From Rhodopirellula sp. P2 (GTDB lineage: Bacteria > Planctomycetota > Planctomycetia > Pirellulales > Pirellulaceae), in the NCBI RefSeq assembly GCF_028768465.1, contig NZ_CP118225.1, positions 5,437,001-5,501,000 of the forward strand: 64,000 nucleotides of DNA, given 5' to 3'. Below are positions 1 to 64,000 of the stretch, piece after piece; position 1 is the stretch's first letter, and every line of letters begins with the position of its first letter. The translations under genes and the position numbers were made by a program. The notes beneath the pieces are model-generated. The model was not told where the DNA came from, did no database searches, and saw only the letters and a program-made list of their open reading frames with translations.

Positions 1-855
1 TCCCTTCGGTACGAACGATCGCTTGCGTACGTCGGCGGATGGGAATCCCCGCGATTGCAATTGGCTCGTTACCAAGCGTTGATCGGCGGAGTCCCAATCG
101 CGTCTCTGGACGACCTGCGCGGCACTCGGGACCAGGTTCAATCCAAGCCCGATCTAGCTCGCTGGTATTCCCAATCCGCCCTGCGAACGCATTACCTGAT
201 GGACGCCGCTGGGCCCCCTCAACGCCGCCGACTGCTCAAGCAGTTGGCAGACCTCTATTCGCACCCCAAGCCAGCCGACACGACGGGCACAGCCGATGAT
301 GTTGCCGCAAACGAGACCAACCCGGCCGCCATCTTGCGTTACCTTCGAGTCGACGACGCTCATCTGAACCACAATCCGGCCAAAGGCGACCTGACAACGC
401 TGTGCCTGGCCGGTTGCAACCTCACTGGAAACGGGCTAGCCAAACAGAAACGAATTCACGGTCTGACCTGGTGCGACCTTTCACGATTGCCTCTGACAGA
501 CGCCGACGTCCTTCGCTTGGTTGCTGACACGGAACAACTGGACCAACTGAGCCTGGAGGCGACACAGGTGACCAACCAAATCGCCACGCTGTTGCAGGGT
601 GCGAACCAGTTGAGAGAACTCGACCTCAGCTACACCGCCATCGACGACTCCGTACTGAAGTCGATTCCGCAATCAGCCTCGACGCTTTGGATGACAGGCA
701 CCAACTTGACCGATCAAGCGATCGACACTTTGATCGCACTGCCTCGATTGAAAACCATCGATCTCCAACGCACCAAGATCACAGAGCGAGGATTGCAACG
801 TTTCCGGCAAGCCAAGCCCGACTGCCAACTCAACCCGCTGAATATCCCCGAGTGA
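1..855 (+). CDS. Leucine-rich-repeat protein, 3' part only
   Basis: The reading frame is open from the first base, so the start lies outside the window; 284 codons are visible. From about residue 125 of the visible part the protein shows irregular leucine-rich repeats: LTWCDLSRLPLTDADVL, LDQLSLEATQVTNQ, LRELDLSYTAIDDSVL and LKTIDLQRTKITERGLQ. The spacing is about 22-24 residues, as in the ribonuclease-inhibitor-like repeats common in planctomycetes. The proximal part (ALRTHYLMDA, RRRLLKQLADLY) is helical and I do not recognise it. LRRs are protein-interaction surfaces; the partner is unknown. The gene ends 85 bp before a family B palindrome. Confidence 0.75.
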   Translation, partial: SLRYERSLAYVGGWESPRLQLARYQALIGGVPIASLDDLRGTRDQVQSKPDLARWYSQSALRTHYLMDAAGPPQRRRLLKQLADLYSHPKPADTTGTADDVAANETNPAAILRYLRVDDAHLNHNPAKGDLTTLCLAGCNLTGNGLAKQKRIHGLTWCDLSRLPLTDADVLRLVADTEQLDQLSLEATQVTNQIATLLQGANQLRELDLSYTAIDDSVLKSIPQSASTLWMTGTNLTDQAIDTLIALPRLKTIDLQRTKITERGLQRFRQAKPDCQLNPLNIPE

Positions 856-940
856 TTCGCACGGCAAAGTTCAACGCCGATCCAACCGACCTGAACAAAG
901 CCGATTGGGATCCTCCGTTTCGGCGTGAGCCTGGACTGCT

Positions 941-1063
941 AAGCAGGTACGCAGGTGTCATCGGGTATGTGAGCCGTTGGCGTTCGCCACGGTTTTCAAG
1001 CACAACCGTGGCGAACGCCAAAACGGCTTACACCTTTGCCTACATCAACACCAACCGGCTCAC
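941..1063. repeat. Family B long inverted repeat, copy 1
   Basis: It begins AAGCAGGTACGCAGGTG and contains arms GTGAGCCGTTGGCGTTCGCC and GGCGAACGCCAAAACGGCTT separated by a short AT-richer loop. Three related copies occur in the window (12465, 25110, 58036). Its right edge abuts the stop codon of the rluA-like gene, where GTGAGCCGG follows the TAG on the minus strand. It lies between two convergent genes, so it could act as a bidirectional transcription stop. Confidence 0.75.
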
Positions 1064-1714
1064 CTAGAACGGCAACTCAGGCAACACGACCTCGACGGCG
1101 CGTCCGTTGGTCGGGTCTCGAAACGACAACTGGGCGGCGACGAGCTGCAACGCGGACTCATCCGCTGCGCTTCCATACAACGGGTCGCCGACGATCGGGT
1201 GACCGCGGTGAGCAGACTGGATTCGCAATTGATGCATTCGGCCGGTAACAGGCCGAAGCTCAATTCGAGAACGATTCAACGTCGCGTCGTAATCCAGGAA
1301 GCTCACCTTTGTTTCCGCGGCGCGTGCATCGACTGTTTCAGGCCCAACGACCTCCGCACGGGCCTGGTCGGGCGTCTTGGCGAGATGATCCTGCCATGGC
1401 TCTTGCTTGCAAGCCTCGCGAGCATCGCCTTCCACCACCGCGATGTACTTTTTTTGAACGCGTCGCAACCGAAACTGCTCGCTCAGCAAACGCGCCGCTT
1501 TCTTGCGGAGTGCGATCAAGACCAATCCCGACACGGGACGGTCGAGCCGGTGCACGGCAGTCAAATAGCTGGCGGCGTTTCCCGCTTCAGCGAACTGTTC
1601 GCGCAATTGCGATTGAAGGCACGGCGTGCCCGGTGGCGATGTGGTCGGAAGGCCCGCCGGTTTGCACACGACGACACACGAGTGAGAGGCCCAAAGAATT
1701 TCAATCATCGACAT
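1064..1714 (-). CDS. RluA-family 23S rRNA/tRNA pseudouridine synthase
   Basis: It would isomerise uridine to pseudouridine in structured RNA. The catalytic-Asp motif is visible as AVHRLDRPVSGLVL, followed by the RluA family strands KKYIAVVEG, the core RIELRPVTGRMHQLRIQ and the end motif HPIVGDPLYG. About 216 residues is short, and there is no N-terminal S4 domain, as in the RluA/TruC subgroup. An upstream ATG at 1762 would overlap nadK by 34 bp; the ATG at 1714 gives MSMIEILWASHS, which matches where the family fold begins, so I chose it. It is the last gene of the xseB-ispA-dxs-nadK run. The target nucleotide cannot be told from sequence. Confidence 0.85.
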   Translation of the reverse strand: MSMIEILWASHSCVVVCKPAGLPTTSPPGTPCLQSQLREQFAEAGNAASYLTAVHRLDRPVSGLVLIALRKKAARLLSEQFRLRRVQKKYIAVVEGDAREACKQEPWQDHLAKTPDQARAEVVGPETVDARAAETKVSFLDYDATLNRSRIELRPVTGRMHQLRIQSAHRGHPIVGDPLYGSAADESALQLVAAQLSFRDPTNGRAVEVVLPELPF

Positions 1715-1728
1715 ATCGTGATCTCGGC

Positions 1729-2619
1729 TCACGACTGTCGCAACGCCAATCGCCCTGACCAACCCAACTTTTCACGCAACGTGCGATAATCGTTTTGGCC
1801 GGGAACTCGCAGCATTTCAAACGCCACCGGCGCCCGGTGCACACGAACACGATCGCCCGATTTCAACTGGCCGAGGATTCGACCGTCCACCACGATGCTG
1901 GTCGATGCATTGGGTTCCGTCACCGCCAGTTCCAAACGCGTGTCCGCGGAATCCACCAGGGGACGGTAGGTCAACGTGTGCGGGCTGATCGGCGAGATCA
2001 CAATCGCTTGCAATTGCCGCCTCAAGATCGGCCCCCCGGCGGACAGATTGTGAGCCGTCGACCCCACGGGGGTCGCCACGATCAACCCGTCGCATCGATA
2101 CTGGGTCGCCAATTCATCATCGGCGTACAGGTCAATGTCCAGAATCGCGAACGGCGGTCCGTTCAAAATGGCCGCTTCGTTGAGCGCCATCGATTGGGCG
2201 ATGACCTGATCGTCTCGAACATGCTGGACCTCCAGCATCAGATGCCGAATGATCGAAAAGTCGCCATGACAGACCTTGGGCCAAGCGTCCAAGAAATCTT
2301 CCGGCGACAGCGCGGCCAAAAACCCCAGGCGACCGCAATTGATCCCCAGCACCGGAGTTTGATGGCTGCCCATCTGACGGGCGGACTGCAGAATGGATCC
2401 ATCCCCCCCAATGACAATCACCAAATCGAGGTCGTCATCGGAGAAGTCATAAGTGAACTCAAAGTCGGCCGCGACCAATTCAGCATGCGACTGAATCGTC
2501 GGCCGAAGACGCTTCCAAGCGGAGGACACGTTGTTCTTGTCAGGTGCCCCCAACACAACAATTCGCGGCGGGCGACCACAGCCACACCAATCCGGAGCTT
2601 CTCCGCTGGAAGATGACAT
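1729..2619 (-). CDS. nadK: NAD kinase
   Basis: ATP-dependent phosphorylation of NAD to NADP in the cytoplasm. Visible motifs are the phosphate-binding VIGGDGSILQSAR, the following LGINCGRLGFLA, the NEAA motif (ALNEAAILNGPP) and the signature DGLIVATPVGSTAHNLSAGG, in the usual order. Length is 296 residues, normal for the family. Its ATG shares one base with the dxs stop (TGATG), so the two are likely translationally coupled. Placement behind dxs makes sense because DXR and the later MEP-pathway steps consume NADPH. Confidence 0.95.
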   Translation of the reverse strand: MSSSSGEAPDWCGCGRPPRIVVLGAPDKNNVSSAWKRLRPTIQSHAELVAADFEFTYDFSDDDLDLVIVIGGDGSILQSARQMGSHQTPVLGINCGRLGFLAALSPEDFLDAWPKVCHGDFSIIRHLMLEVQHVRDDQVIAQSMALNEAAILNGPPFAILDIDLYADDELATQYRCDGLIVATPVGSTAHNLSAGGPILRRQLQAIVISPISPHTLTYRPLVDSADTRLELAVTEPNASTSIVVDGRILGQLKSGDRVRVHRAPVAFEMLRVPGQNDYRTLREKLGWSGRLALRQS

Positions 2620-4526
2620 CAGACACCAACCTGCGAACCGACCTCAGAAGCCGCTTCACGACACACCTCGATCACCTTCTGGGCAGACAAAGTGGATTCG
2701 TCCAGCAACTGTGAACGGTCACCGTGCAACACAAACTCGTCGGGCAATGCCAATCGATGAACGGCTCGCGTGTCCAAGCGTTGGTCCACCGCTGATTCCA
2801 AGAATGCGGAACCAAAGCCGCCCACTCGAGTGCCTTCTTCCAGCGTCACGACAAAGCGTCCGTCGCCGAGAGCTGTGCGGACCATCTCCGCATCGATCGG
2901 TTTGACAAAGCGAGCGTTGACGACGCCGATTTCCAGCTCGCCTTCCAACCGCTCCGCCGCCACGATCGCTTGTTCCAGCATCGCACCGTAAGCCACGATT
3001 GTGCCGTCCGCTCCTTCGCGAATCCACTCGGCCTTGCCGACTTCGATCGGTGCTGGTGTGTGAGTGGCCTCGAGCGCCGATGCCTTCGGATAGCGAATCC
3101 CAGACGGATGATCGAGCGTCAGCGCCGTGTCCAACATCATCGACAACTCTTGGGCGTAGCCCGGCGCCATCAGCACCATGTTCGGGAACAAACGCAGGTA
3201 GCCGATGTCGTAAACCCCGTGGTGAGTCGGCCCATCCGGCGCAGTCAAACCAGCCCGGTCCATCATGAACACGACCGGCAAATCCTGCAGAGCGACTTCT
3301 TGGAAAATCTGGTCGTAGCTGCGTTGCAGAAACGTGCTGTAAATGTCCACGATCGGCCGCATGCCGGTCTTGCACTGCCCTGCGGCAAACGCAACCGCAT
3401 GCGATTCGCAGATGCCAACGTCAAAGAATCGATCCGCGAATTTTTCGCGAACAGGTTCCAGCTTGTTGCCCTGGCACATCGCGGCGGTGATGACCGTGAC
3501 TCGCGAATCACGTTCCATGGCCGCGCCAATCGCGTCGCGGGCGTGAGTCGTGTAGGGAGGCTGCCCGTCGCTGCCTCGGGTGACCGGCGTGCCACCACGG
3601 TCTTCGAAAGCGGGTGGCGTGTGAAAGAACACGGGATCTTCTGCGGCGGGTTTGTAACCGTGTCCCTTTTCGGTCACCACGTGCAGCAGAACCGGCCCAG
3701 GAGTCTCCCGGCACAGCCGCAAGTATTTCTGCATCAACGGGATGTCGTGACCATCGATGGGACCGATGTAGCGAATGCCGAGTTCCTCAAACAGCATGCC
3801 GCCGAGCAAACCAGCCTTGACGCCTTCTTTCATCTGCGCCAGCAACCGCTCGGCCGGGTCGCCGAACATCGGCACGCGTTCGAGCAACTTGGTGACCTCG
3901 TGCTTCAGCCCCGTGTAGAACGGGTTGCCGCGCAACCGGTCCAAGTACTGAGCCACGGAACCGGTGCGATGACAGATCGACATTTTGTTGTCGTTCAGAA
4001 CGATCGTCAGATCGTCGCCGAGTTCACCTGCGTTGTTGAGCGCCTCAAAGACGACTCCACAGGGAAAGGCTCCATCCCCAATCACCGCCACCGTCCGGCG
4101 ATCCTCTTGGTTCATCAGAATATCGCCACTGCGCAGCCCGACCGCCGTGCTGACGCTGCACCCCGCATGCCCCGTCATGAACAGGTCGTAGACACTTTCG
4201 TGGGGGTTGGGATATCCCATCAACCCACCGGCCGTGCGGATGGTCTCGAAACGGTCGTAGCGACCGGTGACCAATTTGTGTGGGTACACCTGGTGACCGG
4301 TGTCCCAAATCAAACGATCGGTGCGAAAGTCGAATTCGCTGTGCAGGGCCAGACAAAGTTCCACCACGCCCAAGTTGGACGCAAAGTGGGCGGTTCGCGT
4401 TGCCAGCAAATTGCACAGCACGTCGCGGATTTCAACAGCCGCGTCACTCAGTTGCGCGGGGGACCAGTTTGCCAGCGGCGTTGCATCCTGCAAACCAGCC
4501 AGCAGTGGGTGTTTGTGTTCAATCAA
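2619..4526 (-). CDS. dxs: 1-deoxy-D-xylulose-5-phosphate synthase
   Basis: A thiamine-diphosphate enzyme condensing pyruvate and glyceraldehyde 3-phosphate, the first step of the MEP isoprenoid pathway. Motifs: LIWDTGHQVYPHKLVTGR, the ThDP/Mg motif GDGAFPCGVVFEALNNAG with following NDNKMSI, and DRAGLTAPDGPTHHGVYD in the pyrimidine domain. I place the start at TTG 4526. It overlaps the ispA stop as TTGA, is preceded by GGAG eight bases upstream, and gives 635 residues, the usual family length. The ATG at 4613 would add 29 residues unlike the family and overlap ispA by 91 bp. Confidence 0.95.
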   Translation of the reverse strand: MIEHKHPLLAGLQDATPLANWSPAQLSDAAVEIRDVLCNLLATRTAHFASNLGVVELCLALHSEFDFRTDRLIWDTGHQVYPHKLVTGRYDRFETIRTAGGLMGYPNPHESVYDLFMTGHAGCSVSTAVGLRSGDILMNQEDRRTVAVIGDGAFPCGVVFEALNNAGELGDDLTIVLNDNKMSICHRTGSVAQYLDRLRGNPFYTGLKHEVTKLLERVPMFGDPAERLLAQMKEGVKAGLLGGMLFEELGIRYIGPIDGHDIPLMQKYLRLCRETPGPVLLHVVTEKGHGYKPAAEDPVFFHTPPAFEDRGGTPVTRGSDGQPPYTTHARDAIGAAMERDSRVTVITAAMCQGNKLEPVREKFADRFFDVGICESHAVAFAAGQCKTGMRPIVDIYSTFLQRSYDQIFQEVALQDLPVVFMMDRAGLTAPDGPTHHGVYDIGYLRLFPNMVLMAPGYAQELSMMLDTALTLDHPSGIRYPKASALEATHTPAPIEVGKAEWIREGADGTIVAYGAMLEQAIVAAERLEGELEIGVVNARFVKPIDAEMVRTALGDGRFVVTLEEGTRVGGFGSAFLESAVDQRLDTRAVHRLALPDEFVLHGDRSQLLDESTLSAQKVIEVCREAASEVGSQVGV

Positions 4527-5476
4527 TTTGTACGCTCCAAAACAAAGTCCGCCAATTCTCTTAACCGCTGCGCAGTCGCTCCGAACAACTGCAGCGATTC
4601 GTGCGCCGTGCAAATCGTCGCTTTGGCGTGGGCTCTTGCCCGATCCAGTCCCATCAATCCCGGGTAAGTCAGCTTGCCACGGCCGTCGTCTTTGCCCGTT
4701 CGTTTTCCAAGTTGTTCGTCAGTGGACGTGCAATCCAGCAAATCGTCCGTGATTTGAAAGGCGAGTCCAAACGCTTTAGCGTAATCGGTCAAGGCCGAAA
4801 CCGCCCGCGAATCTGCTCCGGCGGAAATTGCGCCCATGGCTGCACAGGCCATGAACAATGCCCCCGTTTTTCGTTGATGGATCGCTTCCAGGTGCTTCAG
4901 CGCCGAATCGGGGCCACCAAAGTCCTCCACGGTGCGTTTCTCCGCATCCAAGTCATCGGCCTGGCCGCCGACCAACCCTGCAGGCCCCGCTGCGGTGGCC
5001 AGGGTCCCAATCAGCGCGGCCGAGCGTGCAGCGTCGGGGGTGCTTTGGTGCAGATGAGCAAATGCCATGGACTGCAACGCGTCACCAGCCAAAATCGCCG
5101 TGGCCTCGTCAAACTCAATGTGCGTCGTCGGTCGCCCACGCCGCAAATCGTCGTCATCCATCGCAGGCAGGTCGTCATGGATCAGCGAATAAGCATGGAT
5201 CATCTCGATCGCCACCGCCGCTGGCATCGCGCCAGCGAGATCGCCACCGCACGCTTCCGCCGACATGATCGTCAACATCGGACGAAGCCGCTTTCCCGGA
5301 GCCAAGACGGCGTACCGGATCGCAGCCGCCAATCGCTCTGGCACTCCAGCCCGATCCCGGCAGGCTTCTTCCAAAGCCGCTTCCACTGCTGGACGTCGAG
5401 CGTCCATGTAGTCCTTCAATGATTCGTGGGTCTCATCCGACTGTTCGCGGTGTTCACCCGATGCATCCACACTCAC
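4523..5476 (-). CDS. ispA: Polyprenyl diphosphate synthase (farnesyl/geranylgeranyl type)
   Basis: It elongates DMAPP with IPP units to FPP or GGPP. The first Asp-rich motif is HDDLPAMDDDDLRRGRPTTH and the second is FQITDDLLDCTS; the APGKRLRPML substrate motif is also present. Length is 317 residues. The DDxxxxD first motif with the two-residue insertion is typical of bacterial FPPS/GGPPS of the IspA type; product chain length is not decidable by eye. The start overlaps the xseB stop (ATGA, 5473-5476) and its own stop overlaps the dxs TTG, so the three genes are read as one message. Confidence 0.93.
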   Translation of the reverse strand: MSVDASGEHREQSDETHESLKDYMDARRPAVEAALEEACRDRAGVPERLAAAIRYAVLAPGKRLRPMLTIMSAEACGGDLAGAMPAAVAIEMIHAYSLIHDDLPAMDDDDLRRGRPTTHIEFDEATAILAGDALQSMAFAHLHQSTPDAARSAALIGTLATAAGPAGLVGGQADDLDAEKRTVEDFGGPDSALKHLEAIHQRKTGALFMACAAMGAISAGADSRAVSALTDYAKAFGLAFQITDDLLDCTSTDEQLGKRTGKDDGRGKLTYPGLMGLDRARAHAKATICTAHESLQLFGATAQRLRELADFVLERTN

Positions 5477-5847
5477 TCATCATCCTCCAAGGTTTCCGCG
5501 CCAGAAACTCCGCGACGCTTGCCACGGGACGCTTGCTTTTGAATCAACGACTCGCTGCCCGACATATTTTCAAGCGGTTCCGTCACCGGACGCCCCTCCG
5601 CATCCACGCCCGCTAAGACGGAGATCTTGCGTTCGGCGACGTCGAGCAACTGGTAACACTGTCGCATCTTGGACACCGCCACCTCGTATTGCTTCAAGGA
5701 TTCATCCAGCGTCAACGCCCCGGATTCCAGCTTTCGGACGATGGATTCGACATCTCCCAGCGTCGTTTCGAAATCCGCGAGATCCGTCGCGGATGCGTCG
5801 GTTGTGCCGGTCTCGTCCACAGGGGGGTTCCGTTTCTTCTTAGCCAA
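5473..5847 (-). CDS. xseB: Exodeoxyribonuclease VII small subunit
   Basis: The small helical subunit that binds XseA in the ssDNA exonuclease. The family signature is clear at residues 24-80: FETTLGDVESIVRKLESG, then LTLDESLKQYEVAVSKMR and AERKISVL. The 124 residues are longer than the usual 70-80 because of a charged N-terminus and a C-terminal tail with GSESLIQKQASRGKRRG. XseA is not in the window. xseB-ispA-dxs is a widespread bacterial gene order. It is the first gene of the operon; 172 bp separate it from the divergent gene at 6020. Confidence 0.93.
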   Translation of the reverse strand: MAKKKRNPPVDETGTTDASATDLADFETTLGDVESIVRKLESGALTLDESLKQYEVAVSKMRQCYQLLDVAERKISVLAGVDAEGRPVTEPLENMSGSESLIQKQASRGKRRGVSGAETLEDDE

Positions 5848-6019
5848 AACTTGATTTTCCCGGATTGGATGAGGATGGTCAGTGCGATTTTTTGACCAGC
5901 AATTGTTTGTGGTCTAGTGTTCCGGAGAAGCGGTGTTCTTGAACTATAGCAGACAGTGCATCGCACTCATCAGGCCACGCCTGACCCGATTTTGCCCCGG
6001 AATTTGAATCTCCAGCCAC

Positions 6020-7447
6020 ATGGCTCGAAATAACCGAAAACGTAAGCGACGACTGACTTCTCCTGCTCCGCAATCGCGGCCACAGGTGGAGCAACTCGGT
6101 GCTGGCAATATCGAAGGGACCGAAAATCCTTGCGAGCAAGTCCCTGAATCGACTGCAATGTCAACCAACACATCCACTCCAAACGATCCGAACGACAAAG
6201 TTCGAGCGAAATCCGCTGCAAGCGGCGCGGGGCTGACTCGCGCTGACATCGAGGATGTTGTTTCCGATGCTGCCACGCCAATCGATCTTCGCCTGCAAGA
6301 AATTGTCTCGCTCCTGAACGAGTTCGAAGGCCGCCTGACCACGCGACTGGACGAGTTCGACCTGCCGCCGAGGACTTCCTCCGAACGAGCGGAACTCTCG
6401 CTCGAAGCGGAAACGCCCGACGAACCCGACGAACTGACCTTCGCCGAAGAACCCGAAGACACGGAAACTCACGCGCATTCGCCAGAGATCGCCTACCACG
6501 ATTACTCTGCCTATGACGAGAACCCTGCGTACGAGGAAGAGACGACCTACGCCGAAGATCCCTCGTTCGCAGAAGCCGCTGCCTCCGAAGACCCAGCGCC
6601 GGCGGCCCCAGCCTACGACGAGCAATCAGAATGCCCGGAACTCGAACCGGAGCTCACCGCCGAACCAGTCGCTGGCTCCTGGCAACCGCCAATGGCGGAG
6701 GAAGCACCAACCGACTACGTCGACTTGGTCTCGCCGGAAGTTCACCGACTGGAGGAAGAACTGCAGTCCGAACGCATGCGTTCGCACGAACTGCAAACCC
6801 AGAATGAAGAACTCGCTGCTCAACTGGCGTCGTCTGGCGTCACTCGCACCGTGTCCGACACGCAGGGCTGCGACGATTCGATGTCTTGGGAAGAACGCAA
6901 GGCAAAGATTCTGGAACAGATGGAGAATGACGACTTCAACGAGGAGTCATTCCTGGAATCCCTGTCGCAGTCATCTCAAGACATTGCTGCCTCGATTGAT
7001 CCAGACTGGATTCACAATCCGGTGGCGTTCATCGACGACTTGGTCGACCGATTGGCGCAGGCTGAGCAAACGATTGCCGAACGCAACGCCGAGATTCACG
7101 AATTGCAAATCCTGTTGCAAAACCGTGCCGACACCCGCAATGACAACGTCGCCTTCGGTGCCGCCGCCATTGCAGGCATGGTCGACTCCGATGAATTGGT
7201 GATGGCCGAACGCGCCCGACTGGCAGAATTGAAAACCGAATGGGAAGACAAATTCCGCACCGCCGAAATCGAAGTTTCGCTGGAACGCGCCAAACTATCG
7301 CGTGAACGACAGACGCTGGCTCGTCGTGCTGAAGAGCTAGAAGAACAGATTGAACAACTGCAACGCGAAAAACGCGATGCCCGTGATTACCCCAAAGCCG
7401 GTCGCCGATGGCTGGCCGAACTGGGACTGCAATCCGAAGGCGAGTGA
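6020..7447 (+). CDS. Acidic coiled-coil protein of unknown function
   Basis: A 475-residue protein in three parts. Residues 1-20 are strongly basic (RNNRKRKRRL). Residues about 100-245 are very acidic and low-complexity, with Tyr-rich stretches such as SAYDENPAYEEETTYAED. From about 244 to the end there are heptad-like coiled-coil runs (VHRLEEELQSERMRSHELQ, AQAEQTIAERNAEIHELQI, SRERQTLARRAEELEEQIE). There is no signal peptide or membrane segment. I do not recognise a family. A basic tip, an acidic linker and a long coil suggest a structural or scaffolding role, which is inference. It is divergent from xseB and has no obvious operon partner. Confidence 0.75.
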   Translation: MARNNRKRKRRLTSPAPQSRPQVEQLGAGNIEGTENPCEQVPESTAMSTNTSTPNDPNDKVRAKSAASGAGLTRADIEDVVSDAATPIDLRLQEIVSLLNEFEGRLTTRLDEFDLPPRTSSERAELSLEAETPDEPDELTFAEEPEDTETHAHSPEIAYHDYSAYDENPAYEEETTYAEDPSFAEAAASEDPAPAAPAYDEQSECPELEPELTAEPVAGSWQPPMAEEAPTDYVDLVSPEVHRLEEELQSERMRSHELQTQNEELAAQLASSGVTRTVSDTQGCDDSMSWEERKAKILEQMENDDFNEESFLESLSQSSQDIAASIDPDWIHNPVAFIDDLVDRLAQAEQTIAERNAEIHELQILLQNRADTRNDNVAFGAAAIAGMVDSDELVMAERARLAELKTEWEDKFRTAEIEVSLERAKLSRERQTLARRAEELEEQIEQLQREKRDARDYPKAGRRWLAELGLQSEGE

Positions 7448-7680
7448 CTTGGTAGCGTGAAGCGTGACGGCGAGTCGACTGAGTCGCCAACGACGTTCCA
7501 ACGCATCTAGATGGGCACTTTTGCCCGTCAGAGTTGTGGATGTCGGCCAAGAGTGGCCAACCTGCAGCCAGGCCTCCCCTCCGTCACTCCATGCAAAAAC
7601 CGCTCCAAGCGGGCAATCCACTTGGGCGGCGATTACCAGGCGGCTCCGATGGCTAAAAAATTTCAGCCCGCCAGCAAGGA

Positions 7681-7770
7681 TTATTTCTTGCGGTGACGAA
7701 TCTTGGCTCGCATCCGTCGTTTCTTGCGGCCTACTTTGCGTCGTCCCTTGCCAGATTTCTTGGTACCCAC
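7681..7770 (-). CDS. 29-residue very basic protein, possibly ribosome-associated
   Basis: GTG start at 7770 with AGGAG ten bases upstream and a TAA stop at 7681. The product, in two halves, is VGTKKSGKGRRKVGRKK and RRMRAKIRHRKK: about 60% Lys/Arg and no acidic residue. The KKRRxRxxxxxHRK pattern recalls the short bacterial proteins of the AURKAIP1/COX24 (bS22) type and the THX ribosomal peptide; this resemblance is by eye only. It stands alone, with the Nudix gene upstream on the same strand 165 bp away. Good Shine-Dalgarno spacing and extreme composition support a real gene. Confidence 0.65.
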   Translation of the reverse strand: MGTKKSGKGRRKVGRKKRRMRAKIRHRKK

Positions 7771-7935
7771 CTAGATCGCTCTCCTGGAAAAATGTTCGTG
7801 TTTTGCGTGCATGGCCAGATTTCGCATCGAGGAATCGCCAATCTTTGGCGTTCCAAACAGGGGCGAATCAAACACCGGCCGGATCGAATCGCGTAGCGTA
7901 GCAGAACACCAGCGACCGACAAGGTGAGTTTCCGC

Positions 7936-8403
7936 TCAGGTCTGCGAGGAATCTGTCCATGGCAGTTCAATTTCGCTGTTCCGCCACGCCGCCACAAATT
8001 CAGGCAAGCTAGGCAGTGTCCCACGTGCTTTGACGATCTCATTGGCCGTCATCCAGTGCACCTCCGAAACTTCCTCAGGATTTGGCACCGGATCAATTTG
8101 GTCAGGAAACTCCGCCAGCCACCAGGCCAACCGAGTTCCCCACGGCGTGACACTTCGCCAACACAATCGCGTTGGCGTCACGTCAATCGTCAACTCTTCT
8201 TGCATTTCGCGAACGAGCGCTTCTTCTTCGCTTTCCCCGGCCTCAATGCCTCCGCCCGGCAAACACAATTTGCCAGGCGCATTGACGGTCAATGAACGAC
8301 GAATGATCAGCAATTTCTCTTCGCGGAACATCACTCCGATCACACCGCGTTTGCGGTTGCGATGATGAGAGTGCGGCTGTTTCGCGTGGGGCAATCGAGT
8401 CAT
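7936..8403 (-). CDS. Nudix hydrolase
   Basis: It hydrolyses a nucleoside diphosphate linked to another moiety. The Nudix box GX5EX7REUXEEXGU is present as GGIEAGESEEEALVREMQEE, preceded by GKLCLPG. The protein has 155 residues, a single domain and a His-rich N-terminus (HAKQPHSHHRNRKRG). The substrate cannot be assigned. It is on the same strand as the 8479-9660 membrane protein, 75 bp downstream of it. Confidence 0.88.
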   Translation of the reverse strand: MTRLPHAKQPHSHHRNRKRGVIGVMFREEKLLIIRRSLTVNAPGKLCLPGGGIEAGESEEEALVREMQEELTIDVTPTRLCWRSVTPWGTRLAWWLAEFPDQIDPVPNPEEVSEVHWMTANEIVKARGTLPSLPEFVAAWRNSEIELPWTDSSQT

Positions 8404-8478
8404 GCTTCGCTTCTACCACCTGAGCGAAGTCACAACAAGGGAACCAAACCGAGTTTCAACGGTGAGGTGCTGACGCAA

Positions 8479-9660
8479 TCACACGCCGACGAACGGCACC
8501 GGCACCAGCAAAGCGTGCTGGCGAACCCAGGTTTCCACCCCATCCCAGCTGGTGAATTGACTGCCCAACAGAACCAACATGTAGAAGCCAACGATTGCGG
8601 GCATGACCACCAAACGGACCGCCCAACGAGAAACGAACCACCATCGCCCCGCCCAAACGCTCGGCACCCATTCGCCCGATTCGGCCTCGGCCCGTCGCCG
8701 CCGGCATCGACGCAGCGCCAACCCTTCTGCGATTCGAGCCGGCAGCATGAAGGCCACGAAGACCAAGCAAGGCAACCAAGTGATTTCTTGCGGGGTGGCC
8801 TCGATCTTCAGCAAATACAACGGGATCGGCATCAACACCAACCCCACCAACATCGCTCCGGCCCAAGCCCAGGGTGCATAACGAAAATCGCTTCGAACTT
8901 GCCGCCACTGGAACATCGCCCGCCAATTGTTCTGGGCCGCAAAATGAGTTTGCAACATCGGCAAATACAGCAACACGAACGCGAGTGCAATCAATGCCAC
9001 CACACCCAAGACTCCATCGGCCGCGTTGTCGCCCTGCCGAGTCACTCCCATGATCACAAACGCGGGGACCAGCCAAACCAACGTCAAGAACGCTCCGCGA
9101 ATCCCCATCCAAAACAAAGCGGGAATTCGCAGGTCTCGCAGGAACTCCCACACTTGATCGGCGAACCGCGACCAAGTCGATGGACGCCATGCCTCTTTGA
9201 AAAAGCGTTTCGGCTGGGGCCACAGGTAATGTTTCAAACGACCGCCACGCACCCACGCCCAGCCCAAATAAACAGTCAAGAACGCCGACAGAGCGATCGC
9301 TCCAATCCTCAGTCGAGTCGCATTCGGCGAACCCGGATCAATCACTGCGGCGACGGATTCCCAGTGGGCCAGCAAACGCGTCGGCGCCGAGGCGATCGCC
9401 AACGCCAAAAACGCGGCCCCGCACACCCCTGCTGCATTCAGATTCGGCAACGCGCCCTTGAGCTGCCCACCGGAGGCCAAATGCCCGGCGACAGCCAGCA
9501 AGTATCCCAGCGTGATCAACTGCAACAGCGGCAGTGCGGTGACAAAAGCCAGGATCAACGCCAGCGACGCGAGGCAAAACAGCGTCCAGGTGGCTTTTCG
9601 GATGGATTGAAAGAATCGTCGCATACCCGGTCTTCGAACTCGCTCGAGCAATCTTGGCAA
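8479..9660 (-). CDS. Polytopic membrane protein (DUF4013-like)
   Basis: 393 residues with about eight hydrophobic segments, for example LFCLASLALILAFVTALPLL, LGVVALIALAFVLLYLPML and PAIVGFYMLVLLGSQF. The early LQLITLGYLLAVAGHLASG and the alternation of long helices with amphipathic links recall DUF4013-type membrane proteins; this is a weak family call. An in-frame ATG at 9624 (MRRFFQSIRKATW) just before the first membrane segment is an equally good start. No enzymatic motif is visible. Confidence 0.7.
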   Translation of the reverse strand: MPRLLERVRRPGMRRFFQSIRKATWTLFCLASLALILAFVTALPLLQLITLGYLLAVAGHLASGGQLKGALPNLNAAGVCGAAFLALAIASAPTRLLAHWESVAAVIDPGSPNATRLRIGAIALSAFLTVYLGWAWVRGGRLKHYLWPQPKRFFKEAWRPSTWSRFADQVWEFLRDLRIPALFWMGIRGAFLTLVWLVPAFVIMGVTRQGDNAADGVLGVVALIALAFVLLYLPMLQTHFAAQNNWRAMFQWRQVRSDFRYAPWAWAGAMLVGLVLMPIPLYLLKIEATPQEITWLPCLVFVAFMLPARIAEGLALRRCRRRRAEAESGEWVPSVWAGRWWFVSRWAVRLVVMPAIVGFYMLVLLGSQFTSWDGVETWVRQHALLVPVPFVGV

Positions 9661-10307
9661 GGAAAAGACAGTTCGCCCGTCAAAATCGGGAGCAGGTGGG
9701 GGAGAGAGTTTGACAGGACCACAGGGAACCGCGTGCTGTTCACATCAACTTACCAGTATCAGACGCAAGCTTTTGGTCCGAAGCATCAGTTCTAAATGAT
9801 TGACGTGAAACCGGTCGCACGGTGGTCCCCCACCGTGACCCGAGCACCACCAGAGTAGAACAATTGTCCCCAATTGTTCCGTCAACCAAAGCTCCCCCCC
9901 AAAACTCCTCCCACCCAATCCAAGCTTTCCCCCGGCCCAAGCTTTCCCCCGGCCGCGTCCACGCCAACAGCCAAGAACAACTGCTGGGCGCTCATCACCG
10001 AGGTGCCCCAACCAGCACAGGTGGCTTTTGGGCTGCCGCACGAACCCGCAGAATCGGTACAACCGTTGTTTCCGCTCAAGCTGGCACAACCGTCAGCCGA
10101 TGAAGTTCGCAGCGGTTGTCGCGAGTATGACGATTGCGCCCTTTGACCGGCTGGAAACGACCAGCGAATTTGGCTGGCCCAAACATTCGCGTCGTTTCGA
10201 AAAATCCGGTTGTTTTTTGCATTCGCGCCATGCATGCAAATCGTAAAATTCGCGCACCGTCATCGCCCGTTTCACGACGTCCTTCCACACACTGAATTCC
10301 AGCGCCC
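9661..10307. other. Intergenic stretch with repeats, no convincing gene
   Basis: 647 bp between the divergent membrane-protein and GH57 genes. It contains a family A1 hairpin (9851-9883) and a 17-bp tandem duplication CAAGCTTTCCCCCGGCC at 9921-9937 and 9938-9954. Open frames here have no family resemblance and biased composition. The promoters of both flanking genes should lie here, but I cannot point to them. Confidence 0.6.
9851..9883. repeat. Family A1 hairpin, copy 1
   Basis: AGAGTAG is followed by a perfect 9-bp stem GAACAATTG / CAATTGTTC around the loop TCCC. The same flank, stem geometry and loop recur at 13882, 21777, 32742, 32952, 38896 and 40612. Confidence 0.85.
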
Positions 10308-12467
10308 ATGTCGCCTCACGTTCACCTTTGCTTGGTTCTTCACAACCACCAGCCAATCGGAAACTTCGATGGCGTGTTTGAACAAGCCTACCAGGACAGC
10401 TACTTGCCGTTTCTGGAAGTGTTTGAACCGTACGACGCACTGAACATTTCCCTGCACACATCCGGCCCGTTGATGCTGTGGATGGCCGAACGCCACCCCG
10501 AGTACCTCGACCGGGTGCGTTTGCTGGTCGAAGCCGGACGCATTGAAATCGTAGGCGGGCCTCAGTACGAACCGATCCTGACGATGTTGCCACGTCGCGA
10601 CCGAGTCGGCCAAATCCAGTCGTACAACTCGTGGCTGCAACGCAACTTGGGCGTCACGCCCGCTGGCATGTGGATGCCCGAACGCGTCTGGGAATCCGGC
10701 CTGACCGCCGACGTCGCCGCCGCCGGAATCCGGTACACCGTGCTGGACGATTACCACTTCAAATCCGCAGGGATGGCAGAAGAAGAACTGCGCAGCTACT
10801 TCGTCGTGGAAGACCAAGGCCAACTGCTTCGCGTCTTCCCCGGCAGCGAACAACTCCGCTACACCATTCCATTCCGTCCGGCTCACGAAACGATCGACTA
10901 CCTTCGCGGGATCGCTCATTCGAATCCCGGTGCCGTGATGACATTTGGCGACGATGGCGAAAAGTTCGGTACCTGGCCCGACACCAAATCGCACGTCTAT
11001 GACGAAGGCTGGTTGCGTTCATTCTTCGACGCGTTGACTGAAAACCAAGAGTGGTTGCACACAGTCACGTTGGCCGATTCGATTCAACGCGCCGCTCCCG
11101 CGGGCAAGGCTTACCTGCCCGATTGCAGCTACCGCGAAATGACCGTTTGGTCGTTGCCCGCCGAGTCACAAGAGATTCTCGATGACGTTTCCCACGCGAT
11201 GGAAAATGACGAGCGTTGGGGCCACTTAGAATCATTCGTGCGTGGCGGTTTCTGGCGGAACTTCAAAGTGAAGTACGAAGAAACCAACGAGATGTACGCT
11301 CGCATGATGCACGTCAGCGATCGCCTGGCCAAAGCCGAAGCCAGCGGACATGACGCGGGTGAACTGGCCGAAATTCGCGATCACCTGTATCGCGGCCAAT
11401 GCAACTGCCCGTACTGGCACGGTGCCTTCGGAGGGATCTACTTGCCTCACCTGCGCAACGCGATCTACGAACACCTGATCCAAGCCGACACGCTGCTGCA
11501 AGAAATCGAAGGCACGCTGCACACGGTTTCGGCGACCGCCGGCGATTACGACTACGACGGACAACAAGAAATCCGGCTGTCCAACGAAGCCATGGTCGCG
11601 TGGATCGACCCCGCCCAAGGTGGCCGGATGTACGAATGGGATTTGCGTGGCATCAACCACAACTTGTTGGCCACCCTGCAACGCCGCCCCGAAGCCTATC
11701 ACCGCAAAGTCTTGGCGGGACCCAGCGCCGCTGGTGGCGACGTGGCCAGCATCCACGACCGTGTGGTGTTCAAACAAGAAGGACTGGATCAGATGATTCA
11801 GTATGACCGTTACGCTCGCAAAAGCTTGATGGACCACTTCTTTGACAACGAAGCGACATTGGAATCCGTCTCGCGGGGCGAATCCCCTGAACGAGGCGAC
11901 TTTGTCGACTTGCCATTCGAAGCCAAACTGCGTCGAGGCAGCGACCGCGTCCAAGCTCAACTGCGTCGCGACGGCAACGCCTGGGGAATCCCAATCACGC
12001 TGACCAAAGCCGTGACACTGCAACAAGGCAGCGGCAACTTGTCCGTGACTTACTTGTTGGAAAACCTGCCACCGGCCAGCCCACTGCATTTTGCCGTGGA
12101 ATGGAACTTCGCTGGCTTGCCCTCGGGAGCCGACGACCGATACTTCAGCGATGTTGACGGCAACCAACTCGGGCAACTTGGCCAGCGTCTGGATCTGCAA
12201 GACGTACACGGTTTGTCGCTTTCGGATCGCTGGCTCGGCGTCGACATCGACTTGCGAACAGATCGTGAAAGCGGTGTCTGGGCGTTCCCCGTGGAAACGG
12301 TCAGCCAAAGTGAAGCCGGCTTCGAACTGGTTCACCAATCGGTGTGCGTGATGCCTCACTGGATCATCACCGCGGACGCCGAAGGTCGCTGGGCGGTCAC
12401 GATCGACATTGCCACTCGCTGTGAAAGCACGATCGAAGTCCAACAGCACGATCATGTGAACGTCTAA
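10308..12467 (+). CDS. GH57 alpha-glucan-acting enzyme (4-alpha-glucanotransferase/amylase type)
   Basis: Acts on alpha-1,4-glucans such as glycogen. The five GH57 regions can be followed: HNHQP near residue 12; IEIVGGPQYEPIL; WMPERVWES with the expected nucleophile Glu125; and TFGDDGEKFG with the expected acid/base Asp215 or 216. These positions closely match those known for Thermococcus litoralis glucanotransferase (Glu123, Asp214). The C-terminal half (about 420-719) is the beta-sandwich seen in that subfamily (MYEWDLRGINHNLLATLQR). There is no signal peptide, so the role is intracellular glycogen metabolism. Length 719 fits. The stop TAA lies within a family B repeat. Confidence 0.9.
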   Translation: MSPHVHLCLVLHNHQPIGNFDGVFEQAYQDSYLPFLEVFEPYDALNISLHTSGPLMLWMAERHPEYLDRVRLLVEAGRIEIVGGPQYEPILTMLPRRDRVGQIQSYNSWLQRNLGVTPAGMWMPERVWESGLTADVAAAGIRYTVLDDYHFKSAGMAEEELRSYFVVEDQGQLLRVFPGSEQLRYTIPFRPAHETIDYLRGIAHSNPGAVMTFGDDGEKFGTWPDTKSHVYDEGWLRSFFDALTENQEWLHTVTLADSIQRAAPAGKAYLPDCSYREMTVWSLPAESQEILDDVSHAMENDERWGHLESFVRGGFWRNFKVKYEETNEMYARMMHVSDRLAKAEASGHDAGELAEIRDHLYRGQCNCPYWHGAFGGIYLPHLRNAIYEHLIQADTLLQEIEGTLHTVSATAGDYDYDGQQEIRLSNEAMVAWIDPAQGGRMYEWDLRGINHNLLATLQRRPEAYHRKVLAGPSAAGGDVASIHDRVVFKQEGLDQMIQYDRYARKSLMDHFFDNEATLESVSRGESPERGDFVDLPFEAKLRRGSDRVQAQLRRDGNAWGIPITLTKAVTLQQGSGNLSVTYLLENLPPASPLHFAVEWNFAGLPSGADDRYFSDVDGNQLGQLGQRLDLQDVHGLSLSDRWLGVDIDLRTDRESGVWAFPVETVSQSEAGFELVHQSVCVMPHWIITADAEGRWAVTIDIATRCESTIEVQQHDHVNV

Positions 12468-12581
12468 GCAGGTTGGCAGGAATGATGGGGCATCGCCATG
12501 TGAGCCGTTTGGGCGTTAGCCCCGGTTGTGCGTGGAAAAAGTAAAAGGCTCACAAACCCGAAGACTCCTGCCTGCTGGCTT
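12465..12581. repeat. Family B long inverted repeat, copy 2
   Basis: It starts TAAGCAGGTTGGCAGGA and ends TCCTGCCTGCTGGCTT, with inner arms GTGAGCC and GGCTCAC. Its first three bases are the stop codon of the GH57 gene. It can fold into a long imperfect hairpin and may end transcription before the kinase gene. Confidence 0.8.
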
Positions 12582-12662
12582 CGAAGATGGAAAAGTTGGT
12601 TCGTCAAAGATTGGCTGATCAGCGACTTGTTTTTTCAACAAATGATTTGGTTGTGATTTCGA

Positions 12663-13607
12663 TTGGTCGGCACGAGCTCTTCGCCGTGCGAATTCGATGT
12701 CCCTTTTGAGGCAACGCCCGTGACGGCACGTTTGAAATTGGTGATGGACCCCGGCGAATCGACGCGTCGGCTTCGCGTCGGCATGCGGTTGGACAAATAC
12801 CGGCTCGTCAAAAAGCTTGGCGAAGGTGGCTTTGCAACGGTCTACTCAGCGCACGACACGATCGAGGATCGCGACGTGGCGTTGAAGATTCCCGAGGCCG
12901 CGTCTTCGGACTCTCACCAATCGGCCGACGATTTGCAACGCGAAGTCCGCATCATGGCAGGCTTGTCTCACGACAGCATTCTGCCGCTCAAGGACGCTCG
13001 CTACATCGACGGCCACTTCGTGATGGTCTTCCCGCTGGGGGAAGAGACCTTGCACGATCGCCTGAGTCGCCGCATGGCTCGCGCCACCACGCTGGACTAC
13101 GTTCGCCAAATGACCTCGGCCGTGGCTTACGCTCACGAACGTCGCATTCTGCACCGCGATATCAAACCGGAAAACTTCATCCTGTTCCCCAACTCGAAGC
13201 TCTGCTTGACGGACTTTGGCTTGGCTCGGATTGAACGCGGCCGCCATGCCGTTTCGGCATCAGGAACGCTCGGTTACATCGCTCCAGAACAAGCGATGGG
13301 GAAACCCACCTATCGCAGCGATGTGTTCTCGCTGGGGTTGGTGATCTACCGCATGCTGTCAGGTGCTCTTCCCGAGTACCCCTTCGAAGCACCGTTGCCG
13401 TCGTATGCGAAACTGCGTCGCGGCTTGAACCAGGAGTTCGTCGATTGGATCCGCAAATCGATGGATCCCAAACCGCTGAAACGATTCCGGGATGGCGTCG
13501 CCATGGCAAACGCACTGGACCGAATCAAATCTTTGACCGTCCCAGGATCGACCTCGGGAACAACCTCGGCCCGCAGCACTCGCCACCGCACCCGCCGCGT
13601 CGCATAG
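12663..13607 (+). CDS. Serine/threonine protein kinase (PknB-like catalytic domain)
   Basis: A cytoplasmic Hanks-type kinase of 314 residues. All key motifs are present: glycine loop LGEGGFATVYSA (about residue 53), VALK with the ATP lysine (about 72), HRDIKPENF (about 165), TDFGLARI, GTLGYIAPEQ and the F-helix SDVFSLGLVIYRMLSG. There is no transmembrane segment or sensor domain, only a basic tail (SARSTRHRTRRVA). An internal ATG at MDPGESTRRL is a possible later start. The substrate is unknown; proximity to the glucan enzyme may be incidental because a repeat separates them. Confidence 0.92.
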   Translation: MVGTSSSPCEFDVPFEATPVTARLKLVMDPGESTRRLRVGMRLDKYRLVKKLGEGGFATVYSAHDTIEDRDVALKIPEAASSDSHQSADDLQREVRIMAGLSHDSILPLKDARYIDGHFVMVFPLGEETLHDRLSRRMARATTLDYVRQMTSAVAYAHERRILHRDIKPENFILFPNSKLCLTDFGLARIERGRHAVSASGTLGYIAPEQAMGKPTYRSDVFSLGLVIYRMLSGALPEYPFEAPLPSYAKLRRGLNQEFVDWIRKSMDPKPLKRFRDGVAMANALDRIKSLTVPGSTSGTTSARSTRHRTRRVA

Positions 13608-13642
13608 GCGAAAGCTTGCTGGCCGTCGCGGCAACCAACCCA

Positions 13643-13670
13643 CGTAGCCGGATTCGCCAAGAATTCGGAT
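13643..13670. repeat. Family A2 motif, copy 1
   Basis: GTAGCCGGATTCGCCAAGAA, continuing TTCGG. The identical motif occurs at 38942-38960 next to an A1 hairpin, and three inverted copies occur at 32996-33105. Confidence 0.8.
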
Positions 13671-13881
13671 GATCCAGTTGTTGGCAGCTTTGCCTGTCGT
13701 GCAACGCTGGCCGGTGGTGTGTTCTTGACGCAGAGACGCATGGGATCGTTCGAGAGGAGCGACGCTCCCTCCTGAATGTGGCCTGGCTTCCAGCTTGGGA
13801 ACGAACCAGGTGTCCCTCCGCTCCTGCGTCGACCCAACTCGCGTCCGCGCCGATCATCTCGCCCCGCCAGCGATCTCACGC

Positions 13882-13913
13882 AAACAGTTGAGGACAACTG
13901 TTCTACTCTGGGG
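13882..13913. repeat. Family A1 hairpin, copy 2
   Basis: Stem AACAGTTG / CAACTGTT with loop AGGA, then TCTACTCT (the flank in inverse orientation). Relative to copy 1 the stem has changed on both sides together (A to G with T to C), keeping pairing. Confidence 0.8.
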
Positions 13914-13962
13914 ACAAGAAGCTTCGCTACGATCCGGCCTGCAAATGCCGGATCCACAACCT

Positions 13963-15456
13963 TCAGTACCCCAGCCCTGGTCCATCCAAACAACTCGTTG
14001 GCACGCTGCCGCCTCGGACTTCGAACATGGGTCCGAACCGGTCCATCCATTCCGCGTTGCCTTCGGGGCAATACTGACGGCCATTGCTTTCCACCGCGGC
14101 GACGCCGGGGATGTGAGCCGACAATGACGCGGAGTGCAGCAGCGAGGCACCGACACACGTCAGGTCTTGCACGCACAAGAACAATTTCTCGTGCACCGCG
14201 ACCGCGCCCAGCAACAACGCTTCGGCGTGTCCCTTGCAGGCCTTCAACGCAATGCCGCTGTAGCCTTGCGAGACCGCCAGGTGCAGGCTTTCCAATCCCG
14301 TCAATGATTCATCGATCACCACGGGAATTCTCGCCGCCGCTTGGTGCATCGTGACCGCACCCGGTCGCTTCAAATCACGGTGGGTCGGTTGTTCGATGTA
14401 CTGGATCCGCCCGAACGCTTCCGGGCATTCGGATTCCAATCGATCCAACAGCCCCAGGACATAGGCTTCATCCTCACAGCGTTCGTTGAAATCCAACGAG
14501 AACCACCAAGGCTTGCCCGTCGACGCGCCGCGATCGGTCGTTTCATTCGCCACCGCGTTGATATCGCGAACCCGGCGAAAGTCCCAATCCGCATCGTCAC
14601 CATTGAGCTTGATCTTCAGATGAGTCAACTCATTTCGAGTGATCCACTCGCCGAGCGTCTCCGGCAACCCGTCCCCGACGGGCGTTGCTAAATCCTCTTG
14701 CGTCAACGGATCGAGAGCCCCCACCAAGTGATACAGCGGCAACGTTGCAACCGGAGCTTGCGAGATGAATTGATCCAAACGCAAACCTGCGTAGCGATCG
14801 TCTCCCGTCAATTGCCCCAGGTCCGGTGGAAGATGCTCGGCCGAGAGCAAACAGTAGCTGCTCTTCCCGACTGCTTTTCCGTGAGCGTCAAACAACGCCG
14901 CTTCGATCGGCGACGCGGCCAGCAAAATCGCCAGTTCAGGGATGGGCGTGGTCAGCTCGTGGCCGCTCGCCACAGCTTCGACCAAGTCATCGCGTTGACT
15001 TGCCAATTGCAAACAAACTTCCATCGGATGGCCGGTCAATGTGCCCGACAGTTGGTTGGCCTGCGCGGCCATTCGGCTGGCCAACTCCAAAACCACTTCC
15101 AACTTGGTGGCATCGGAGAGCGACGCATCGGGCCACGCCCACGTGACTCCCATGGTCATGCTGCCCACGCCGATCTTGTCGCCATCCGCGACTTGCCCCG
15201 CCTGGTTCGTCGCGATGCACTCCGCCGTCAGCACCGTCACCTCTTCCACCACTCTCCCGCCGAATTTCATGGGCGTCCGATAGCGGTAAGACTCGGATTG
15301 CAACGTGAATGAGAACTGTTTCAGAGCGGTCGGGGCGGGATTCACGGGGAAAGAAAGTGGCTGTTGAGCGGACAAGGCGGGACTCGAGGTGGAAAGGACG
15401 AAGTGATTTTGCCAGCAGTTTAACGCACTCAATCGCTTTTCAGTGACCTCCACCAA
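13963..15456 (-). CDS. Enolase-superfamily enzyme (mandelate racemase/muconate-lactonizing type)
   Basis: Likely abstracts a proton alpha to a carboxylate with Mg. The barrel motifs are in order: THLKIKL (base lysine strand), WWFSLDFNE (first metal Asp), IQYIEQP (metal Glu), IPVVIDES (metal Asp/Glu) and GIALKACKG (second lysine). The N-terminal capping domain begins FSFTLQSESYRYRTPMKFGG. At 497 residues it is longer than the usual 370-400; the first 45 residues look unrelated to the fold, so the real start may be later. Dipeptide epimerase, OSBS or sugar-acid dehydratase roles are possible; I cannot choose. It is divergent from the DUF1501 gene. Confidence 0.8.
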   Translation of the reverse strand: MVEVTEKRLSALNCWQNHFVLSTSSPALSAQQPLSFPVNPAPTALKQFSFTLQSESYRYRTPMKFGGRVVEEVTVLTAECIATNQAGQVADGDKIGVGSMTMGVTWAWPDASLSDATKLEVVLELASRMAAQANQLSGTLTGHPMEVCLQLASQRDDLVEAVASGHELTTPIPELAILLAASPIEAALFDAHGKAVGKSSYCLLSAEHLPPDLGQLTGDDRYAGLRLDQFISQAPVATLPLYHLVGALDPLTQEDLATPVGDGLPETLGEWITRNELTHLKIKLNGDDADWDFRRVRDINAVANETTDRGASTGKPWWFSLDFNERCEDEAYVLGLLDRLESECPEAFGRIQYIEQPTHRDLKRPGAVTMHQAAARIPVVIDESLTGLESLHLAVSQGYSGIALKACKGHAEALLLGAVAVHEKLFLCVQDLTCVGASLLHSASLSAHIPGVAAVESNGRQYCPEGNAEWMDRFGPMFEVRGGSVPTSCLDGPGLGY

Positions 15457-15601
15457 GGCAGATTTTCAGCGAAACGATTGCCTTCGCTCGCCAATCTGGT
15501 TTACAATGGCAGAGCATCGACCTCCTAAGAACCAACGTCAACTTTCAGGCCGGTTCGTTTGCCCCGCCTCCCATTCCAACCCACCTGCCCACCACCACGC
15601 C

Positions 15602-17083
15602 ATGAACGCATCTCGATCAAGCCGTCCAGGGAACTTTTGTGGTCGCACCCGCCGAGAATTCGTCTGGGAAACCGGCTGTGGATTCGGTGCAGCAGCACTC
15701 AGTTCGATGCTGGCCTCCGATGGTTTGTTGCCACAGGCATCGGCGGCGACGGCATCCCCCATCGCGGGATCAGCAGGACCGATGGCGATCAAGCCACCGC
15801 ACTTCGCCCCCAAGGCCAAGACGGTGATCTTCCTGTTCATGTACGGCGGCCCCAGCCACATCGACACGTTCGATCACAAACCCGCCATGAAGGGCATGGA
15901 TGGAAAGACGGTTGACGTGAAAACCTTCGGCCGCGGCGGACACAAAGCCGGCGGCCGAATCGTCGAGCCACGCTGGGACTTCGCCCCGCATGGCGAGTGC
16001 GGAAAAATGGTCAGCACGCTGTTCCCCAACGTCGCCAAACACGTCGACGACATCGCGTTCCTGCATTCCTTGACGGCGGACTCACCGATTCATGGCTCTG
16101 CCATGCTGATGATGAACAGCGGCAAAATCTTGTCGGGCTCGCCGGCAATGGGATCTTGGCTGACGTATGGACTGGGCAGCGAAAACCAGAACATGCCGGG
16201 CTTTGTCGTGATGCTGGATCACACCGGCGGCCCAATCAGCGGTGCGAAGAACTGGTCGAGTGGTTACATGCCCGCGACCTATCAAGGCACCGTGTTCCGC
16301 ACCGAAGGCAACCCAATTCTCGACTTGAACCCGCCCTCGGATTTCCCACCCGGGTTGCAACGTCGTCTGATCGATTCGATCCAAGACGCCAATCGCCGTC
16401 ACTTGGGTCAACACGTCGGCGAAGAACCGCTGGCATCGCGAATTTCGAGTTACGAACTGGCGTATCGGATGCAATCCGCCGCACCAGAAGCAGTGGATCT
16501 TTCCGACGAAACAGCAGAAACGTTGTCGATGTACGGGGTGGACAACCCCAAGACACAGGCCTTCGGCAAACGCTGTTTGTTGGCACGTCGGTTGGCCCAA
16601 CGCGGTGTCCGGTTCATCCAACTCTACAGCGGCGGTGCCCACAACGATGACAACTGGGACGCTCACGGCGACCTGGAAATCAACCACAACAAACACGCTG
16701 GCGCCACGGACCAACCGATCGCCGCGTTGCTGGCTGACCTCAAACGAACCGGCATGCTGGATGAAACGCTGGTGGTTTGGGGAGGCGAATTTGGACGCCA
16801 ACCCACCGCGGAATACGCCAACGGCAGCGGTCGCGACCACAACGCCTACGGCTTCACCATGTGGATGGCAGGCGGCGGGATCAAAGGCGGCGTCAGCTAT
16901 GGCACCACGGATGAACTCGGTGCCGCCGCAGTCGAAAACCCGCTGCACGTTCGCAACCTGCACGCCACCATCTTGCACCAAATGGGCCTCGACCCAAACC
17001 GACTGTCGTACTTCTACGGCGGCTTGGACCAGAAACTGGTCGGAGTCGAACACGTCCGACCCATCCACGAAATCATCGCCTGA
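15602..17083 (+). CDS. DUF1501 secreted protein (Tat substrate)
   Basis: 493 residues from the ATG at 15602, which places a Tat-type signal (CGRTRREFVWETGCGFGAAA) at the N-terminus; an upstream frame opening at 15443 adds a non-signal extension. DUF1501 belongs to the alkaline-phosphatase/sulfatase-like fold; visible hallmarks are VIFLFMYGGPSHIDTFDHKP, KRCLLARRLAQRGVRFIQLY, VVWGGEFGRQP and GRDHNAYGFTMWMAGGGIKG. Such genes usually sit behind a PSD1 (DUF1549/1553) gene; none is adjacent here. The function is unproven in any species I know. The gene ends 10 bp before the repeat array. Confidence 0.9.
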   Translation: MNASRSSRPGNFCGRTRREFVWETGCGFGAAALSSMLASDGLLPQASAATASPIAGSAGPMAIKPPHFAPKAKTVIFLFMYGGPSHIDTFDHKPAMKGMDGKTVDVKTFGRGGHKAGGRIVEPRWDFAPHGECGKMVSTLFPNVAKHVDDIAFLHSLTADSPIHGSAMLMMNSGKILSGSPAMGSWLTYGLGSENQNMPGFVVMLDHTGGPISGAKNWSSGYMPATYQGTVFRTEGNPILDLNPPSDFPPGLQRRLIDSIQDANRRHLGQHVGEEPLASRISSYELAYRMQSAAPEAVDLSDETAETLSMYGVDNPKTQAFGKRCLLARRLAQRGVRFIQLYSGGAHNDDNWDAHGDLEINHNKHAGATDQPIAALLADLKRTGMLDETLVVWGGEFGRQPTAEYANGSGRDHNAYGFTMWMAGGGIKGGVSYGTTDELGAAAVENPLHVRNLHATILHQMGLDPNRLSYFYGGLDQKLVGVEHVRPIHEIIA

Positions 17084-17092
17084 GCAGCAAAT

Positions 17093-17400
17093 TGCACTCG
17101 GACTTGCGTCCGAGCCTATCGCCTGCCGTCGCTTCGCGACTGGTGCTTCAAAGTTCTCTTAGTCGCGAAGCGACGACAGGCACTAGCCTGGGACGTCAGT
17201 CCCAGGAATCGATGACACCGGCTCTCAAAAGTCGCAAAGCGACGGCAGGCGTCGCTCGGGATGGCCAAACACCTGTCGTCGCGAGGCGACTTTGCAGGTC
17301 GATCCTTCTCGTTGCACTCGGACTTGCGTCCGAGCCTATCGCCTGCCGTCGCTTCGCGACTGGTGCTCGTATCCCTTCGCGCCGGCTGGAATCAGGACAC
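17093..17400. repeat. BIME-like array, left part (family C)
   Basis: Starts just after the DUF1501 stop. One full unit (about 17095-17314) and the left half of a second are present. The unit is about 220 bp and is made of palindromes: CTCGGAC-TTGC-GTCCGAG, CCTGGGAC-GTCA-GTCCCAGG, and a large stem CCTGCCGTCGCTTCGCGACT with its complement AGTCGCGAAGCGACGACAGG about 20 bases on. The second unit is cut at its large-stem loop (17361) by the transposase gene. Confidence 0.9.
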
Positions 17401-17407
17401 TCGTCAG

Positions 17408-17872
17408 CTACGCAACGTTCTCCTGATCGAAGACGTAGCGTGGGTCGAAATCAACACCATGGTTTTTCAGCATCGCTAGATACTCGTCTTCAAAAGTTTT
17501 CTTTGCATGGTGTTCTCGTTGATTCGCAATGTAAGTTTTGACCCTTTCGGTCATGGACTGGCTGACTGAAAACGCTCCGTAGCCCCGTTGCCATTGAAAC
17601 GGCTGAATTGTTTTCCCTTGCTCATTGATCCATTTGGATGAATTGGCTTTCAAGAGCTGAATGGTTTTTGAAATTGCGAATGCAGGATGAATTCGAATCA
17701 AAAAATGGACGTGGTCTTCAATGCCACCGGACTTGAGCAAAACCGCTCGATGGTCCTGGATGACCCCGCCGATGTAGGCGAACAGATCATCCCGCCAACT
17801 GTTGGCGAGGAGCGGTTTGCGGCGTTTTGTCGAAAAAACGACATGCAGAAGAATTCCGTGATGAGTGGACAT
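17408..17872 (-). mobile_element. Y1 (IS200-like/REP-associated) transposase
   Basis: 154 residues with the HUH single-strand transposase signature: EDHVHFLIR with His54 and His56, and the nucleophile Tyr98 in QRGYGAFSVSQSM. Begins MSTHHGILLHVVFSTKRR, as expected for the Y1_Tnp family. The gene sits between the two half-stems CCTGCCGTCGCTTCGCGACT (17342-17361) and GTCGCGAAGCAACGACAGG (17998-18016) of one array unit. That placement in a REP/iREP pair is the hallmark of REP-associated tyrosine transposases (RAYTs). The coding frame is intact, so it may be active or domesticated. Confidence 0.88.
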
Positions 17873-17989
17873 ACTGGGTGACTCCTGCCATGGCTTCGCA
17901 ACTGACGCATCAACGCAACCGAACGCAGATGCAATCTGCGATCAACTGAATGATACTCAATCTGAATGCAACCAAACAAATCACCGGAA

Positions 17990-18805
17990 ATCTCTTCGTC
18001 GCGAAGCAACGACAGGCACTAGCCTGGGACGTCAGTCCCAGGAATCGATGACACCGGCTCTCAAAAGTCGCAAAGCGACGGCAGGTGTCGCTTGGGATGG
18101 CCAAACACCTGTCGTCGCTCCGCGACTTTGCAGGTCGATGCTTCTCGTTGCACTCGGACTTGCGTCCGAGCCTATCGCCTGCCGTCGCTTCGCGACTGAT
18201 GCTTCAAAGACTCCGAAGTCGCGAAGCAACGACAGGCACTAGCCTGGGACGTCAGTCCCAGGAATCGATGACACCGGCTCTCAAAAGTCGCAAAGCGACG
18301 GCAGGTGTCGCTTGGGATGGCCAAACACCTGTCGTCGCTCCGCGACTTTGCAGGTCGATGCTTCTTCGTTGCACTCGGACTTGTGTCCGAGCCTATCGCC
18401 TGCCGTCGCTTCGCGACTGATGCTTCAAAGACTCCGAAGTCGCGAAGCGACGGCAGGCATTAGCCTGGGACGTCAGTCCCAGGAATCGATGACACCGGCT
18501 CTCAAAAGTCGCAAAGCGACGGCAGGCGTCGCTCGGGATGGCCAAACACCTGTCGTCGCGAGGCGACTTTGCAGGTCGATGCTTCTCGTTGCACTCGGAC
18601 TTGCGTCCGAGCCTATCGCCTGCCGTCGCTTTGCGACTGATGCTTCAAAGACTCCGAAGTCGCGAAGCGACAACAGGCACTAGCCTGGGACGCCAGTCCC
18701 AGGAATCGATGACACCGGCTCTCAAAAGTCGCAAAGCGACGGCAGGCGTCGCTTGGGGTGGCCAAACACCTGTCGTCGCGAGGCGACTTTGCGTTTCGCT
18801 GCGTG
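17990..18805. repeat. BIME-like array, right part (family C)
   Basis: The right half of the interrupted unit (to 18150) is followed by units starting at about 18151, 18372 and 18592, spacing 221 and 220 bp. Units are nearly identical; differences are single bases such as gcgaagcaacgacagg versus gcgaagcgacggcagg. The last unit fades at about 18800, 55 bp before the stop of the parA-like gene. There are no unique spacers, so it is not CRISPR. Confidence 0.9.
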
Positions 18806-18859
18806 CCCACGTTTGCATTGGCGACATTGAAATGGGCACGAGCTGATGCGGACGTATTC

Positions 18860-19759
18860 TCAGAGACAGATCAGCTCTTCTTGACGATTGCTCACCGGAA
18901 TGTCCAGGTTGCGAAGTCGCGAAATGATTTCGCCGCAAAGCTCTCGATAGCGAGCGGCGAACTGTCGCCCGTACTTGGCGTCGCAATTCGATTGCGGCGT
19001 GCTCAGCTCACGCGGGTCGACGGCCCTTGCCAATTGGGCCGCATTGGGAATGATCGACTCAAATGGCGTGGGCAACTTCGCATAAGGATCGGAAACCATC
19101 GCGCGGTGCAGCGGCGTTTGCTGGCGATACAGCGTCCACAGCGTCCCCAGAGTATCGACGCGAAAACGCTTGAGCCGGTCCACCAAGTTCGCGGATCCTC
19201 GGACTGACAACTGGTCCGGGATGGATGGGATCACGCAACCATCCGCGATCCGCAAAAACATTTTGACTTGCATCGCAATGCTGGGCGGACAATCCACAAT
19301 CACGAAGTCATACAGTTCGTTGAGCCAGCTCTTCACTCCAGGCATTTGCTTCTTGATCTGCGTGAACAAATCTCGCTCGGTGTCGAACAAACCCGAGCGA
19401 CGCTTGGAACGAAACGCATTGTTGTAAAAGTCATCGATCCGAAACGAACAAGGAATCACATCCAAGAAGTCGTGCACCGTTTCGACGTTCGATGTCTCTT
19501 GAGCGATGAACGTCCGCAGGTCGTCGACTTCAAAATCGGGATCGCACATCTCCAAGAACACGTCATGCAGTGTGCGTTTCCGTTTCTCGCACTGAAGCAT
19601 TCTCTTTTCGCCCAGCAACAACTCCCCCGCCATGCTCTGGTGATCCGCATCGATCACCAAGGTCTTGTAACCTTCCTCTGCCAATGTCTCCGCGATGGCG
19701 ACCGTCGAAGCGGTTTTTCCAACTCCACCTTTGAGATTGATCATCAAAAGAACAGGCAT
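18860..19759 (-). CDS. ParA/MinD-family ATPase, orphan
   Basis: A deviant Walker-A ATPase. MPVLLMINLKGGVGKTASTV carries the KGGVGKT motif at the very N-terminus, so I start at the ATG at 19759 rather than upstream at 19834. Walker A' DADHQS and Walker B YDFVIVDCPPSI follow; length 299. Late motifs (PDQLSVRGSANLVDRL) also fit ParA. No ParB, parS cluster or replication gene is adjacent, so a role in positioning something other than the chromosome is possible. It may also be a remnant plasmid gene. Its 3' end abuts the repeat array. Confidence 0.88.
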   Translation of the reverse strand: MPVLLMINLKGGVGKTASTVAIAETLAEEGYKTLVIDADHQSMAGELLLGEKRMLQCEKRKRTLHDVFLEMCDPDFEVDDLRTFIAQETSNVETVHDFLDVIPCSFRIDDFYNNAFRSKRRSGLFDTERDLFTQIKKQMPGVKSWLNELYDFVIVDCPPSIAMQVKMFLRIADGCVIPSIPDQLSVRGSANLVDRLKRFRVDTLGTLWTLYRQQTPLHRAMVSDPYAKLPTPFESIIPNAAQLARAVDPRELSTPQSNCDAKYGRQFAARYRELCGEIISRLRNLDIPVSNRQEELICL

Positions 19760-19972
19760 GGGCTTTCTATGGTTTGAAGGGTTCGGAGGCATCTCACAGA
19801 ACACCACCCCCGAGCGGGGAACGCGTCCTCTCAAGAATTCACCACAAACTCAAGGACGCTCAAATTACGCGGTCCAAAAACCGTTGAATTTGCTTGCCCC
19901 GTCCGCAAACCTCGCCCATCTACCCCATCCGGTTTCCAACCTTCATCCCGCATCACCGCTGCGATCGCTCAC

Positions 19973-20331
19973 TCAACCGGTGTCGACCCGCCGCAGTGCA
20001 TCAGGTGACACGCCACTCGAAAACACTCGTTGAATCCACCAATCCTCGGGCAGTCGATTGTCGGCGTGCAAGAACAGCAGCATTTGCCCGGTCGCCAAAT
20101 CGCTCCATTGGCAAGCTGAATGCCGCGTCCAGGAGGCGACTGGAGCACTCGCACACGAGCGTCCTGCATCGATTGAACGATCGCCACGGTTTCGTCCTGG
20201 CTGCCTCCGTCGCAGAGAATGACTTCGGCAACACCGCAGGATGAATCGCAGCAGGGACGGATGGAAGCGAGACACGATGCAATGGCGCCTGCTTCGTTCC
20301 TCGTGGGGACAACGACGCTAACCTTCGTCAC
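19973..20331 (-). pseudogene. Frameshifted, truncated family 2 glycosyltransferase
   Basis: A GTG start at 20331 overlaps the stop of the permease gene by 4 bp. It opens VTKVSVVVPTRNEAGAIASC and continues ILCDGGSQDETVAIVQSMQD, the GT-A start and first Asp motif. After GIQLANGA (about 20105) the family sequence resumes in another frame as ATGQMLLFLHADNRLPEDWW, the LLFLHADTRLP motif of TIGR04283-type transferases. It then stops at 19973 after about 118 codons, where the family needs about 220. The catalytic C-terminal half is absent. Either a genuine pseudogene or a sequencing indel plus a deletion. Confidence 0.75.
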
Positions 20332-21746
20332 ACCGTCTGAACATGACGCAGTCGTGAATACGCCAGCGGCCCAATGATCAGCAAAGGAATCCAAGCGGCG
20401 ATGCCAGGCGTGACCAAACTCGTGCTCCCACCCAACGTGCTGGCGATGGTTTTGAGCGCAAAGAACCCGATGATCAAACCCACCGCCGATCCGATCAACA
20501 CGAACAGCTTGCGTCCTCGTCGATTGACCACCATCGGCAACACCAACAGGATCAACGCGAAATCCAATGGGGCCCGTACGATTCGTTCGTGCGTGGTTGT
20601 TCGCAATGCCTTGCTGGTATGCACCGAAGGGTTGCGAACTCGGCCGGCAAGTTCCATCACCGATGCCAAGCGTGTCGCGGTGTCTTGTGTTTGCAACATG
20701 TTCGGGTGAATGCTGGTGACGACGAAACACTCGGTCGCCTGCAACCAAGGCTGATCCGCGGGGGTCAAAATCACCAGGTCTTCGCGAGATTCCAGGCCGA
20801 CCGACGGCACATCCTGCAGATCCTCGGGACGCCGAACCCCACGCAGCAAGTACCCGGTGACTTCCGGCATGCCAGTTCGCCCCGCCAGGTCAGTCCAGCT
20901 GGTTCGTTTTTCTTCTGTGTCGGACGCGGTGGAATTGAGCGACGCCAACTGCGCGGAAGCGGTCTCTGCGAGCCCACTTGCTGCCAACCCAGCCTCAGGC
21001 AATCCCTGGTTGTCTCTCCATTCCGCCATCGCTTGGGGGTCCCACCAAATCGCTTCGCGGGCCAACAAGACATCGTCAAATCCGGCGTATTCGCTGTACA
21101 AGCGGAAGTTCGGTCGCGTGATGACACGCCCAAGCGTCCGCAGTTTGTCACCTTCGATCAAAATCCCGGAGGATTGGTCGTAGGTCGGCATGACAGCCTG
21201 TTCGACGTCGCCGGACAGGTTTTTCGCCTTCATCGTCAGCGAATCGCGAAAACGTGGGATCACCCATTCTCGATTCATCAGCTGAACGGAAACGATCGCC
21301 AAAGAGGCGATCACCATCGGCCGAAGGATCCGCCCATGAGAAATCCCCGCTGACAAGGTCGCGGTCAGCTCCCCAGTTCGCCGCAGCCAGCCCGCCGTGA
21401 ACAAGAACGCCATCAGGGTGATGATCGTCCCGGTCATATCGAAAAGCAGCAGCAAATACGGCCCGTAGAAGCGGCCCAGCACCAACGGCAAAGGCTCGCC
21501 AGCTTTGGATTGAGCGATCAAATCGTCCATCGCCGTGAAGGCGTGAAACACAATGAAGATGCCCGCCAACGACAAAAAACACACGCACACAGTGCGAAGG
21601 AAGAGGATCAGGACGTAGCGATCAATCTGAGTCACGATGCGGCGGACGACGACTTCAAAGGGATTAGGGAGAGATGAATACCGGACAGGGAAATTCTCCC
21701 GTCCCTGCTCACCATCGCATCCAACCCATCCACGCCTCAAGACCAA
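20328..21746 (-). CDS. LptF/LptG-family permease
   Basis: Inner-membrane component of the LptBFG ABC transporter that extracts lipopolysaccharide. It has the N-terminal helices DRYVLILFLRTVCVCFLSLA and YGPYLLLLFDMTGTIITLMA, the conserved cytoplasmic ELTATLSAGIS coupling stretch, a long periplasmic insert, and three C-terminal helices (LDFALILLVLPMVVNRRGRK). At 472 residues it is longer than the usual 360-390 because of the insert and about 37 N-terminal residues; a GTG at 21635 (VTQIDRYVL) is the likely true start. It is coupled to the broken glycosyltransferase downstream. Confidence 0.88.
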   Translation of the reverse strand: MVLRRGWVGCDGEQGRENFPVRYSSLPNPFEVVVRRIVTQIDRYVLILFLRTVCVCFLSLAGIFIVFHAFTAMDDLIAQSKAGEPLPLVLGRFYGPYLLLLFDMTGTIITLMAFLFTAGWLRRTGELTATLSAGISHGRILRPMVIASLAIVSVQLMNREWVIPRFRDSLTMKAKNLSGDVEQAVMPTYDQSSGILIEGDKLRTLGRVITRPNFRLYSEYAGFDDVLLAREAIWWDPQAMAEWRDNQGLPEAGLAASGLAETASAQLASLNSTASDTEEKRTSWTDLAGRTGMPEVTGYLLRGVRRPEDLQDVPSVGLESREDLVILTPADQPWLQATECFVVTSIHPNMLQTQDTATRLASVMELAGRVRNPSVHTSKALRTTTHERIVRAPLDFALILLVLPMVVNRRGRKLFVLIGSAVGLIIGFFALKTIASTLGGSTSLVTPGIAAWIPLLIIGPLAYSRLRHVQTV

Positions 21747-21776
21747 TCGCTGGAGCCCTCAGGCCTTGGGTGACCC

Positions 21777-21811
21777 CCGAGTAGAACAATTGTCCCGAAT
21801 TGTCCCGTCAC
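21777..21811. repeat. Family A1 hairpin, copy 3
   Basis: GAGTAGAACAATTGTCCCGA then ATTGTCCCGTCAC; the stem is reduced to ACAATT / AATTGT. It lies in the 261-bp gap upstream of the LptF/G gene. Confidence 0.75.
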
Positions 21812-22007
21812 CCAGCATTCAGACGTCGATCAGCTTCATCCTCAGTTCAACTCTGCCACCGGTCGCGTCACGACCGAAAACGGGCCGAACACGGACAGTC
21901 GAACAGTGGAGTCAACGGTTCGACATCGTGCACAGCTCGGTGGGGCCTCCACCGAGCAATGTTCTTTGAGGACAGCTTCAACGAGGCTGACAGAGGTGAC
22001 TGACTCA

Positions 22008-22607
22008 TCAGTCGACCAGTTGAGCACCGGGTGGCAATGGATCGGCGTGAATGATCATGTCGCCTTGTGAGTCCACGCGATTCGATTGGTAGGCACGAGG
22101 CCCGAACGAGTCGCCTTGGATCGCACCGTTGTAAGAGTCGACGGGATAGCCGCCTCCAGGAACAATCGTCTCGCCGTAACCCAGCGTGCCGCTTCCCAAG
22201 TAAGGATCGACAGCTCCTTCGTAGTAACCAGGCATTCCGACGGCATACTCACTGCCGCATCCGTCGCCCACATAGGTTTGGGGTGCGGGGCAAGTGCTGC
22301 AGGTACCAGCCGATGCATAAGGAGCGTAGGCAGGTGCCGGTGCGTAGACAGGCTGTTGCGGAATCATTGGCGGTGCGGCAACGGCCGGACCGCGATTGAA
22401 CAGACCACAGGATCCGGTGTTGCAACCACCCGCGGTGGCGGCAGGCGGAGGAGCCAACGGATTGACGGCACGGCCAATGGCACCGACGCGATTGCAAAGA
22501 CCACAGCTTGCGCCGCGGCCGAAGAAGAAGTTTCTCATTCCTGAGCAGCCGGTCGAGGTAACCGTGACCGTCACGAGCATCAGGAGCGTTAGAGTTCGGA
22601 TTGTCAT
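22008..22607 (-). CDS. Cys/Pro/Tyr-rich lipoprotein
   Basis: The start at ATG 22607 has AAGGAA seven bases upstream and gives a lipoprotein signal TLLMLVTVTVTSTGCSGMRN with lipobox STGC. The mature part is low complexity: SCGLCNRVGAIG and SCGLFNRG repeats, Pro/Ala/Tyr-rich PVYAPAPAYAPYA, then GYYEG and GYGETIVPGGGYP. No catalytic domain is seen. Such proteins are frequent in planctomycetes and may be envelope structural components, which is a guess. An upstream in-frame ATG at 22700 is unlikely because it buries the signal peptide. Confidence 0.75.
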   Translation of the reverse strand: MTIRTLTLLMLVTVTVTSTGCSGMRNFFFGRGASCGLCNRVGAIGRAVNPLAPPPAATAGGCNTGSCGLFNRGPAVAAPPMIPQQPVYAPAPAYAPYASAGTCSTCPAPQTYVGDGCGSEYAVGMPGYYEGAVDPYLGSGTLGYGETIVPGGGYPVDSYNGAIQGDSFGPRAYQSNRVDSQGDMIIHADPLPPGAQLVD

Positions 22608-22725
22608 CAGAGTTTCCTTGACTGGCAAAGCAGGCGGATCGGGCAAGGTGAACCCAAAGGGAAAACCGAGCCTAAACGTTGGCCTTGGCATCAAGACCAC
22701 TCAAAAGTAGGACGCTCTGAGCGTT

Positions 22726-24183
22726 GTGCAAACGCAACACGCTAATTTTGGGCAACAATTTGTTGATAAAACGCCACATCCCACCTTCAGAAGGGCTGTG
22801 GTAGCTTGGATGCCCCGCACGATTCATACGACCCGTTTGATTGTTCGCATGATGCAGCTCGCTCACCCACACGACCACAAGTCGCTGATGTCCACCGTCG
22901 TCATCGGCCGATCATCCGGTTTCTCGATTCGCCTCCTGGGCAGACGAGTTTCTCTCCCGGAGACGATCGCGCCGGTGCTGCTGTGCATCACCCTGTGTTC
23001 TGCGTTCGCGATCCAAGCCGAATCCATCAGCGCCGGGCAACCGCTCGCATTTGATTCGTCTGTTTTCTCTCAGCCGTTGTCGCTGTCCTCTGCCAGCGAT
23101 TGGACTTCGCCCGAAACGATCGCTGCCGCAGAAGCCGCGGAACTCCATCGAGCCGAAGCGATCGAGATTCAAGCCGAGAACGAACTGGATCTGTCAAACT
23201 CACTGACATCCATTCCTTCCGCCTCTGTCCCGCGACATCATCCCAACAGGATCCCGTCGGGATCGTTCATGGTTCCGGCACCGTCCAGTCTGCAACAGGA
23301 CTTGACGAGTGACCGTTATTGGTTGATCAGCACACGGCATATCACCAGCACAGCGTGCCGGGCCAACCTGCAGAACCCGAACCTGCACATCTCGCGATTG
23401 AATCGTTGCGGTCAAACCACCCCGTCCAGCCTCGACGAATACATCGCAACGTTTGACCCGAGCCGCCCCCGCGTGATTTATGTGCACGGCAACCGCCGCT
23501 CCGCTCCCCTGGCAATCCAACGTGGGCTGGATGTGGCTCGTGAACTGGAATCCAACCGCTGCGCCCACACTCCGATGGACTTTGTCATCTGGAGCTGGCA
23601 AAGCGATCGCGAAACGTTTGCCATCACCGACGCTCGGATCAAAGCGGAACGCACCGACGCCCAAGGTTTGTACCTGGCTTGGTTGCTGCATCGTCACGTC
23701 GAAGCCGCCCAGCCCACCGCGTTGATCGGATTCAGCTTCGGCGGTCGGATCGTGACCGGCAGTCTGCACGCGTTGGCCGGCGGCACCATTGGACGCCGAA
23801 GCCTGAGCGAAGAACCGGTCCAAGCTGCCAACCTGGACGTTGGGTTGCTCGCACCAGCGATCCAAAGCGATTGGCTGATGCCTCATGGCTACCACCGCCT
23901 CGCGACCCAAAACATGAATCGTCTGGTGCTGCTGTACAACCAACGCGACGCGATCCTCAAAAATTACTGGCTGCTGACGCGAATTCGAGGCACACGTGCC
24001 TTGGGTTACACCGGCCCCACACGGTTCGCGCCTCGCTACGATGGCTCACAACTGCCAGTGCGGTCGCGTGACTGTTCGCCCACGGTCGGCAAGGCTCACT
24101 CGGAAGAGGAGTACTACAAACGATCGTGTTACGCCGGCCGCGAAATGGCCAGTCTGCTGACCAGCAGTCTGCAAATCGACTGA
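22726..24183 (+). CDS. Exported alpha/beta hydrolase of unknown substrate
   Basis: The hydrolase fold lies in the second half: RPRVIYVHGNRRS (oxyanion HG), then DFVIWSWQSDRE, then the nucleophile elbow LIGFSFGGRIVTG. An acid (PTRFAPRYDG or nearby) and a final His are not obvious. A hydrophobic segment APVLLCITLCSAFAIQA before SISAGQ is probably a signal peptide; the translation start is uncertain (ATG at 22726, 22849 or 22888). Residues 60-230 are poorly conserved-looking. It resembles hydrolases that act at the cell envelope, but no substrate can be named. Confidence 0.75.
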   Translation: MQTQHANFGQQFVDKTPHPTFRRAVVAWMPRTIHTTRLIVRMMQLAHPHDHKSLMSTVVIGRSSGFSIRLLGRRVSLPETIAPVLLCITLCSAFAIQAESISAGQPLAFDSSVFSQPLSLSSASDWTSPETIAAAEAAELHRAEAIEIQAENELDLSNSLTSIPSASVPRHHPNRIPSGSFMVPAPSSLQQDLTSDRYWLISTRHITSTACRANLQNPNLHISRLNRCGQTTPSSLDEYIATFDPSRPRVIYVHGNRRSAPLAIQRGLDVARELESNRCAHTPMDFVIWSWQSDRETFAITDARIKAERTDAQGLYLAWLLHRHVEAAQPTALIGFSFGGRIVTGSLHALAGGTIGRRSLSEEPVQAANLDVGLLAPAIQSDWLMPHGYHRLATQNMNRLVLLYNQRDAILKNYWLLTRIRGTRALGYTGPTRFAPRYDGSQLPVRSRDCSPTVGKAHSEEEYYKRSCYAGREMASLLTSSLQID

Positions 24184-24214
24184 TTGGCCGTTTCAGTGAA
24201 TGGGCCGTTGGTCC

Positions 24215-24243
24215 AATCAGCCGGCACGCGCTAGCGTCCGGTT
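24215..24243. repeat. Short dispersed palindrome
   Basis: CCGGCACGCGCTAGCGTCCGG contains ACGCGCTAGCGT within CCGG ends. Only one copy is in the window. It lies in the 278-bp gap between two plus-strand genes; nothing else is seen there. Confidence 0.45.
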
Positions 24244-24461
24244 CGCCGCGGTAACCGTGAACCATCGTTCATCGGCTGATGGTTGAACTCACCGTAAACC
24301 GAACAGTTTGACTGAACCGCTGAGTTTGCCTGTTGGTTGCGACGCGCGAAAGTGAGAGCGTGTTGTACCGGACTGATCGATCCTGACGATCCGATGGTTG
24401 TCGCGACGGATACGCGACACTTTGCCCGTTCGGTTTCGCAGGATGCAGTGCCGCCAGTCAT

Positions 24462-25112
24462 ATGAAACTCACCTCACTTCACACGTCGGTTCCCGTTTTG
24501 TTGGTTGCAATGTTGGCGAGTTGCGCCGGCGCGGAATGCCAAGCCGATTGGCCGTTCCCGCTGCTGCGTCCCGACGGAGCCCAACGGGTGGATGTGATCG
24601 GCCCCGTGGGCAGCCGGTTGCCAGAATCCTACCGACGCCAATACAACCGCCCCACCTACTTGGGCGGCAAAACTGCCGCGATCATCGCCCCGTCCAGCCA
24701 AGAAGCTCGCGCCTGGCAACGAGCGGACGCGTTGGGACTGTATGACGACAACGGCATCAAAGGTGCGGTCCATGGCAAACACTGCCCGCCCAAACGCGTG
24801 GAACAACACTACTTCTATCCCAAACCCTGGGAAGTCCTGACCGTCGGTCCGCGTCGCTCGGTCGCCGTCGAACCGAACGACGTCGATCGTTATCAGGAAC
24901 CCGTGTTGATGAATGAAGTCGCGGAGGAATTGCAAAAGTCCGAAACGCTGCACCGTCCTTCGCCAGATGACTTGGAGCCGATCGAGTCAGCGATTCCCGC
25001 GCCCGTGCAAGACCCAACAACGGATGCGTTGGACCTGAACGATCAATCCTCCGCTCCCGCCGTCCGCGAGCCCGTCTTTGTGGCTCCCGTCAGTGGCCTG
25101 ATTCACCGCTAA
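24462..25112 (+). CDS. Small exported protein of unknown function
   Basis: 216 residues with a cleavable signal (TSVPVLLVAMLASCAGAECQ). The mature protein has PLLRPDGAQRVDVIGPVGS, a middle with KHCPPKRVEQHYFYPKPW and a Pro/Asp-rich tail. I do not recognise a family. The TAA stop is the first codon of a degenerate family B repeat. It follows the alpha/beta hydrolase on the same strand, 278 bp downstream, probably as a separate transcript. Confidence 0.65.
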   Translation: MKLTSLHTSVPVLLVAMLASCAGAECQADWPFPLLRPDGAQRVDVIGPVGSRLPESYRRQYNRPTYLGGKTAAIIAPSSQEARAWQRADALGLYDDNGIKGAVHGKHCPPKRVEQHYFYPKPWEVLTVGPRRSVAVEPNDVDRYQEPVLMNEVAEELQKSETLHRPSPDDLEPIESAIPAPVQDPTTDALDLNDQSSAPAVREPVFVAPVSGLIHR

Positions 25113-25190
25113 GCCGGTGGGCCAGCAACGAACGGGCAAAACCGTGTGAGCCGTTCGGGCGTTCGCCTGGACTGTTTTCATCCTGGTAGG
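25110..25190. repeat. Family B repeat, degenerate copy 3
   Basis: TAAGCCGGTGGGCC, then GTGTGAGCCGTTCGGGCGTT, matching the left arm of copies 1 and 4. The right arm is lost. The leading TAA is the stop codon of the preceding gene. Confidence 0.6.
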
Positions 25191-25767
25191 GATGTCAGAT
25201 GGTAGCCGTCGGCAAGCAATAGCGCTACCGACGGACATGCAAGTTCAGTCGAGATGTTGCCAACCAACCGCGGAGCGGTGACATTCGATAGCGTCGGGTT
25301 TCAACCCGACGTCTTGGGTGCCCGCACCTCAATTCAAAGCCGCGGAGCGGCGACAGATCGTTCCGAACTCGTTGCCAAATGCCGTCGCCCGCGACTGTTC
25401 GGACGCGATGTTGGCCAACCAACTGTGGGGGACGTTCGATTGACAGCTTGCGGAACTTCACTGTGGCATTGGCTTTCAGCCGGTGTTCAGCGCAATCACA
25501 GGCTGGAAGCCAACGCCACTTTTCCAAGCCCGACGAGAAACCGCCTGCGCAGGACGATTGGGAAGGAGGCTCATCGCATTCTTGCCTATTCTCGCATCAC
25601 CTTTCCTTGACCGAGACAGCACACGCCATTATCCTGTCGCAAAGTGGGGATCACCCCCGCTCCCGCCTGCCACCCCCCACACGGCTACCGAATCGATTCA
25701 TCCCCAGGATTGATTCGGATCGGCGATGATTTTTCGTCCCCATGCATTCGCTTGGAAGGAAATCGTC
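25191..25767. other. Repeat-rich intergenic stretch, no gene seen
   Basis: Holds a perfect 20-bp hairpin CGTCGGGTTTCAACCCGACG (25292-25311) flanked by two similar CGCGGAGCGG-GAC motifs at 25269 and 25341, and family D copy 1 (25462-25520). Reading frames here have no resemblance to known proteins. Confidence 0.6.
25462..25520. repeat. Family D inverted repeat, copy 1
   Basis: Left arm TGTGGCATTGGCTTTCAGCC, right arm TCACAGGCTGGAAGCCAACG then CCACT, about 20 bases apart. Other copies are at 47799 and 50577. Confidence 0.75.
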
Positions 25768-28700
25768 GTGACAGATATTTCGATGATCACGTTGTCCACT
25801 CGGTCACCGCGATCCCCATTTCCCCACCTAGCCGTTGTGGGACTTTTCTTTTTCTCTGCCCTCGGTGCCCCACCGAGTTCGGCAGAGGACGAACCCACCC
25901 CGGCCGAAGAAGTCTCTTCGGCCACGGGTTTGGGCATTGGAAACGTCAGCTATCACCGCGACGTTCTACCGGTCCTGCGAGCGAACTGCTTCGGATGCCA
26001 CCAAGCCGCCAAGCAACGCGGCGAATACGTGATGACCGACTTCGACGCGTTGGTCCGCGGCGGTGAAAGCGGCGAGGCAGCGGTCGTTCCCGGTGATGCC
26101 GACGCCAGCCCGCTGGTTCTGCTAATCACGGCACACGACGGCATTGCCGAAATGCCCAAGGCCCCACGCAAACCACTGCACGAAACAGAAGTGGCGACGA
26201 TCCAGCGCTGGATCCAACAAGGGGCGATCAACGACTCGCCCCAGCCCAGTGGCCCGCGAATCGATGCTGACCATCCGCCGGTCTACGCAGGGCCACCGAC
26301 GTTGCCCTCGATCGACCTCTCGCCCGACGGTCAAACGCTCGCCGTCGCGGGCTACCACGAGATCTGCTTGTTGGATCCCTCAACCGGTGAGATGCAAACG
26401 CGGATGGTGGGCATGTCACCACGCATCAACACGGTTCGATTCTCGCCCGATGGAAAACGCATCGCCGCAGCAGGCGGCACGCCCGGCGAACTCGGCGAGC
26501 TACAAATTTGGAACACAGCGACCGGCGAACAGGAACTTTCGAAACAGATCACATTCGACACCATCACCGGCCTGTCTTGGTCGCCGGACGGATCGAAGAT
26601 CGCAATCGGAGCCAATGACAACACCGTCCGCGCTCTCGACGCATCGTCTGGCGAACAAGTCTTGTTCCAAGGGGCCCACGAGGATTGGATTCGCGACACG
26701 GTTTTCACCAGCGATGGCAAACACCTCGTTTCCGTTGCCCGCGACATGACCTGCAAACTGACCGAAGTTGAAACCGAACGCTTCATCGACAACGTCACCT
26801 CCATCACGCCCGGGGCACTGTCCGGCGGCCTTTCCAGCGTCGCGATGCATCCGACTCGCGATGAGATCATCGTCGGAGGTGCCGATGGCGTGACCCAGGT
26901 CTACCGTGTCTTCCGACAAACCAAACGTCAGATCGGCGACGATGCGAACCTGATTCGCAACCTCCCGCGGCTCAACGGACGCATCCGGCAAGTCGTCGTG
27001 AACCCCGCTGGCACGCACTTGGCCGCCGTCGCCACGATCGACGGCCATTCCGAACTACGAGTTTGGAAGTACGACTTCACCGGTGAGTTGACTGATCTGC
27101 TGAAATCGATCCTCAGCAAACGAGTCGCCAATCGCTCCGCGAACGGGCAGAAACTTGTCGAAGAAACGATCAACGAACCCGTCACGCAGACGCTCCGCTT
27201 CGAACTGCCGGGCGCCGCCGCCTATGCCATCGAATTGACCGATGACGGAAGCGTGTTCGTCGCGGCCAACGATGGACTCATCCGCCACCTCGACCCGACC
27301 GGCAAACTGGTTCGCTCGTTCCCTGCGGTGCCGCAAAGCGATGCGACGTCCGAAGAAGCATCCCATGCTTCCGCCCCCGAGCTCAACTTCACAAGCGATG
27401 CAGCTGCTAACCAGGACGCGTCACCTGAATCGCCAGTCAACCTTTCGGAATTGGTCGGACTGTCGGTTGTCCCGGAAAGAATTTCGCTGACGTCGCCCTA
27501 CGACTACGTGCAACTGATCGCGATCGCGACATTGGCCGATGGATCGACGGTTGACGTCACGCGTCAAATCACGATCCCTGAATCAGAGGATTACGTCGCA
27601 TCGCCCAGTGGATTGATTCGTCCCCAACGCAACGCGACCAACGAAATCACCATCACGCTCGGGTCGCATCAACAAACACTCCCGATCGAGATCACCGGGC
27701 AAGCCGACTTCGACGTCGACTTCATTCGCGACGTCAATCCAGTGCTGTCTCGGTTGGGTTGCAACCAAGGCACCTGTCACGGAGCACAGAAGGGCAAGAA
27801 CGGGTTCCGGTTGTCTTTGCGAGGCTACGATCCGATCTTCGACATCCGAGCCCTGACGGACGACTTGGCCGGACGGCGGATCAACCCGGCAGCCCCCAAT
27901 GATTCCATGATGCTTCGCAAGCCGCTGGGCATCACGCCTCACGAAGGTGGCTCATTGATGAAAGAGGGCGATCCCTATCACGCGGTGCTGCATCGCTGGA
28001 TCGCCGATGGAGTCAAACTTGACTTGGATACTCCCCGTGTCGCAGCCCTGGAAGTCTTTCCCCAAAACCCGGTCGTGCAGTCCACCGACGCTCGCCAACA
28101 GGTCCGGATTGTCGCGACCTATGTCAACGGCGAATCACGCGATGTGACCCAAGAAGCATTCGTCAGCTCCGGCAACACGGAAGTCGCCACCGCTGAAGCG
28201 GGCGGCATGCTCCGTGCCGTTCGTCGCGGCGAAGCTCCCGTGCTGGCTCGATTCGAAGGCGCTTACGCCGCCACCACGCTGACCGTGATGGGCGATCGTT
28301 CCGGGTACGAACAAGCCAAGGTGGACAGCTGGGGCCGCATCGACGAATTGGTCGCTCAAAAGTGGGATCGAATGAAGATCATGCCCAGTGAAGTCGCCGA
28401 CGACGCCACCTTCCTCCGCCGCGTGCACTTGGACCTGACCGGGCTGCCCCCAACCAGCCAAACCGTTCGCGAGTTTTTGGCTGATGAAACGCCCAGCCAA
28501 CTCAAACGACAAGCCATCATCGATCGCTTGATCGGCAACGAAGACTTCGTCGAATACTGGACCAACAAGTGGGCGGATCTGTTGCAAGTCAACCGCAAGT
28601 TCCTCGGCGTTGAAGGCACGAAACTCTATCGCGATTGGATTCGAAAAGCGGTGGAAGAAAATCGCCCCTACGATGAATTCGCCTACCAAATCCTGACGGC

Positions 28701-31035
28701 ATCCGGTTCCAACCAAACCAACCCGGCCGCGTCGTACTACAAAGTCCTCCGGACCCCCGAGGACACGATGGAAAACACGACGCACCTGTTCCTCGGCATT
28801 CGCTTCAATTGCAACAAGTGCCACGATCACCCGTTTGAACGTTGGACCCAGGACCAGTACTTCGAACTGGCCGCCTACTTCGCGAAAGTTGATCGGAAGA
28901 AGGATCCCAAATCAGGCGACAAAAAGATTGGCGGCACAGCCGTCGAAGGGGCAACGCCCCTGTTTGAAATCATTGCCGATTCGGCTGATTCCGAAGTCCA
29001 ACACGGCCGCACGGGCGAGAACGTGGTGCCGTCGTTCCCTTACGAATTGCCCGGCCAAGCTGCCAATGAACCCGACCAACAACAATCACGCACCGCTTCA
29101 CCCAATCAGCAAACACTGGTCTCGCATTCCGACGATCCACCAACGCGTCGGGAAGAACTCGCCCAGTGGATGACCGATCCCAGCAACCCCTACTTCGCGC
29201 GTTCCTTTGTGAACCGAATCTGGGGATACATGACCGGCGTTGGGTTGATCGAGCCAATCGATGACATTCGAGCCGGGAACCCGCCGTCCAACCCCCAGTT
29301 GCTAGATTACCTGACGGACGAATTCATTGCCTCGAACTTCGACACCCGGCACTTGATGCGATTGATCGTCCGTTCGCGAACGTATCAGTTATCCGTCCAA
29401 TCCAACGAATGGAACGCAGACGATCACCTGAACTACTCCCATGCGACGCCGCGACGCCTGCCCGCCGAAGTCATCTTCGACGCCGTGCACTCGCTGACTG
29501 GAGCAACCAGTCACATCCCCGGGATGCCAGCTGGAACGCGTGCCGCCGCCGCAACGGACTCGGGCGTATCGCTGACGGACGGCTTCCTCGCCAACCTCGG
29601 CCGACCCGTCCGCGAAACCGCTTGTGAATGCGAACGCGGCACCGACCTGCAACTCGGTCCCGTGATGGCGTTGATCAGCGGTCCCACCATTGGCACCGCC
29701 ATCAGTGACCCCAAGAACGAACTCGAAAAAATCGTCGCGGAAAACTCCACCGACGAAGCCGTGACCGAGGAGATCTTCTTGCGAGCACTCGGTCGCCACC
29801 CGTCCGACAAAGAACGAGCCGCTTTCGCAACGATTCACGACCAAATCAAAAACGACCATGAAACGCTCGTCCAGCGATTGGCCGATGCCGAATCCACTTG
29901 GAAAGAACGTTTGCCCCAATTGGAATCAGCTCGCAAGGAGATGCTGGCGAAACTCGCCGATGACATCGCCGCTCGCCGTGACGCGATGGCAGATGAACGA
30001 GCGAAAATGCAGGCCGAGCGTCAAACGAAGATCGACGATGCCGCGAAGAAGTTCGCCGAACTGGAGGCCAAGTTGCCTGAACTGGTCGACGCTTTTTTGA
30101 CCGAAAAGAAAGCCGGCACCGAATGGCATCCGCTGACGCCGATCTCGTTGTCCGCCACCAACCAAGCGACCTTGTCCGTCCAACCTGACCGCAGCGTTTT
30201 GGCCAGCGGAAAACAAGGTAATGGATCTTATGTCGTCGAGTTTGAGACGCATTTGACCGGCATCACCGGCTTCCGCGTCGAAGCGCTCACGGATCCGAGC
30301 CTGCCACAAAACGGCCCTGGTCGAGCGGGTAACTTTGTGGTCACCGAGATCACGGTTCGAGCCAGCTCAGATGAACCAGGCTCGGATCTCGCGGCCAGCC
30401 CCAGTGAATTGCCAGCCGTCAAGATTGCCCGAGCCTCGGCCGACTTCTTGCAAAACGGTTTTAAAATCGAAAGCGCGTTTGACGGAATCGATGGCAATCA
30501 ATCAGCGTGGGCGGTCTCTGGTGCGAATGGGCATGAACACTGGGCCACGTTCCAATTCGCCAAACCAATCGAATCGGACGGCAAAACCCGCCTGAGATTT
30601 GAATTGGCTCAGAACCACAACGCCAAGGAACACCAACTCGGTCGGTTCCGAATCAGCGTGACCACAGCGAAAGGCGAGATCCCGCTGGGCCTGTCCGAAA
30701 CGTTTGCCGCCGCGGAACGAACGCCCGCTGAACAACGCAGCGACGCTCTCGCGAAGGCAATCGATCAGTACGTGTCAACGATCAATCCCCAGTTGAAAGC
30801 GGCTCGTGATGCACTCAACCAAGCCAAACGGCCGCTGCCTGAAGACAGCCAAATTGTCGAACTGCAAACACGCCGCAAACGCTTTGAAGCCGAGACACCC
30901 ATCGATCCGGCTTTGGTCCAACTGCGTGCGAACGTCGAACAATCCAAGACCCAACTGACGAACTCCCGTCTGACCGCGGCCGAAGACTTGGTCTGGGCTC
31001 TCGTCAATTCGCCGGCGTTCTTGTTCAACCACTGA
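25768..31035 (+). CDS. PSD1-type multidomain protein: cytochrome-like, WD40, BIG2, DUF1549, DUF1553
   Basis: About 1755 residues. I chose GTG 25768 because AAGGAA lies seven bases upstream and a signal peptide follows (HLAVVGLFFFSALGAPPSSA). Order: planctomycete cytochrome-C-like domain with CFGCH at 74-78; WD40 propeller about 165-520 (IDLSPDGQTLAVAGY, VRFSPDGKRIAAAGG, LSWSPDGSKIAIGANDN); BIG2-like about 560-645; CNQGTCHG at 665-672; a second BIG2-like segment; DUF1549 from about 856 (FLRRVHLDLTGLPPTS) with CNKCHDHPFERW at 1015; DUF1553 about 1124-1360; a charged coiled coil about 1365-1450; a beta-sandwich-like region; and a final coil. Paired with the DUF1501 gene downstream. Family function is unproven; heme binding is inferred from CxxCH. 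Confidence 0.93.
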   Translation: MTDISMITLSTRSPRSPFPHLAVVGLFFFSALGAPPSSAEDEPTPAEEVSSATGLGIGNVSYHRDVLPVLRANCFGCHQAAKQRGEYVMTDFDALVRGGESGEAAVVPGDADASPLVLLITAHDGIAEMPKAPRKPLHETEVATIQRWIQQGAINDSPQPSGPRIDADHPPVYAGPPTLPSIDLSPDGQTLAVAGYHEICLLDPSTGEMQTRMVGMSPRINTVRFSPDGKRIAAAGGTPGELGELQIWNTATGEQELSKQITFDTITGLSWSPDGSKIAIGANDNTVRALDASSGEQVLFQGAHEDWIRDTVFTSDGKHLVSVARDMTCKLTEVETERFIDNVTSITPGALSGGLSSVAMHPTRDEIIVGGADGVTQVYRVFRQTKRQIGDDANLIRNLPRLNGRIRQVVVNPAGTHLAAVATIDGHSELRVWKYDFTGELTDLLKSILSKRVANRSANGQKLVEETINEPVTQTLRFELPGAAAYAIELTDDGSVFVAANDGLIRHLDPTGKLVRSFPAVPQSDATSEEASHASAPELNFTSDAAANQDASPESPVNLSELVGLSVVPERISLTSPYDYVQLIAIATLADGSTVDVTRQITIPESEDYVASPSGLIRPQRNATNEITITLGSHQQTLPIEITGQADFDVDFIRDVNPVLSRLGCNQGTCHGAQKGKNGFRLSLRGYDPIFDIRALTDDLAGRRINPAAPNDSMMLRKPLGITPHEGGSLMKEGDPYHAVLHRWIADGVKLDLDTPRVAALEVFPQNPVVQSTDARQQVRIVATYVNGESRDVTQEAFVSSGNTEVATAEAGGMLRAVRRGEAPVLARFEGAYAATTLTVMGDRSGYEQAKVDSWGRIDELVAQKWDRMKIMPSEVADDATFLRRVHLDLTGLPPTSQTVREFLADETPSQLKRQAIIDRLIGNEDFVEYWTNKWADLLQVNRKFLGVEGTKLYRDWIRKAVEENRPYDEFAYQILTASGSNQTNPAASYYKVLRTPEDTMENTTHLFLGIRFNCNKCHDHPFERWTQDQYFELAAYFAKVDRKKDPKSGDKKIGGTAVEGATPLFEIIADSADSEVQHGRTGENVVPSFPYELPGQAANEPDQQQSRTASPNQQTLVSHSDDPPTRREELAQWMTDPSNPYFARSFVNRIWGYMTGVGLIEPIDDIRAGNPPSNPQLLDYLTDEFIASNFDTRHLMRLIVRSRTYQLSVQSNEWNADDHLNYSHATPRRLPAEVIFDAVHSLTGATSHIPGMPAGTRAAAATDSGVSLTDGFLANLGRPVRETACECERGTDLQLGPVMALISGPTIGTAISDPKNELEKIVAENSTDEAVTEEIFLRALGRHPSDKERAAFATIHDQIKNDHETLVQRLADAESTWKERLPQLESARKEMLAKLADDIAARRDAMADERAKMQAERQTKIDDAAKKFAELEAKLPELVDAFLTEKKAGTEWHPLTPISLSATNQATLSVQPDRSVLASGKQGNGSYVVEFETHLTGITGFRVEALTDPSLPQNGPGRAGNFVVTEITVRASSDEPGSDLAASPSELPAVKIARASADFLQNGFKIESAFDGIDGNQSAWAVSGANGHEHWATFQFAKPIESDGKTRLRFELAQNHNAKEHQLGRFRISVTTAKGEIPLGLSETFAAAERTPAEQRSDALAKAIDQYVSTINPQLKAARDALNQAKRPLPEDSQIVELQTRRKRFEAETPIDPALVQLRANVEQSKTQLTNSRLTAAEDLVWALVNSPAFLFNH

Positions 31036-31075
31036 TTCACATTGGAACCATTCGGAAACAACTTCGGGATTCAAA

Positions 31076-31138
31076 AGTAGCAGAAGGGCGTGAGCACTCC
31101 GGTGACACACCGTGCGGCTCGCGCCGCTCCGCGACAGC
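31076..31138. repeat. Family E palindromic repeat, copy 1
   Basis: AGTAGCAGAAGGGCGTGAGC, then ACTCCGGTGACACACCGTGC, then GGCTCGCGCCGCTCCGC. Related to the core of the element at 58205-58268. It lies between the PSD1 and DUF1501 genes. Confidence 0.65.
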
Positions 31139-31195
31139 CGAACTTGATTCCGAACGATTCCTTCGCCTCTCAACAACCCAGCCACGGAGTCAACC

Positions 31196-32692
<1,497 letters not shown>

Positions 32693-33097
32693 ACGAAAGC
32701 TGCGAGGTTCCGTCGCCGGATTCGCCAGCATTCGGACTCCGCCCAGAGCAGAACCGTTGTCCTCAACTGCTTGGAGGTCGAGCAGTTTTCTCGTGCGGCA
32801 TTTTGGCGGGTTTTCACGCGGCGCACCTCTCCTGAAACGCAGTTTGGGGAGAGGTTGGCGAAGTCGAGACGCTCAGCGCGAATGGGGTGCAACTTCAACT
32901 TGAATCAACACGTCAATTCGGCTAGCAACCAGACACGACCGAGAGCGATGCCCGATGGAACAATTGGGGACAATTGTTCTACTCTCGTAGGGACCAAATT
33001 CTTGGCGAATCCGGCTACGGGAGACCGGAACCATCCGAAATTCTTGGCGAATCCGGCTACTGGAGACCGAAACCATCCGAATTCTTGGCGAATCCGG
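32693..33097. other. Intergenic stretch full of family A repeats
   Basis: 405 bp between convergent genes, holding A2+A1 (32711-32775), an A1 hairpin (32952-32990) and three tandem A2 motifs (32996-33105). No gene seen. Confidence 0.7.
32711..32775. repeat. Family A2+A1 composite, degraded
   Basis: CGCCGGATTCGCCAGCATTC (A2 variant), then CAGAGCAGAACCGTTGTCCT and CAACTGCTTGG (A1 with a partly unpaired stem). Confidence 0.65.
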
Positions 33098-33105
33098 CTA
33101 CTGGT
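32952..33105. repeat. Family A1 hairpin followed by three tandem A2 motifs
   Basis: Perfect stem GAACAATTG / CAATTGTTC with loop GGGA, flank TCTACTCT. Then ATTCTTGGCGAATCCGGCTA begins at 32998, 33040 and 33081 (periods 42 and 41), linked by GGAGACCG-AACCATCCGA. The third copy contains the stop codon of the minus-strand gene 33098-34642. Confidence 0.85.
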
Positions 33106-34642
33106 TGTTGCCCCATTCCTCGTCGTACAAACGCACGAGGATTTGATCATTCAATCGGTTGGGCGGGACGTCGCGGGGCTGTTGATCAGCGGGTAAATCG
33201 AACAACCCTGCCATCGTCGAGGGAGTCAGGTATCGCAAGCCAGTGACATCGGCCGACAACTCCGGCGGCAACCGCCAGTTCGATTCCGATTCCGGATCCT
33301 GAGCAATCCTCGCGAGAGCAAAGCCCCAGATCCCAAACGTGGGCACGGGTGCATGGTACGGAGTGACATCAAACCCCGAGGCCTGCATCGTCCGCAGGAT
33401 GCACCAGTACGACTTGGGCGCCACCAGCGGCGACGTGCACTGTATCGTCAACCCGGCTTCGTTGGTCATCCGCTCGCGAAGCATGTCGTAAAACCGCGAG
33501 GAATACAGTTTGCCAATCGAGTAATTGCCTGGGTCGGGAAAGTCGATCACGACCGCATCGAATTGCTCATCGCCTTCGCCCACCCACAGGAAAGCGTCTC
33601 GATGGACGACCGTGACGCGGTCCCTCTCCAGCGATCGTCCATTGAGTTCCGCCAGCGGTTCGAACTGGGTTGCCAAGCGAGTCATCGCCGGATCCAGGTC
33701 CACCAGAGTGACCGACTCAACATGGTCATAACGCAAAATTTCGCGAACGGCCAAACCATCTCCGCCACCCAGCACCAGCACGCGACGTGCATCCTTGCAA
33801 ACCGACATCACCGGATGCACCAATGCTTCGTGGTAGCGATATTCATCGACACTGTTGAACTGCAGGTGCCCGTTGAGAAACAACTGGAACCCTTTGTCAT
33901 TGCGAGTCACTGCAATGCGTTGAAAGGGTGACGTGTCCGCGTACACGATGCGTCCGCCCAGAGTGCTCTCTTCCGCGATGCTGGTGATCGAGTCGGCTTT
34001 AATGAACCCCACGATCAGCAATCCGATCACCAAGAACGCTCGCCCTCGAAGACCATCCAGCCCCTTCTTGGCGAGCAACGGACGCAGCAAATACGTCCCC
34101 CACAGCCCGACCAACGCGTTAAGCAATCCGAACACGATTGCGGTGCGATTCAGGCCCAGCTTCGGAACCAGAAAGATCGGGAACAACAGCGAGGCAAACA
34201 GAGCTCCGAGGTAGTCAAACGCCAGAACGCGCGAAATGAGTTCTTCGAACTCGAGATGTTCCTTCAGGATCCGCATCAATAGCGGAAGTTCCAACCCGAC
34301 CAACGTCCCGATCACGATCACACTGCTGAAGAGCAACCACTGGAACCACTCGATCATCGGGAATGCAAGAAACAGCAGCGGCGTGGAGAATCCACCCAGA
34401 AGCGCGAGTGCCAACTCGACCTCGATGAACACGCGGGCGAGTTTCGAGGTCACGTACTGAGACAACCAAGCCCCAAAACCCAACGCGGAAAGGTAAACGC
34501 CAATGATCAGCGAGAACTGGGTGACGGAATCACCGAGCAAGTAACTCGCCAGCGTCCCCGCCAACAACTCGTAAATCAAACCGCACGTCGCAATGACGAG
34601 CACGTTGAGATACAGCAGATGCAGCGGGGCGCGATGGATCAT
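33098..34642 (-). CDS. Membrane-anchored spermidine-synthase-like protein
   Basis: 514 residues. The N-terminal half has about seven transmembrane helices ([40 protein letters not shown]). The C-terminal half is an SAM/dcSAM-binding Rossmann domain like Spe[49 protein letters not shown]. SpeE-type Asp residues of the aminopropyltransferase site are partly visible ([21 protein letters not shown]). Such fusions are common in bacteria and their polyamine activity is not assured. There is no SpeD neighbour. The stop TAG lies in an A2 repeat. Confidence 0.88.
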
Positions 34643-34653
34643 TTGCTAGTCGC

Positions 34654-37359
34654 TCAACCGCGAAGGTTTCGCAGAACCGTCGGCAGGATCCCACCGTTTT
34701 GGTAGTACTGCAGTTCCACTGGCGTATCGATTCGAACGCGGCACTGGAATTCGGTCTTGGTTCCGTCGGCTGCCGTCGCAACCACGGTGATCAACGAACG
34801 AGGCTCCAGATCGTTGGACAAGCCATCGATGTCGAAGGTTTCTTCGCCGGTCAACCCGAGTGATTGCCATGAACCGCCTTCGGCAAATTCCAATGGCAAC
34901 ACGCCCATGCCGACCAAGTTGCTGCGGTGAATGCGTTCGAAGCTGGTCGTGATGACGGCTTTGACACCCAACATCATCGTGCCCTTGGCGGCCCAGTCAC
35001 GGCTGCTGCCCGTTCCGTATTCTTTTCCAGCCAACACGACCAACGGCACGTTGTCGGATTGGTACTTCATCGCCGCATCGTAGATGCTCATCGTTTCGCC
35101 GGTTGGCAGGTAACGAGTCACGCCGCCTTCGGTGCCCGGAGCCAGTTGATTGCGAATGCGAATGTTGGCGAACGTTCCACGCACCATCACGCGGTCGTTC
35201 CCACGACGCGAACCGAACGAGTTGAACTCGCGAATCGGCACGCCGTTTTCTTGCAGGTAACGTCCGGCAGGCCCGTCGGTGGCGATCGCACCAGCCGGTG
35301 AAATGTGGTCGGTCGTGACCGAATCACCGAGCAATGCCAACACCTTGGCACCCTTGATCGGAGCGATGTCTGGCACGGCTTCCGCGGTGACACTGTCCAA
35401 GAACGGTGGGTGATGGATGTAAGTGCTCTTTTCGTCCCACGGGTACAACGCCCCGCCGGCGGCTTCGATCGCGTTCCACAATTCGTTGCCAGCCACGGCC
35501 GCTTCGTATTCGTTGGTGAACATCTCGGGTTGGATGCACGACGCTATGGTTTCGCGAATTTCTTCCGCCGATGGCCACACGTCCTTCAAGAACACGTCCA
35601 CGCCGTTGGTGTCTTTGCCCAGTGGCTCCGTGACCAGATCGATGTCGGTGGTTCCCGCCAAAGCGTAAGCGACCACCAACGGTGGGCTGGCCAAGTAGTT
35701 GGCTTTCGTCAGCGGGTTGACCCGACCTTCGAAGTTTCGGTTGCCCGACAGAACCGCCGAAGCGATCAAGTCGCCATCTTGAATGGCCTTGGCAACGGGT
35801 TCTGGCAGTGGTCCCGAGTTGCCAATGCAGGTCGTGCAGCCATATCCAACCGTGTTGAAACCAAGCTTGTCGAGCGACTCGGACAAACCGGCTTTGTTCA
35901 AGTAGTCCGTCACGACTCGCGAACCAGGCGCGAGCGACGTCTTCACGTGTGCCGGCACGGTCAATCCGCGTTCGGCAGCCCGCTTGGCCAGCAATCCGGC
36001 ACCCACCATCACCGATGGGTTGGACGTGTTCGTGCACGACGTGATCGCAGCGATGACAACCGCACCATGCGTGATGTCCGAGCTGGCACCGTTGTTGGAA
36101 ACATGCCCGGTGCGTTTCAGATCCTCGGGAGCCAACCCGAATCCGGAGGCACCCACAGGAGCCGTCAACGATTCGTTGAACGCCTTCTTCATCGATGCCA
36201 ATGGCACACGGTCTTGCGGACGTTTGGGGCCCGCCAAGCTGGGTTCCACCGTCGACAAATCGAGCGAAACCGTCTTGGTGTAGTTCAGTGCTGGACCATC
36301 ATCCAAACGGAACAGACCTTGTTCTTTGCAGTAACGTTCGACCAGCTCGACGTTTTCTTTGCTGCGGCCGGTTTGACGCATGTAATGCAACGTCAAATCA
36401 TCCACTGGGAAGAATCCCATCGTGGCACCGTACTCCGGAGCCATGTTGGCGATGGTGGCTCGGTCAGCAACGCTCATGGTGTTCATGCCGGTGCCGAAGA
36501 ACTCGACAAACTTGCCAACCACGCCTTCAGCGCGGAGGATCTCGACGACTCGCAGCACCATGTCCGTCGCGGTCGCACCGGACGGCAACGCACCGGTCAG
36601 TTCGAAGCCAATGACTTCGGGCATCAACATGTAAAGCGGTTGGCCGAGCATGTTGGCTTCGGCTTCGATGCCGCCAACGCCCCAACCCAACACGCCCAAA
36701 CCATTGATCATGGTCGTGTGCGAGTCAGTCCCGACCAGCGTGTCGGGCATCGCCACGGGGCCTTGCTCGTCCTTGCCCATCGCGACCACGCGGGCGAGGT
36801 ATTCCAAGTTGACTTGGTGAACGATCCCAACGTTGGGTGGAACCACACCGAAGTTGTCGAACGCCTGTTGGCCCCAGCGAAGGAACTCATAGCGTTCTTT
36901 GTTGCGTTCAAATTCACGCTCGACGTTTTGAACCAACGCGCCTTCACTGCCGAAGAAGTCGACTTGCACGGAGTGGTCGATGACCAAGTCAACGGGGATC
37001 AGCGGGTTGATCTTGTTCGGATCGCCCCCGATTCGTTCCATCGCCGAACGCATTGCCGCCAAATCGACGACCGCGGGAACGCCCGTGAAGTCCTGCAAGA
37101 CCACGCGGTAAGGCTTGAACGGCACCTCGTGAGGGGCCACCGCTTTGGCGTCCCAACCGGCCAGGTTCTTGACGTCGTCTTCGCTGATTTGAAAACCGTC
37201 GCAATTTCGCAGCACGGCTTCCAACAGCACGCGAATGGAAAATGGCAAGCGGTCAATCTGCCCCAAGCCTCGTTTTTGAAGCGCCTCCAAGCGATACATC
37301 GCTGCAGAGCCGGATCCGGTTTCAAACTGTTCGCGTGCGCCGAAAATATCCGCAGTCAC
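34654..37359 (-). CDS. acnA: Aconitate hydratase
   Basis: TCA-cycle [4Fe-4S] enzyme converting citrate to isocitrate. 901 residues, AcnA/IRP type. The cluster cysteines are in [17 protein letters not shown] and [15 protein letters not shown]; other signatures are [20 protein letters not shown] and [20 protein letters not shown] with substrate-binding arginines, and [16 protein letters not shown] in the swivelling domain. The start is GTG 37359 with AGGAA upstream. It is monocistronic or loosely linked to the membrane protein 11 bp downstream. Confidence 0.97.
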
Positions 37360-37445
37360 TGCCTGGGTTCCTGTTGTCGAATTGTCGAGAAATGCCGAGT
37401 GGCCAACAGTTTAGCAATGCGTCTGCCAAAACCGTAGTGGTGGGA

Positions 37446-38849
37446 TCAAACCATCCGCATCCGTTGCCATTTGCCTTGCAAAAAGCGTCCGGCCATGACG
37501 ATTGCGAGGGTGCAGATCCAACCGGTGATCACCCACCACCACCAATCCAGCGCCAACAGTGCCCCAGCTTGCCCATCCGGGTCCTGGAACCGAACCGCGA
37601 CAGGTTGCCACACTGTTCCCACGACCACTGCCACGAACGACAGAGCCAGTCCCGCCAACAACACGAACCACGTGTCACCCGCTCCACGGAGAGCGCCCGC
37701 CAAGATCAACTGCGTCGCGTCCATGATCACGTAAATCGCAACGAACCCCAGCAACTTTTCCGCGATCTCGAACGCGACTTCGCTGTCCACACCCGTCGGC
37801 GACAACGAATACAGGGCGATCAAACCACCGGGAGCGAAGACATAAGCGACTGCCCATACCGCCGAATATGCCCAACCAACCCCCAGAGCCGCGATCACGC
37901 AACGAATCGCCGGCCCAGGTCCCGTTCGAATCAAATGCTGGCCAACCAACACCGAGGCCGCAATCGACATCCCCACCAAGGGAACGAACGCAATCATGTT
38001 GAAATTGATCGCCATCGTCGTGGCTTGCAGTGGCACGTCCCCGAGTCGCCCAATTTGCAACACAATGACGGTGAAGCCACCCGCCTCGGTGACATACATC
38101 AATCCAGCCGGCAAACCGAAGTAAATCAGTCGCTTCATCATACGACGATTCAGACGAATCCCACGCAACAGGCCGTATCGTTCGCGTTCCCTGGGTTTCA
38201 ACAGCAGCGCCGCGTAACAAACGCCTTTGAACCAAAACGACAGCGTGCTGGCGATCGCCGCTCCCACGATGCCCAGTTCCAAGAAACGCAAACCGGTTTC
38301 CGGATCCGGCGAACCGACACCAAAGATCAAGAACACGTCGAGCACCAAGTTCAACACGCCCGACGCCAGCGACACGACCATGATCGTGCGAGTCCGGTGC
38401 GTGCCGCTGTAGAAACCTGAGAGCGCTGTCTGCAGCACTTCGCCCGCCCCACCCCACATCAGAATGCGAAAGTAAGCCGCTTGCATCGGAATCAAGTGCT
38501 CAGGTTGGTCCGTCAGTCGAAACAGAGACTCGCCGAGACTTCCCACCACCAGGAAAAACGGCAACGTCGCGAGCGCGAACCAAGTCGCCTGCCACAGCAG
38601 TTGTCCCACTCGCTTGGGTTGATCCGCTCCGATGTACTGGCTGATGATCGCGCTGGTCATCGACGCGATGCCAACAAACACGCAGGTGAAAACCCAAAAC
38701 AAGTTCCCAGCCGCCATCGCCGCTCCCATCTGAGACGGTTCATGCCACAACAGCAGTGTCCGGTCAACGAACAGAACCAGCGAAAACATGCCGGTGCTGA
38801 CCATCAGCGGAACCGCAACGCGGAGAACTTCCTTGAGGGCGGGAATCAT
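37446..38849 (-). CDS. MATE-family efflux transporter
   Basis: 467 residues with twelve hydrophobic segments in two repeats, the MATE pattern. The first half has VPLMVSTGMFSLVLFVDRTL, and IISQYIGADQPKRVGQL is the conserved post-TM loop. The second half has FNMIAFVPLVGMSIAASVLV and the corresponding GQHLIRTGPGP. It exports cationic drugs or other organic compounds in exchange for Na or H. Substrate unknown. No regulator is adjacent. Confidence 0.9.
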   Translation of the reverse strand: MIPALKEVLRVAVPLMVSTGMFSLVLFVDRTLLLWHEPSQMGAAMAAGNLFWVFTCVFVGIASMTSAIISQYIGADQPKRVGQLLWQATWFALATLPFFLVVGSLGESLFRLTDQPEHLIPMQAAYFRILMWGGAGEVLQTALSGFYSGTHRTRTIMVVSLASGVLNLVLDVFLIFGVGSPDPETGLRFLELGIVGAAIASTLSFWFKGVCYAALLLKPRERERYGLLRGIRLNRRMMKRLIYFGLPAGLMYVTEAGGFTVIVLQIGRLGDVPLQATTMAINFNMIAFVPLVGMSIAASVLVGQHLIRTGPGPAIRCVIAALGVGWAYSAVWAVAYVFAPGGLIALYSLSPTGVDSEVAFEIAEKLLGFVAIYVIMDATQLILAGALRGAGDTWFVLLAGLALSFVAVVVGTVWQPVAVRFQDPDGQAGALLALDWWWWVITGWICTLAIVMAGRFLQGKWQRMRMV

Positions 38850-38895
38850 GCGGGGGACGATTGAGTGGGAGTTGATTTTCGTCAGGGAGCGGCGT

Positions 38896-38960
38896 CAGAG
38901 TAGAACCGTTGGCTCCAACGGTCCCGCGGAATGTAGCCGGATTCGCCAAGAATTCGGAAG
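38896..38960. repeat. Family A1 hairpin plus A2 motif
   Basis: AGAGTAGAACCGTTGGCTCC, with stem ACCGTTG / CAACGGT and loop GCTC, then GTAGCCGGATTCGCCAAGAA and TTCGG. The stem differs from other copies by paired changes. It lies in the 237-bp gap between divergent genes. Confidence 0.85.
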
Positions 38961-39086
38961 AGGCGGCACCGCGAGTCGTTCCCATTCGCAGGCCAGTCCA
39001 AATCCAAGCGAATCAGACCTTGCTTGCTTGGGGTGAGGTGATGCGGGCTCATCGCATTCATCCGCCGGCAGGTTAAGCTGGTCGGC

Positions 39087-40511
39087 ATGAAACACTTCGC
39101 TTTGATATCGCTGGTCGCGTTCATCATCCTGATGGGGACATGTTGGGCAACCAATCGGTTCGCACCCCATTTGGTACCCGATTCACCGAGCTACACCGAG
39201 TACTCGTTTGAATCCGCCGAAGCGATTGCCACTCAGATCCGAACACCGGGCTACCCGGCCCTCGTTCGATTCGCGAAAGCACTGGCAAATTCCAATGCGA
39301 ATCAGCTGTTGGTAATTCTTCACATTGCTTTGCAAGCCATCGCGGTCGGCTGGCTGGCCGTCGAGTTATCGGCTTGGAAATTCTCCCGCCCCACCATTGT
39401 CGTCGGGTGCAGTGCTTTTGCGATCGGCTGCACGTTCTGGGATCACGTCAACACGATCGCGACGGACGCTCCCGCGATGTCGCTGGCCGCGATGATCGGT
39501 ATCGGCCTGCTGCGAATCTGGCGAACTGACCTGACACTGCGTGCGGGGTTGTTCTTGGGTGTCCTCACCACCCTGGTGATTATGCTTCGCCCTGCGTATC
39601 TGTTTCTGATCCCGTGGTTGATGCTCAGCGTTTTTGTGCGTCCGAGCGTCACCTTTTCGCGTCGTTGGACGCAAGCGATCGCTGCCGGCGCGTTGCCTGT
39701 GACTGCACTGCTGGTGTGGTGCACCTTCCGCATGATCGCGGTGGATGACTTTGGGGTCCTGCCCTTTGGCCATCAAAACATGGCCGCCGTCACGACTCAG
39801 TTGCTCGACGCGGACGAACTCGAGGCATTGCCCGGCGAATTGGGCGAACTCGGTTCGGAAATTGCCAATCGACGAATCGAAATGGCGACCGGTGATCGAG
39901 CCACCTCCGATGGATTGGACCTCCGTCCAATCGCCGATGCGGGCCCGCGAGCAGACTCGTACACGACCATTGAAAATCGCTGGGACGCGATGACCTACAT
40001 GATCGTGATCCCCGCAGCAGAAGACGTCGCGAACCGAACCTCAACAACAATCGCCCCGTCACCCGGACTGCAACGAGTCCGCCAGCACCAACTGCTTGCG
40101 GAACTCGACCGCACGATCGTTCAAAACTACTCGCTTCGGTATCTGCGCTGGATCGCGCTCGCCATCCGTCGCGGTGTCTGGGGATCCGTGGCCGACATGC
40201 TGATGCACCCGATCTACTTCGTCATCACGATGGGATTGGCCGTCGCCGCCTGTGTTGCTTCGATCCGGTTCTTTCATTCGCCCGCACAATCCAGCACGGA
40301 CGAACAGCATCGCAACAACGATTCTGTTCACGCTGGCTTGGCCGCGCTGACCTGGCTGGCACTCAGCTACTGGCTGATCAAGATCGGATTCGTGTCCCTG
40401 ACCAGCCCACCGATCGGACGCTTTTCGGACGCCGCGGCGGTTTGGTTGCCCGTCTGGATCGCGGCGATGCTTTGCAGCCGAGCGTTTCCGCGAGCACAAA
40501 CCACCCCGTAG
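39087..40511 (+). CDS. Polytopic membrane protein, GT-C-like
   Basis: 474 residues with about ten hydrophobic segments. The first periplasmic loop has DSPSYTEYSFESAE and IRTPGYPALVRFAKAL, the position where PMT/ArnT-type glycosyltransferases carry an acidic catalytic motif; then comes DHVNTIATDAPAMSLAAM. This suggests a GT-C lipid-sugar-dependent transferase, but the family is only weakly visible. A large soluble insert occurs at about 230-320. It probably starts at ATG 39087 directly before the first helix. The stop TAG is within a family F repeat. Confidence 0.65.
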   Translation: MKHFALISLVAFIILMGTCWATNRFAPHLVPDSPSYTEYSFESAEAIATQIRTPGYPALVRFAKALANSNANQLLVILHIALQAIAVGWLAVELSAWKFSRPTIVVGCSAFAIGCTFWDHVNTIATDAPAMSLAAMIGIGLLRIWRTDLTLRAGLFLGVLTTLVIMLRPAYLFLIPWLMLSVFVRPSVTFSRRWTQAIAAGALPVTALLVWCTFRMIAVDDFGVLPFGHQNMAAVTTQLLDADELEALPGELGELGSEIANRRIEMATGDRATSDGLDLRPIADAGPRADSYTTIENRWDAMTYMIVIPAAEDVANRTSTTIAPSPGLQRVRQHQLLAELDRTIVQNYSLRYLRWIALAIRRGVWGSVADMLMHPIYFVITMGLAVAACVASIRFFHSPAQSSTDEQHRNNDSVHAGLAALTWLALSYWLIKIGFVSLTSPPIGRFSDAAAVWLPVWIAAMLCSRAFPRAQTTP

Positions 40512-40512
40512 A

Positions 40513-40548
40513 CAGGTCCCACTTGGCGAGGCGAAATGGGTGGACAGA
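40513..40548. repeat. Family F repeat, copy 1
   Basis: GACAGGTCCCACTTGGCGAG then GCGAAATGGG, matched 138 bp downstream by copy 2. The TAG stop of the preceding gene immediately precedes it, and copy 2 also has GTAG at that place. Confidence 0.6.
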
Positions 40549-40611
40549 CTGAACTGGCAGACCGCTCCAAAACAATCGCGTCACGAGTCTCAACGAAAGA
40601 CACCCTGCACG

Positions 40612-40685
40612 CAGACATTTGGGGACGAATGTTCTACTCTGCCAACGTAGGCCAGGTTCCACCTGGCGGGGTGAAATGCCAGTCA
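40612..40685. repeat. Family A1 hairpin plus family F copy 2
   Basis: A1: stem ACATTTG / CGAATGT with loop GGGA and flank TCTACTCT; one pair is a G-U wobble. Then GTAGGCCAGGTTCCACCTGG and CGGGGTGAAATG. It lies between two convergent genes, where it could end transcription. Confidence 0.7.
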
Positions 40686-40775
40686 GCACCAGCCTTGCGA
40701 ACGACGCGTTTCGCTTGGTCCCAAGGAATCGTCGTAATCGCCAGCTGAGACCTGACCCACAGCGGAATCCGCGTC

Positions 40776-43217
40776 CTACGAATCCTTTTCGATTTCGCTC
40801 AGCAACGCTTCCAATTCTTCAGGCGACAAATCCGACGCTTCGATGTCCGATTGAATGTCGCTGGCCGTGTTACTGCTAGCATCCGCGCCAGAATCATGCT
40901 CGGGACCACCCGCCAAAGTCTCTGCCAGGTACGCGGCCAAGCGAGCCGAAGTGGGGTAATTGAACGCCAGCACAGGAGTCAACTCGATCCCCAACCAATC
41001 TTCTAGTTCGCTGCTCAGCTCCACAGCCGTCAGCGAATCCATGCCGGTTTCTGCAAACGGCGTTTCCGGCGTCAACGAAGCGTTGCGAACTGGGCGTTCC
41101 CCGTCCTCGTGAATTTGTTCACCACTGTGGGCGGACAACCAGGCCAACAACCAAGCCGTGATCTGTTCGGTCGCTTCCGGAATCTCTTCGCGAGTCACCC
41201 GGGTCGGCAACTCGGGCAAGGCCACGGATTCGGAATCGTCGATGAATCGGTTGCGAGACCATTGATAGCGAGCCGCCAGTTCGCCGGCTTCAATCATTGC
41301 TCGACACTGCTGCCGCTGGACCTTTCCGCTGGTCGTCAACGGAATTCCACCGGGACGTGTGATCAAAACTTGGCGAGCATCGACTTCGTGATCGTCGATG
41401 ATCGCTCGCCGAATGTGACGCACAATGTCCGGTAAATCGTCGGACTCAACATGTCGCGAAACTTCCGCGGCGATGGTCAGGGCATCCCCCGTTCGTCCCG
41501 TTGTGGCTACGGCGGCACACTGCAAAACGTTGGCTTGCAACAAACCTTTGACCGTGGCTTCGATGTCTTGCGGGAACAAGTTTCGGCCACGCAAGATCAC
41601 CAGGTCTTTGCGGCGGCCGGACACGTAGACTTCTCCATCGTGAACGAACCCAAGGTCACCTGTTCGCAAAAACGTTTCTGCTGGATCCCCGTCGGCGAGC
41701 GTCGCACCAAAGACTTCAGCGGTGACCTCTTCGCGTTTCCAGTAACCCGATGCGACGGAGGGCCCGGCCAGCCAAATTTCACCGATCTCGCCGTCCGGTT
41801 GCACGCGGCGAGAGTCCGGCTCAACCACCAACACCGTCATCATGTGAGCCGAACGACCGGAACTGACCAGTCGCCGCACCGCACCATCGCCAGAGACGCT
41901 GGCTTGCGGAACCTCTTGCACGGCTTCACCAAGCGATGATTGACGCACGATGATCCCGCGGCCATGCGCGAGCTCGTCTTTGTCGACATCTAATAAACGA
42001 GGCGCGTGCCCTGAGCGGCAACTTGCCGCCATCAAGGTTGCTTCGGCCAACCCGTAACACGGACAGAACGTTTCGCCACGAAAACCAGCGTTGAAAAATC
42101 GATCCGTGAATTGCTGCAACGTGTCGGCGTTGATCGGTTCCGCACCGCAGAACGCCAACTCCCAACCGCTCAAATCAAGTGAATCCGCTTGAGCGGCATC
42201 AATCCGGTCAACGCACAACTGGTAAGCAAAGTTGGGAGCGCCACTGATGGTGGCTTTGTAGTCCGAGATCGCGCGCAACCAACGCATCGGCCGAGCCAAG
42301 AACGAACGAGGCGACATCAAAATGGCGTGCCCGCCGACATACAACGGTTCCAAAATGCCGCCAATCAACCCCATGTCATGGAACGGAGGCAACCAGAACA
42401 AACCACGTTCGTAATCGTCGCTGTCGTCGCCGGACCATTCGATCCCGAACGCCTGACGAATCGATTCCAAATTGCTCAGCAAATTGGCATGCGAAACCAT
42501 CACGCCTTTAGGATCACTGGTCGAACCGCTGGTGTATTGCAGCAGCGCCAAATCGGTCGATTCAATCTCGCCGAGCGGCAATTCGTTGTCGAGTGATTCG
42601 GGCGTGGCCAAGTCCTCTTGGATCGATGCATCCGTTGCGACCATCGCCAAGGCAGCCGTTTCGGTTGACACTCGATTCGGATCAATTCCAGCGATCGTTT
42701 CTTGATCGCTGATCAAGACAGAGGGCCGACAATCCGCGACGGAGGTATCCAGCCGAGGCATCGCGCGACCAGGTTTGGGATAGCTGGTCGGGACCGGGAT
42801 CAAACGAGCCATCTCGCAGGCCATGAACCCGATCATGAATTCCAGTCCCGGCGGGAACAACAACATCGCTCGCTCGCCTGGAACCGCACCCGTTTCTCTC
42901 ACCAAACGCAACGCCACGGCACGGACTCGGCGGTGCAGCTCCGCATAAGTCAGCGTCTGCTCCGCTTCCGCCCCATCCATCGAATCATCGGGCAAAAACG
43001 TCAGTGCCGGACGATCGGGATGCCGCGCGGCACGATCGACGAGCAAATGAGCGAGCGATTTCCATCGCGCCTCATGGGGCTCGTGCGTCGTGGAATCAGC
43101 AATTTCTGATCTGCGTAACATACGGTCTCGGGCGGATGGCCGTTCAGGTGGGCACTTCGAAGTTTCTGGTCTCGCCGGGGCAGGATAGTGACTCTGGGGT
43201 GTCTTTCGTCCTAGCAT
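40776..43217 (-). CDS. Fatty acyl-AMP ligase with C-terminal acyl carrier protein
   Basis: Activates a fatty acid as acyl-AMP and loads it onto its own ACP. AMP-binding domain: LLQYTSGSTSDPKGVMVSHA; the FAAL-type WLPPFHDMGLIGGILEPLY, LARPMRWLRAISDYKAT and SGAPNFAYQLC; later RTGDLGFVHDGEVYVSGRRK. The ACP at about 690-770 has GMDSLTAVELS with the phosphopantetheine Ser728. The end SPEELEALLSEIEKDS resembles the short C-terminal tails that follow ACPs in PKS loading proteins. No PKS or NRPS lies next to it. The start is uncertain: ATG 43217 lies in a palindrome, and ATG 43121 (MLRRSEIADS) is possible. Confidence 0.9.
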   Translation of the reverse strand: MLGRKTPQSHYPAPARPETSKCPPERPSARDRMLRRSEIADSTTHEPHEARWKSLAHLLVDRAARHPDRPALTFLPDDSMDGAEAEQTLTYAELHRRVRAVALRLVRETGAVPGERAMLLFPPGLEFMIGFMACEMARLIPVPTSYPKPGRAMPRLDTSVADCRPSVLISDQETIAGIDPNRVSTETAALAMVATDASIQEDLATPESLDNELPLGEIESTDLALLQYTSGSTSDPKGVMVSHANLLSNLESIRQAFGIEWSGDDSDDYERGLFWLPPFHDMGLIGGILEPLYVGGHAILMSPRSFLARPMRWLRAISDYKATISGAPNFAYQLCVDRIDAAQADSLDLSGWELAFCGAEPINADTLQQFTDRFFNAGFRGETFCPCYGLAEATLMAASCRSGHAPRLLDVDKDELAHGRGIIVRQSSLGEAVQEVPQASVSGDGAVRRLVSSGRSAHMMTVLVVEPDSRRVQPDGEIGEIWLAGPSVASGYWKREEVTAEVFGATLADGDPAETFLRTGDLGFVHDGEVYVSGRRKDLVILRGRNLFPQDIEATVKGLLQANVLQCAAVATTGRTGDALTIAAEVSRHVESDDLPDIVRHIRRAIIDDHEVDARQVLITRPGGIPLTTSGKVQRQQCRAMIEAGELAARYQWSRNRFIDDSESVALPELPTRVTREEIPEATEQITAWLLAWLSAHSGEQIHEDGERPVRNASLTPETPFAETGMDSLTAVELSSELEDWLGIELTPVLAFNYPTSARLAAYLAETLAGGPEHDSGADASSNTASDIQSDIEASDLSPEELEALLSEIEKDS

Positions 43218-43231
43218 ATAACTCTGCTAGG
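43210..43231. promoter_or_regulatory. Palindrome in the divergent promoter region
   Basis: CCTAGCA-TATAACTC-TGCTAGG, two perfect 7-bp arms around an AT-rich 8-bp centre, 22 bp in all. It covers the upstream candidate start of the acyl-AMP ligase. If that gene starts at 43121, the site lies 90 bp upstream in its leader or promoter. Could be an operator or a hairpin. Confidence 0.4.
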
Positions 43232-43748
43232 TGGATGGAAAGCGTGATGGCGTTTCTTTGACGACACGCCCAAATTCGTGGGGGGGGCCTCCGTGCGTGC
43301 CGCACAATCGTCAGGAAAGGCGACCGTTCAAAACTTCTCAAGGTCCCCTATCGTTACAGGTTGCCAAGCGAGATCGAACCCCCCTCCCACGGTTGACGGG
43401 AAAAGGAATCGCGATTGACGCGACTCAGTTGTCTCGATTGCCAGCAAATCGCCGCAGCAAACAGCGGGGCGAGACGAAAACAGACGCCTCCAACAAACCT
43501 CCTCCGCAAATGGTTCCCACCACCGAGCAGGCGTCGTCAGCTTGACGAGCCGTCTCAGCCAGCTCAAACCGAGGCCTCAAACTGGCGTTTCTGATGCTGG
43601 GATCGTTCCTCCAGCGAACCTTCTGGGGTTCGTTTCACTTAGGCTAGGCACTCGCAGCGGCCGGGCCCGAGGAGCCCCCCCGAACTTTCACGGGGATCGA
43701 CTGCTGCCCCACCTGACACTTTCCCACCCCGTCTGCCGAGAACCAGCC
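43232..43748. other. Intergenic stretch, nothing firm seen
   Basis: About 517 bp between divergent genes. Contains a G-run at 43281-43288. Open frames here are short and without resemblance. The in-frame extension of the downstream hydrolase from 43542 is not a signal peptide, so I treat it as leader. Confidence 0.5.
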
Positions 43749-46631
43749 GTGTCAAAGATTCTTCGCCAGTCCTCTTCGCCTCGTGTTTGGGCCGGGGCAC
43801 TGCTCGTCGTGCTCGCCGCTTGCCTTCCAGCCCATGCCCAAGATTCCGCCGGCAAGGCCCCAGCCCTCGCGTTTGATCTCGCGATCCTAAACGGGCATGT
43901 CGTCGATGGCACAGGAGCCCCTTGGTACGAAGCCGACGTCGGGATCTCCGATGGCAAGATCGCTCATATCGGTCGCATCGACCCGGCATCGGCCAAACAC
44001 ACCATCGACGCCGAAGGATTGATCGTCGCTCCGGGCTTCATCGACATGATGGGCCAAACCGCCACGCCGATGCTGCGGAATCCCTCCTCCGCGATGAACT
44101 TGCTGACCCAAGGCATCACGACGATCAACGCAGGCGAAGGATCGTCGGCCGCGCCGCTATCGTCACAGGACGCCAAATCCACGGGCTGGCAAAACATGGC
44201 GGAGTACTTTCAGTTGCTGGATTTGAAAGGCATGCCCGTCAACACAGTGCAAACCATTGGGCACACCCAGGTCCGCCGTCTCGTGATGGGCGAAGACAAC
44301 CGGCGACCTAGCGAAGATGAACTGGAGGCGATGAAGGAACACGTTCGCGAAGCGATGCGTGCGGGAGCCATCGGGGTTTCCACCGCCCTGATCTATCCTC
44401 CCGCCGTTTATGCATCGACCGAAGAAATTGGTGCCTTGGCCGGAGTCGCGGGCGAACATGGCGGACGCTACTACACCCACATGCGGAACGAGGGCGACCA
44501 GCTTCTCGAAGCAATCGACGAAGCCTTGGAAATCGGTCGCGTCGGCAACACTCCCGTTCACATCTTTCACTTGAAAGCCGCCGGTCGTCAGAACTGGGGC
44601 AAGATGCAGTTGGCCATCGCGCGGATCAAAGCTGCCCGCAGTGAAGGTCATCCAGTCACCGCGGACATCTATCCCTACATCAACAACGGCTTGGGGATCG
44701 ACGCTCTGATCCACCCACGGCACTTCGGCGAAGGACGAGCCAAGTTCCTCCATCGATTGGCCAACGACGCAGACCTCCGCGCCGAAGTTCGCGAGGAAAT
44801 CGAATCCACCAGCGGTTGGGAAAATTGGTTTCGCCACGCGGGATCGGATTGGAACCGCATCATCGTCGGGCAAACCACAGAGCCTCATTATCGCGAGTAC
44901 GCCGGTCAGTCGGTTGCCGCGATCGCCAAAGCAACTGGCGAAGACGCTTGGGACACGTTCTTTGGACTCTGCAATGCGTCCACGTTTGCTCTTCCCGAGA
45001 CGATGAGTGACGCGAACAAGATTTTGGCAATGCAGCAGGAGTTCGTTTCTTTCTGCACCGACGTCGGTCCCGCAGGTGGCAACCGCGGCGCGTCACACCC
45101 TCGTTCCTACGGTGCGTTCCCACGAATGCTGTCACGATACGTCCGCGACCTGGGTGCGATCTCGCTGGAACAAGCGATCTCGCAAGCGAGTGCCGCAGCG
45201 GCCAACAACGTGATGGTTCACGACCGCGGTCGCATCGCCGAAGGCTTGGCCGCGGACGTGATCGTGTTCGATTTCGACGAACTCGCCGATCGAGCGGACT
45301 TCGAAAACCCGCACGCCGAATCGGTTGGCATGAAGCACGTGATCGTCAACGGAGTCGCGGTGCTCGCTGACGGCAAATTCACCGGCAAACGCCCCGGCCA
45401 AGTCCTCCGCGGCCCAGGCTTTGATGCCGCCACCGCGTCGCACGCGATCATCACCGGAGAAGACCAACCGGCGTTTCGCGAAATCGATGCGGTGATGCAG
45501 TCCTTCCTTCGCGAACATCGCATCCCAGGTGCATCGCTGGCCATCACCGACCATGGCAACCTCGTTTACGCGCGCGGGTTTGGGTACGCCGACGTTGGTC
45601 AGCGACAACCGGTGACGCCTGAAAGCCTGTTTCGAATCGCCAGCATTTCCAAACCGATCACCGCCGTCGCGATCCTGCAACTGATCGATCAAGGCAAGCT
45701 GTCGCTCGATGACAAAGTCTTCGAGGTCCTCGACCATGAGGCTCACATCGAAGAGGGGTCCCAAATCGACGAACGGCAAAACGAGATCACGATTCAGCAT
45801 TTGCTGCAACATCGCGGTGGCTGGGACCGAGACCAATCGTTCGACGCCATGTTCCGCTCGACCCAATTTGCCAAGGCACTCGGTGTGGCCGCGCCTGCCA
45901 CTCCCGACACCATCATCCGAGTGATGCGAGGTAAATCGCTCGACTTTGATCCCGGTGAGCGATACGCATATTCCAACTACGGCTACTGCTTGCTCGGCCG
46001 AGTCATCGAACAGATCAGCGGCGAAACCTACGAAGACTATGTCCAACAGCATGTGCTCGAACCAATCGGTGTGACATCGATGTCCATTGGTGCGACCCGT
46101 TTGGAAGGACGCAAAGAGAACGAAGTCCGCTACTACGATCCACGCCAAGGCGATTCCGTCTTCGCCCAAGACCTGAATTCGCGTGTGCCGCAACCTTACG
46201 GAGCTTGGCATTTGGAAGCGATGGATTCACATGGAGCTTGGATTGCATCGGCCAGCGATCTGGTTCGGTTTGCCAGCGCCTTCGACAATCCCGACAACAG
46301 CTTGCTGCTGACGTCGTCCAGAATCACGGAAATGTTCGCTCGCCCAGAAGGCTTGGCAGGGCACGACCAAGACGGCCAGCCCAAAGCCACGTACTACGGG
46401 CTGGGATGGTCAGTCACGACCGACGACTCCGGACGCATGAAAACGTCGCACAGTGGATCCCTGCCTGGCACGAACACGATCCTCGTTCGCCGTCCCGATG
46501 GTCGTAACGTGGCGTTGCTCTTCAACACCCGGGTCACCGCCCGCCTCTCACGAGTCACCGGGGCGGTTCTACCTCAGATCATGCAAGCGATCGACCAGAT
46601 CGACGATTGGCCACAACCGAACTCAAACTGA
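43749..46631 (+). CDS. Secreted amidohydrolase (D-aminoacylase-like) fused to a class C beta-lactamase-like domain
   Basis: 960 residues from GTG 43749, chosen because it opens a clean signal peptide (SPRVWAGALLVVLAACLPAHAQ). The first domain (about 35-590) is like N-acyl-D-amino-acid deacylase: DLAILNGHVVDGTGAPW, LIVAPGFIDMMGQTAT, LTQGITTINAGEGSSAAP, YYTHMRNEGDQLLEAI, HIFHLKAAGRQNW. The usual HxH after GFID is absent (MMGQ at about 100). The second domain (about 600-955) has SISK (Ser632), YSN (Tyr741) and HSG (His901), the complete serine beta-lactamase/DD-peptidase triad. The substrate could be D-amino-acid-containing peptidoglycan or lipopeptides; that is inference. Confidence 0.9.
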   Translation: MSKILRQSSSPRVWAGALLVVLAACLPAHAQDSAGKAPALAFDLAILNGHVVDGTGAPWYEADVGISDGKIAHIGRIDPASAKHTIDAEGLIVAPGFIDMMGQTATPMLRNPSSAMNLLTQGITTINAGEGSSAAPLSSQDAKSTGWQNMAEYFQLLDLKGMPVNTVQTIGHTQVRRLVMGEDNRRPSEDELEAMKEHVREAMRAGAIGVSTALIYPPAVYASTEEIGALAGVAGEHGGRYYTHMRNEGDQLLEAIDEALEIGRVGNTPVHIFHLKAAGRQNWGKMQLAIARIKAARSEGHPVTADIYPYINNGLGIDALIHPRHFGEGRAKFLHRLANDADLRAEVREEIESTSGWENWFRHAGSDWNRIIVGQTTEPHYREYAGQSVAAIAKATGEDAWDTFFGLCNASTFALPETMSDANKILAMQQEFVSFCTDVGPAGGNRGASHPRSYGAFPRMLSRYVRDLGAISLEQAISQASAAAANNVMVHDRGRIAEGLAADVIVFDFDELADRADFENPHAESVGMKHVIVNGVAVLADGKFTGKRPGQVLRGPGFDAATASHAIITGEDQPAFREIDAVMQSFLREHRIPGASLAITDHGNLVYARGFGYADVGQRQPVTPESLFRIASISKPITAVAILQLIDQGKLSLDDKVFEVLDHEAHIEEGSQIDERQNEITIQHLLQHRGGWDRDQSFDAMFRSTQFAKALGVAAPATPDTIIRVMRGKSLDFDPGERYAYSNYGYCLLGRVIEQISGETYEDYVQQHVLEPIGVTSMSIGATRLEGRKENEVRYYDPRQGDSVFAQDLNSRVPQPYGAWHLEAMDSHGAWIASASDLVRFASAFDNPDNSLLLTSSRITEMFARPEGLAGHDQDGQPKATYYGLGWSVTTDDSGRMKTSHSGSLPGTNTILVRRPDGRNVALLFNTRVTARLSRVTGAVLPQIMQAIDQIDDWPQPNSN

Positions 46632-46809
46632 GTTCCCTCACACATCGTTCTGGCTCGCTTCGCAGACTCATCATCCCACGTCCCGCAACCGCCTTCGATG
46701 CACAGTTCCCTTTGGAACAGACAAATTCGTGTTGCCGGTTGTTGGATTTGGTAAAATCAAAACGAGCCGTCCTTCTCAAACGGTCCCGCCTGCCTTCCCT
46801 CCAACCTCC

Positions 46810-47793
46810 ATGAGCTCTCCGATGAACTTCAATCGTCCCAATGGTCAACAAGTTGCCCGACGAGACTTCGTCAAACTGGGAGGCGCTGTCGCCGCGGGAG
46901 TCGCGTCCGCCGGCCTCTTCAACGCCCGATTTGCTCATGCCGCAGGATCGACCACAACCTCCGCCGAGACCTTCGTTGGAGAACTGTATGCCTCTCTTTC
47001 CGACAAACAAAAGATCGCGGTCTGGCGACCGTTTGATCACGCCGATCGCCAAAAAATCAATCCGAACTGGCACGTCAGCAAAGCGACCATCGGCGACGAC
47101 CTGTTCACACCGAAACAAAAGACGCTGATCGACCAAATCGTACGCAACATCACATCCAAAGACGGTTACGACCGGTTGATCGAACAGATGGAATACGATG
47201 ACGGTGGAATGGACAGCTACAGCTTCGCGTTGTTCGGAGAGCCTGGAACGGACCAGTTCCAATTTGAGATGACCGGACGGCACCTGACGATGCGAGCCGA
47301 CGGAAATCGACTCGACAAGACAGCTTTCGGCGGCCCGATTGTTTATGGGCACGGCGAAGAATATCTCCCCGACAGCCCGTTCTTCTACCAAACCCAACAG
47401 GCGAACAAGGTTTTCCAAGCGTTGGACGCCGACCAAGCCAAATTGGCGCTGCAAAAGAAGGCCCCCAGTGAAACAGCCGTGCAGTTGCAAGGTGCGAACG
47501 GTCACTTCCCTGGCATTGGCGTCGATCAACTTTCCAGCGATCAAAAAGAACTGGTCGAATCGACGCTCAAAATGTTGTTGGCCCCGTATCGCGAAGACGA
47601 TGCGGATGAAGTCATGGAAATCCTCAAGGGCAGCGGAGGAATCGATCAACTGCACATGGCGTTTTATCAAGAAGAGGACGTCGACAACGATCGCGTCTGG
47701 GACATCTGGCGAGTCGAAGGCCCAACGATGGTCTGGCACTTCCGCGGCGCACCGCACGTTCATGCCTACCTCAACATCGGCGTGAAGTCGTAG
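46810..47793 (+). CDS. DUF3500 protein, Tat-exported
   Basis: 327 residues from ATG 46810, where a twin-Arg signal ARRDFVKLGGAVAAGVASA starts properly. The mature part matches the DUF3500 pattern as I know it: LSDKQKIAVWRPFDHADRQK, DGGMDSYSFALFGEPGTDQF, GRHLTMRADGNRLDKTAFGG and VWHFRGAPHVHAYLNIG. The function of the family is unknown; the final His-x-His could bind a metal. Follows the amidohydrolase-lactamase by 178 bp on the same strand. Confidence 0.87.
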   Translation: MSSPMNFNRPNGQQVARRDFVKLGGAVAAGVASAGLFNARFAHAAGSTTTSAETFVGELYASLSDKQKIAVWRPFDHADRQKINPNWHVSKATIGDDLFTPKQKTLIDQIVRNITSKDGYDRLIEQMEYDDGGMDSYSFALFGEPGTDQFQFEMTGRHLTMRADGNRLDKTAFGGPIVYGHGEEYLPDSPFFYQTQQANKVFQALDADQAKLALQKKAPSETAVQLQGANGHFPGIGVDQLSSDQKELVESTLKMLLAPYREDDADEVMEILKGSGGIDQLHMAFYQEEDVDNDRVWDIWRVEGPTMVWHFRGAPHVHAYLNIGVKS

Positions 47794-47798
47794 CCCCT

Positions 47799-47874
47799 GT
47801 GGCATAGGCTTCTCGCCTGTGAAGGCTTCAGCTTGTTGTCCCTCACGATCACAGGCTGGAAGCCGATGCCACTT
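47799..47874. repeat. Family D inverted repeat, copy 2
   Basis: Arms TGTGGCATAGGCTTCTCGCC and ACAGGCTGGAAGCCGATGCC-ACT, 5 bp after the DUF3500 stop. Could act as a terminator between two same-strand genes. Confidence 0.75.
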
Positions 47875-47912
47875 CGATGCCACCAGCAGACCAGACACCT
47901 CAGAGAAACCAC

Positions 47913-49763
47913 ATGCCCTCCTGCGCCGTCCGAACACCTCTCTTTCACCACCGGCTTCCCGCACCGTTTGTCATCGTCGCAGCAACCCTGCTGTCGATCG
48001 CAGGGTCAACGGATGCATTCGCAGCCGAACCACCCACCTTGATCGTACAGAAATGCGAGGACTTCGAGGTCACCGGCCAAGGCGACAACCAGGCCTGGAA
48101 AGCGTGCGACTGGGTTTCGTTGAACCGGCGCGGCAACGGGCAACTCGATTACCAATCGCGGTTCAAGATGCTGTACTCGGACAAAGGCGTCTACGTCTTG
48201 TTCGACGGTGCCGATCAAACGCTGACCGCCACGATGCAGGCAGACTTCTTGGACCTTTGGAACGAAGACGTTTTCGAATGTTTCTTCTGGACCAACGAAA
48301 AAGATCCGGTCTACTTCGAATACGAAATCTCGCCGCTCGGGTTTGAGCTGCCGATCCTGGTGCCCAATTTGGATGGGAAGTTTCTCGGTTGGCGACCCTG
48401 GCACTATGAAGGCGCCAAGAAGATTGAAAAGAAGGTCTCTGCAACGGGCGGCAAAAACGAATCGATGAGCACCGTCACCGGATGGCGTGCTGAAGTCTTC
48501 CTGCCCTACGCAGTTTTGGAACCACTTCGAAATGTCCCGCCCAAAACAGGAACTCGGTGGCGAGCCAACTTCTACCGCGTTGACTACGACCAAAAGAAAA
48601 CCACCGGTTGGGATTGGGCGCGGGTTGGCCCCAGCTTCCACGACATTGAAAACTTCGGAACCTTGGTCTTCGGCAAAGTCGTCGAATCCGAAAAGCCCCA
48701 GGACGACATCCGTGACTTGAAACTTGCGGACTGGCAGCCAAAGTCGATGCTGAAGACCAAGGTCACTCGCGTCAACACGCCCTCGTATCCAGTCATCGAC
48801 GTTCACAACCATCTTGGGGGCGGTGCGAACGTGCTGACGGAAGAACGCGTCAAACGGTACCTGCAAGTCATGGACGAGGCCAACGTTGAAACGGTCATCA
48901 ACCTGGACGGAGGCTGGGATGACAAACTGAAGGAAACCGTCGCCGCCTTGGACGCCGCGCACCCGGGCCGGTTCCTCACCTTCGCCCTGATCAACCTGCG
49001 TGATTTTGAAACCGAAGGCTGGTCCGAGCGAGAAACCGCGCGGCTACGCAAAAGTTTCGAAGCTGGTGCGAAGGGGCTCAAGTTCCATAAATCATTGGGG
49101 CTGTCTTACCGGAACCAAGCCGGCAACCTGCTCACGATCGATGACGAACGGCTGGATCCGATCTGGGAGCTGTGCGGAGAGATGAAACGCCCCGTGATGA
49201 TTCATACCGCTGACCCAGCCGCCTTCTTCACGCCTCTGGATCGGTTCAACGAACGCTGGCACGAATTGAACGCGCACCCCGGTTGGGTGTTCCATGGCGA
49301 CCGCTACCCGTCGCGTGAAGAACTGCTGGAACAACGCAACCGAGCGATCGCGAAGCATCCCAACACGACCTTCATCGGGGCTCACTTCGGCAACAATCCG
49401 GAAGACCTGGAAACCGTCGGGCAATGGCTCGACCAGTACCCGAACTTCCACATCGACATCGACGCACGGATCTCCGAACTGGGACGACAACCGTACAGCA
49501 GCCGCAAGTTCTTTCTTAAGTACCAAGACCGAATCATGTTCGGCACCGACACGACGCCTGATCCCAACGCCTACCGGTTGTACTATCGCTTCCTGGAAAC
49601 CGACGACGAGTACTTCGACACCGCCGAATCGCACCACCGGCAAGGTTTCTGGAACATCTACGGCATTTTCCTGCCTGACACCGTTCTTGAAAAGGTTTAC
49701 CGCGGCAACGCGGCCCGAATCCTGGGCCTGAAGTCACCTGTCAACGCCGCCAGCAAAAACTGA
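47913..49763 (+). CDS. CBM9-like domain fused to a metal-dependent amidohydrolase
   Basis: 616 residues with signal peptide (VIVAATLLSIAGSTDAFAAE). Residues about 40-250 resemble the carbohydrate-binding family 9 / DOMON-like sandwich used by secreted enzymes (SRFKMLYSDKGVYVLFDGAD, LDLWNEDVFECFFWTNEKDP, GWRAEVFLPYAVLEPL). From about 290 an amidohydrolase_2 TIM barrel: PVIDVHNHLGG (His298, His300), RPVMIHTADP, TTFIGAHFGNN, IMFGTDTTPD with the last metal Asp. So binding plus hydrolysis or decarboxylation in one protein. Substrate not known. Confidence 0.85.
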   Translation: MPSCAVRTPLFHHRLPAPFVIVAATLLSIAGSTDAFAAEPPTLIVQKCEDFEVTGQGDNQAWKACDWVSLNRRGNGQLDYQSRFKMLYSDKGVYVLFDGADQTLTATMQADFLDLWNEDVFECFFWTNEKDPVYFEYEISPLGFELPILVPNLDGKFLGWRPWHYEGAKKIEKKVSATGGKNESMSTVTGWRAEVFLPYAVLEPLRNVPPKTGTRWRANFYRVDYDQKKTTGWDWARVGPSFHDIENFGTLVFGKVVESEKPQDDIRDLKLADWQPKSMLKTKVTRVNTPSYPVIDVHNHLGGGANVLTEERVKRYLQVMDEANVETVINLDGGWDDKLKETVAALDAAHPGRFLTFALINLRDFETEGWSERETARLRKSFEAGAKGLKFHKSLGLSYRNQAGNLLTIDDERLDPIWELCGEMKRPVMIHTADPAAFFTPLDRFNERWHELNAHPGWVFHGDRYPSREELLEQRNRAIAKHPNTTFIGAHFGNNPEDLETVGQWLDQYPNFHIDIDARISELGRQPYSSRKFFLKYQDRIMFGTDTTPDPNAYRLYYRFLETDDEYFDTAESHHRQGFWNIYGIFLPDTVLEKVYRGNAARILGLKSPVNAASKN

Positions 49764-49774
49764 AAGACATCCCA

Positions 49775-50578
49775 GTGCAACGATTCGTTTGGACATTCTT
49801 CATCCTCCTCTTCGCGGCATTCGTCAGTGCAGGCGAACCGCAGTCACTGACCAACATCCCGAGCCGCGTCCAAACACCAAAACCGCTCACCGAAGGCGGT
49901 GTGGTGCTCACCTTTGACGACCGCAACTTTCAGGACTGGATCCAGGCGTTGCCGCTGTTGGATGAGTTTGGCGTCCAAGCCACCTTCTTCATCAGTGGGA
50001 AGATTGACGGCCCGGCGCTCAAAGCAATTCAGAAACTCCAAGCTCACGGGCATGCGATCGGTTCGCACAGCGTCAACCATCTCAAAGCGGTGGAGTACTT
50101 CGAAGAAAATTCCGCCGAAACGTTCTTGCGACGTGAGATCACTCCTCAGCTGAACGAGCTTCAGGCCGCAGGTGTCGCTCCGGTCTGCTTCGCCTACCCG
50201 ATGAGTCGCAACAATGCCGCGACGGACGAGGCGTTGTTGAACGTGTTCCGGCATTTGCGGACGGGCAAAAGCATTGCGGCCAACGAACGCCTCCGTGATG
50301 CCGACGCCTTCTTCGTGCCAGCGGCCAAGATCGCCGAGCAGGGGTGTTTGGCCGGCAAAGGAATCGACTTCGCGCCCACTCGGCCCGATCGAACGTATGA
50401 ACAGATTGACGGCGCGTTCGATCGCGCTGCCAAAAACAACGAGATCATCGTGCTGTATGCCCATCGCATTGCCGAATCCGGAAACGGCAACTTCATCACC
50501 CCCGAAGCCCTCACCCGCATCCTGCAAAGTGCCAAGCAACGAGGCCTCCGGTTCTACACCTTCAACGACCTGCCCTAA
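49775..50578 (+). CDS. Secreted polysaccharide deacetylase (NodB-like)
   Basis: 267 residues, GTG start and signal VWTFFILLFAAFVSAGEPQ. Carbohydrate esterase family 4 motif 1 GVVLTFDDR (Asp48-Asp49) and motif 2 AIGSHSVNH are present; motif 3 may be CFAYPMSRNN, where the usual Arg/Pro pattern is partly kept. Removes N- or O-acetyl groups from a polymer. It starts 11 bp after the CBM9-amidohydrolase and is likely co-transcribed with it, which supports a shared substrate. Ends in a hairpin terminator. Confidence 0.88.
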   Translation: MQRFVWTFFILLFAAFVSAGEPQSLTNIPSRVQTPKPLTEGGVVLTFDDRNFQDWIQALPLLDEFGVQATFFISGKIDGPALKAIQKLQAHGHAIGSHSVNHLKAVEYFEENSAETFLRREITPQLNELQAAGVAPVCFAYPMSRNNAATDEALLNVFRHLRTGKSIAANERLRDADAFFVPAAKIAEQGCLAGKGIDFAPTRPDRTYEQIDGAFDRAAKNNEIIVLYAHRIAESGNGNFITPEALTRILQSAKQRGLRFYTFNDLP

Positions 50579-50660
50579 AAAGTGGCATCGCCTTCCAGCC
50601 GGTGATCAAACCTGAACTTCGCCCTTCGTATTCACAGGCTAGAAGCCTAGTCCACTTTTT
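50577..50660. terminator. Family D hairpin, bidirectional terminator between convergent genes
   Basis: AAAAAGTGGCATCGCCTTCC and AGCC on the left; GGCTAGAAGCCTAGTCCACT then TTTT on the right. An A-run and a T-run flank a long imperfect stem, so both strands get hairpin plus U-tract. The plus gene's TAA sits at the left edge and the minus gene's TAG (50639-50641) inside the right arm. Confidence 0.8.
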
Positions 50661-50905
50661 GCCACCAGACCTCCTGCCCCGATCACTGCGAGCAGGACGA
50701 TTCCGGCGCAGCCAATGGATTGACTGTCAGCCATTTGTCGCGGATGTGTTTTTTCAAGCTCGTCGCTGAGTGTCTCGACTTGCTCTTTGCATTCACGGAG
50801 CGAAAAGTTGCCGGATTCCCGGACGAGCTTGATCGCTTTCATCTTGTTGCCTTCCAGGAGAAGTTCCCGGACTTGATTCAATGTTTCCTCGGGAAGCTCT
50901 TGCAT
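50639..50905 (-). CDS. Small membrane protein with L7/L12 C-terminal-like domain
   Basis: 88 residues. The start NQVRELLLEGNKMKAIKLVR then SLRECKEQVE matches the ribosomal L7/L12 C-terminal fold (the KxxxIKxVRE..GLxLKEAKxxVE pattern). A single hydrophobic segment, IGCAGIVLLAVIGAGGLVA, follows and then the end. It is not a ribosomal protein; similar small L7/L12-like proteins of unknown role exist in many bacteria. The last codons and stop come from the family D hairpin. Confidence 0.7.
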   Translation of the reverse strand: MQELPEETLNQVRELLLEGNKMKAIKLVRESGNFSLRECKEQVETLSDELEKTHPRQMADSQSIGCAGIVLLAVIGAGGLVAKSGLGF

Positions 50906-51025
50906 GGATCTCTTCCTGTCCGCAATCGGTTGAAGAAAAAAGCTGCAGTTTACCGCAAATGCACACCGTCGACGGCACGCGACATTCGCGTCCCAAACAA
51001 CTCGCGATGCTTCACGAAGAACGAT

Positions 51026-52291
51026 TCAGTCACGCAGATCGGCCAAGGTTTTCAGCTCGGCTTCCGAGAGTGCCCGGTCAAACACACCGACGCCTCCAAT
51101 CCATCCGGTGAAGCCAATACTGCGACTGCTGTGGATCACCCGCCCAATGGTGAACGGTCCGCCTTGTTCCGCGTCCGGTGGTGAGTAGATGCCGTGCGGG
51201 TACCACCACGGGTTCAAACGCAGGGCAACGAGGTCTCGGTTGGTCTCAACGAATGCACCGCTTTCATCCTTCTCCAGCGTGACGACCACTTCGGTGAATC
51301 GATATCGACGACGTTCTATTCGTTGGTCGCCGTCTTCGCGAAGGACTTCGATCTCGGACGCGTTGTTCTCTGGTGGGTTGTAGTATTGCGAAGGCGGAAA
51401 CTCACTGTCTTCACCATCCTGCGTTCCCGGCGTTCGAGCGTAGTGGCCTTGCAGGTAAGCATTGTGGGCGTACGAAAGCAGGTTGTCGGAGCTTGGATTT
51501 TGAAGCCAACGTTCGCCAGCAACTCCGTTCAACCAGCCCGTGATTTCATCTTCCTCATCGTCAAACGTCATGGCGAAACACTGCCAGGATGCGGCGAGCT
51601 TCTCAGGCGTTGAATCGGCCGGAACGGTAGGAGACTGCCCCAGTGAATTGCATTTGTGCAACGCGTATTTATTGAGAAACGAACTCGCTCCATTTTCAGA
51701 AACGTGCCCGCATGCACTGCCCGCCTTGTTCAGGCCAGCGAACAAGGCGTATTGTCGCTGCCCGCGTTCTACTTTCTTGATCGAAGCCGTCGATGACTGC
51801 TTGAGGTCAGTGCCCTCGTGCCAAATGCCCGCCAGAGCATGATTGCCACTTTCACGAATCGCCCAGACAACGACGGTCACTGATTTCCCGTCTCCTTTGA
51901 TGTCCAGCGGAGTGTCGTGCAGACGCGAGCGGGGAATGAACAGAAACGGTCGAAAGTTGGGATCCGATTCTTGGCGAATTCGAATCGCTTGACCGAAGGG
52001 CCCCTCGCTCAACAAAGGAAAATCCGCGTAGGACGCCGCCCGACCTTCGCCCCAATAATCACGCACATAGTTCGCGGCATCCAAGGGATAGTCGCTTGGT
52101 GATCCAGGTGGCACGTGCGCGGTGAAACGATTTTGCCCAGAGCCTTCCCGTCGCGTGAAATCCCAAAACGCGACCAGCCCCGGAGTGTTTTGAACAACCT
52201 CCCGATTGGCCGGCGGATCGAACGCCGAGAGCGTTCCCATTGGCATCGCCCCCACGAAGGTTGCGAGGAAGAACGAAAGAATGCGTTGCAT
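51026..52291 (-). CDS. Secreted LamG/concanavalin-like protein
   Basis: 421 residues from ATG 52291, which begins a signal peptide (MQRILSFFLATFVGAMPMGT). A LamG-like jelly roll is suggested by TPGLVAFWDFTRREGSG, WQCFAMTFDDEEDEITGWLN and the terminal SIGFTGWIGGVGVFDRALSE-type end, which is characteristic of the family (GxIddVrIYdRALSxaEi). No catalytic domain. Likely binds a glycan or cell-surface partner. The stop is 120 bp beyond the L7/L12-like gene start. Confidence 0.78.
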   Translation of the reverse strand: MQRILSFFLATFVGAMPMGTLSAFDPPANREVVQNTPGLVAFWDFTRREGSGQNRFTAHVPPGSPSDYPLDAANYVRDYWGEGRAASYADFPLLSEGPFGQAIRIRQESDPNFRPFLFIPRSRLHDTPLDIKGDGKSVTVVVWAIRESGNHALAGIWHEGTDLKQSSTASIKKVERGQRQYALFAGLNKAGSACGHVSENGASSFLNKYALHKCNSLGQSPTVPADSTPEKLAASWQCFAMTFDDEEDEITGWLNGVAGERWLQNPSSDNLLSYAHNAYLQGHYARTPGTQDGEDSEFPPSQYYNPPENNASEIEVLREDGDQRIERRRYRFTEVVVTLEKDESGAFVETNRDLVALRLNPWWYPHGIYSPPDAEQGGPFTIGRVIHSSRSIGFTGWIGGVGVFDRALSEAELKTLADLRD

Positions 52292-52366
52292 GTTCAATTC
52301 CTGCTGATGAATCAAGTCGCTGCGTCGTGTGGTATTTATGAACAGTTGGCTGGGCCAGCGACGCTC

Positions 52367-53389
52367 TCAGGCTTGGGGCACAAAACGAACATCCATGAAG
52401 GCGCCCACCGCGTTGGCGTTGGTGACAAATTGCGGGATGCCATTGATCACATCAACCGATTGGCGATGCGTGTGCCCTGCGAAGACTCCCAGCAATTGGC
52501 TGGGATCAGCTCCAAAGACCTCGCGATGAAAATCGAACGTGGCCTGAGTGTGCCCCGATTCAGGCCACTTGGGGCGACGTTCAATCTTGTGATTCCGGTC
52601 GGTGTCAGCGCCCCACTCGGGATGCCCACACCCAAACCCCATGGAACGACCAGGAACATACAACGGGATATGAACCAACAGCACCAAAGGCAGCCCACTG
52701 CGAAGTTGCTCACGAAAGAACTCCAATTGCTCCGGCAGAACCTCGTAATTCGAGTTGTCGAGGGCGAGAAAGCGAACGCCGTGAATGTCGTACGCGGCCA
52801 TCAAAGGATTCTTCCCCTGATACAGCGGTTTCAAGCGTCGTTCGATCCATTCCGAACGCAGGTCCTGCAACGAGCCCTCCATGCCTTCGTAGTGCCAGTC
52901 ATGGTTGCCTGCCACATACAGCCAGGGCATCTTCAGGTCGTCGAGTTGCTCGGAAACCCATTCGATCGCCGCTTCCGATGGAAAACTGAAGATGTCCCCC
53001 ACCAACGCCAACAGATCCACCTTTTGGGCGTTGGCTCGCTCAATCGCATCTTGGAAACTCTTCTCCGGAGTGGTGGGCTGACGAGTCTTGAAGTGCGTGG
53101 TTCGATTGTATGCCTTTGCCATCCGTCCGCTGAATTCGCGATACGGCTCGCCTCGATCGTCATCCGTGAACAGATGCGTGTCCGCGACCACCATCACATT
53201 GACAGGACGAGTCACAGCATCCGTGCGAAAGATGACTGCGTTGTCGTCGATGGCAAAGGCATCGTTGAGTTCGGTTCGAAAACCAGATTTCCCCTCGGCG
53301 GGTGGCGCCGCGTTCGCATTCGACGAGTGACCAACCGCGCCCACGGCGGATGCGGCCACAGCCGACTGCAAGAAAGAACGACGTTTCAT
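52367..53389 (-). CDS. Tat-exported calcineurin-like metallophosphoesterase
   Basis: 340 residues. Signal KRRSFLQSAVAASAVGAVG is twin-Arg-like. All five metal motifs are present: VVADTH, LVGDIFSF, VAGNHDWH, VHIPLYVPG and FAGHTHRQS. It hydrolyses a phosphomono- or diester in the periplasm; substrate unknown. Same strand as the LamG gene 75 bp downstream, so the two may be one operon, with the LamG protein as possible binding partner. Confidence 0.92.
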   Translation of the reverse strand: MKRRSFLQSAVAASAVGAVGHSSNANAAPPAEGKSGFRTELNDAFAIDDNAVIFRTDAVTRPVNVMVVADTHLFTDDDRGEPYREFSGRMAKAYNRTTHFKTRQPTTPEKSFQDAIERANAQKVDLLALVGDIFSFPSEAAIEWVSEQLDDLKMPWLYVAGNHDWHYEGMEGSLQDLRSEWIERRLKPLYQGKNPLMAAYDIHGVRFLALDNSNYEVLPEQLEFFREQLRSGLPLVLLVHIPLYVPGRSMGFGCGHPEWGADTDRNHKIERRPKWPESGHTQATFDFHREVFGADPSQLLGVFAGHTHRQSVDVINGIPQFVTNANAVGAFMDVRFVPQA

Positions 53390-53545
53390 GGTGGGGTCTC
53401 TAAGGCGACAAAATCAAAGGTTGTGGAAGTATAAACAATCCACTCATCCGTTGCCCCGCTCACTGCCCGCGATCACCTCACAAAAGCCCTTTGGACATCT
53501 GCTTTCGACCGTGCCTTTGCAGAACGATCGTTGGCGGAGGCGATT

Positions 53546-55555
53546 CTATTTCGACGATTGATCCAACTGGCCGATGACAGTCATCCCGGCTTTGGCCCGA
53601 GTGTTGTCAGGCGCCAGCAGCAAGGCTGTCTCGAAATGCATGGATGCTCGCCGCGTTTGATCCATCCGCAGCAACGTGTAGGCAAGGTTGAGATGAGTCT
53701 CCACGTCGTCCGGGAACGCGTCCAAAACGCGCTCGTACAACTCGATCGCCACCTCTGACTTTCCGATACCGGCACTGGCTTCGGCGAGTGCGAACACCAC
53801 GTCCAAATCATCGGGCGCATGTTCGTGGCATCGCAGCAATTCACTGTGAGCGGCTTCGAAGTCACTGGCCCCTAAATGGGCGACCGCAAGCTGAAAGCGG
53901 GCCGACCAATGCCGCGGATCGGACTCCGGCCATCCAATCGCAGCGACAACCAACAGGTCTCGTGCCGACTCATACTCCCCCAACTCAAGCAACAATTGCC
54001 CGTAGCGTTGGAGTCCGCGATAGTAGTCCGGGTACGCTTTGACGCCCTGTTCGAATTCAGCCACCGATTCGTCAATTCGCCCGATCCAGCGAAGACAGTC
54101 GGCGAGAATGAACTGGCTTTCGACATCCCCGTCCAGCATTCGGATCGCATCCCGGGCACGGGGCTCGGCGACCTCAAATTTCCCCGCCCAGTGCATGACT
54201 TTGGCGAGGTTTCGCATCGCGATTCCTTGTGCAGTGCGGTCGATGCGATCCCAAACAGAACGGTCCACCTCGGCGACCGTTTCCGGGGGCAGTTCATCCA
54301 AGGCAATCGAATCTTCTGGCAACCAGCCCGCGTCTTGCATCTCCGAAATCAGCCACCGAGACAACTGACGGTGAGCCTCAATCGTCGGGTGAACGTGGTC
54401 CAGGAAATACTCTTCTCCCAGCACGCCATGCCCCTGTTCAGCACGGCAAACGTCACGCAGGGAGGCATCGAAATCGAGCACGCGAACATCGTCGGATTCG
54501 GGAAGCTCACGAATGAACGCAGCAAAATCACTGGACGCACGCAGCGGGCAAATGTCGCGATCAATCGCCGCTCGAAATGCCGACTGGGCAACATCGAAAT
54601 CTCCAGCTTCGAAGGCACGTCGCCCGCTTTCAAACCAGTCCTCGTCGGGCCCCGGCTTGAAGGGACTGCAGTCCTTTTCGTTGGAAGCGGGAACGACGAA
54701 CAGAATCTTTGCGTCCGCCGACCGAGCCATTGAAATCATCCGCCGAACGTTGAATCGAAAGTGTTCTCGTACGTTGTTGCTCCACTCCTCATCACGCACA
54801 TAGTCCGAAGGCCCCACCGTGTGGTTCAGGCGTTCGTCCACCTCGGCGGCCAAATCGATTGAGTCAGCGCTGCGTTTGGGTTGTCGCGTTTTGCGAACGA
54901 TGGATTCGATCACCCCGTACGTCCGCGTCTTGTTCAACCATCCGGTCAACCAAAGTTGAGCCTGCGATTGGTCAAAGAAGTCCGCGTAGGTTCGCCGCTC
55001 GAGAAACTCATTCTGCCCGGTGTAAACGATGAACAGATCCGGCTCATAGACTTTCAACTCTTCCATCACCGCCGCCACACGGTAGCTGGCATAACTGACC
55101 CCACCCGCGTTGAAGACTTCATGATGCCTGGCTCCATCGACATGCGGCAACCATTCTCGCAACCACCCCGCGAAGGAGGTGTTGTCGTCGTAAGGCCGCC
55201 CAAATGTCGTGGACCCTCCCAGGCAAAAAATCCGCTGCGTGTTGGCGGGTTTGTTCAGCGGAAAGCGTTGATCATTGAACCAAACCAGTTTGTTTTCCGC
55301 GGTTCGCATCCACGTCTTGCCGTCTTCATCGACGAAACGCTCCAACAAAGGGACTTGCCTGGAAAACCCCATCAAGGGATCCGCTTGGTCGGTCGACCGC
55401 CCAACGCCAACCAGCGTCAGAGCAAGCTCAATCGTCACCAGACCCAACACGGTCGTCACAAAACCAAAGCAAGCTTTCTTGGTTCGGCTGAGCGTCCTGG
55501 GAGCTTGCTGGCGAGACACCCGTGGACGGTCGGGGGCGGTTGTGTCTTCGTTCAT
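53546..55555 (-). CDS. SGNH/GDSL-like hydrolase with TPR domain
   Basis: 669 residues from ATG 55555, which overlaps the sulfatase stop as ATGA. One N-terminal helix (FGFVTTVLGLVTIELALTLV) anchors it. The SGNH blocks: IFCLGGSTTFGRP (Ser), FNAGGVSYASYR, YTGQNEFLER (Asn) and LDHVHPTIEAHR (Asp and His). The C-terminal 230 residues are TPR repeats (YRGLQRYGQLLLELGEYESA, LDVVFALAEASAGIGKSEVA, ETHLNLAYTLLRMDQTRRAS). An esterase or O-acetyltransferase-like role with a protein partner is inferred. Confidence 0.82.
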   Translation of the reverse strand: MNEDTTAPDRPRVSRQQAPRTLSRTKKACFGFVTTVLGLVTIELALTLVGVGRSTDQADPLMGFSRQVPLLERFVDEDGKTWMRTAENKLVWFNDQRFPLNKPANTQRIFCLGGSTTFGRPYDDNTSFAGWLREWLPHVDGARHHEVFNAGGVSYASYRVAAVMEELKVYEPDLFIVYTGQNEFLERRTYADFFDQSQAQLWLTGWLNKTRTYGVIESIVRKTRQPKRSADSIDLAAEVDERLNHTVGPSDYVRDEEWSNNVREHFRFNVRRMISMARSADAKILFVVPASNEKDCSPFKPGPDEDWFESGRRAFEAGDFDVAQSAFRAAIDRDICPLRASSDFAAFIRELPESDDVRVLDFDASLRDVCRAEQGHGVLGEEYFLDHVHPTIEAHRQLSRWLISEMQDAGWLPEDSIALDELPPETVAEVDRSVWDRIDRTAQGIAMRNLAKVMHWAGKFEVAEPRARDAIRMLDGDVESQFILADCLRWIGRIDESVAEFEQGVKAYPDYYRGLQRYGQLLLELGEYESARDLLVVAAIGWPESDPRHWSARFQLAVAHLGASDFEAAHSELLRCHEHAPDDLDVVFALAEASAGIGKSEVAIELYERVLDAFPDDVETHLNLAYTLLRMDQTRRASMHFETALLLAPDNTRAKAGMTVIGQLDQSSK

Positions 55556-57030
55556 AGTCCCGTGGAAGATTGTTCGCACCAAGCGTGCAATTGCGGCAGA
55601 AACGATTGGTACGCGGGGTCGGAAGCCACGTTCCGCGTCGCACCGGGATCGTTATCAAAATCGATCAGAACAATGTCTTCCAGCTTGCCCGTCTTGGATG
55701 AAACATACTCCGTGTAACGGAACCGGTCCGTTCGGATACTGGTCCCCAAAACGGGCCCAACTCCTGGCTTGGATTTTTTGTATTGGCTGAAGGCCGCCGG
55801 ACGAACGGACAACTCCGGATCACGAACCACGCCCGCGATGCTTTTGCCTTGGCAATGTCCGGGGATCGGCAAGCCGGTCAACTCGCACAAGGTGGGAAAG
55901 ACATCCACCAGTTCGACCAGTGATTCGGTTTTCCCCGCAGGAACCCCAGGTGCAGAGACGATCAACGGGACTCGTGTTGCGATCTCGTAGTTGGTGTGTT
56001 TGCACCAATCACCGAAGTCGCCGACGTACCACCCATGGTCGCCCCACAACACCACGATCGTGTTCTCGCGTTGCCCATTGGCTTCCAGTGCGTCCAACAC
56101 CTTGCCAACTTGTGCATCCATGTAGCTGACCGCGGCTCGATAGCCATGGATCAACTCGCGAGTTTTCTCGTCATTCAACATGTTCGTCTTCGCGGGAATG
56201 TCGGTGTAGTTCTTCAGTTCTCCCCAACTGGAACGAGCGTACGGCAGACCATCGATGACATCTTTGCGAGAGGGAATTTCAATGGTGTCGCGATCGTAGA
56301 GGTCCCAGTACTTGCTCGGTGCATTGAACGGCAGGTGTGGTTTCAAGAATCCGACCGCCAAGAAAAACGGTTTGTCTTGGGTTGAAAACCGCTCCAGCAT
56401 GGCAACGGCGCGGTCTGCGTTGTGGCCATCGGTATAAGCACTGTCTGGAACATCGCCCCCGTTTTCGATGGACGGTCCGGTCTTCTCGCTCGAGTTGGCA
56501 GGATTGCGTTTTCGAGGCAGTGCCTGAACGTATCCTTTTCCCTTGCTTCGATCTCGCGGAGCCCATTGGTTGGCATCGACGGTCCAAGCGTCTGCGTCGT
56601 CGCTGGGGCTATGGTAGATCTTGCCCAAAAATCCCGTGTCGTAGCCATTTCGTGAGAGGTGCTGTGGGATTGTCAACACATCGGGCATTTGCGACCGCAA
56701 CAGGGTTTTGAAGTTCCAACACTGGGTTGTTTCCGGGCGGCAGCCACTCATCAGGCTGGCGCGGGAAGCGCCGCACACAGCCACCTGGCAATACGCACGA
56801 TCGAATCGCATGCCAGCGGCGGCCAAGCGATCAATGTTGGGGGAATGGATGTCGGATTTGCCAAAACATCCCAGCTCAGGTCGCAGATCATCGACGGCGA
56901 TCATCAAAACATTCAGAGGTTTGGATGACGGAGTGTCCTGCGCCGGCGTTGGCGTCGGCAGCGTGAAGGCGAAGCAGATCAAGCCAAGAAAAATGGCGAG
57001 AGGGCGAAGGAATTGCATGACGAGAATCAC
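55552..57030 (-). CDS. Secreted sulfatase (iduronate-2-sulfatase-like)
   Basis: 492 residues with signal (FLRPLAIFLGLICFAFTLPT). The formylglycine motif is QVAVCGASRASLMSG with Cys86: CGASR, Ala replacing the usual Pro of CxPSR. Other sites are IAVDDLRPELG (metal Asps), FLGKIYH, VGFLKPHLPF and VVLWGDHGWYVGD (metal Asp, His), all typical of the iduronate-sulfatase-like S1 branch. It likely removes sulfate from algal or animal polysaccharide. Translationally coupled to the SGNH-TPR protein by ATGA. Confidence 0.93.
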   Translation of the reverse strand: MILVMQFLRPLAIFLGLICFAFTLPTPTPAQDTPSSKPLNVLMIAVDDLRPELGCFGKSDIHSPNIDRLAAAGMRFDRAYCQVAVCGASRASLMSGCRPETTQCWNFKTLLRSQMPDVLTIPQHLSRNGYDTGFLGKIYHSPSDDADAWTVDANQWAPRDRSKGKGYVQALPRKRNPANSSEKTGPSIENGGDVPDSAYTDGHNADRAVAMLERFSTQDKPFFLAVGFLKPHLPFNAPSKYWDLYDRDTIEIPSRKDVIDGLPYARSSWGELKNYTDIPAKTNMLNDEKTRELIHGYRAAVSYMDAQVGKVLDALEANGQRENTIVVLWGDHGWYVGDFGDWCKHTNYEIATRVPLIVSAPGVPAGKTESLVELVDVFPTLCELTGLPIPGHCQGKSIAGVVRDPELSVRPAAFSQYKKSKPGVGPVLGTSIRTDRFRYTEYVSSKTGKLEDIVLIDFDNDPGATRNVASDPAYQSFLPQLHAWCEQSSTGL

Positions 57031-57219
57031 GAGGGGGATGACGAGGAAATTCCGTGTGGTGTCTCGTTATAGCTGAACGGGCAAGCGATTGCGAAACCCA
57101 AGGGCATCCAAGGGAACTGACCTGTCTCGGGTTTTGAAGTTTGCAATGGGACCGTAGGCTGGGGCGATGAACACTTTGTGTTGGAAGCCTCTGTTCCATC
57201 TGTTTGAATTGAATGCCTG

Positions 57220-58017
57220 ATGCCGGCGAATGATGCCCTGTGCCAAATTGGTCCGCCATCCAGCTCGAAAGTTCATTTGCTGTGGGTCCCGCATGCCGGG
57301 GGTGCGACGGCTCCTCTGTTCAAACAGTTTCGCAGCCTCGCGGCATCGGCGAACGCACCGAAGTTCGTCAATTTCTGGGCGGTTCGGATGGCTGGGCGAG
57401 AATCTCGATTTTCGGATCCGCTGGAAACGGACATGGACTCGCTGGTCCAATCCATCGCGGCCGAGGTGGAACGAAGGTTTGATGCCAACGATGCGTTGGT
57501 GCTGGCCGGACACAGCCTCGGTGCATTGATCGCCTATCGCTTGGCGATTCGCCTGCTGGAAGGGCCCCGATTGCGAGAAGGATTGTCCGGTTCCACCAAC
57601 GTGAAAGGGTTGATCGTGATGGGAGCCTCGCCTCCAAACCAATGGACCCAAAACCGCGATTGGCTGGACTGGGACAACACGGCGTTCGCGAACGAACTCG
57701 ATCGTCGCTACGGCGGGTTGCCGGCGGGTTTGAAAGAGCACCCCGATGCGCTCGCGTTGTTCCTGCCCATCGTGCGTGCGGACTTGAAACTGGCCCGAGG
57801 AGTCGCGTCCGCGGAACATCCCGTCATCCCCATCCCCATCCGGGCTCTGGCCGGGGCAGAAGACCATGTTGCCAACCGAGCCAAGATGCAAGGCTGGCAA
57901 TCACTCACGTCGGCTGGGTTCTCTTTGCGAGTGTTGCCGGGCGATCACTTTTTCCCGGTTGCGAATTTGAGCAAAGTGATGCTGACCGCGGAGACGCTGG
58001 CCGGGGGCGAGGGTTGA
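57220..58017 (+). CDS. Type II thioesterase (GrsT-like)
   Basis: 265 residues, an alpha/beta hydrolase of the editing thioesterase class that releases misloaded chains from carrier proteins. LLWVPHAGGATAPLFKQF (oxyanion HAGG), FWAVRMAGRESRF, LVLAGHSLGALIAYRLA (Ser), LAGAEDHVANRAKMQGW (Asp) and VLPGDHFFP (His). The PHAGG/RMAGR signatures are those of PKS/NRPS TE II. No PKS or NRPS is adjacent; the acyl-AMP ligase-ACP gene lies 14 kb away. It could serve that ACP. Confidence 0.9.
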   Translation: MPANDALCQIGPPSSSKVHLLWVPHAGGATAPLFKQFRSLAASANAPKFVNFWAVRMAGRESRFSDPLETDMDSLVQSIAAEVERRFDANDALVLAGHSLGALIAYRLAIRLLEGPRLREGLSGSTNVKGLIVMGASPPNQWTQNRDWLDWDNTAFANELDRRYGGLPAGLKEHPDALALFLPIVRADLKLARGVASAEHPVIPIPIRALAGAEDHVANRAKMQGWQSLTSAGFSLRVLPGDHFFPVANLSKVMLTAETLAGGEG

Positions 58018-58035
58018 AAGGCTGACGCGACGGTC

Positions 58036-58161
58036 TAAGCAGGTACGCAGGTGTCATCGGGTATGTGAGCCGTTGGCGTTAGCCACGGTTTTCACTCGCA
58101 ACCGGGGCTAACGCTGAAAGGCTCACATGGTTGTGCCCGATCATTCCAGCCGACCTGCTTA
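58036..58161. repeat. Family B long inverted repeat, copy 4 (best preserved)
   Basis: Left arm TAAGCAGGTACGCAGGTGTC then ATCGGG, GTGAGCC, CGTTAGCC and CGGTT; the right arm is its imperfect complement ending GATCATTCCAGCCGACCTGC-TTA. About 124 bp, one long hairpin with a short loop. The paired segments keep the same order on both sides. Confidence 0.85.
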
Positions 58162-58330
58162 GGAAGACCATCGTACGGGGTTAGCAACGCGTGAACAACA
58201 AGTGACGATGTTAGCGGTGTGGCGCAAGCCGCCCGGTGAGGAACCGGAGGGCTCGCGCCCTTCCGCTACGTCACTTGTTGTTCGCGTGGTCCTTAGCAGG
58301 CTCGACGGTCTGGGAAGACCATCGTACGGG
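58162..58330. mobile_element. Small MITE-like element with 18-bp direct repeats
   Basis: Direct repeats GGAAGACCATCGTACGGG at 58162-58179 and 58313-58330 flank an inverted repeat ACGCGTGAACAACAAGTGAC (58187) / CGTCACTTGTTGTTCGCGT (58269-58287). Between the arms lies a family E core (58205-58268, with GGCGCAAGCCGCCCGG and GGGCTCGCGCCC). No coding sequence inside. Direct repeats of 18 bp are long for a target-site duplication, so a tandem-recombination origin is also possible. Confidence 0.55.
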
Positions 58331-58336
58331 CCGCCA

Positions 58337-61300
58337 TCAGTTGAACTTCCAACGCGGTGGTTCATCTCGCTGGAGCGGTTCTTGTTTCAAAACCTCCCGC
58401 AACATCGCGATGGGCAACATGCCGGATTCCATGATCGAATCGTGGAACTCACGTTCTGTCATTTCGCCAGACAACACCATCTCCCGATGCAATTGGCGGA
58501 TCTGCAAAGCCCCCAGCATGTACGCGGCTTGGTACAGCGGCGGGTAGCTCGGGCCGATGCTGCGGCGGACTTCTGCGGTGGCGTTGCGGCGTTCGAACCC
58601 AACGTTGTCGACCAAGAAATCGACGCATTGATCCGGTGAAAACCGCCCCAAATGAAAGTTCAACGAGAAAATGATCCGAGCGCACCGATGGGCTCGCCAA
58701 ACCAGCATCCCCATCCGTTCCTCAGGCGTGCGAGCAAACCCATCGTCGTACAATTTCAATTCCCAATAAACCGCCAGCCCTTCCAACCAAAACGGTGTGC
58801 TCATCGTCCGACGGTGGGGCTGGTACCGTTCGTTGCTGTACATCTGCAAATGGTGTCCTGGAATCAATTCATGATGCACGGTGGCGCGGGCGTACCCGAT
58901 ATTGTTGCCACGCAGACTTTGACGTTTGTCACTGGGGGACATCTCCGACGTGGGGAACGAAACGCTGATCACTTCCCCGCCGGTGAAGAACGGATTCACC
59001 TTTTGTCGTTCGGGAGTCATCATGATCATCCGCCAGCAATAATCGGCGAACGGTGGGACCGTGATCCAATCCCGCTTTCGCAACCAGTCGACGGATTGAT
59101 CAGCCATTTCACCGATCAAGACAGGTTGTTGTCCCGGTGCCACGTGATGATTCTTCATCCGTTCAACCGCGGCTTTCCAGTCGTCTCCCAGCCCCATGTC
59201 CTGGGCCACGCGGACCATTTCGGATCGCACAATCGCGTACTCACGTTCCGCCAACTCAATCAGTTCCTCTGGAGAATGCTCGATGAATTGACGCCGTAAT
59301 TCCAGCTCGATTCGTTCGCGGCCAACCGGTGTTCCCGACAAATCCTTTTCCACCGATGAGGTGGCCGGAGGCAGCTTCACGCCGGAGTCCTCGATCCGTT
59401 GGCGTTCGATTTGAGTTTCGACCTCGGCCGTCAACAAATGCCAATCGACTTGATCATCCAGCGACCATTCCTCGAATGGTTTGCCCTCCAATTCCAAAGC
59501 GGCCAGTTCCTCTTTCCAGCGTGGCAATTGTGCGTCCTTCTGCTCACGATCGCGACCGCGACGTGTGAAGCGACGGACGATGGAAGGCATCCAAGTCGCC
59601 TCTCGCTCGGACCATTCTTGGATTGGCGGGTACGCGTCTCCAAACGCAAACGCCGCTGCCGGTTTTGGCGATTGGAGTGAACCTCCGGCGACCAATTCGG
59701 TTTGTTTCTGTGTCAACGATTCGTCAACCGTCAGAGTCTCTTTCCACAACCGGAGGTTGTCGCCCGTTTCCTTTGCCAGATCGAGCACCCACCAGTTGAA
59801 ATCAGGGTGATAGCCTTCGTAAAAGGTTTGCCAGGACTGATACGCGCGGATCAAGTCTTCCGCGGCGTCCAGCACCGGCTGGCTGACGGCGACGGAATTT
59901 GGCTCTGTTGCTTCGATCGACAGCTGGATCATTTCGTTGAGTTGTTCCATCTCCTCAGCCATCGCTTGTCCATTGAGCGTCTTCACTCGATTGGAAAGAT
60001 CCGTCAGCGTGATCAATTGCGAGGTGAAGGGAGCCAACTCACGGAGCTTTTCCGACGAGGCCACGAGTGTTTTCAAATCAGACTTTTCGTCGTTCACCGA
60101 TACCATCAGTTCTCGAGCGATTTCCGCATCCGCGTCACTCAGCGTGTCTTCTCCCTCATTGGCGATCGCGACCTTCAGTTGGTTTTCCCAGGCGTTCAAG
60201 AACGCGGCAGTTTGTGCGAGACGCTCCTCCGCCACTCTCACGGGCAAGCGACGCTTGAGCGTTTCCAGGTCGGTTTGATAGTGATTGCGAATGTCTTTCC
60301 ATGCCGTCTGGGGTTGCAGTTTTTCCAAATCGATCAAGGCAGTGGCGACTTCCTCTGTGGTCCCGTCTGACTCGGAGGTTGACCGTTCGTTTGAACTCCC
60401 CGGCTGCAGTTTCTCGATGAAGAAATCCAGCGTGCGTCGCTTGCCATACGCTCCGCCGTCACTGTGTCCCACGCCGGGCATGACCAGCAATTCAAAGTCC
60501 TTGTCCGCTTTGATCAAAGCATCCGCGAAACGCAGAGTGGATTCCGGTGGCACGTTCGTGTCGACTTCGCCAACGATTAAGAACAGATCTCCGGTCAGGT
60601 TCGCTGCGTTGTCGATGTTGCTGCACTGGGAGTAATGGTCGCCGACCGGGTACCCCATCCATTGTTCGTTCCAAGAGGCCTTGTCCATTCGGTTGTCGTG
60701 ACAACCACAGGCGGCCACTCCGGCGTCGTAGAAGTCACCATGGAACAACAATGCGGATCCAGTGTTTTGGCCACCGGCGGAGGTGCCAAAAATACCAACT
60801 CGTTCCAAATCCATCGCAGGATGCTCTTTCGCCAGAGCCTTCATCCAGGCGATGCGATCTGGGAAACCAGCGTCCTTCAGGTTGTGCCAGCAGACATCGT
60901 GGAAAGCTTTGGATCGGTTGGCCGTTCCCATGCCATCGATCTGCACGACGATGAAGCCTGCGTCCAAGTAGGCACGGTGCCAAGGTGCGGAACGAAACGA
61001 CTTTGGAACGTGCGAATCATGAGGCCCCGCGTAGATGTACTCCACCACGGGATACTTTTTGTCAGCGGCGGGATCATAGTCCTCCGGGAAACACGCCAGT
61101 CCCCAAATGTCGGTTTTGCCATCGCGGCCTTTGGCAGAAAACACTTGCGGCAGATTCAGATCGGCGTCTTCGGGAGTGACCGTCGCTTGGGCCAATGTTT
61201 GTATCAGTTCGCCATCGGCGGAACGCAGTTCGTGAACCGGCAACGCATCGACACGAGAATGAGTGACGACCAAACGACTTCGGTTGGGTGAGAAAGTGGC

Positions 61301-62833
61301 GGTGTGAGTGCCATCGCCATCGGTCATCAGCGTGAAGTTCTCACCACTGAAATCAACGCGGGCGTAGTGCTTCAAATATGGGTCTTGGTCCTCAAGCACG
61401 CCACTGACGACCAAATCGAGGACGCGATTTTCTTCGTCAATGTGATCGATTGCACGCACAACAAACTCGCCCTGCGTGATGGGTTGAATCTCGTTCTCGC
61501 CCGACAGATCGACCAAGTAGAGATGTTGATGGCCATCCTTCTCACTGACCCAAATGACTTCGTCGCTGTCTTCGAGGTAACTCCAACGTGGCAAGTCCGT
61601 TTTATGGGTGGTCCAAATGAACGTTTCCGATTGCTCATCGATCACCGTGTTGACTTCGCCAGACAACAGATCGACATCGAACAAACGGAATTGTTGATGC
61701 CCACGTTCGGTGACCGCCAACAGGGCACGGTGAGGCCCCACGAAGCGCAGGTTCCAAAACCGCTGGGACATCCATGGCAAATCCAATTCCACGGCCTCGC
61801 CGGTTTCCGTATGGAACGCCAGCAGGCGGGTCTCATCGACAGGATCACCTGGTAATAAATACGGTCGCGATTTGAGCACCGCGCGACCGCCTGCTTTGGG
61901 CGACGATTCGACCAAGTGAACCGGTTGGGTTGGGTAGGGAATGACGGCTCGGACCACCAACGCGGTTCCATCAGGCGACCATTGTGGTGATTCCAGTTTC
62001 AAAGGTTCAGCCGATTCCCCCCCGCGATCGCCGAACGATTCCAACAATTGCGATTGTTCGATCAAGGTCTTCCACGGGGTCGTTTCTTCGTCGGGACTCG
62101 CATGTTGCAATTGCAAACGTCCTTCCGTCAAGCGAGCGATCACCTTGTCGTTGTCAGGTGCGGGAACCCCTGCGGTCCAATCCCCCTCGCTTCGAAAATC
62201 GCGACGTCGGCGTCCACGGCGTTCCGGTTCGGCCTGAGTCGCTACCGCGGGCTTGGAAACTTCCAATCGTGTCGGTTCGATGTCCGCAACGAAGTATCCC
62301 AATTTGGTTTTGTCTTTGCCAATGACTTCCCAGACATGACCGGCAAAGGTCGTGCGGACAAAGGTCTCGCCCACTGGGATCGATTCGTATGGGACACGCT
62401 TGCCACCGCTGTCCACCCAGAACAACTGCAACGCCTGCCCGGTTTGGTTGACAAACGTGATCTCGGTGTGGGCCTCGGACGATCCACCTGATCGCGGCGT
62501 GCGACCGCCCTTCAGCGTCACTTCGCGAACATTGGATTTGTCACCCGGTTCGACTTCCGTCATCTCGCCGGTCGTGGCATCCACCCGAATGCCGGTGAAC
62601 GAACCATCGGCGTTCTGACGCCGGAACCAGAACGAATCGTCACTGGTCCAATGTGGCGTCAATGTCTGCTGGATGACGCGTGGACGCTGCGCCGTTGCCT
62701 CCAGTGCGTTCGCTGTCGATCCAAGCGTCACGAAGACGCCCCCAAGCAACAAGGCGGCAAGGTGAAGGCCAGCGTCCGCAGGCAGTCGCTCGACCAAAAT
62801 TCCGCGCATCCAATTGTGAAACGGCAATTTCAT
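58337..62833 (-). CDS. Secreted fusion: VHL beta-like domain, DPP4-like prolyl peptidase, DUF885 metallopeptidase
   Basis: 1498 residues. Signal: AGLHLAALLLGGVFVTLGST. Residues about 118-188 look like the pVHL beta domain: ITFVNQTGQALQLFW, VPYESIPVGETFV, TTFAGHVWEVIG. A gapless alignment to human pVHL 88-117 puts Trp139, Tyr149, Thr162, His166 and Trp168 on the hydroxyproline pocket residues Trp88, Tyr98, Ser111, His115 and Trp117. Residues about 210-620 form the S9 beta-propeller; the catalytic domain has GIFGTSAGGQNTGS (Ser684), GEVDTNVPPES (Asp757) and PGVGHSDGG (His790). Residues about 870-1490 are DUF885 with HHELIPGHHLQ (His1321). Secreted or periplasmic. Divergent from the hydroxyproline epimerase gene. 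Confidence 0.9.
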   Translation of the reverse strand: MKLPFHNWMRGILVERLPADAGLHLAALLLGGVFVTLGSTANALEATAQRPRVIQQTLTPHWTSDDSFWFRRQNADGSFTGIRVDATTGEMTEVEPGDKSNVREVTLKGGRTPRSGGSSEAHTEITFVNQTGQALQLFWVDSGGKRVPYESIPVGETFVRTTFAGHVWEVIGKDKTKLGYFVADIEPTRLEVSKPAVATQAEPERRGRRRRDFRSEGDWTAGVPAPDNDKVIARLTEGRLQLQHASPDEETTPWKTLIEQSQLLESFGDRGGESAEPLKLESPQWSPDGTALVVRAVIPYPTQPVHLVESSPKAGGRAVLKSRPYLLPGDPVDETRLLAFHTETGEAVELDLPWMSQRFWNLRFVGPHRALLAVTERGHQQFRLFDVDLLSGEVNTVIDEQSETFIWTTHKTDLPRWSYLEDSDEVIWVSEKDGHQHLYLVDLSGENEIQPITQGEFVVRAIDHIDEENRVLDLVVSGVLEDQDPYLKHYARVDFSGENFTLMTDGDGTHTATFSPNRSRLVVTHSRVDALPVHELRSADGELIQTLAQATVTPEDADLNLPQVFSAKGRDGKTDIWGLACFPEDYDPAADKKYPVVEYIYAGPHDSHVPKSFRSAPWHRAYLDAGFIVVQIDGMGTANRSKAFHDVCWHNLKDAGFPDRIAWMKALAKEHPAMDLERVGIFGTSAGGQNTGSALLFHGDFYDAGVAACGCHDNRMDKASWNEQWMGYPVGDHYSQCSNIDNAANLTGDLFLIVGEVDTNVPPESTLRFADALIKADKDFELLVMPGVGHSDGGAYGKRRTLDFFIEKLQPGSSNERSTSESDGTTEEVATALIDLEKLQPQTAWKDIRNHYQTDLETLKRRLPVRVAEERLAQTAAFLNAWENQLKVAIANEGEDTLSDADAEIARELMVSVNDEKSDLKTLVASSEKLRELAPFTSQLITLTDLSNRVKTLNGQAMAEEMEQLNEMIQLSIEATEPNSVAVSQPVLDAAEDLIRAYQSWQTFYEGYHPDFNWWVLDLAKETGDNLRLWKETLTVDESLTQKQTELVAGGSLQSPKPAAAFAFGDAYPPIQEWSEREATWMPSIVRRFTRRGRDREQKDAQLPRWKEELAALELEGKPFEEWSLDDQVDWHLLTAEVETQIERQRIEDSGVKLPPATSSVEKDLSGTPVGRERIELELRRQFIEHSPEELIELAEREYAIVRSEMVRVAQDMGLGDDWKAAVERMKNHHVAPGQQPVLIGEMADQSVDWLRKRDWITVPPFADYCWRMIMMTPERQKVNPFFTGGEVISVSFPTSEMSPSDKRQSLRGNNIGYARATVHHELIPGHHLQMYSNERYQPHRRTMSTPFWLEGLAVYWELKLYDDGFARTPEERMGMLVWRAHRCARIIFSLNFHLGRFSPDQCVDFLVDNVGFERRNATAEVRRSIGPSYPPLYQAAYMLGALQIRQLHREMVLSGEMTEREFHDSIMESGMLPIAMLREVLKQEPLQRDEPPRWKFN

Positions 62834-63043
62834 GTTTATATGTTCTGTGGAATCGTGCGTGTCAGTGGGCGACGCCCCCGCAAATCGGGCTCTTCATTGC
62901 CCCCACTCCATTGAGCCTTTGAAATCCATTGATCTCGCAGGATGCGATCCACTTTAGTCAAGCAGATGACGGCAATGCGGGTTGTCGATTGATTCACCGC
63001 ACAATGGCGAAATCTTGCACCTACTCTCTTTGATTTGGGAACG

Positions 63044-63979
63044 ATGATGCTGCCTGCACGTGTACGGGTGTTGGATTCTCACACCGGTGGGGAACCGACG
63101 CGAATGGTGATTGGTTTGGAAGACACGCTGGTCGGCCCAACGATGGCGGACCGTCGTCTGCACCTCCGGCAGAAATTCGCAACGCTGGGAGCTCCGATCG
63201 TCAACGAACCTCGCGGCAACGACATCATCGTTGGTGCGTGGATCTGCCAACCAATCGACCCGAGTTGTTTCGCGGGGGTGGTGTTTTTCAACAACGTGGG
63301 TGTGTTGCAGATGTGCGGGCACGCAACGATCGGGGTGGTCGCGACGCTGGCGTGGCAAGGCAAACTGACGCCGGGCATCCATCGAATGGAAACTCCCGTC
63401 GGGATCATCGAAGTCGAATTGCATGCGGACGGCAAAACGGTCTCGTTCGAAAACGTCCCAAGCAAATGCTATCAAGCAGCTGCTCGCGTCGAGGTTCCTG
63501 GTTCGACGTCACTGGCCAACCGCTTTGTCACCGGCGACATCGCCTACGGAGGCAACTGGTTTTACTTGGTCGACGATCACGGGTTGGATCTCGAACTCAG
63601 CAACGTCGATCAGTTGATGGCAGCCACTCTGAGCATCAAAGCTGCACTCCGCGATCAAGGAGTCACCGGCGAAGACGGGGCAGAGATCGACCACGTCGAA
63701 TTGGTCGGCCCCTCGGATCACGCCGATGCGAAGAACTTTGTGCTGTGCCCTGGCAACGCCTACGACCGATCGCCATGTGGCACCGGAACCAGTGCCAAGG
63801 TGGCTTGTTTAGCAGCGGCCGGCAAACTCGAAGTCGGCCAAACGTTTCGCCAGGAATCGATCACGGGCAGTTGTTTTGATGCCAGCTATCGATCGGACGA
63901 GTCCGGGAACGTGATCGCTCGCCTCACCGGATCAGCAGCAGTCATCGCTGAAACAACGCTGCTCTTCGAGCGTGATTGA
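63044..63979 (+). CDS. 4-hydroxyproline 2-epimerase (proline racemase family)
   Basis: 311 residues from ATG 63044 (GGGA upstream; a TTG at 63035 is in frame). Cytoplasmic, cofactor-free. It epimerises trans-4-hydroxy-L-proline to cis-4-hydroxy-D-proline through two cysteines. Both are seen: LQMCGHATIG (Cys91) and RSPCGTGTSA (Cys245), which rules out the trans-3-hydroxyproline dehydratase branch, where the second is Thr. DSHTGGEPTRMV is the 4HypE version (proline racemases usually have HTMGEPTR). The remaining hydroxyproline-catabolic genes would lie beyond the window. Confidence 0.9.
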   Translation: MMLPARVRVLDSHTGGEPTRMVIGLEDTLVGPTMADRRLHLRQKFATLGAPIVNEPRGNDIIVGAWICQPIDPSCFAGVVFFNNVGVLQMCGHATIGVVATLAWQGKLTPGIHRMETPVGIIEVELHADGKTVSFENVPSKCYQAAARVEVPGSTSLANRFVTGDIAYGGNWFYLVDDHGLDLELSNVDQLMAATLSIKAALRDQGVTGEDGAEIDHVELVGPSDHADAKNFVLCPGNAYDRSPCGTGTSAKVACLAAAGKLEVGQTFRQESITGSCFDASYRSDESGNVIARLTGSAAVIAETTLLFERD

Positions 63980-64000
63980 AAGGTCTCGGTGAGCACTGCC

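Follow-up and report, generated by a model that had tools for sequence, protein, structure and literature searches.

A 64,000-nucleotide stretch of the genome of the planctomycete Rhodopirellula sp. P2 (the window; host genome 7.29 Mb) encodes a 1498-residue protein in which a VHL beta domain lies within an S9 family peptidase that is fused to a DUF885 peptidase, and the neighbouring gene encodes a 4-hydroxyproline epimerase (4HypE)-like enzyme. The best explanation, which we favour with moderate confidence, is that the VHL domain would serve as a substrate tether directed to hydroxyproline (Hyp). Support comes from the homology and fold of the domain, conservation of its pocket, an intact S9 catalytic triad, linkage of the S9 family as a whole to Hyp genes, and the partner genes present in the genome. 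Together these features suggest that bacteria may use the VHL module to feed on hydroxyproline-rich proteins.

A VHL beta domain in an S9-DUF885 peptidase

The peptidase gene occupies 58337-62833 on the minus strand and the epimerase-like gene 63044..63979 on the plus strand (ORF 63035/63044-63979). Measured with the ATG at 63044, the divergent intergenic region is 210 bp long (62834..63043); both reading frames and this spacing agree with the initial annotation. The encoded peptidase consists of an export-signal-like start, a short propeller piece, the VHL beta domain, the rest of a DPP4-type propeller, the S9 catalytic domain and DUF885, in that order. In residues 1-44 (62702..62833, minus strand), inspection of the translation by eye reveals a hydrophobic run that ends in ANALEA (residues 41-46), and on this basis the protein looks exported.

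The VHL beta domain spans residues 118-192 (62258..62482, minus strand). The Pfam profile PF01847, whose gathering cut-off is 21 bits, scores 15.8 bits when the whole protein is scanned, 20.9 in a six-frame search, 21.2 when neighbours are included and 21.4 for the isolated segment. All 31 members of an alignment of the window protein with 30 relatives (A3) match PF01847 at E <= 0.01, and the A3 profile finds pVHL at ~3e-11 among 177,635 PDB sequences. From W88 to W117 the family profile runs along pVHL without a gap, as does a separate alignment, which confirms the gap-free match of residues 139-168 to pVHL 88-117 that had been proposed from the window alone. A structure model of the segment has the seven-stranded beta sandwich of pVHL and superposes on 4awj, pVHL with a capped Hyp, at 1.4 A over 78 residues (VIA-align re-ranking covers the best 1000 chains of Foldseek). 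The VHL assignment thus holds by profile and by fold, and we conclude that the segment is a true VHL beta domain, homologous to that of animal pVHL. Compared with pVHL (PF01847; human VHL, 1LM8/1LQB/4AWJ), it shares the fold, the gap-free pocket stretch and all five pocket residues except for a Thr in place of Ser, but it sits in an exported-looking bacterial peptidase and lacks the elongin C-binding alpha domain, the beta domain being followed by a low-confidence linker and then the propeller.

Bacterial VHL domains are already known, from Pfam and from one paper on a protein of Litorilituus sediminis that is read there as a tumour suppressor; it is likewise a bacterial, predicted secreted VHL beta domain, but the accessible part of that paper mentions neither a peptidase fusion nor Hyp catabolism (PMC9002001). 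The VHL-S9 fusion and its link to Hyp were absent from the titles and abstract starts among the matches listed in our search of published open-access literature. Fusions of this kind are found beyond the window, in other planctomycetes, Verrucomicrobiota, Armatimonadota and a Poribacteria bin. In a sample of 294 planctomycete genomes, 46 matched PF01847 at E 0.01; 40 loci were fetched from the 66 places matched, and 26 of them carried VHL and S9 in one ORF, with VHL-S9 fusions in at least 27 of the sampled genomes. Among 80 named S9 relatives, 30 carry VHL (Planctomycetota, Verrucomicrobiota, Armatimonadota, the Poribacteria bin and an unclassified bin), and none of the 29 Bacteroidota loci does so. 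A tree of 126 S9 domains requires six changes of VHL state; it leaves off rows whose S9 match had an E above 1e-150 or spanned less than 400, L103 included. Since VHL follows an S9 domain of the same family at the C-terminal side in L217 and L103, the pair seems to have been joined more than once.

Conservation of the hydroxyproline pocket

The reading of hydroxyproline by pVHL is at the core of animal oxygen sensing. The Hyp site of pVHL is formed by Trp88, Tyr98, His110, Ser111, His115 and Trp117, and the Hyp hydroxyl is held by Ser111 and His115 (PMC9528729). In the window protein the corresponding stretch, W139-W168 (62330..62419, minus strand), places W139, Y149, T162, H166 and W168 at pVHL W88, Y98, S111, H115 and W117, and the alignment bears out all five positions that the initial annotation had listed, including the change of Ser to Thr.

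Across 46 VHL domains fused to S9, W88 is kept in 44, Y98 in 44, Thr or Ser at position 111 in 45 (Thr 44, Ser 1), H115 in 44 and W117 in 46. These five columns rank 2-6 of 64 for conservation, with N78 alone ranking higher. A second set of 31 domains, taken from loci picked by S9 signature and not by VHL, gives W88 in 31, Y98 in 31, Thr (29) or Ser (2) at position 111 in 31, H115 in 31 and W117 in 30; here the pocket columns rank 2, 3, 4, 6 and 7 of 79, a rank sum reached by 1 of 200,000 random draws, which is no strict probability because the rows are related. L064, a duplicate of the window, was excluded from pocket counts and trees, and L217, with its C-terminal VHL, was omitted from alignment A2. 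The pocket is degenerate in one VHL-S9 protein, that of G317. Conservation as high as that of the pocket residues is seen at N78 and, in the second set, at G114, so the pocket residues may have been retained for folding.

Such conservation has to be weighed against the idea that the sandwich is a general binder of peptides, of proline (polyproline-II) or of another ligand, or a spacer, and does not discriminate Hyp from Pro, an account we judge possible but doubtful. It would fit the occurrence of VHL on proteins other than S9 peptidases, namely sulfatases (L065, in the window's own genome, and L165), a SASA esterase (L099) and a metallopeptidase-like protein (L124), as well as the loss of H115 in 8 of 18 VHL domains not fused to S9 versus 2 of 46 that are (Fisher p 3e-4; rows related). 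It would also fit the Thr at position 111 and the finding that S9 proteins with VHL are linked to 4HypE no more often than those without. In the S9 fusions, however, few residues of the domain are better conserved than those that contact the ring and hydroxyl of Hyp, and the S9 family has its ties to Hyp catabolism; both points speak against this account.

The homology of the pocket to that of pVHL would also fit a domain that reads Hyp which a prolyl hydroxylase of the bacterium introduces into endogenous proteins, for signalling or quality control as in animals. We regard this as very improbable: PF13640, the one 2OG oxygenase family searched as a source of an endogenous prolyl hydroxylase, has no match in the genome at E 0.001, whereas the same search matches 2 of 14 control genomes, and the peptidase, judged by eye, looks exported.

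Peptidase modules and hydroxyproline genes

The remainder of the DPP4-type propeller and the S9 catalytic domain occupy residues 284-809 (60407..61984, minus strand), with DPPIV_N at 86.6 bits and Peptidase_S9 at 161.1 bits, both above cut-off. The DPP4-like peptidase claimed in the initial annotation is borne out in its propeller, its intact Ser/Asp/His triad and the position of His790, but the serine and aspartate are S685 and D758, not Ser684 and Asp757. In Foldseek, the S9 part matches bacterial DPP4s and a prolyl tripeptidyl aminopeptidase best. With enzymes of these two kinds (2D5L, 5YP1) it shares the propeller and an alpha/beta-hydrolase with a Ser-Asp-His triad, but it differs from them in the VHL domain inserted in the propeller part, the fused DUF885 and an S1 region that reads CGCHDNRMDK..WNEQWM. 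The CGCHDNRMDK signature (residues 709-718; 60680..60709, minus strand) lies at part of DPP4's S1 proline pocket, and each of its columns is agreed on by 28-30 of 30 rows. Where human DPP4 has the S1 aromatic residues W659, Y662 and Y666, the family has N714, D717 and W721, without exception in 30 rows. Because DPP4's S1 aromatic residues are missing, the prolyl specificity claimed for the peptidase is not supported; from its sequence, the altered S1 region might just as well have been remodelled to take a polar ring, for instance that of Hyp. DPP4s anchor the free N terminus of the substrate by a Glu-Glu pair; an EE pair upstream of WSPD is present in some of 12 rows and absent in others, without one obvious common column. 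The DUF885 metallopeptidase-like domain (residues 862-1481; 58391..60250, minus strand) was correctly recognised from the window, with PF05960 at 148.4 bits, above cut-off, and HELIPGHH at residues 1321-1328, which matches the HExxxGH motif of DUF885 peptidases.

The epimerase-like gene, which belongs to the proline racemase family, matches PF05544 at 265.5 bits, the only such match in the genome at E 0.001, and its product has both catalytic cysteines, in MCGH and DRSPCGTG. Its best NCBIfam matches are two 4HypE models (361.3 bits against a cut-off of 450, and 336.7 against 442); a third 4HypE model gives 180.9 against 376 and the proline racemase model 175.9. The cysteines and family of the two-cysteine 4HypE that had been proposed are thus as described, and 4HypE models score best, but below the equivalog cut-offs. 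A Hyp catabolic cluster consists of 4HypE, a D-Hyp dehydrogenase, a DHDPS-family deaminase and a KGSA dehydrogenase. The same enzymes are named in work on a Colwellia collagen utilisation cluster, in which peptidases likewise cluster with 4HypE and Hyp catabolism; the peptidases there are an M9 collagenase and dipeptidases, and the accessible text names no S9 family member and no VHL domain (PMC7883544).

The initial annotation had pointed to the genes after 63979; inspection by eye of the ORFs that reach 200 aa over the next ~12 kb revealed none for Hyp catabolism or transport. The partner genes lie ~1.66 Mb from the window, as an AraC-DHDPS-DAO trio at C1:3838935 to ~3842000. The genome thus encodes both a DAO-type dehydrogenase and a DHDPS-family enzyme (C1:3838935-3841113), which are 67-68% identical to their counterparts in the congener G301 (AraC 56%). 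Since G301 keeps 4HypE between DHDPS and DAO, where only ~25 bp separates the two matches in the window genome, it seems that the 4HypE of the latter was relocated or replaced and so came to lie next to the VHL peptidase. Hyp catabolic sets adjoin the S9 family in Bacteroidota; the window genome has AraC-DHDPS-DAO, but its 4HypE lies outside the set, beside the VHL-S9-DUF885 gene.

Linkage to 4HypE goes with the S9 family. A 4HypE-type gene falls inside the 10-kb flanks, shorter at contig ends, of 20 of the 80 named S9 relatives; 19 of these genes have both catalytic cysteines, and that of L226, cut at its start, shows the second. Among planctomycete relatives of the window, 4HypE is found at 7 of 20 family loci but at none of 20 that hold other S9 paralogues and have similar flanks (~6-7 kb each side, a few less, and so comparable to the family loci but not to the 10-kb Bacteroidota loci). 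The seven are five loci of the window's own clade, G303 and G326; one paralogue locus, L258, also holds a family member whose VHL is spread over two frames. In the window and five congeners, VHL-S9 is divergent from 4HypE, which counts as one event, and in G303 the two genes are on the same strand and overlap by 4 bp. VHL-S9 stands beside 4HypE-DAO in L226 (Verrucomicrobiales) and L245 (Armatimonadota) and near it in L211 (Verrucomicrobiales). G326 and L185 have an S9-4HypE pair without VHL, and no VHL was found in the S9-DUF885 protein of G326 even at maximum sensitivity.

Sixteen of the linked loci are from Bacteroidota, and 14 of them have AraC, DHDPS-family, ALDH, 4HypE and DAO gene clusters with S9, often with DUF885 (each gene cluster was assigned through one representative with Pfam and NCBIfam). 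The 10-kb flanks of L232 and L240 stop short of an AraC gene, and that of L232 also short of DHDPS. One Bacteroidota 4HypE representative reaches 591 bits against a cut-off of 376. Eight linked loci hold a gene whose cluster representative is a GH127 beta-L-arabinofuranosidase, and at some, further clusters have GH43, an alpha-L-arabinofuranosidase C-terminal domain or DUF5695 as their representative. GH127 acts on the arabinose chains of extensin hydroxyproline (PMC4454575, PMC10850190), so its location with S9 points to hydroxyproline-rich glycoproteins as the substrate in these Bacteroidota, and for planctomycetes the same would be an extrapolation. The GH127/GH121 extensin arabinoside system of Bifidobacterium resembles these loci in its GH127 but is described, in the accessible parts of its reports, for sugar removal only, with no peptidase or Hyp catabolism named (PMC10850190, PMC7263609).

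The S9-4HypE linkage recurs in four phyla, and because the 4HypEs of Bacteroidota and planctomycetes form two far-apart groups in their tree, divided by a long, fully supported branch, it probably arose more than once. The linkage of VHL-S9 fusions to Hyp genes that had been expected does recur in several phyla, but it tracks S9(-DUF885) and not VHL: in the tree set, 4HypE is linked to 10 of the 73 rows that have an N-terminal VHL and to 18 of the 52 that lack it. We accordingly rejected the idea that VHL as such is closely tied to 4HypE, and these counts speak against the tether. In the phylum sample, no 4HypE was found at the 40 planctomycete loci in the stretch fetched, and 17 of 27 genomes with VHL-S9 had no PF05544 at 1e-20, several being incomplete bins. 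Co-occurrence across the 294 genomes is weak (VHL 46, PF05544 50, both 15, Fisher p 0.005; VHL-S9 27, counted as genomes with a fetched locus, both 10, p 0.012; both tests ignore kinship).

Adjacency of this sort might also reflect loose clustering of amino-acid catabolic genes around an S9-DUF885 enzyme that cleaves general peptides in ordinary scavenging, which we think rather unlikely. DUF885 and S9 peptidases are widespread, and 63 of 73 VHL-S9 rows have no 4HypE nearby; yet scavenging would leave unexplained both the contrast between family and paralogue loci and the recurrence of the linkage with two distant 4HypE groups. This alternative concerns the S9 part and the general binder the VHL part, and both are compatible; the likelihoods that we attach to the tether and its rivals overlap and need not sum to one.

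Putative role and origin of the fusion

In the mechanism that we favour, a three-part exported peptidase of the S9 family would belong to hydroxyproline utilisation. Its VHL domain would bind trans-4-hydroxyproline of the substrate by a pVHL-type pocket, with Thr for Ser111, and would keep peptides of Hyp-rich proteins (extensin-like glycoproteins of algae or plants, or perhaps collagen) near the S9 and DUF885 active sites, which may then free small Hyp peptides or Hyp itself. Once in the cell, Hyp would be epimerised by the neighbouring 4HypE and pass to the D-amino acid dehydrogenase and DHDPS-family enzyme encoded elsewhere. For Hyp binding, substrate, cleavage site, export and regulation, we infer these roles from the genes and their products. 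The tether had been put forward in the initial annotation, and its VHL beta domain, conserved pocket and family-level Hyp gene linkage stand, whereas VHL-specific linkage, proline specificity and nearby downstream Hyp genes do not. Since 0 of 29 Bacteroidota loci carry VHL, and their S9 genes lie in Hyp operons, VHL is dispensable for the task. The Thr at position 111, an S1 region unlike that of proline-specific DPP4s and a 4HypE below the equivalog cut-offs also count against the tether, and glycosylated Hyp would hardly be able to enter the pocket unless its sugar were removed.

If true, the tether would give bacterial VHL domains a function, offer a candidate source of the animal domain and provide a tool to capture Hyp peptides. 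The peptidase family with the CGCHDNR signature is, in addition, a possible marker of bacterial hydroxyproline use. A bolder proposal, which we consider speculative and quite unlikely, is that the VHL fold was originally a bacterial Hyp-reading module of secreted enzymes that feed on Hyp proteins and was taken over by animals for oxygen sensing, and that the S9 domain, with its near-invariant CGCHDNRMDK, may have a Hyp-accepting S1 site and be a Hyp-specific peptidase. According to work cited in PMC9618697, choanoflagellates and other protists have no HIF/PHD/VHL pathway. Human pVHL scores 51.6 bits against a profile of S9-type VHL domains and 47.7 against one of other bacterial VHL domains, with five random 18-row S9 subsets giving 48.0-53.4. 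A plasmid collection yielded two weak cyanobacterial matches.

S9 domain signature

The S9 domain of the window protein carries a signature, CGCHDNRMDKxxWNEQWM (window 60656-60709), that is almost without variation and occupies the place of part of the S1 pocket of DPP4. Given its Cys-His-Asp make-up, the signature might also form a disulfide or a metal site. A second member of the S9 family lies at locus L258 (G326:C111); its VHL match is split between two reading frames.

VHL domains on other proteins

Contig C1 of the window's genome also encodes a 1047-aa protein with a tandem sulfatase-VHL-sulfatase layout (L065:2941-6084, minus strand), in which PF01847 scores 22.2 bits and the position of pVHL His115 is Ala. 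Elsewhere, VHL shares a protein with an M90/ATLF-type metallopeptidase-like domain (L124:9330-11177) or with a SASA-type esterase (L099:8838-10598). Three proteins of ~400 aa (L117, L125 and L098) carry VHL at the C-terminal end, and the Pfam scan of all three matched VHL alone.

Hydroxyproline clusters and another window gene

The AraC-DHDPS-DAO hydroxyproline cluster of the window's genome (L281:5436-8529) is without 4HypE, whereas that of a congener has one. In Bacteroidota hydroxyproline/arabinosidase clusters a DUF5695 protein recurs (e.g. L241:15179-17884), a candidate enzyme for Hyp-linked sugars. The window additionally holds a 1769-aa protein of planctomycete cytochrome type, with PSCyt1, WD40-type repeats, PSCyt2 and PSD1 (25726-31035, plus strand).
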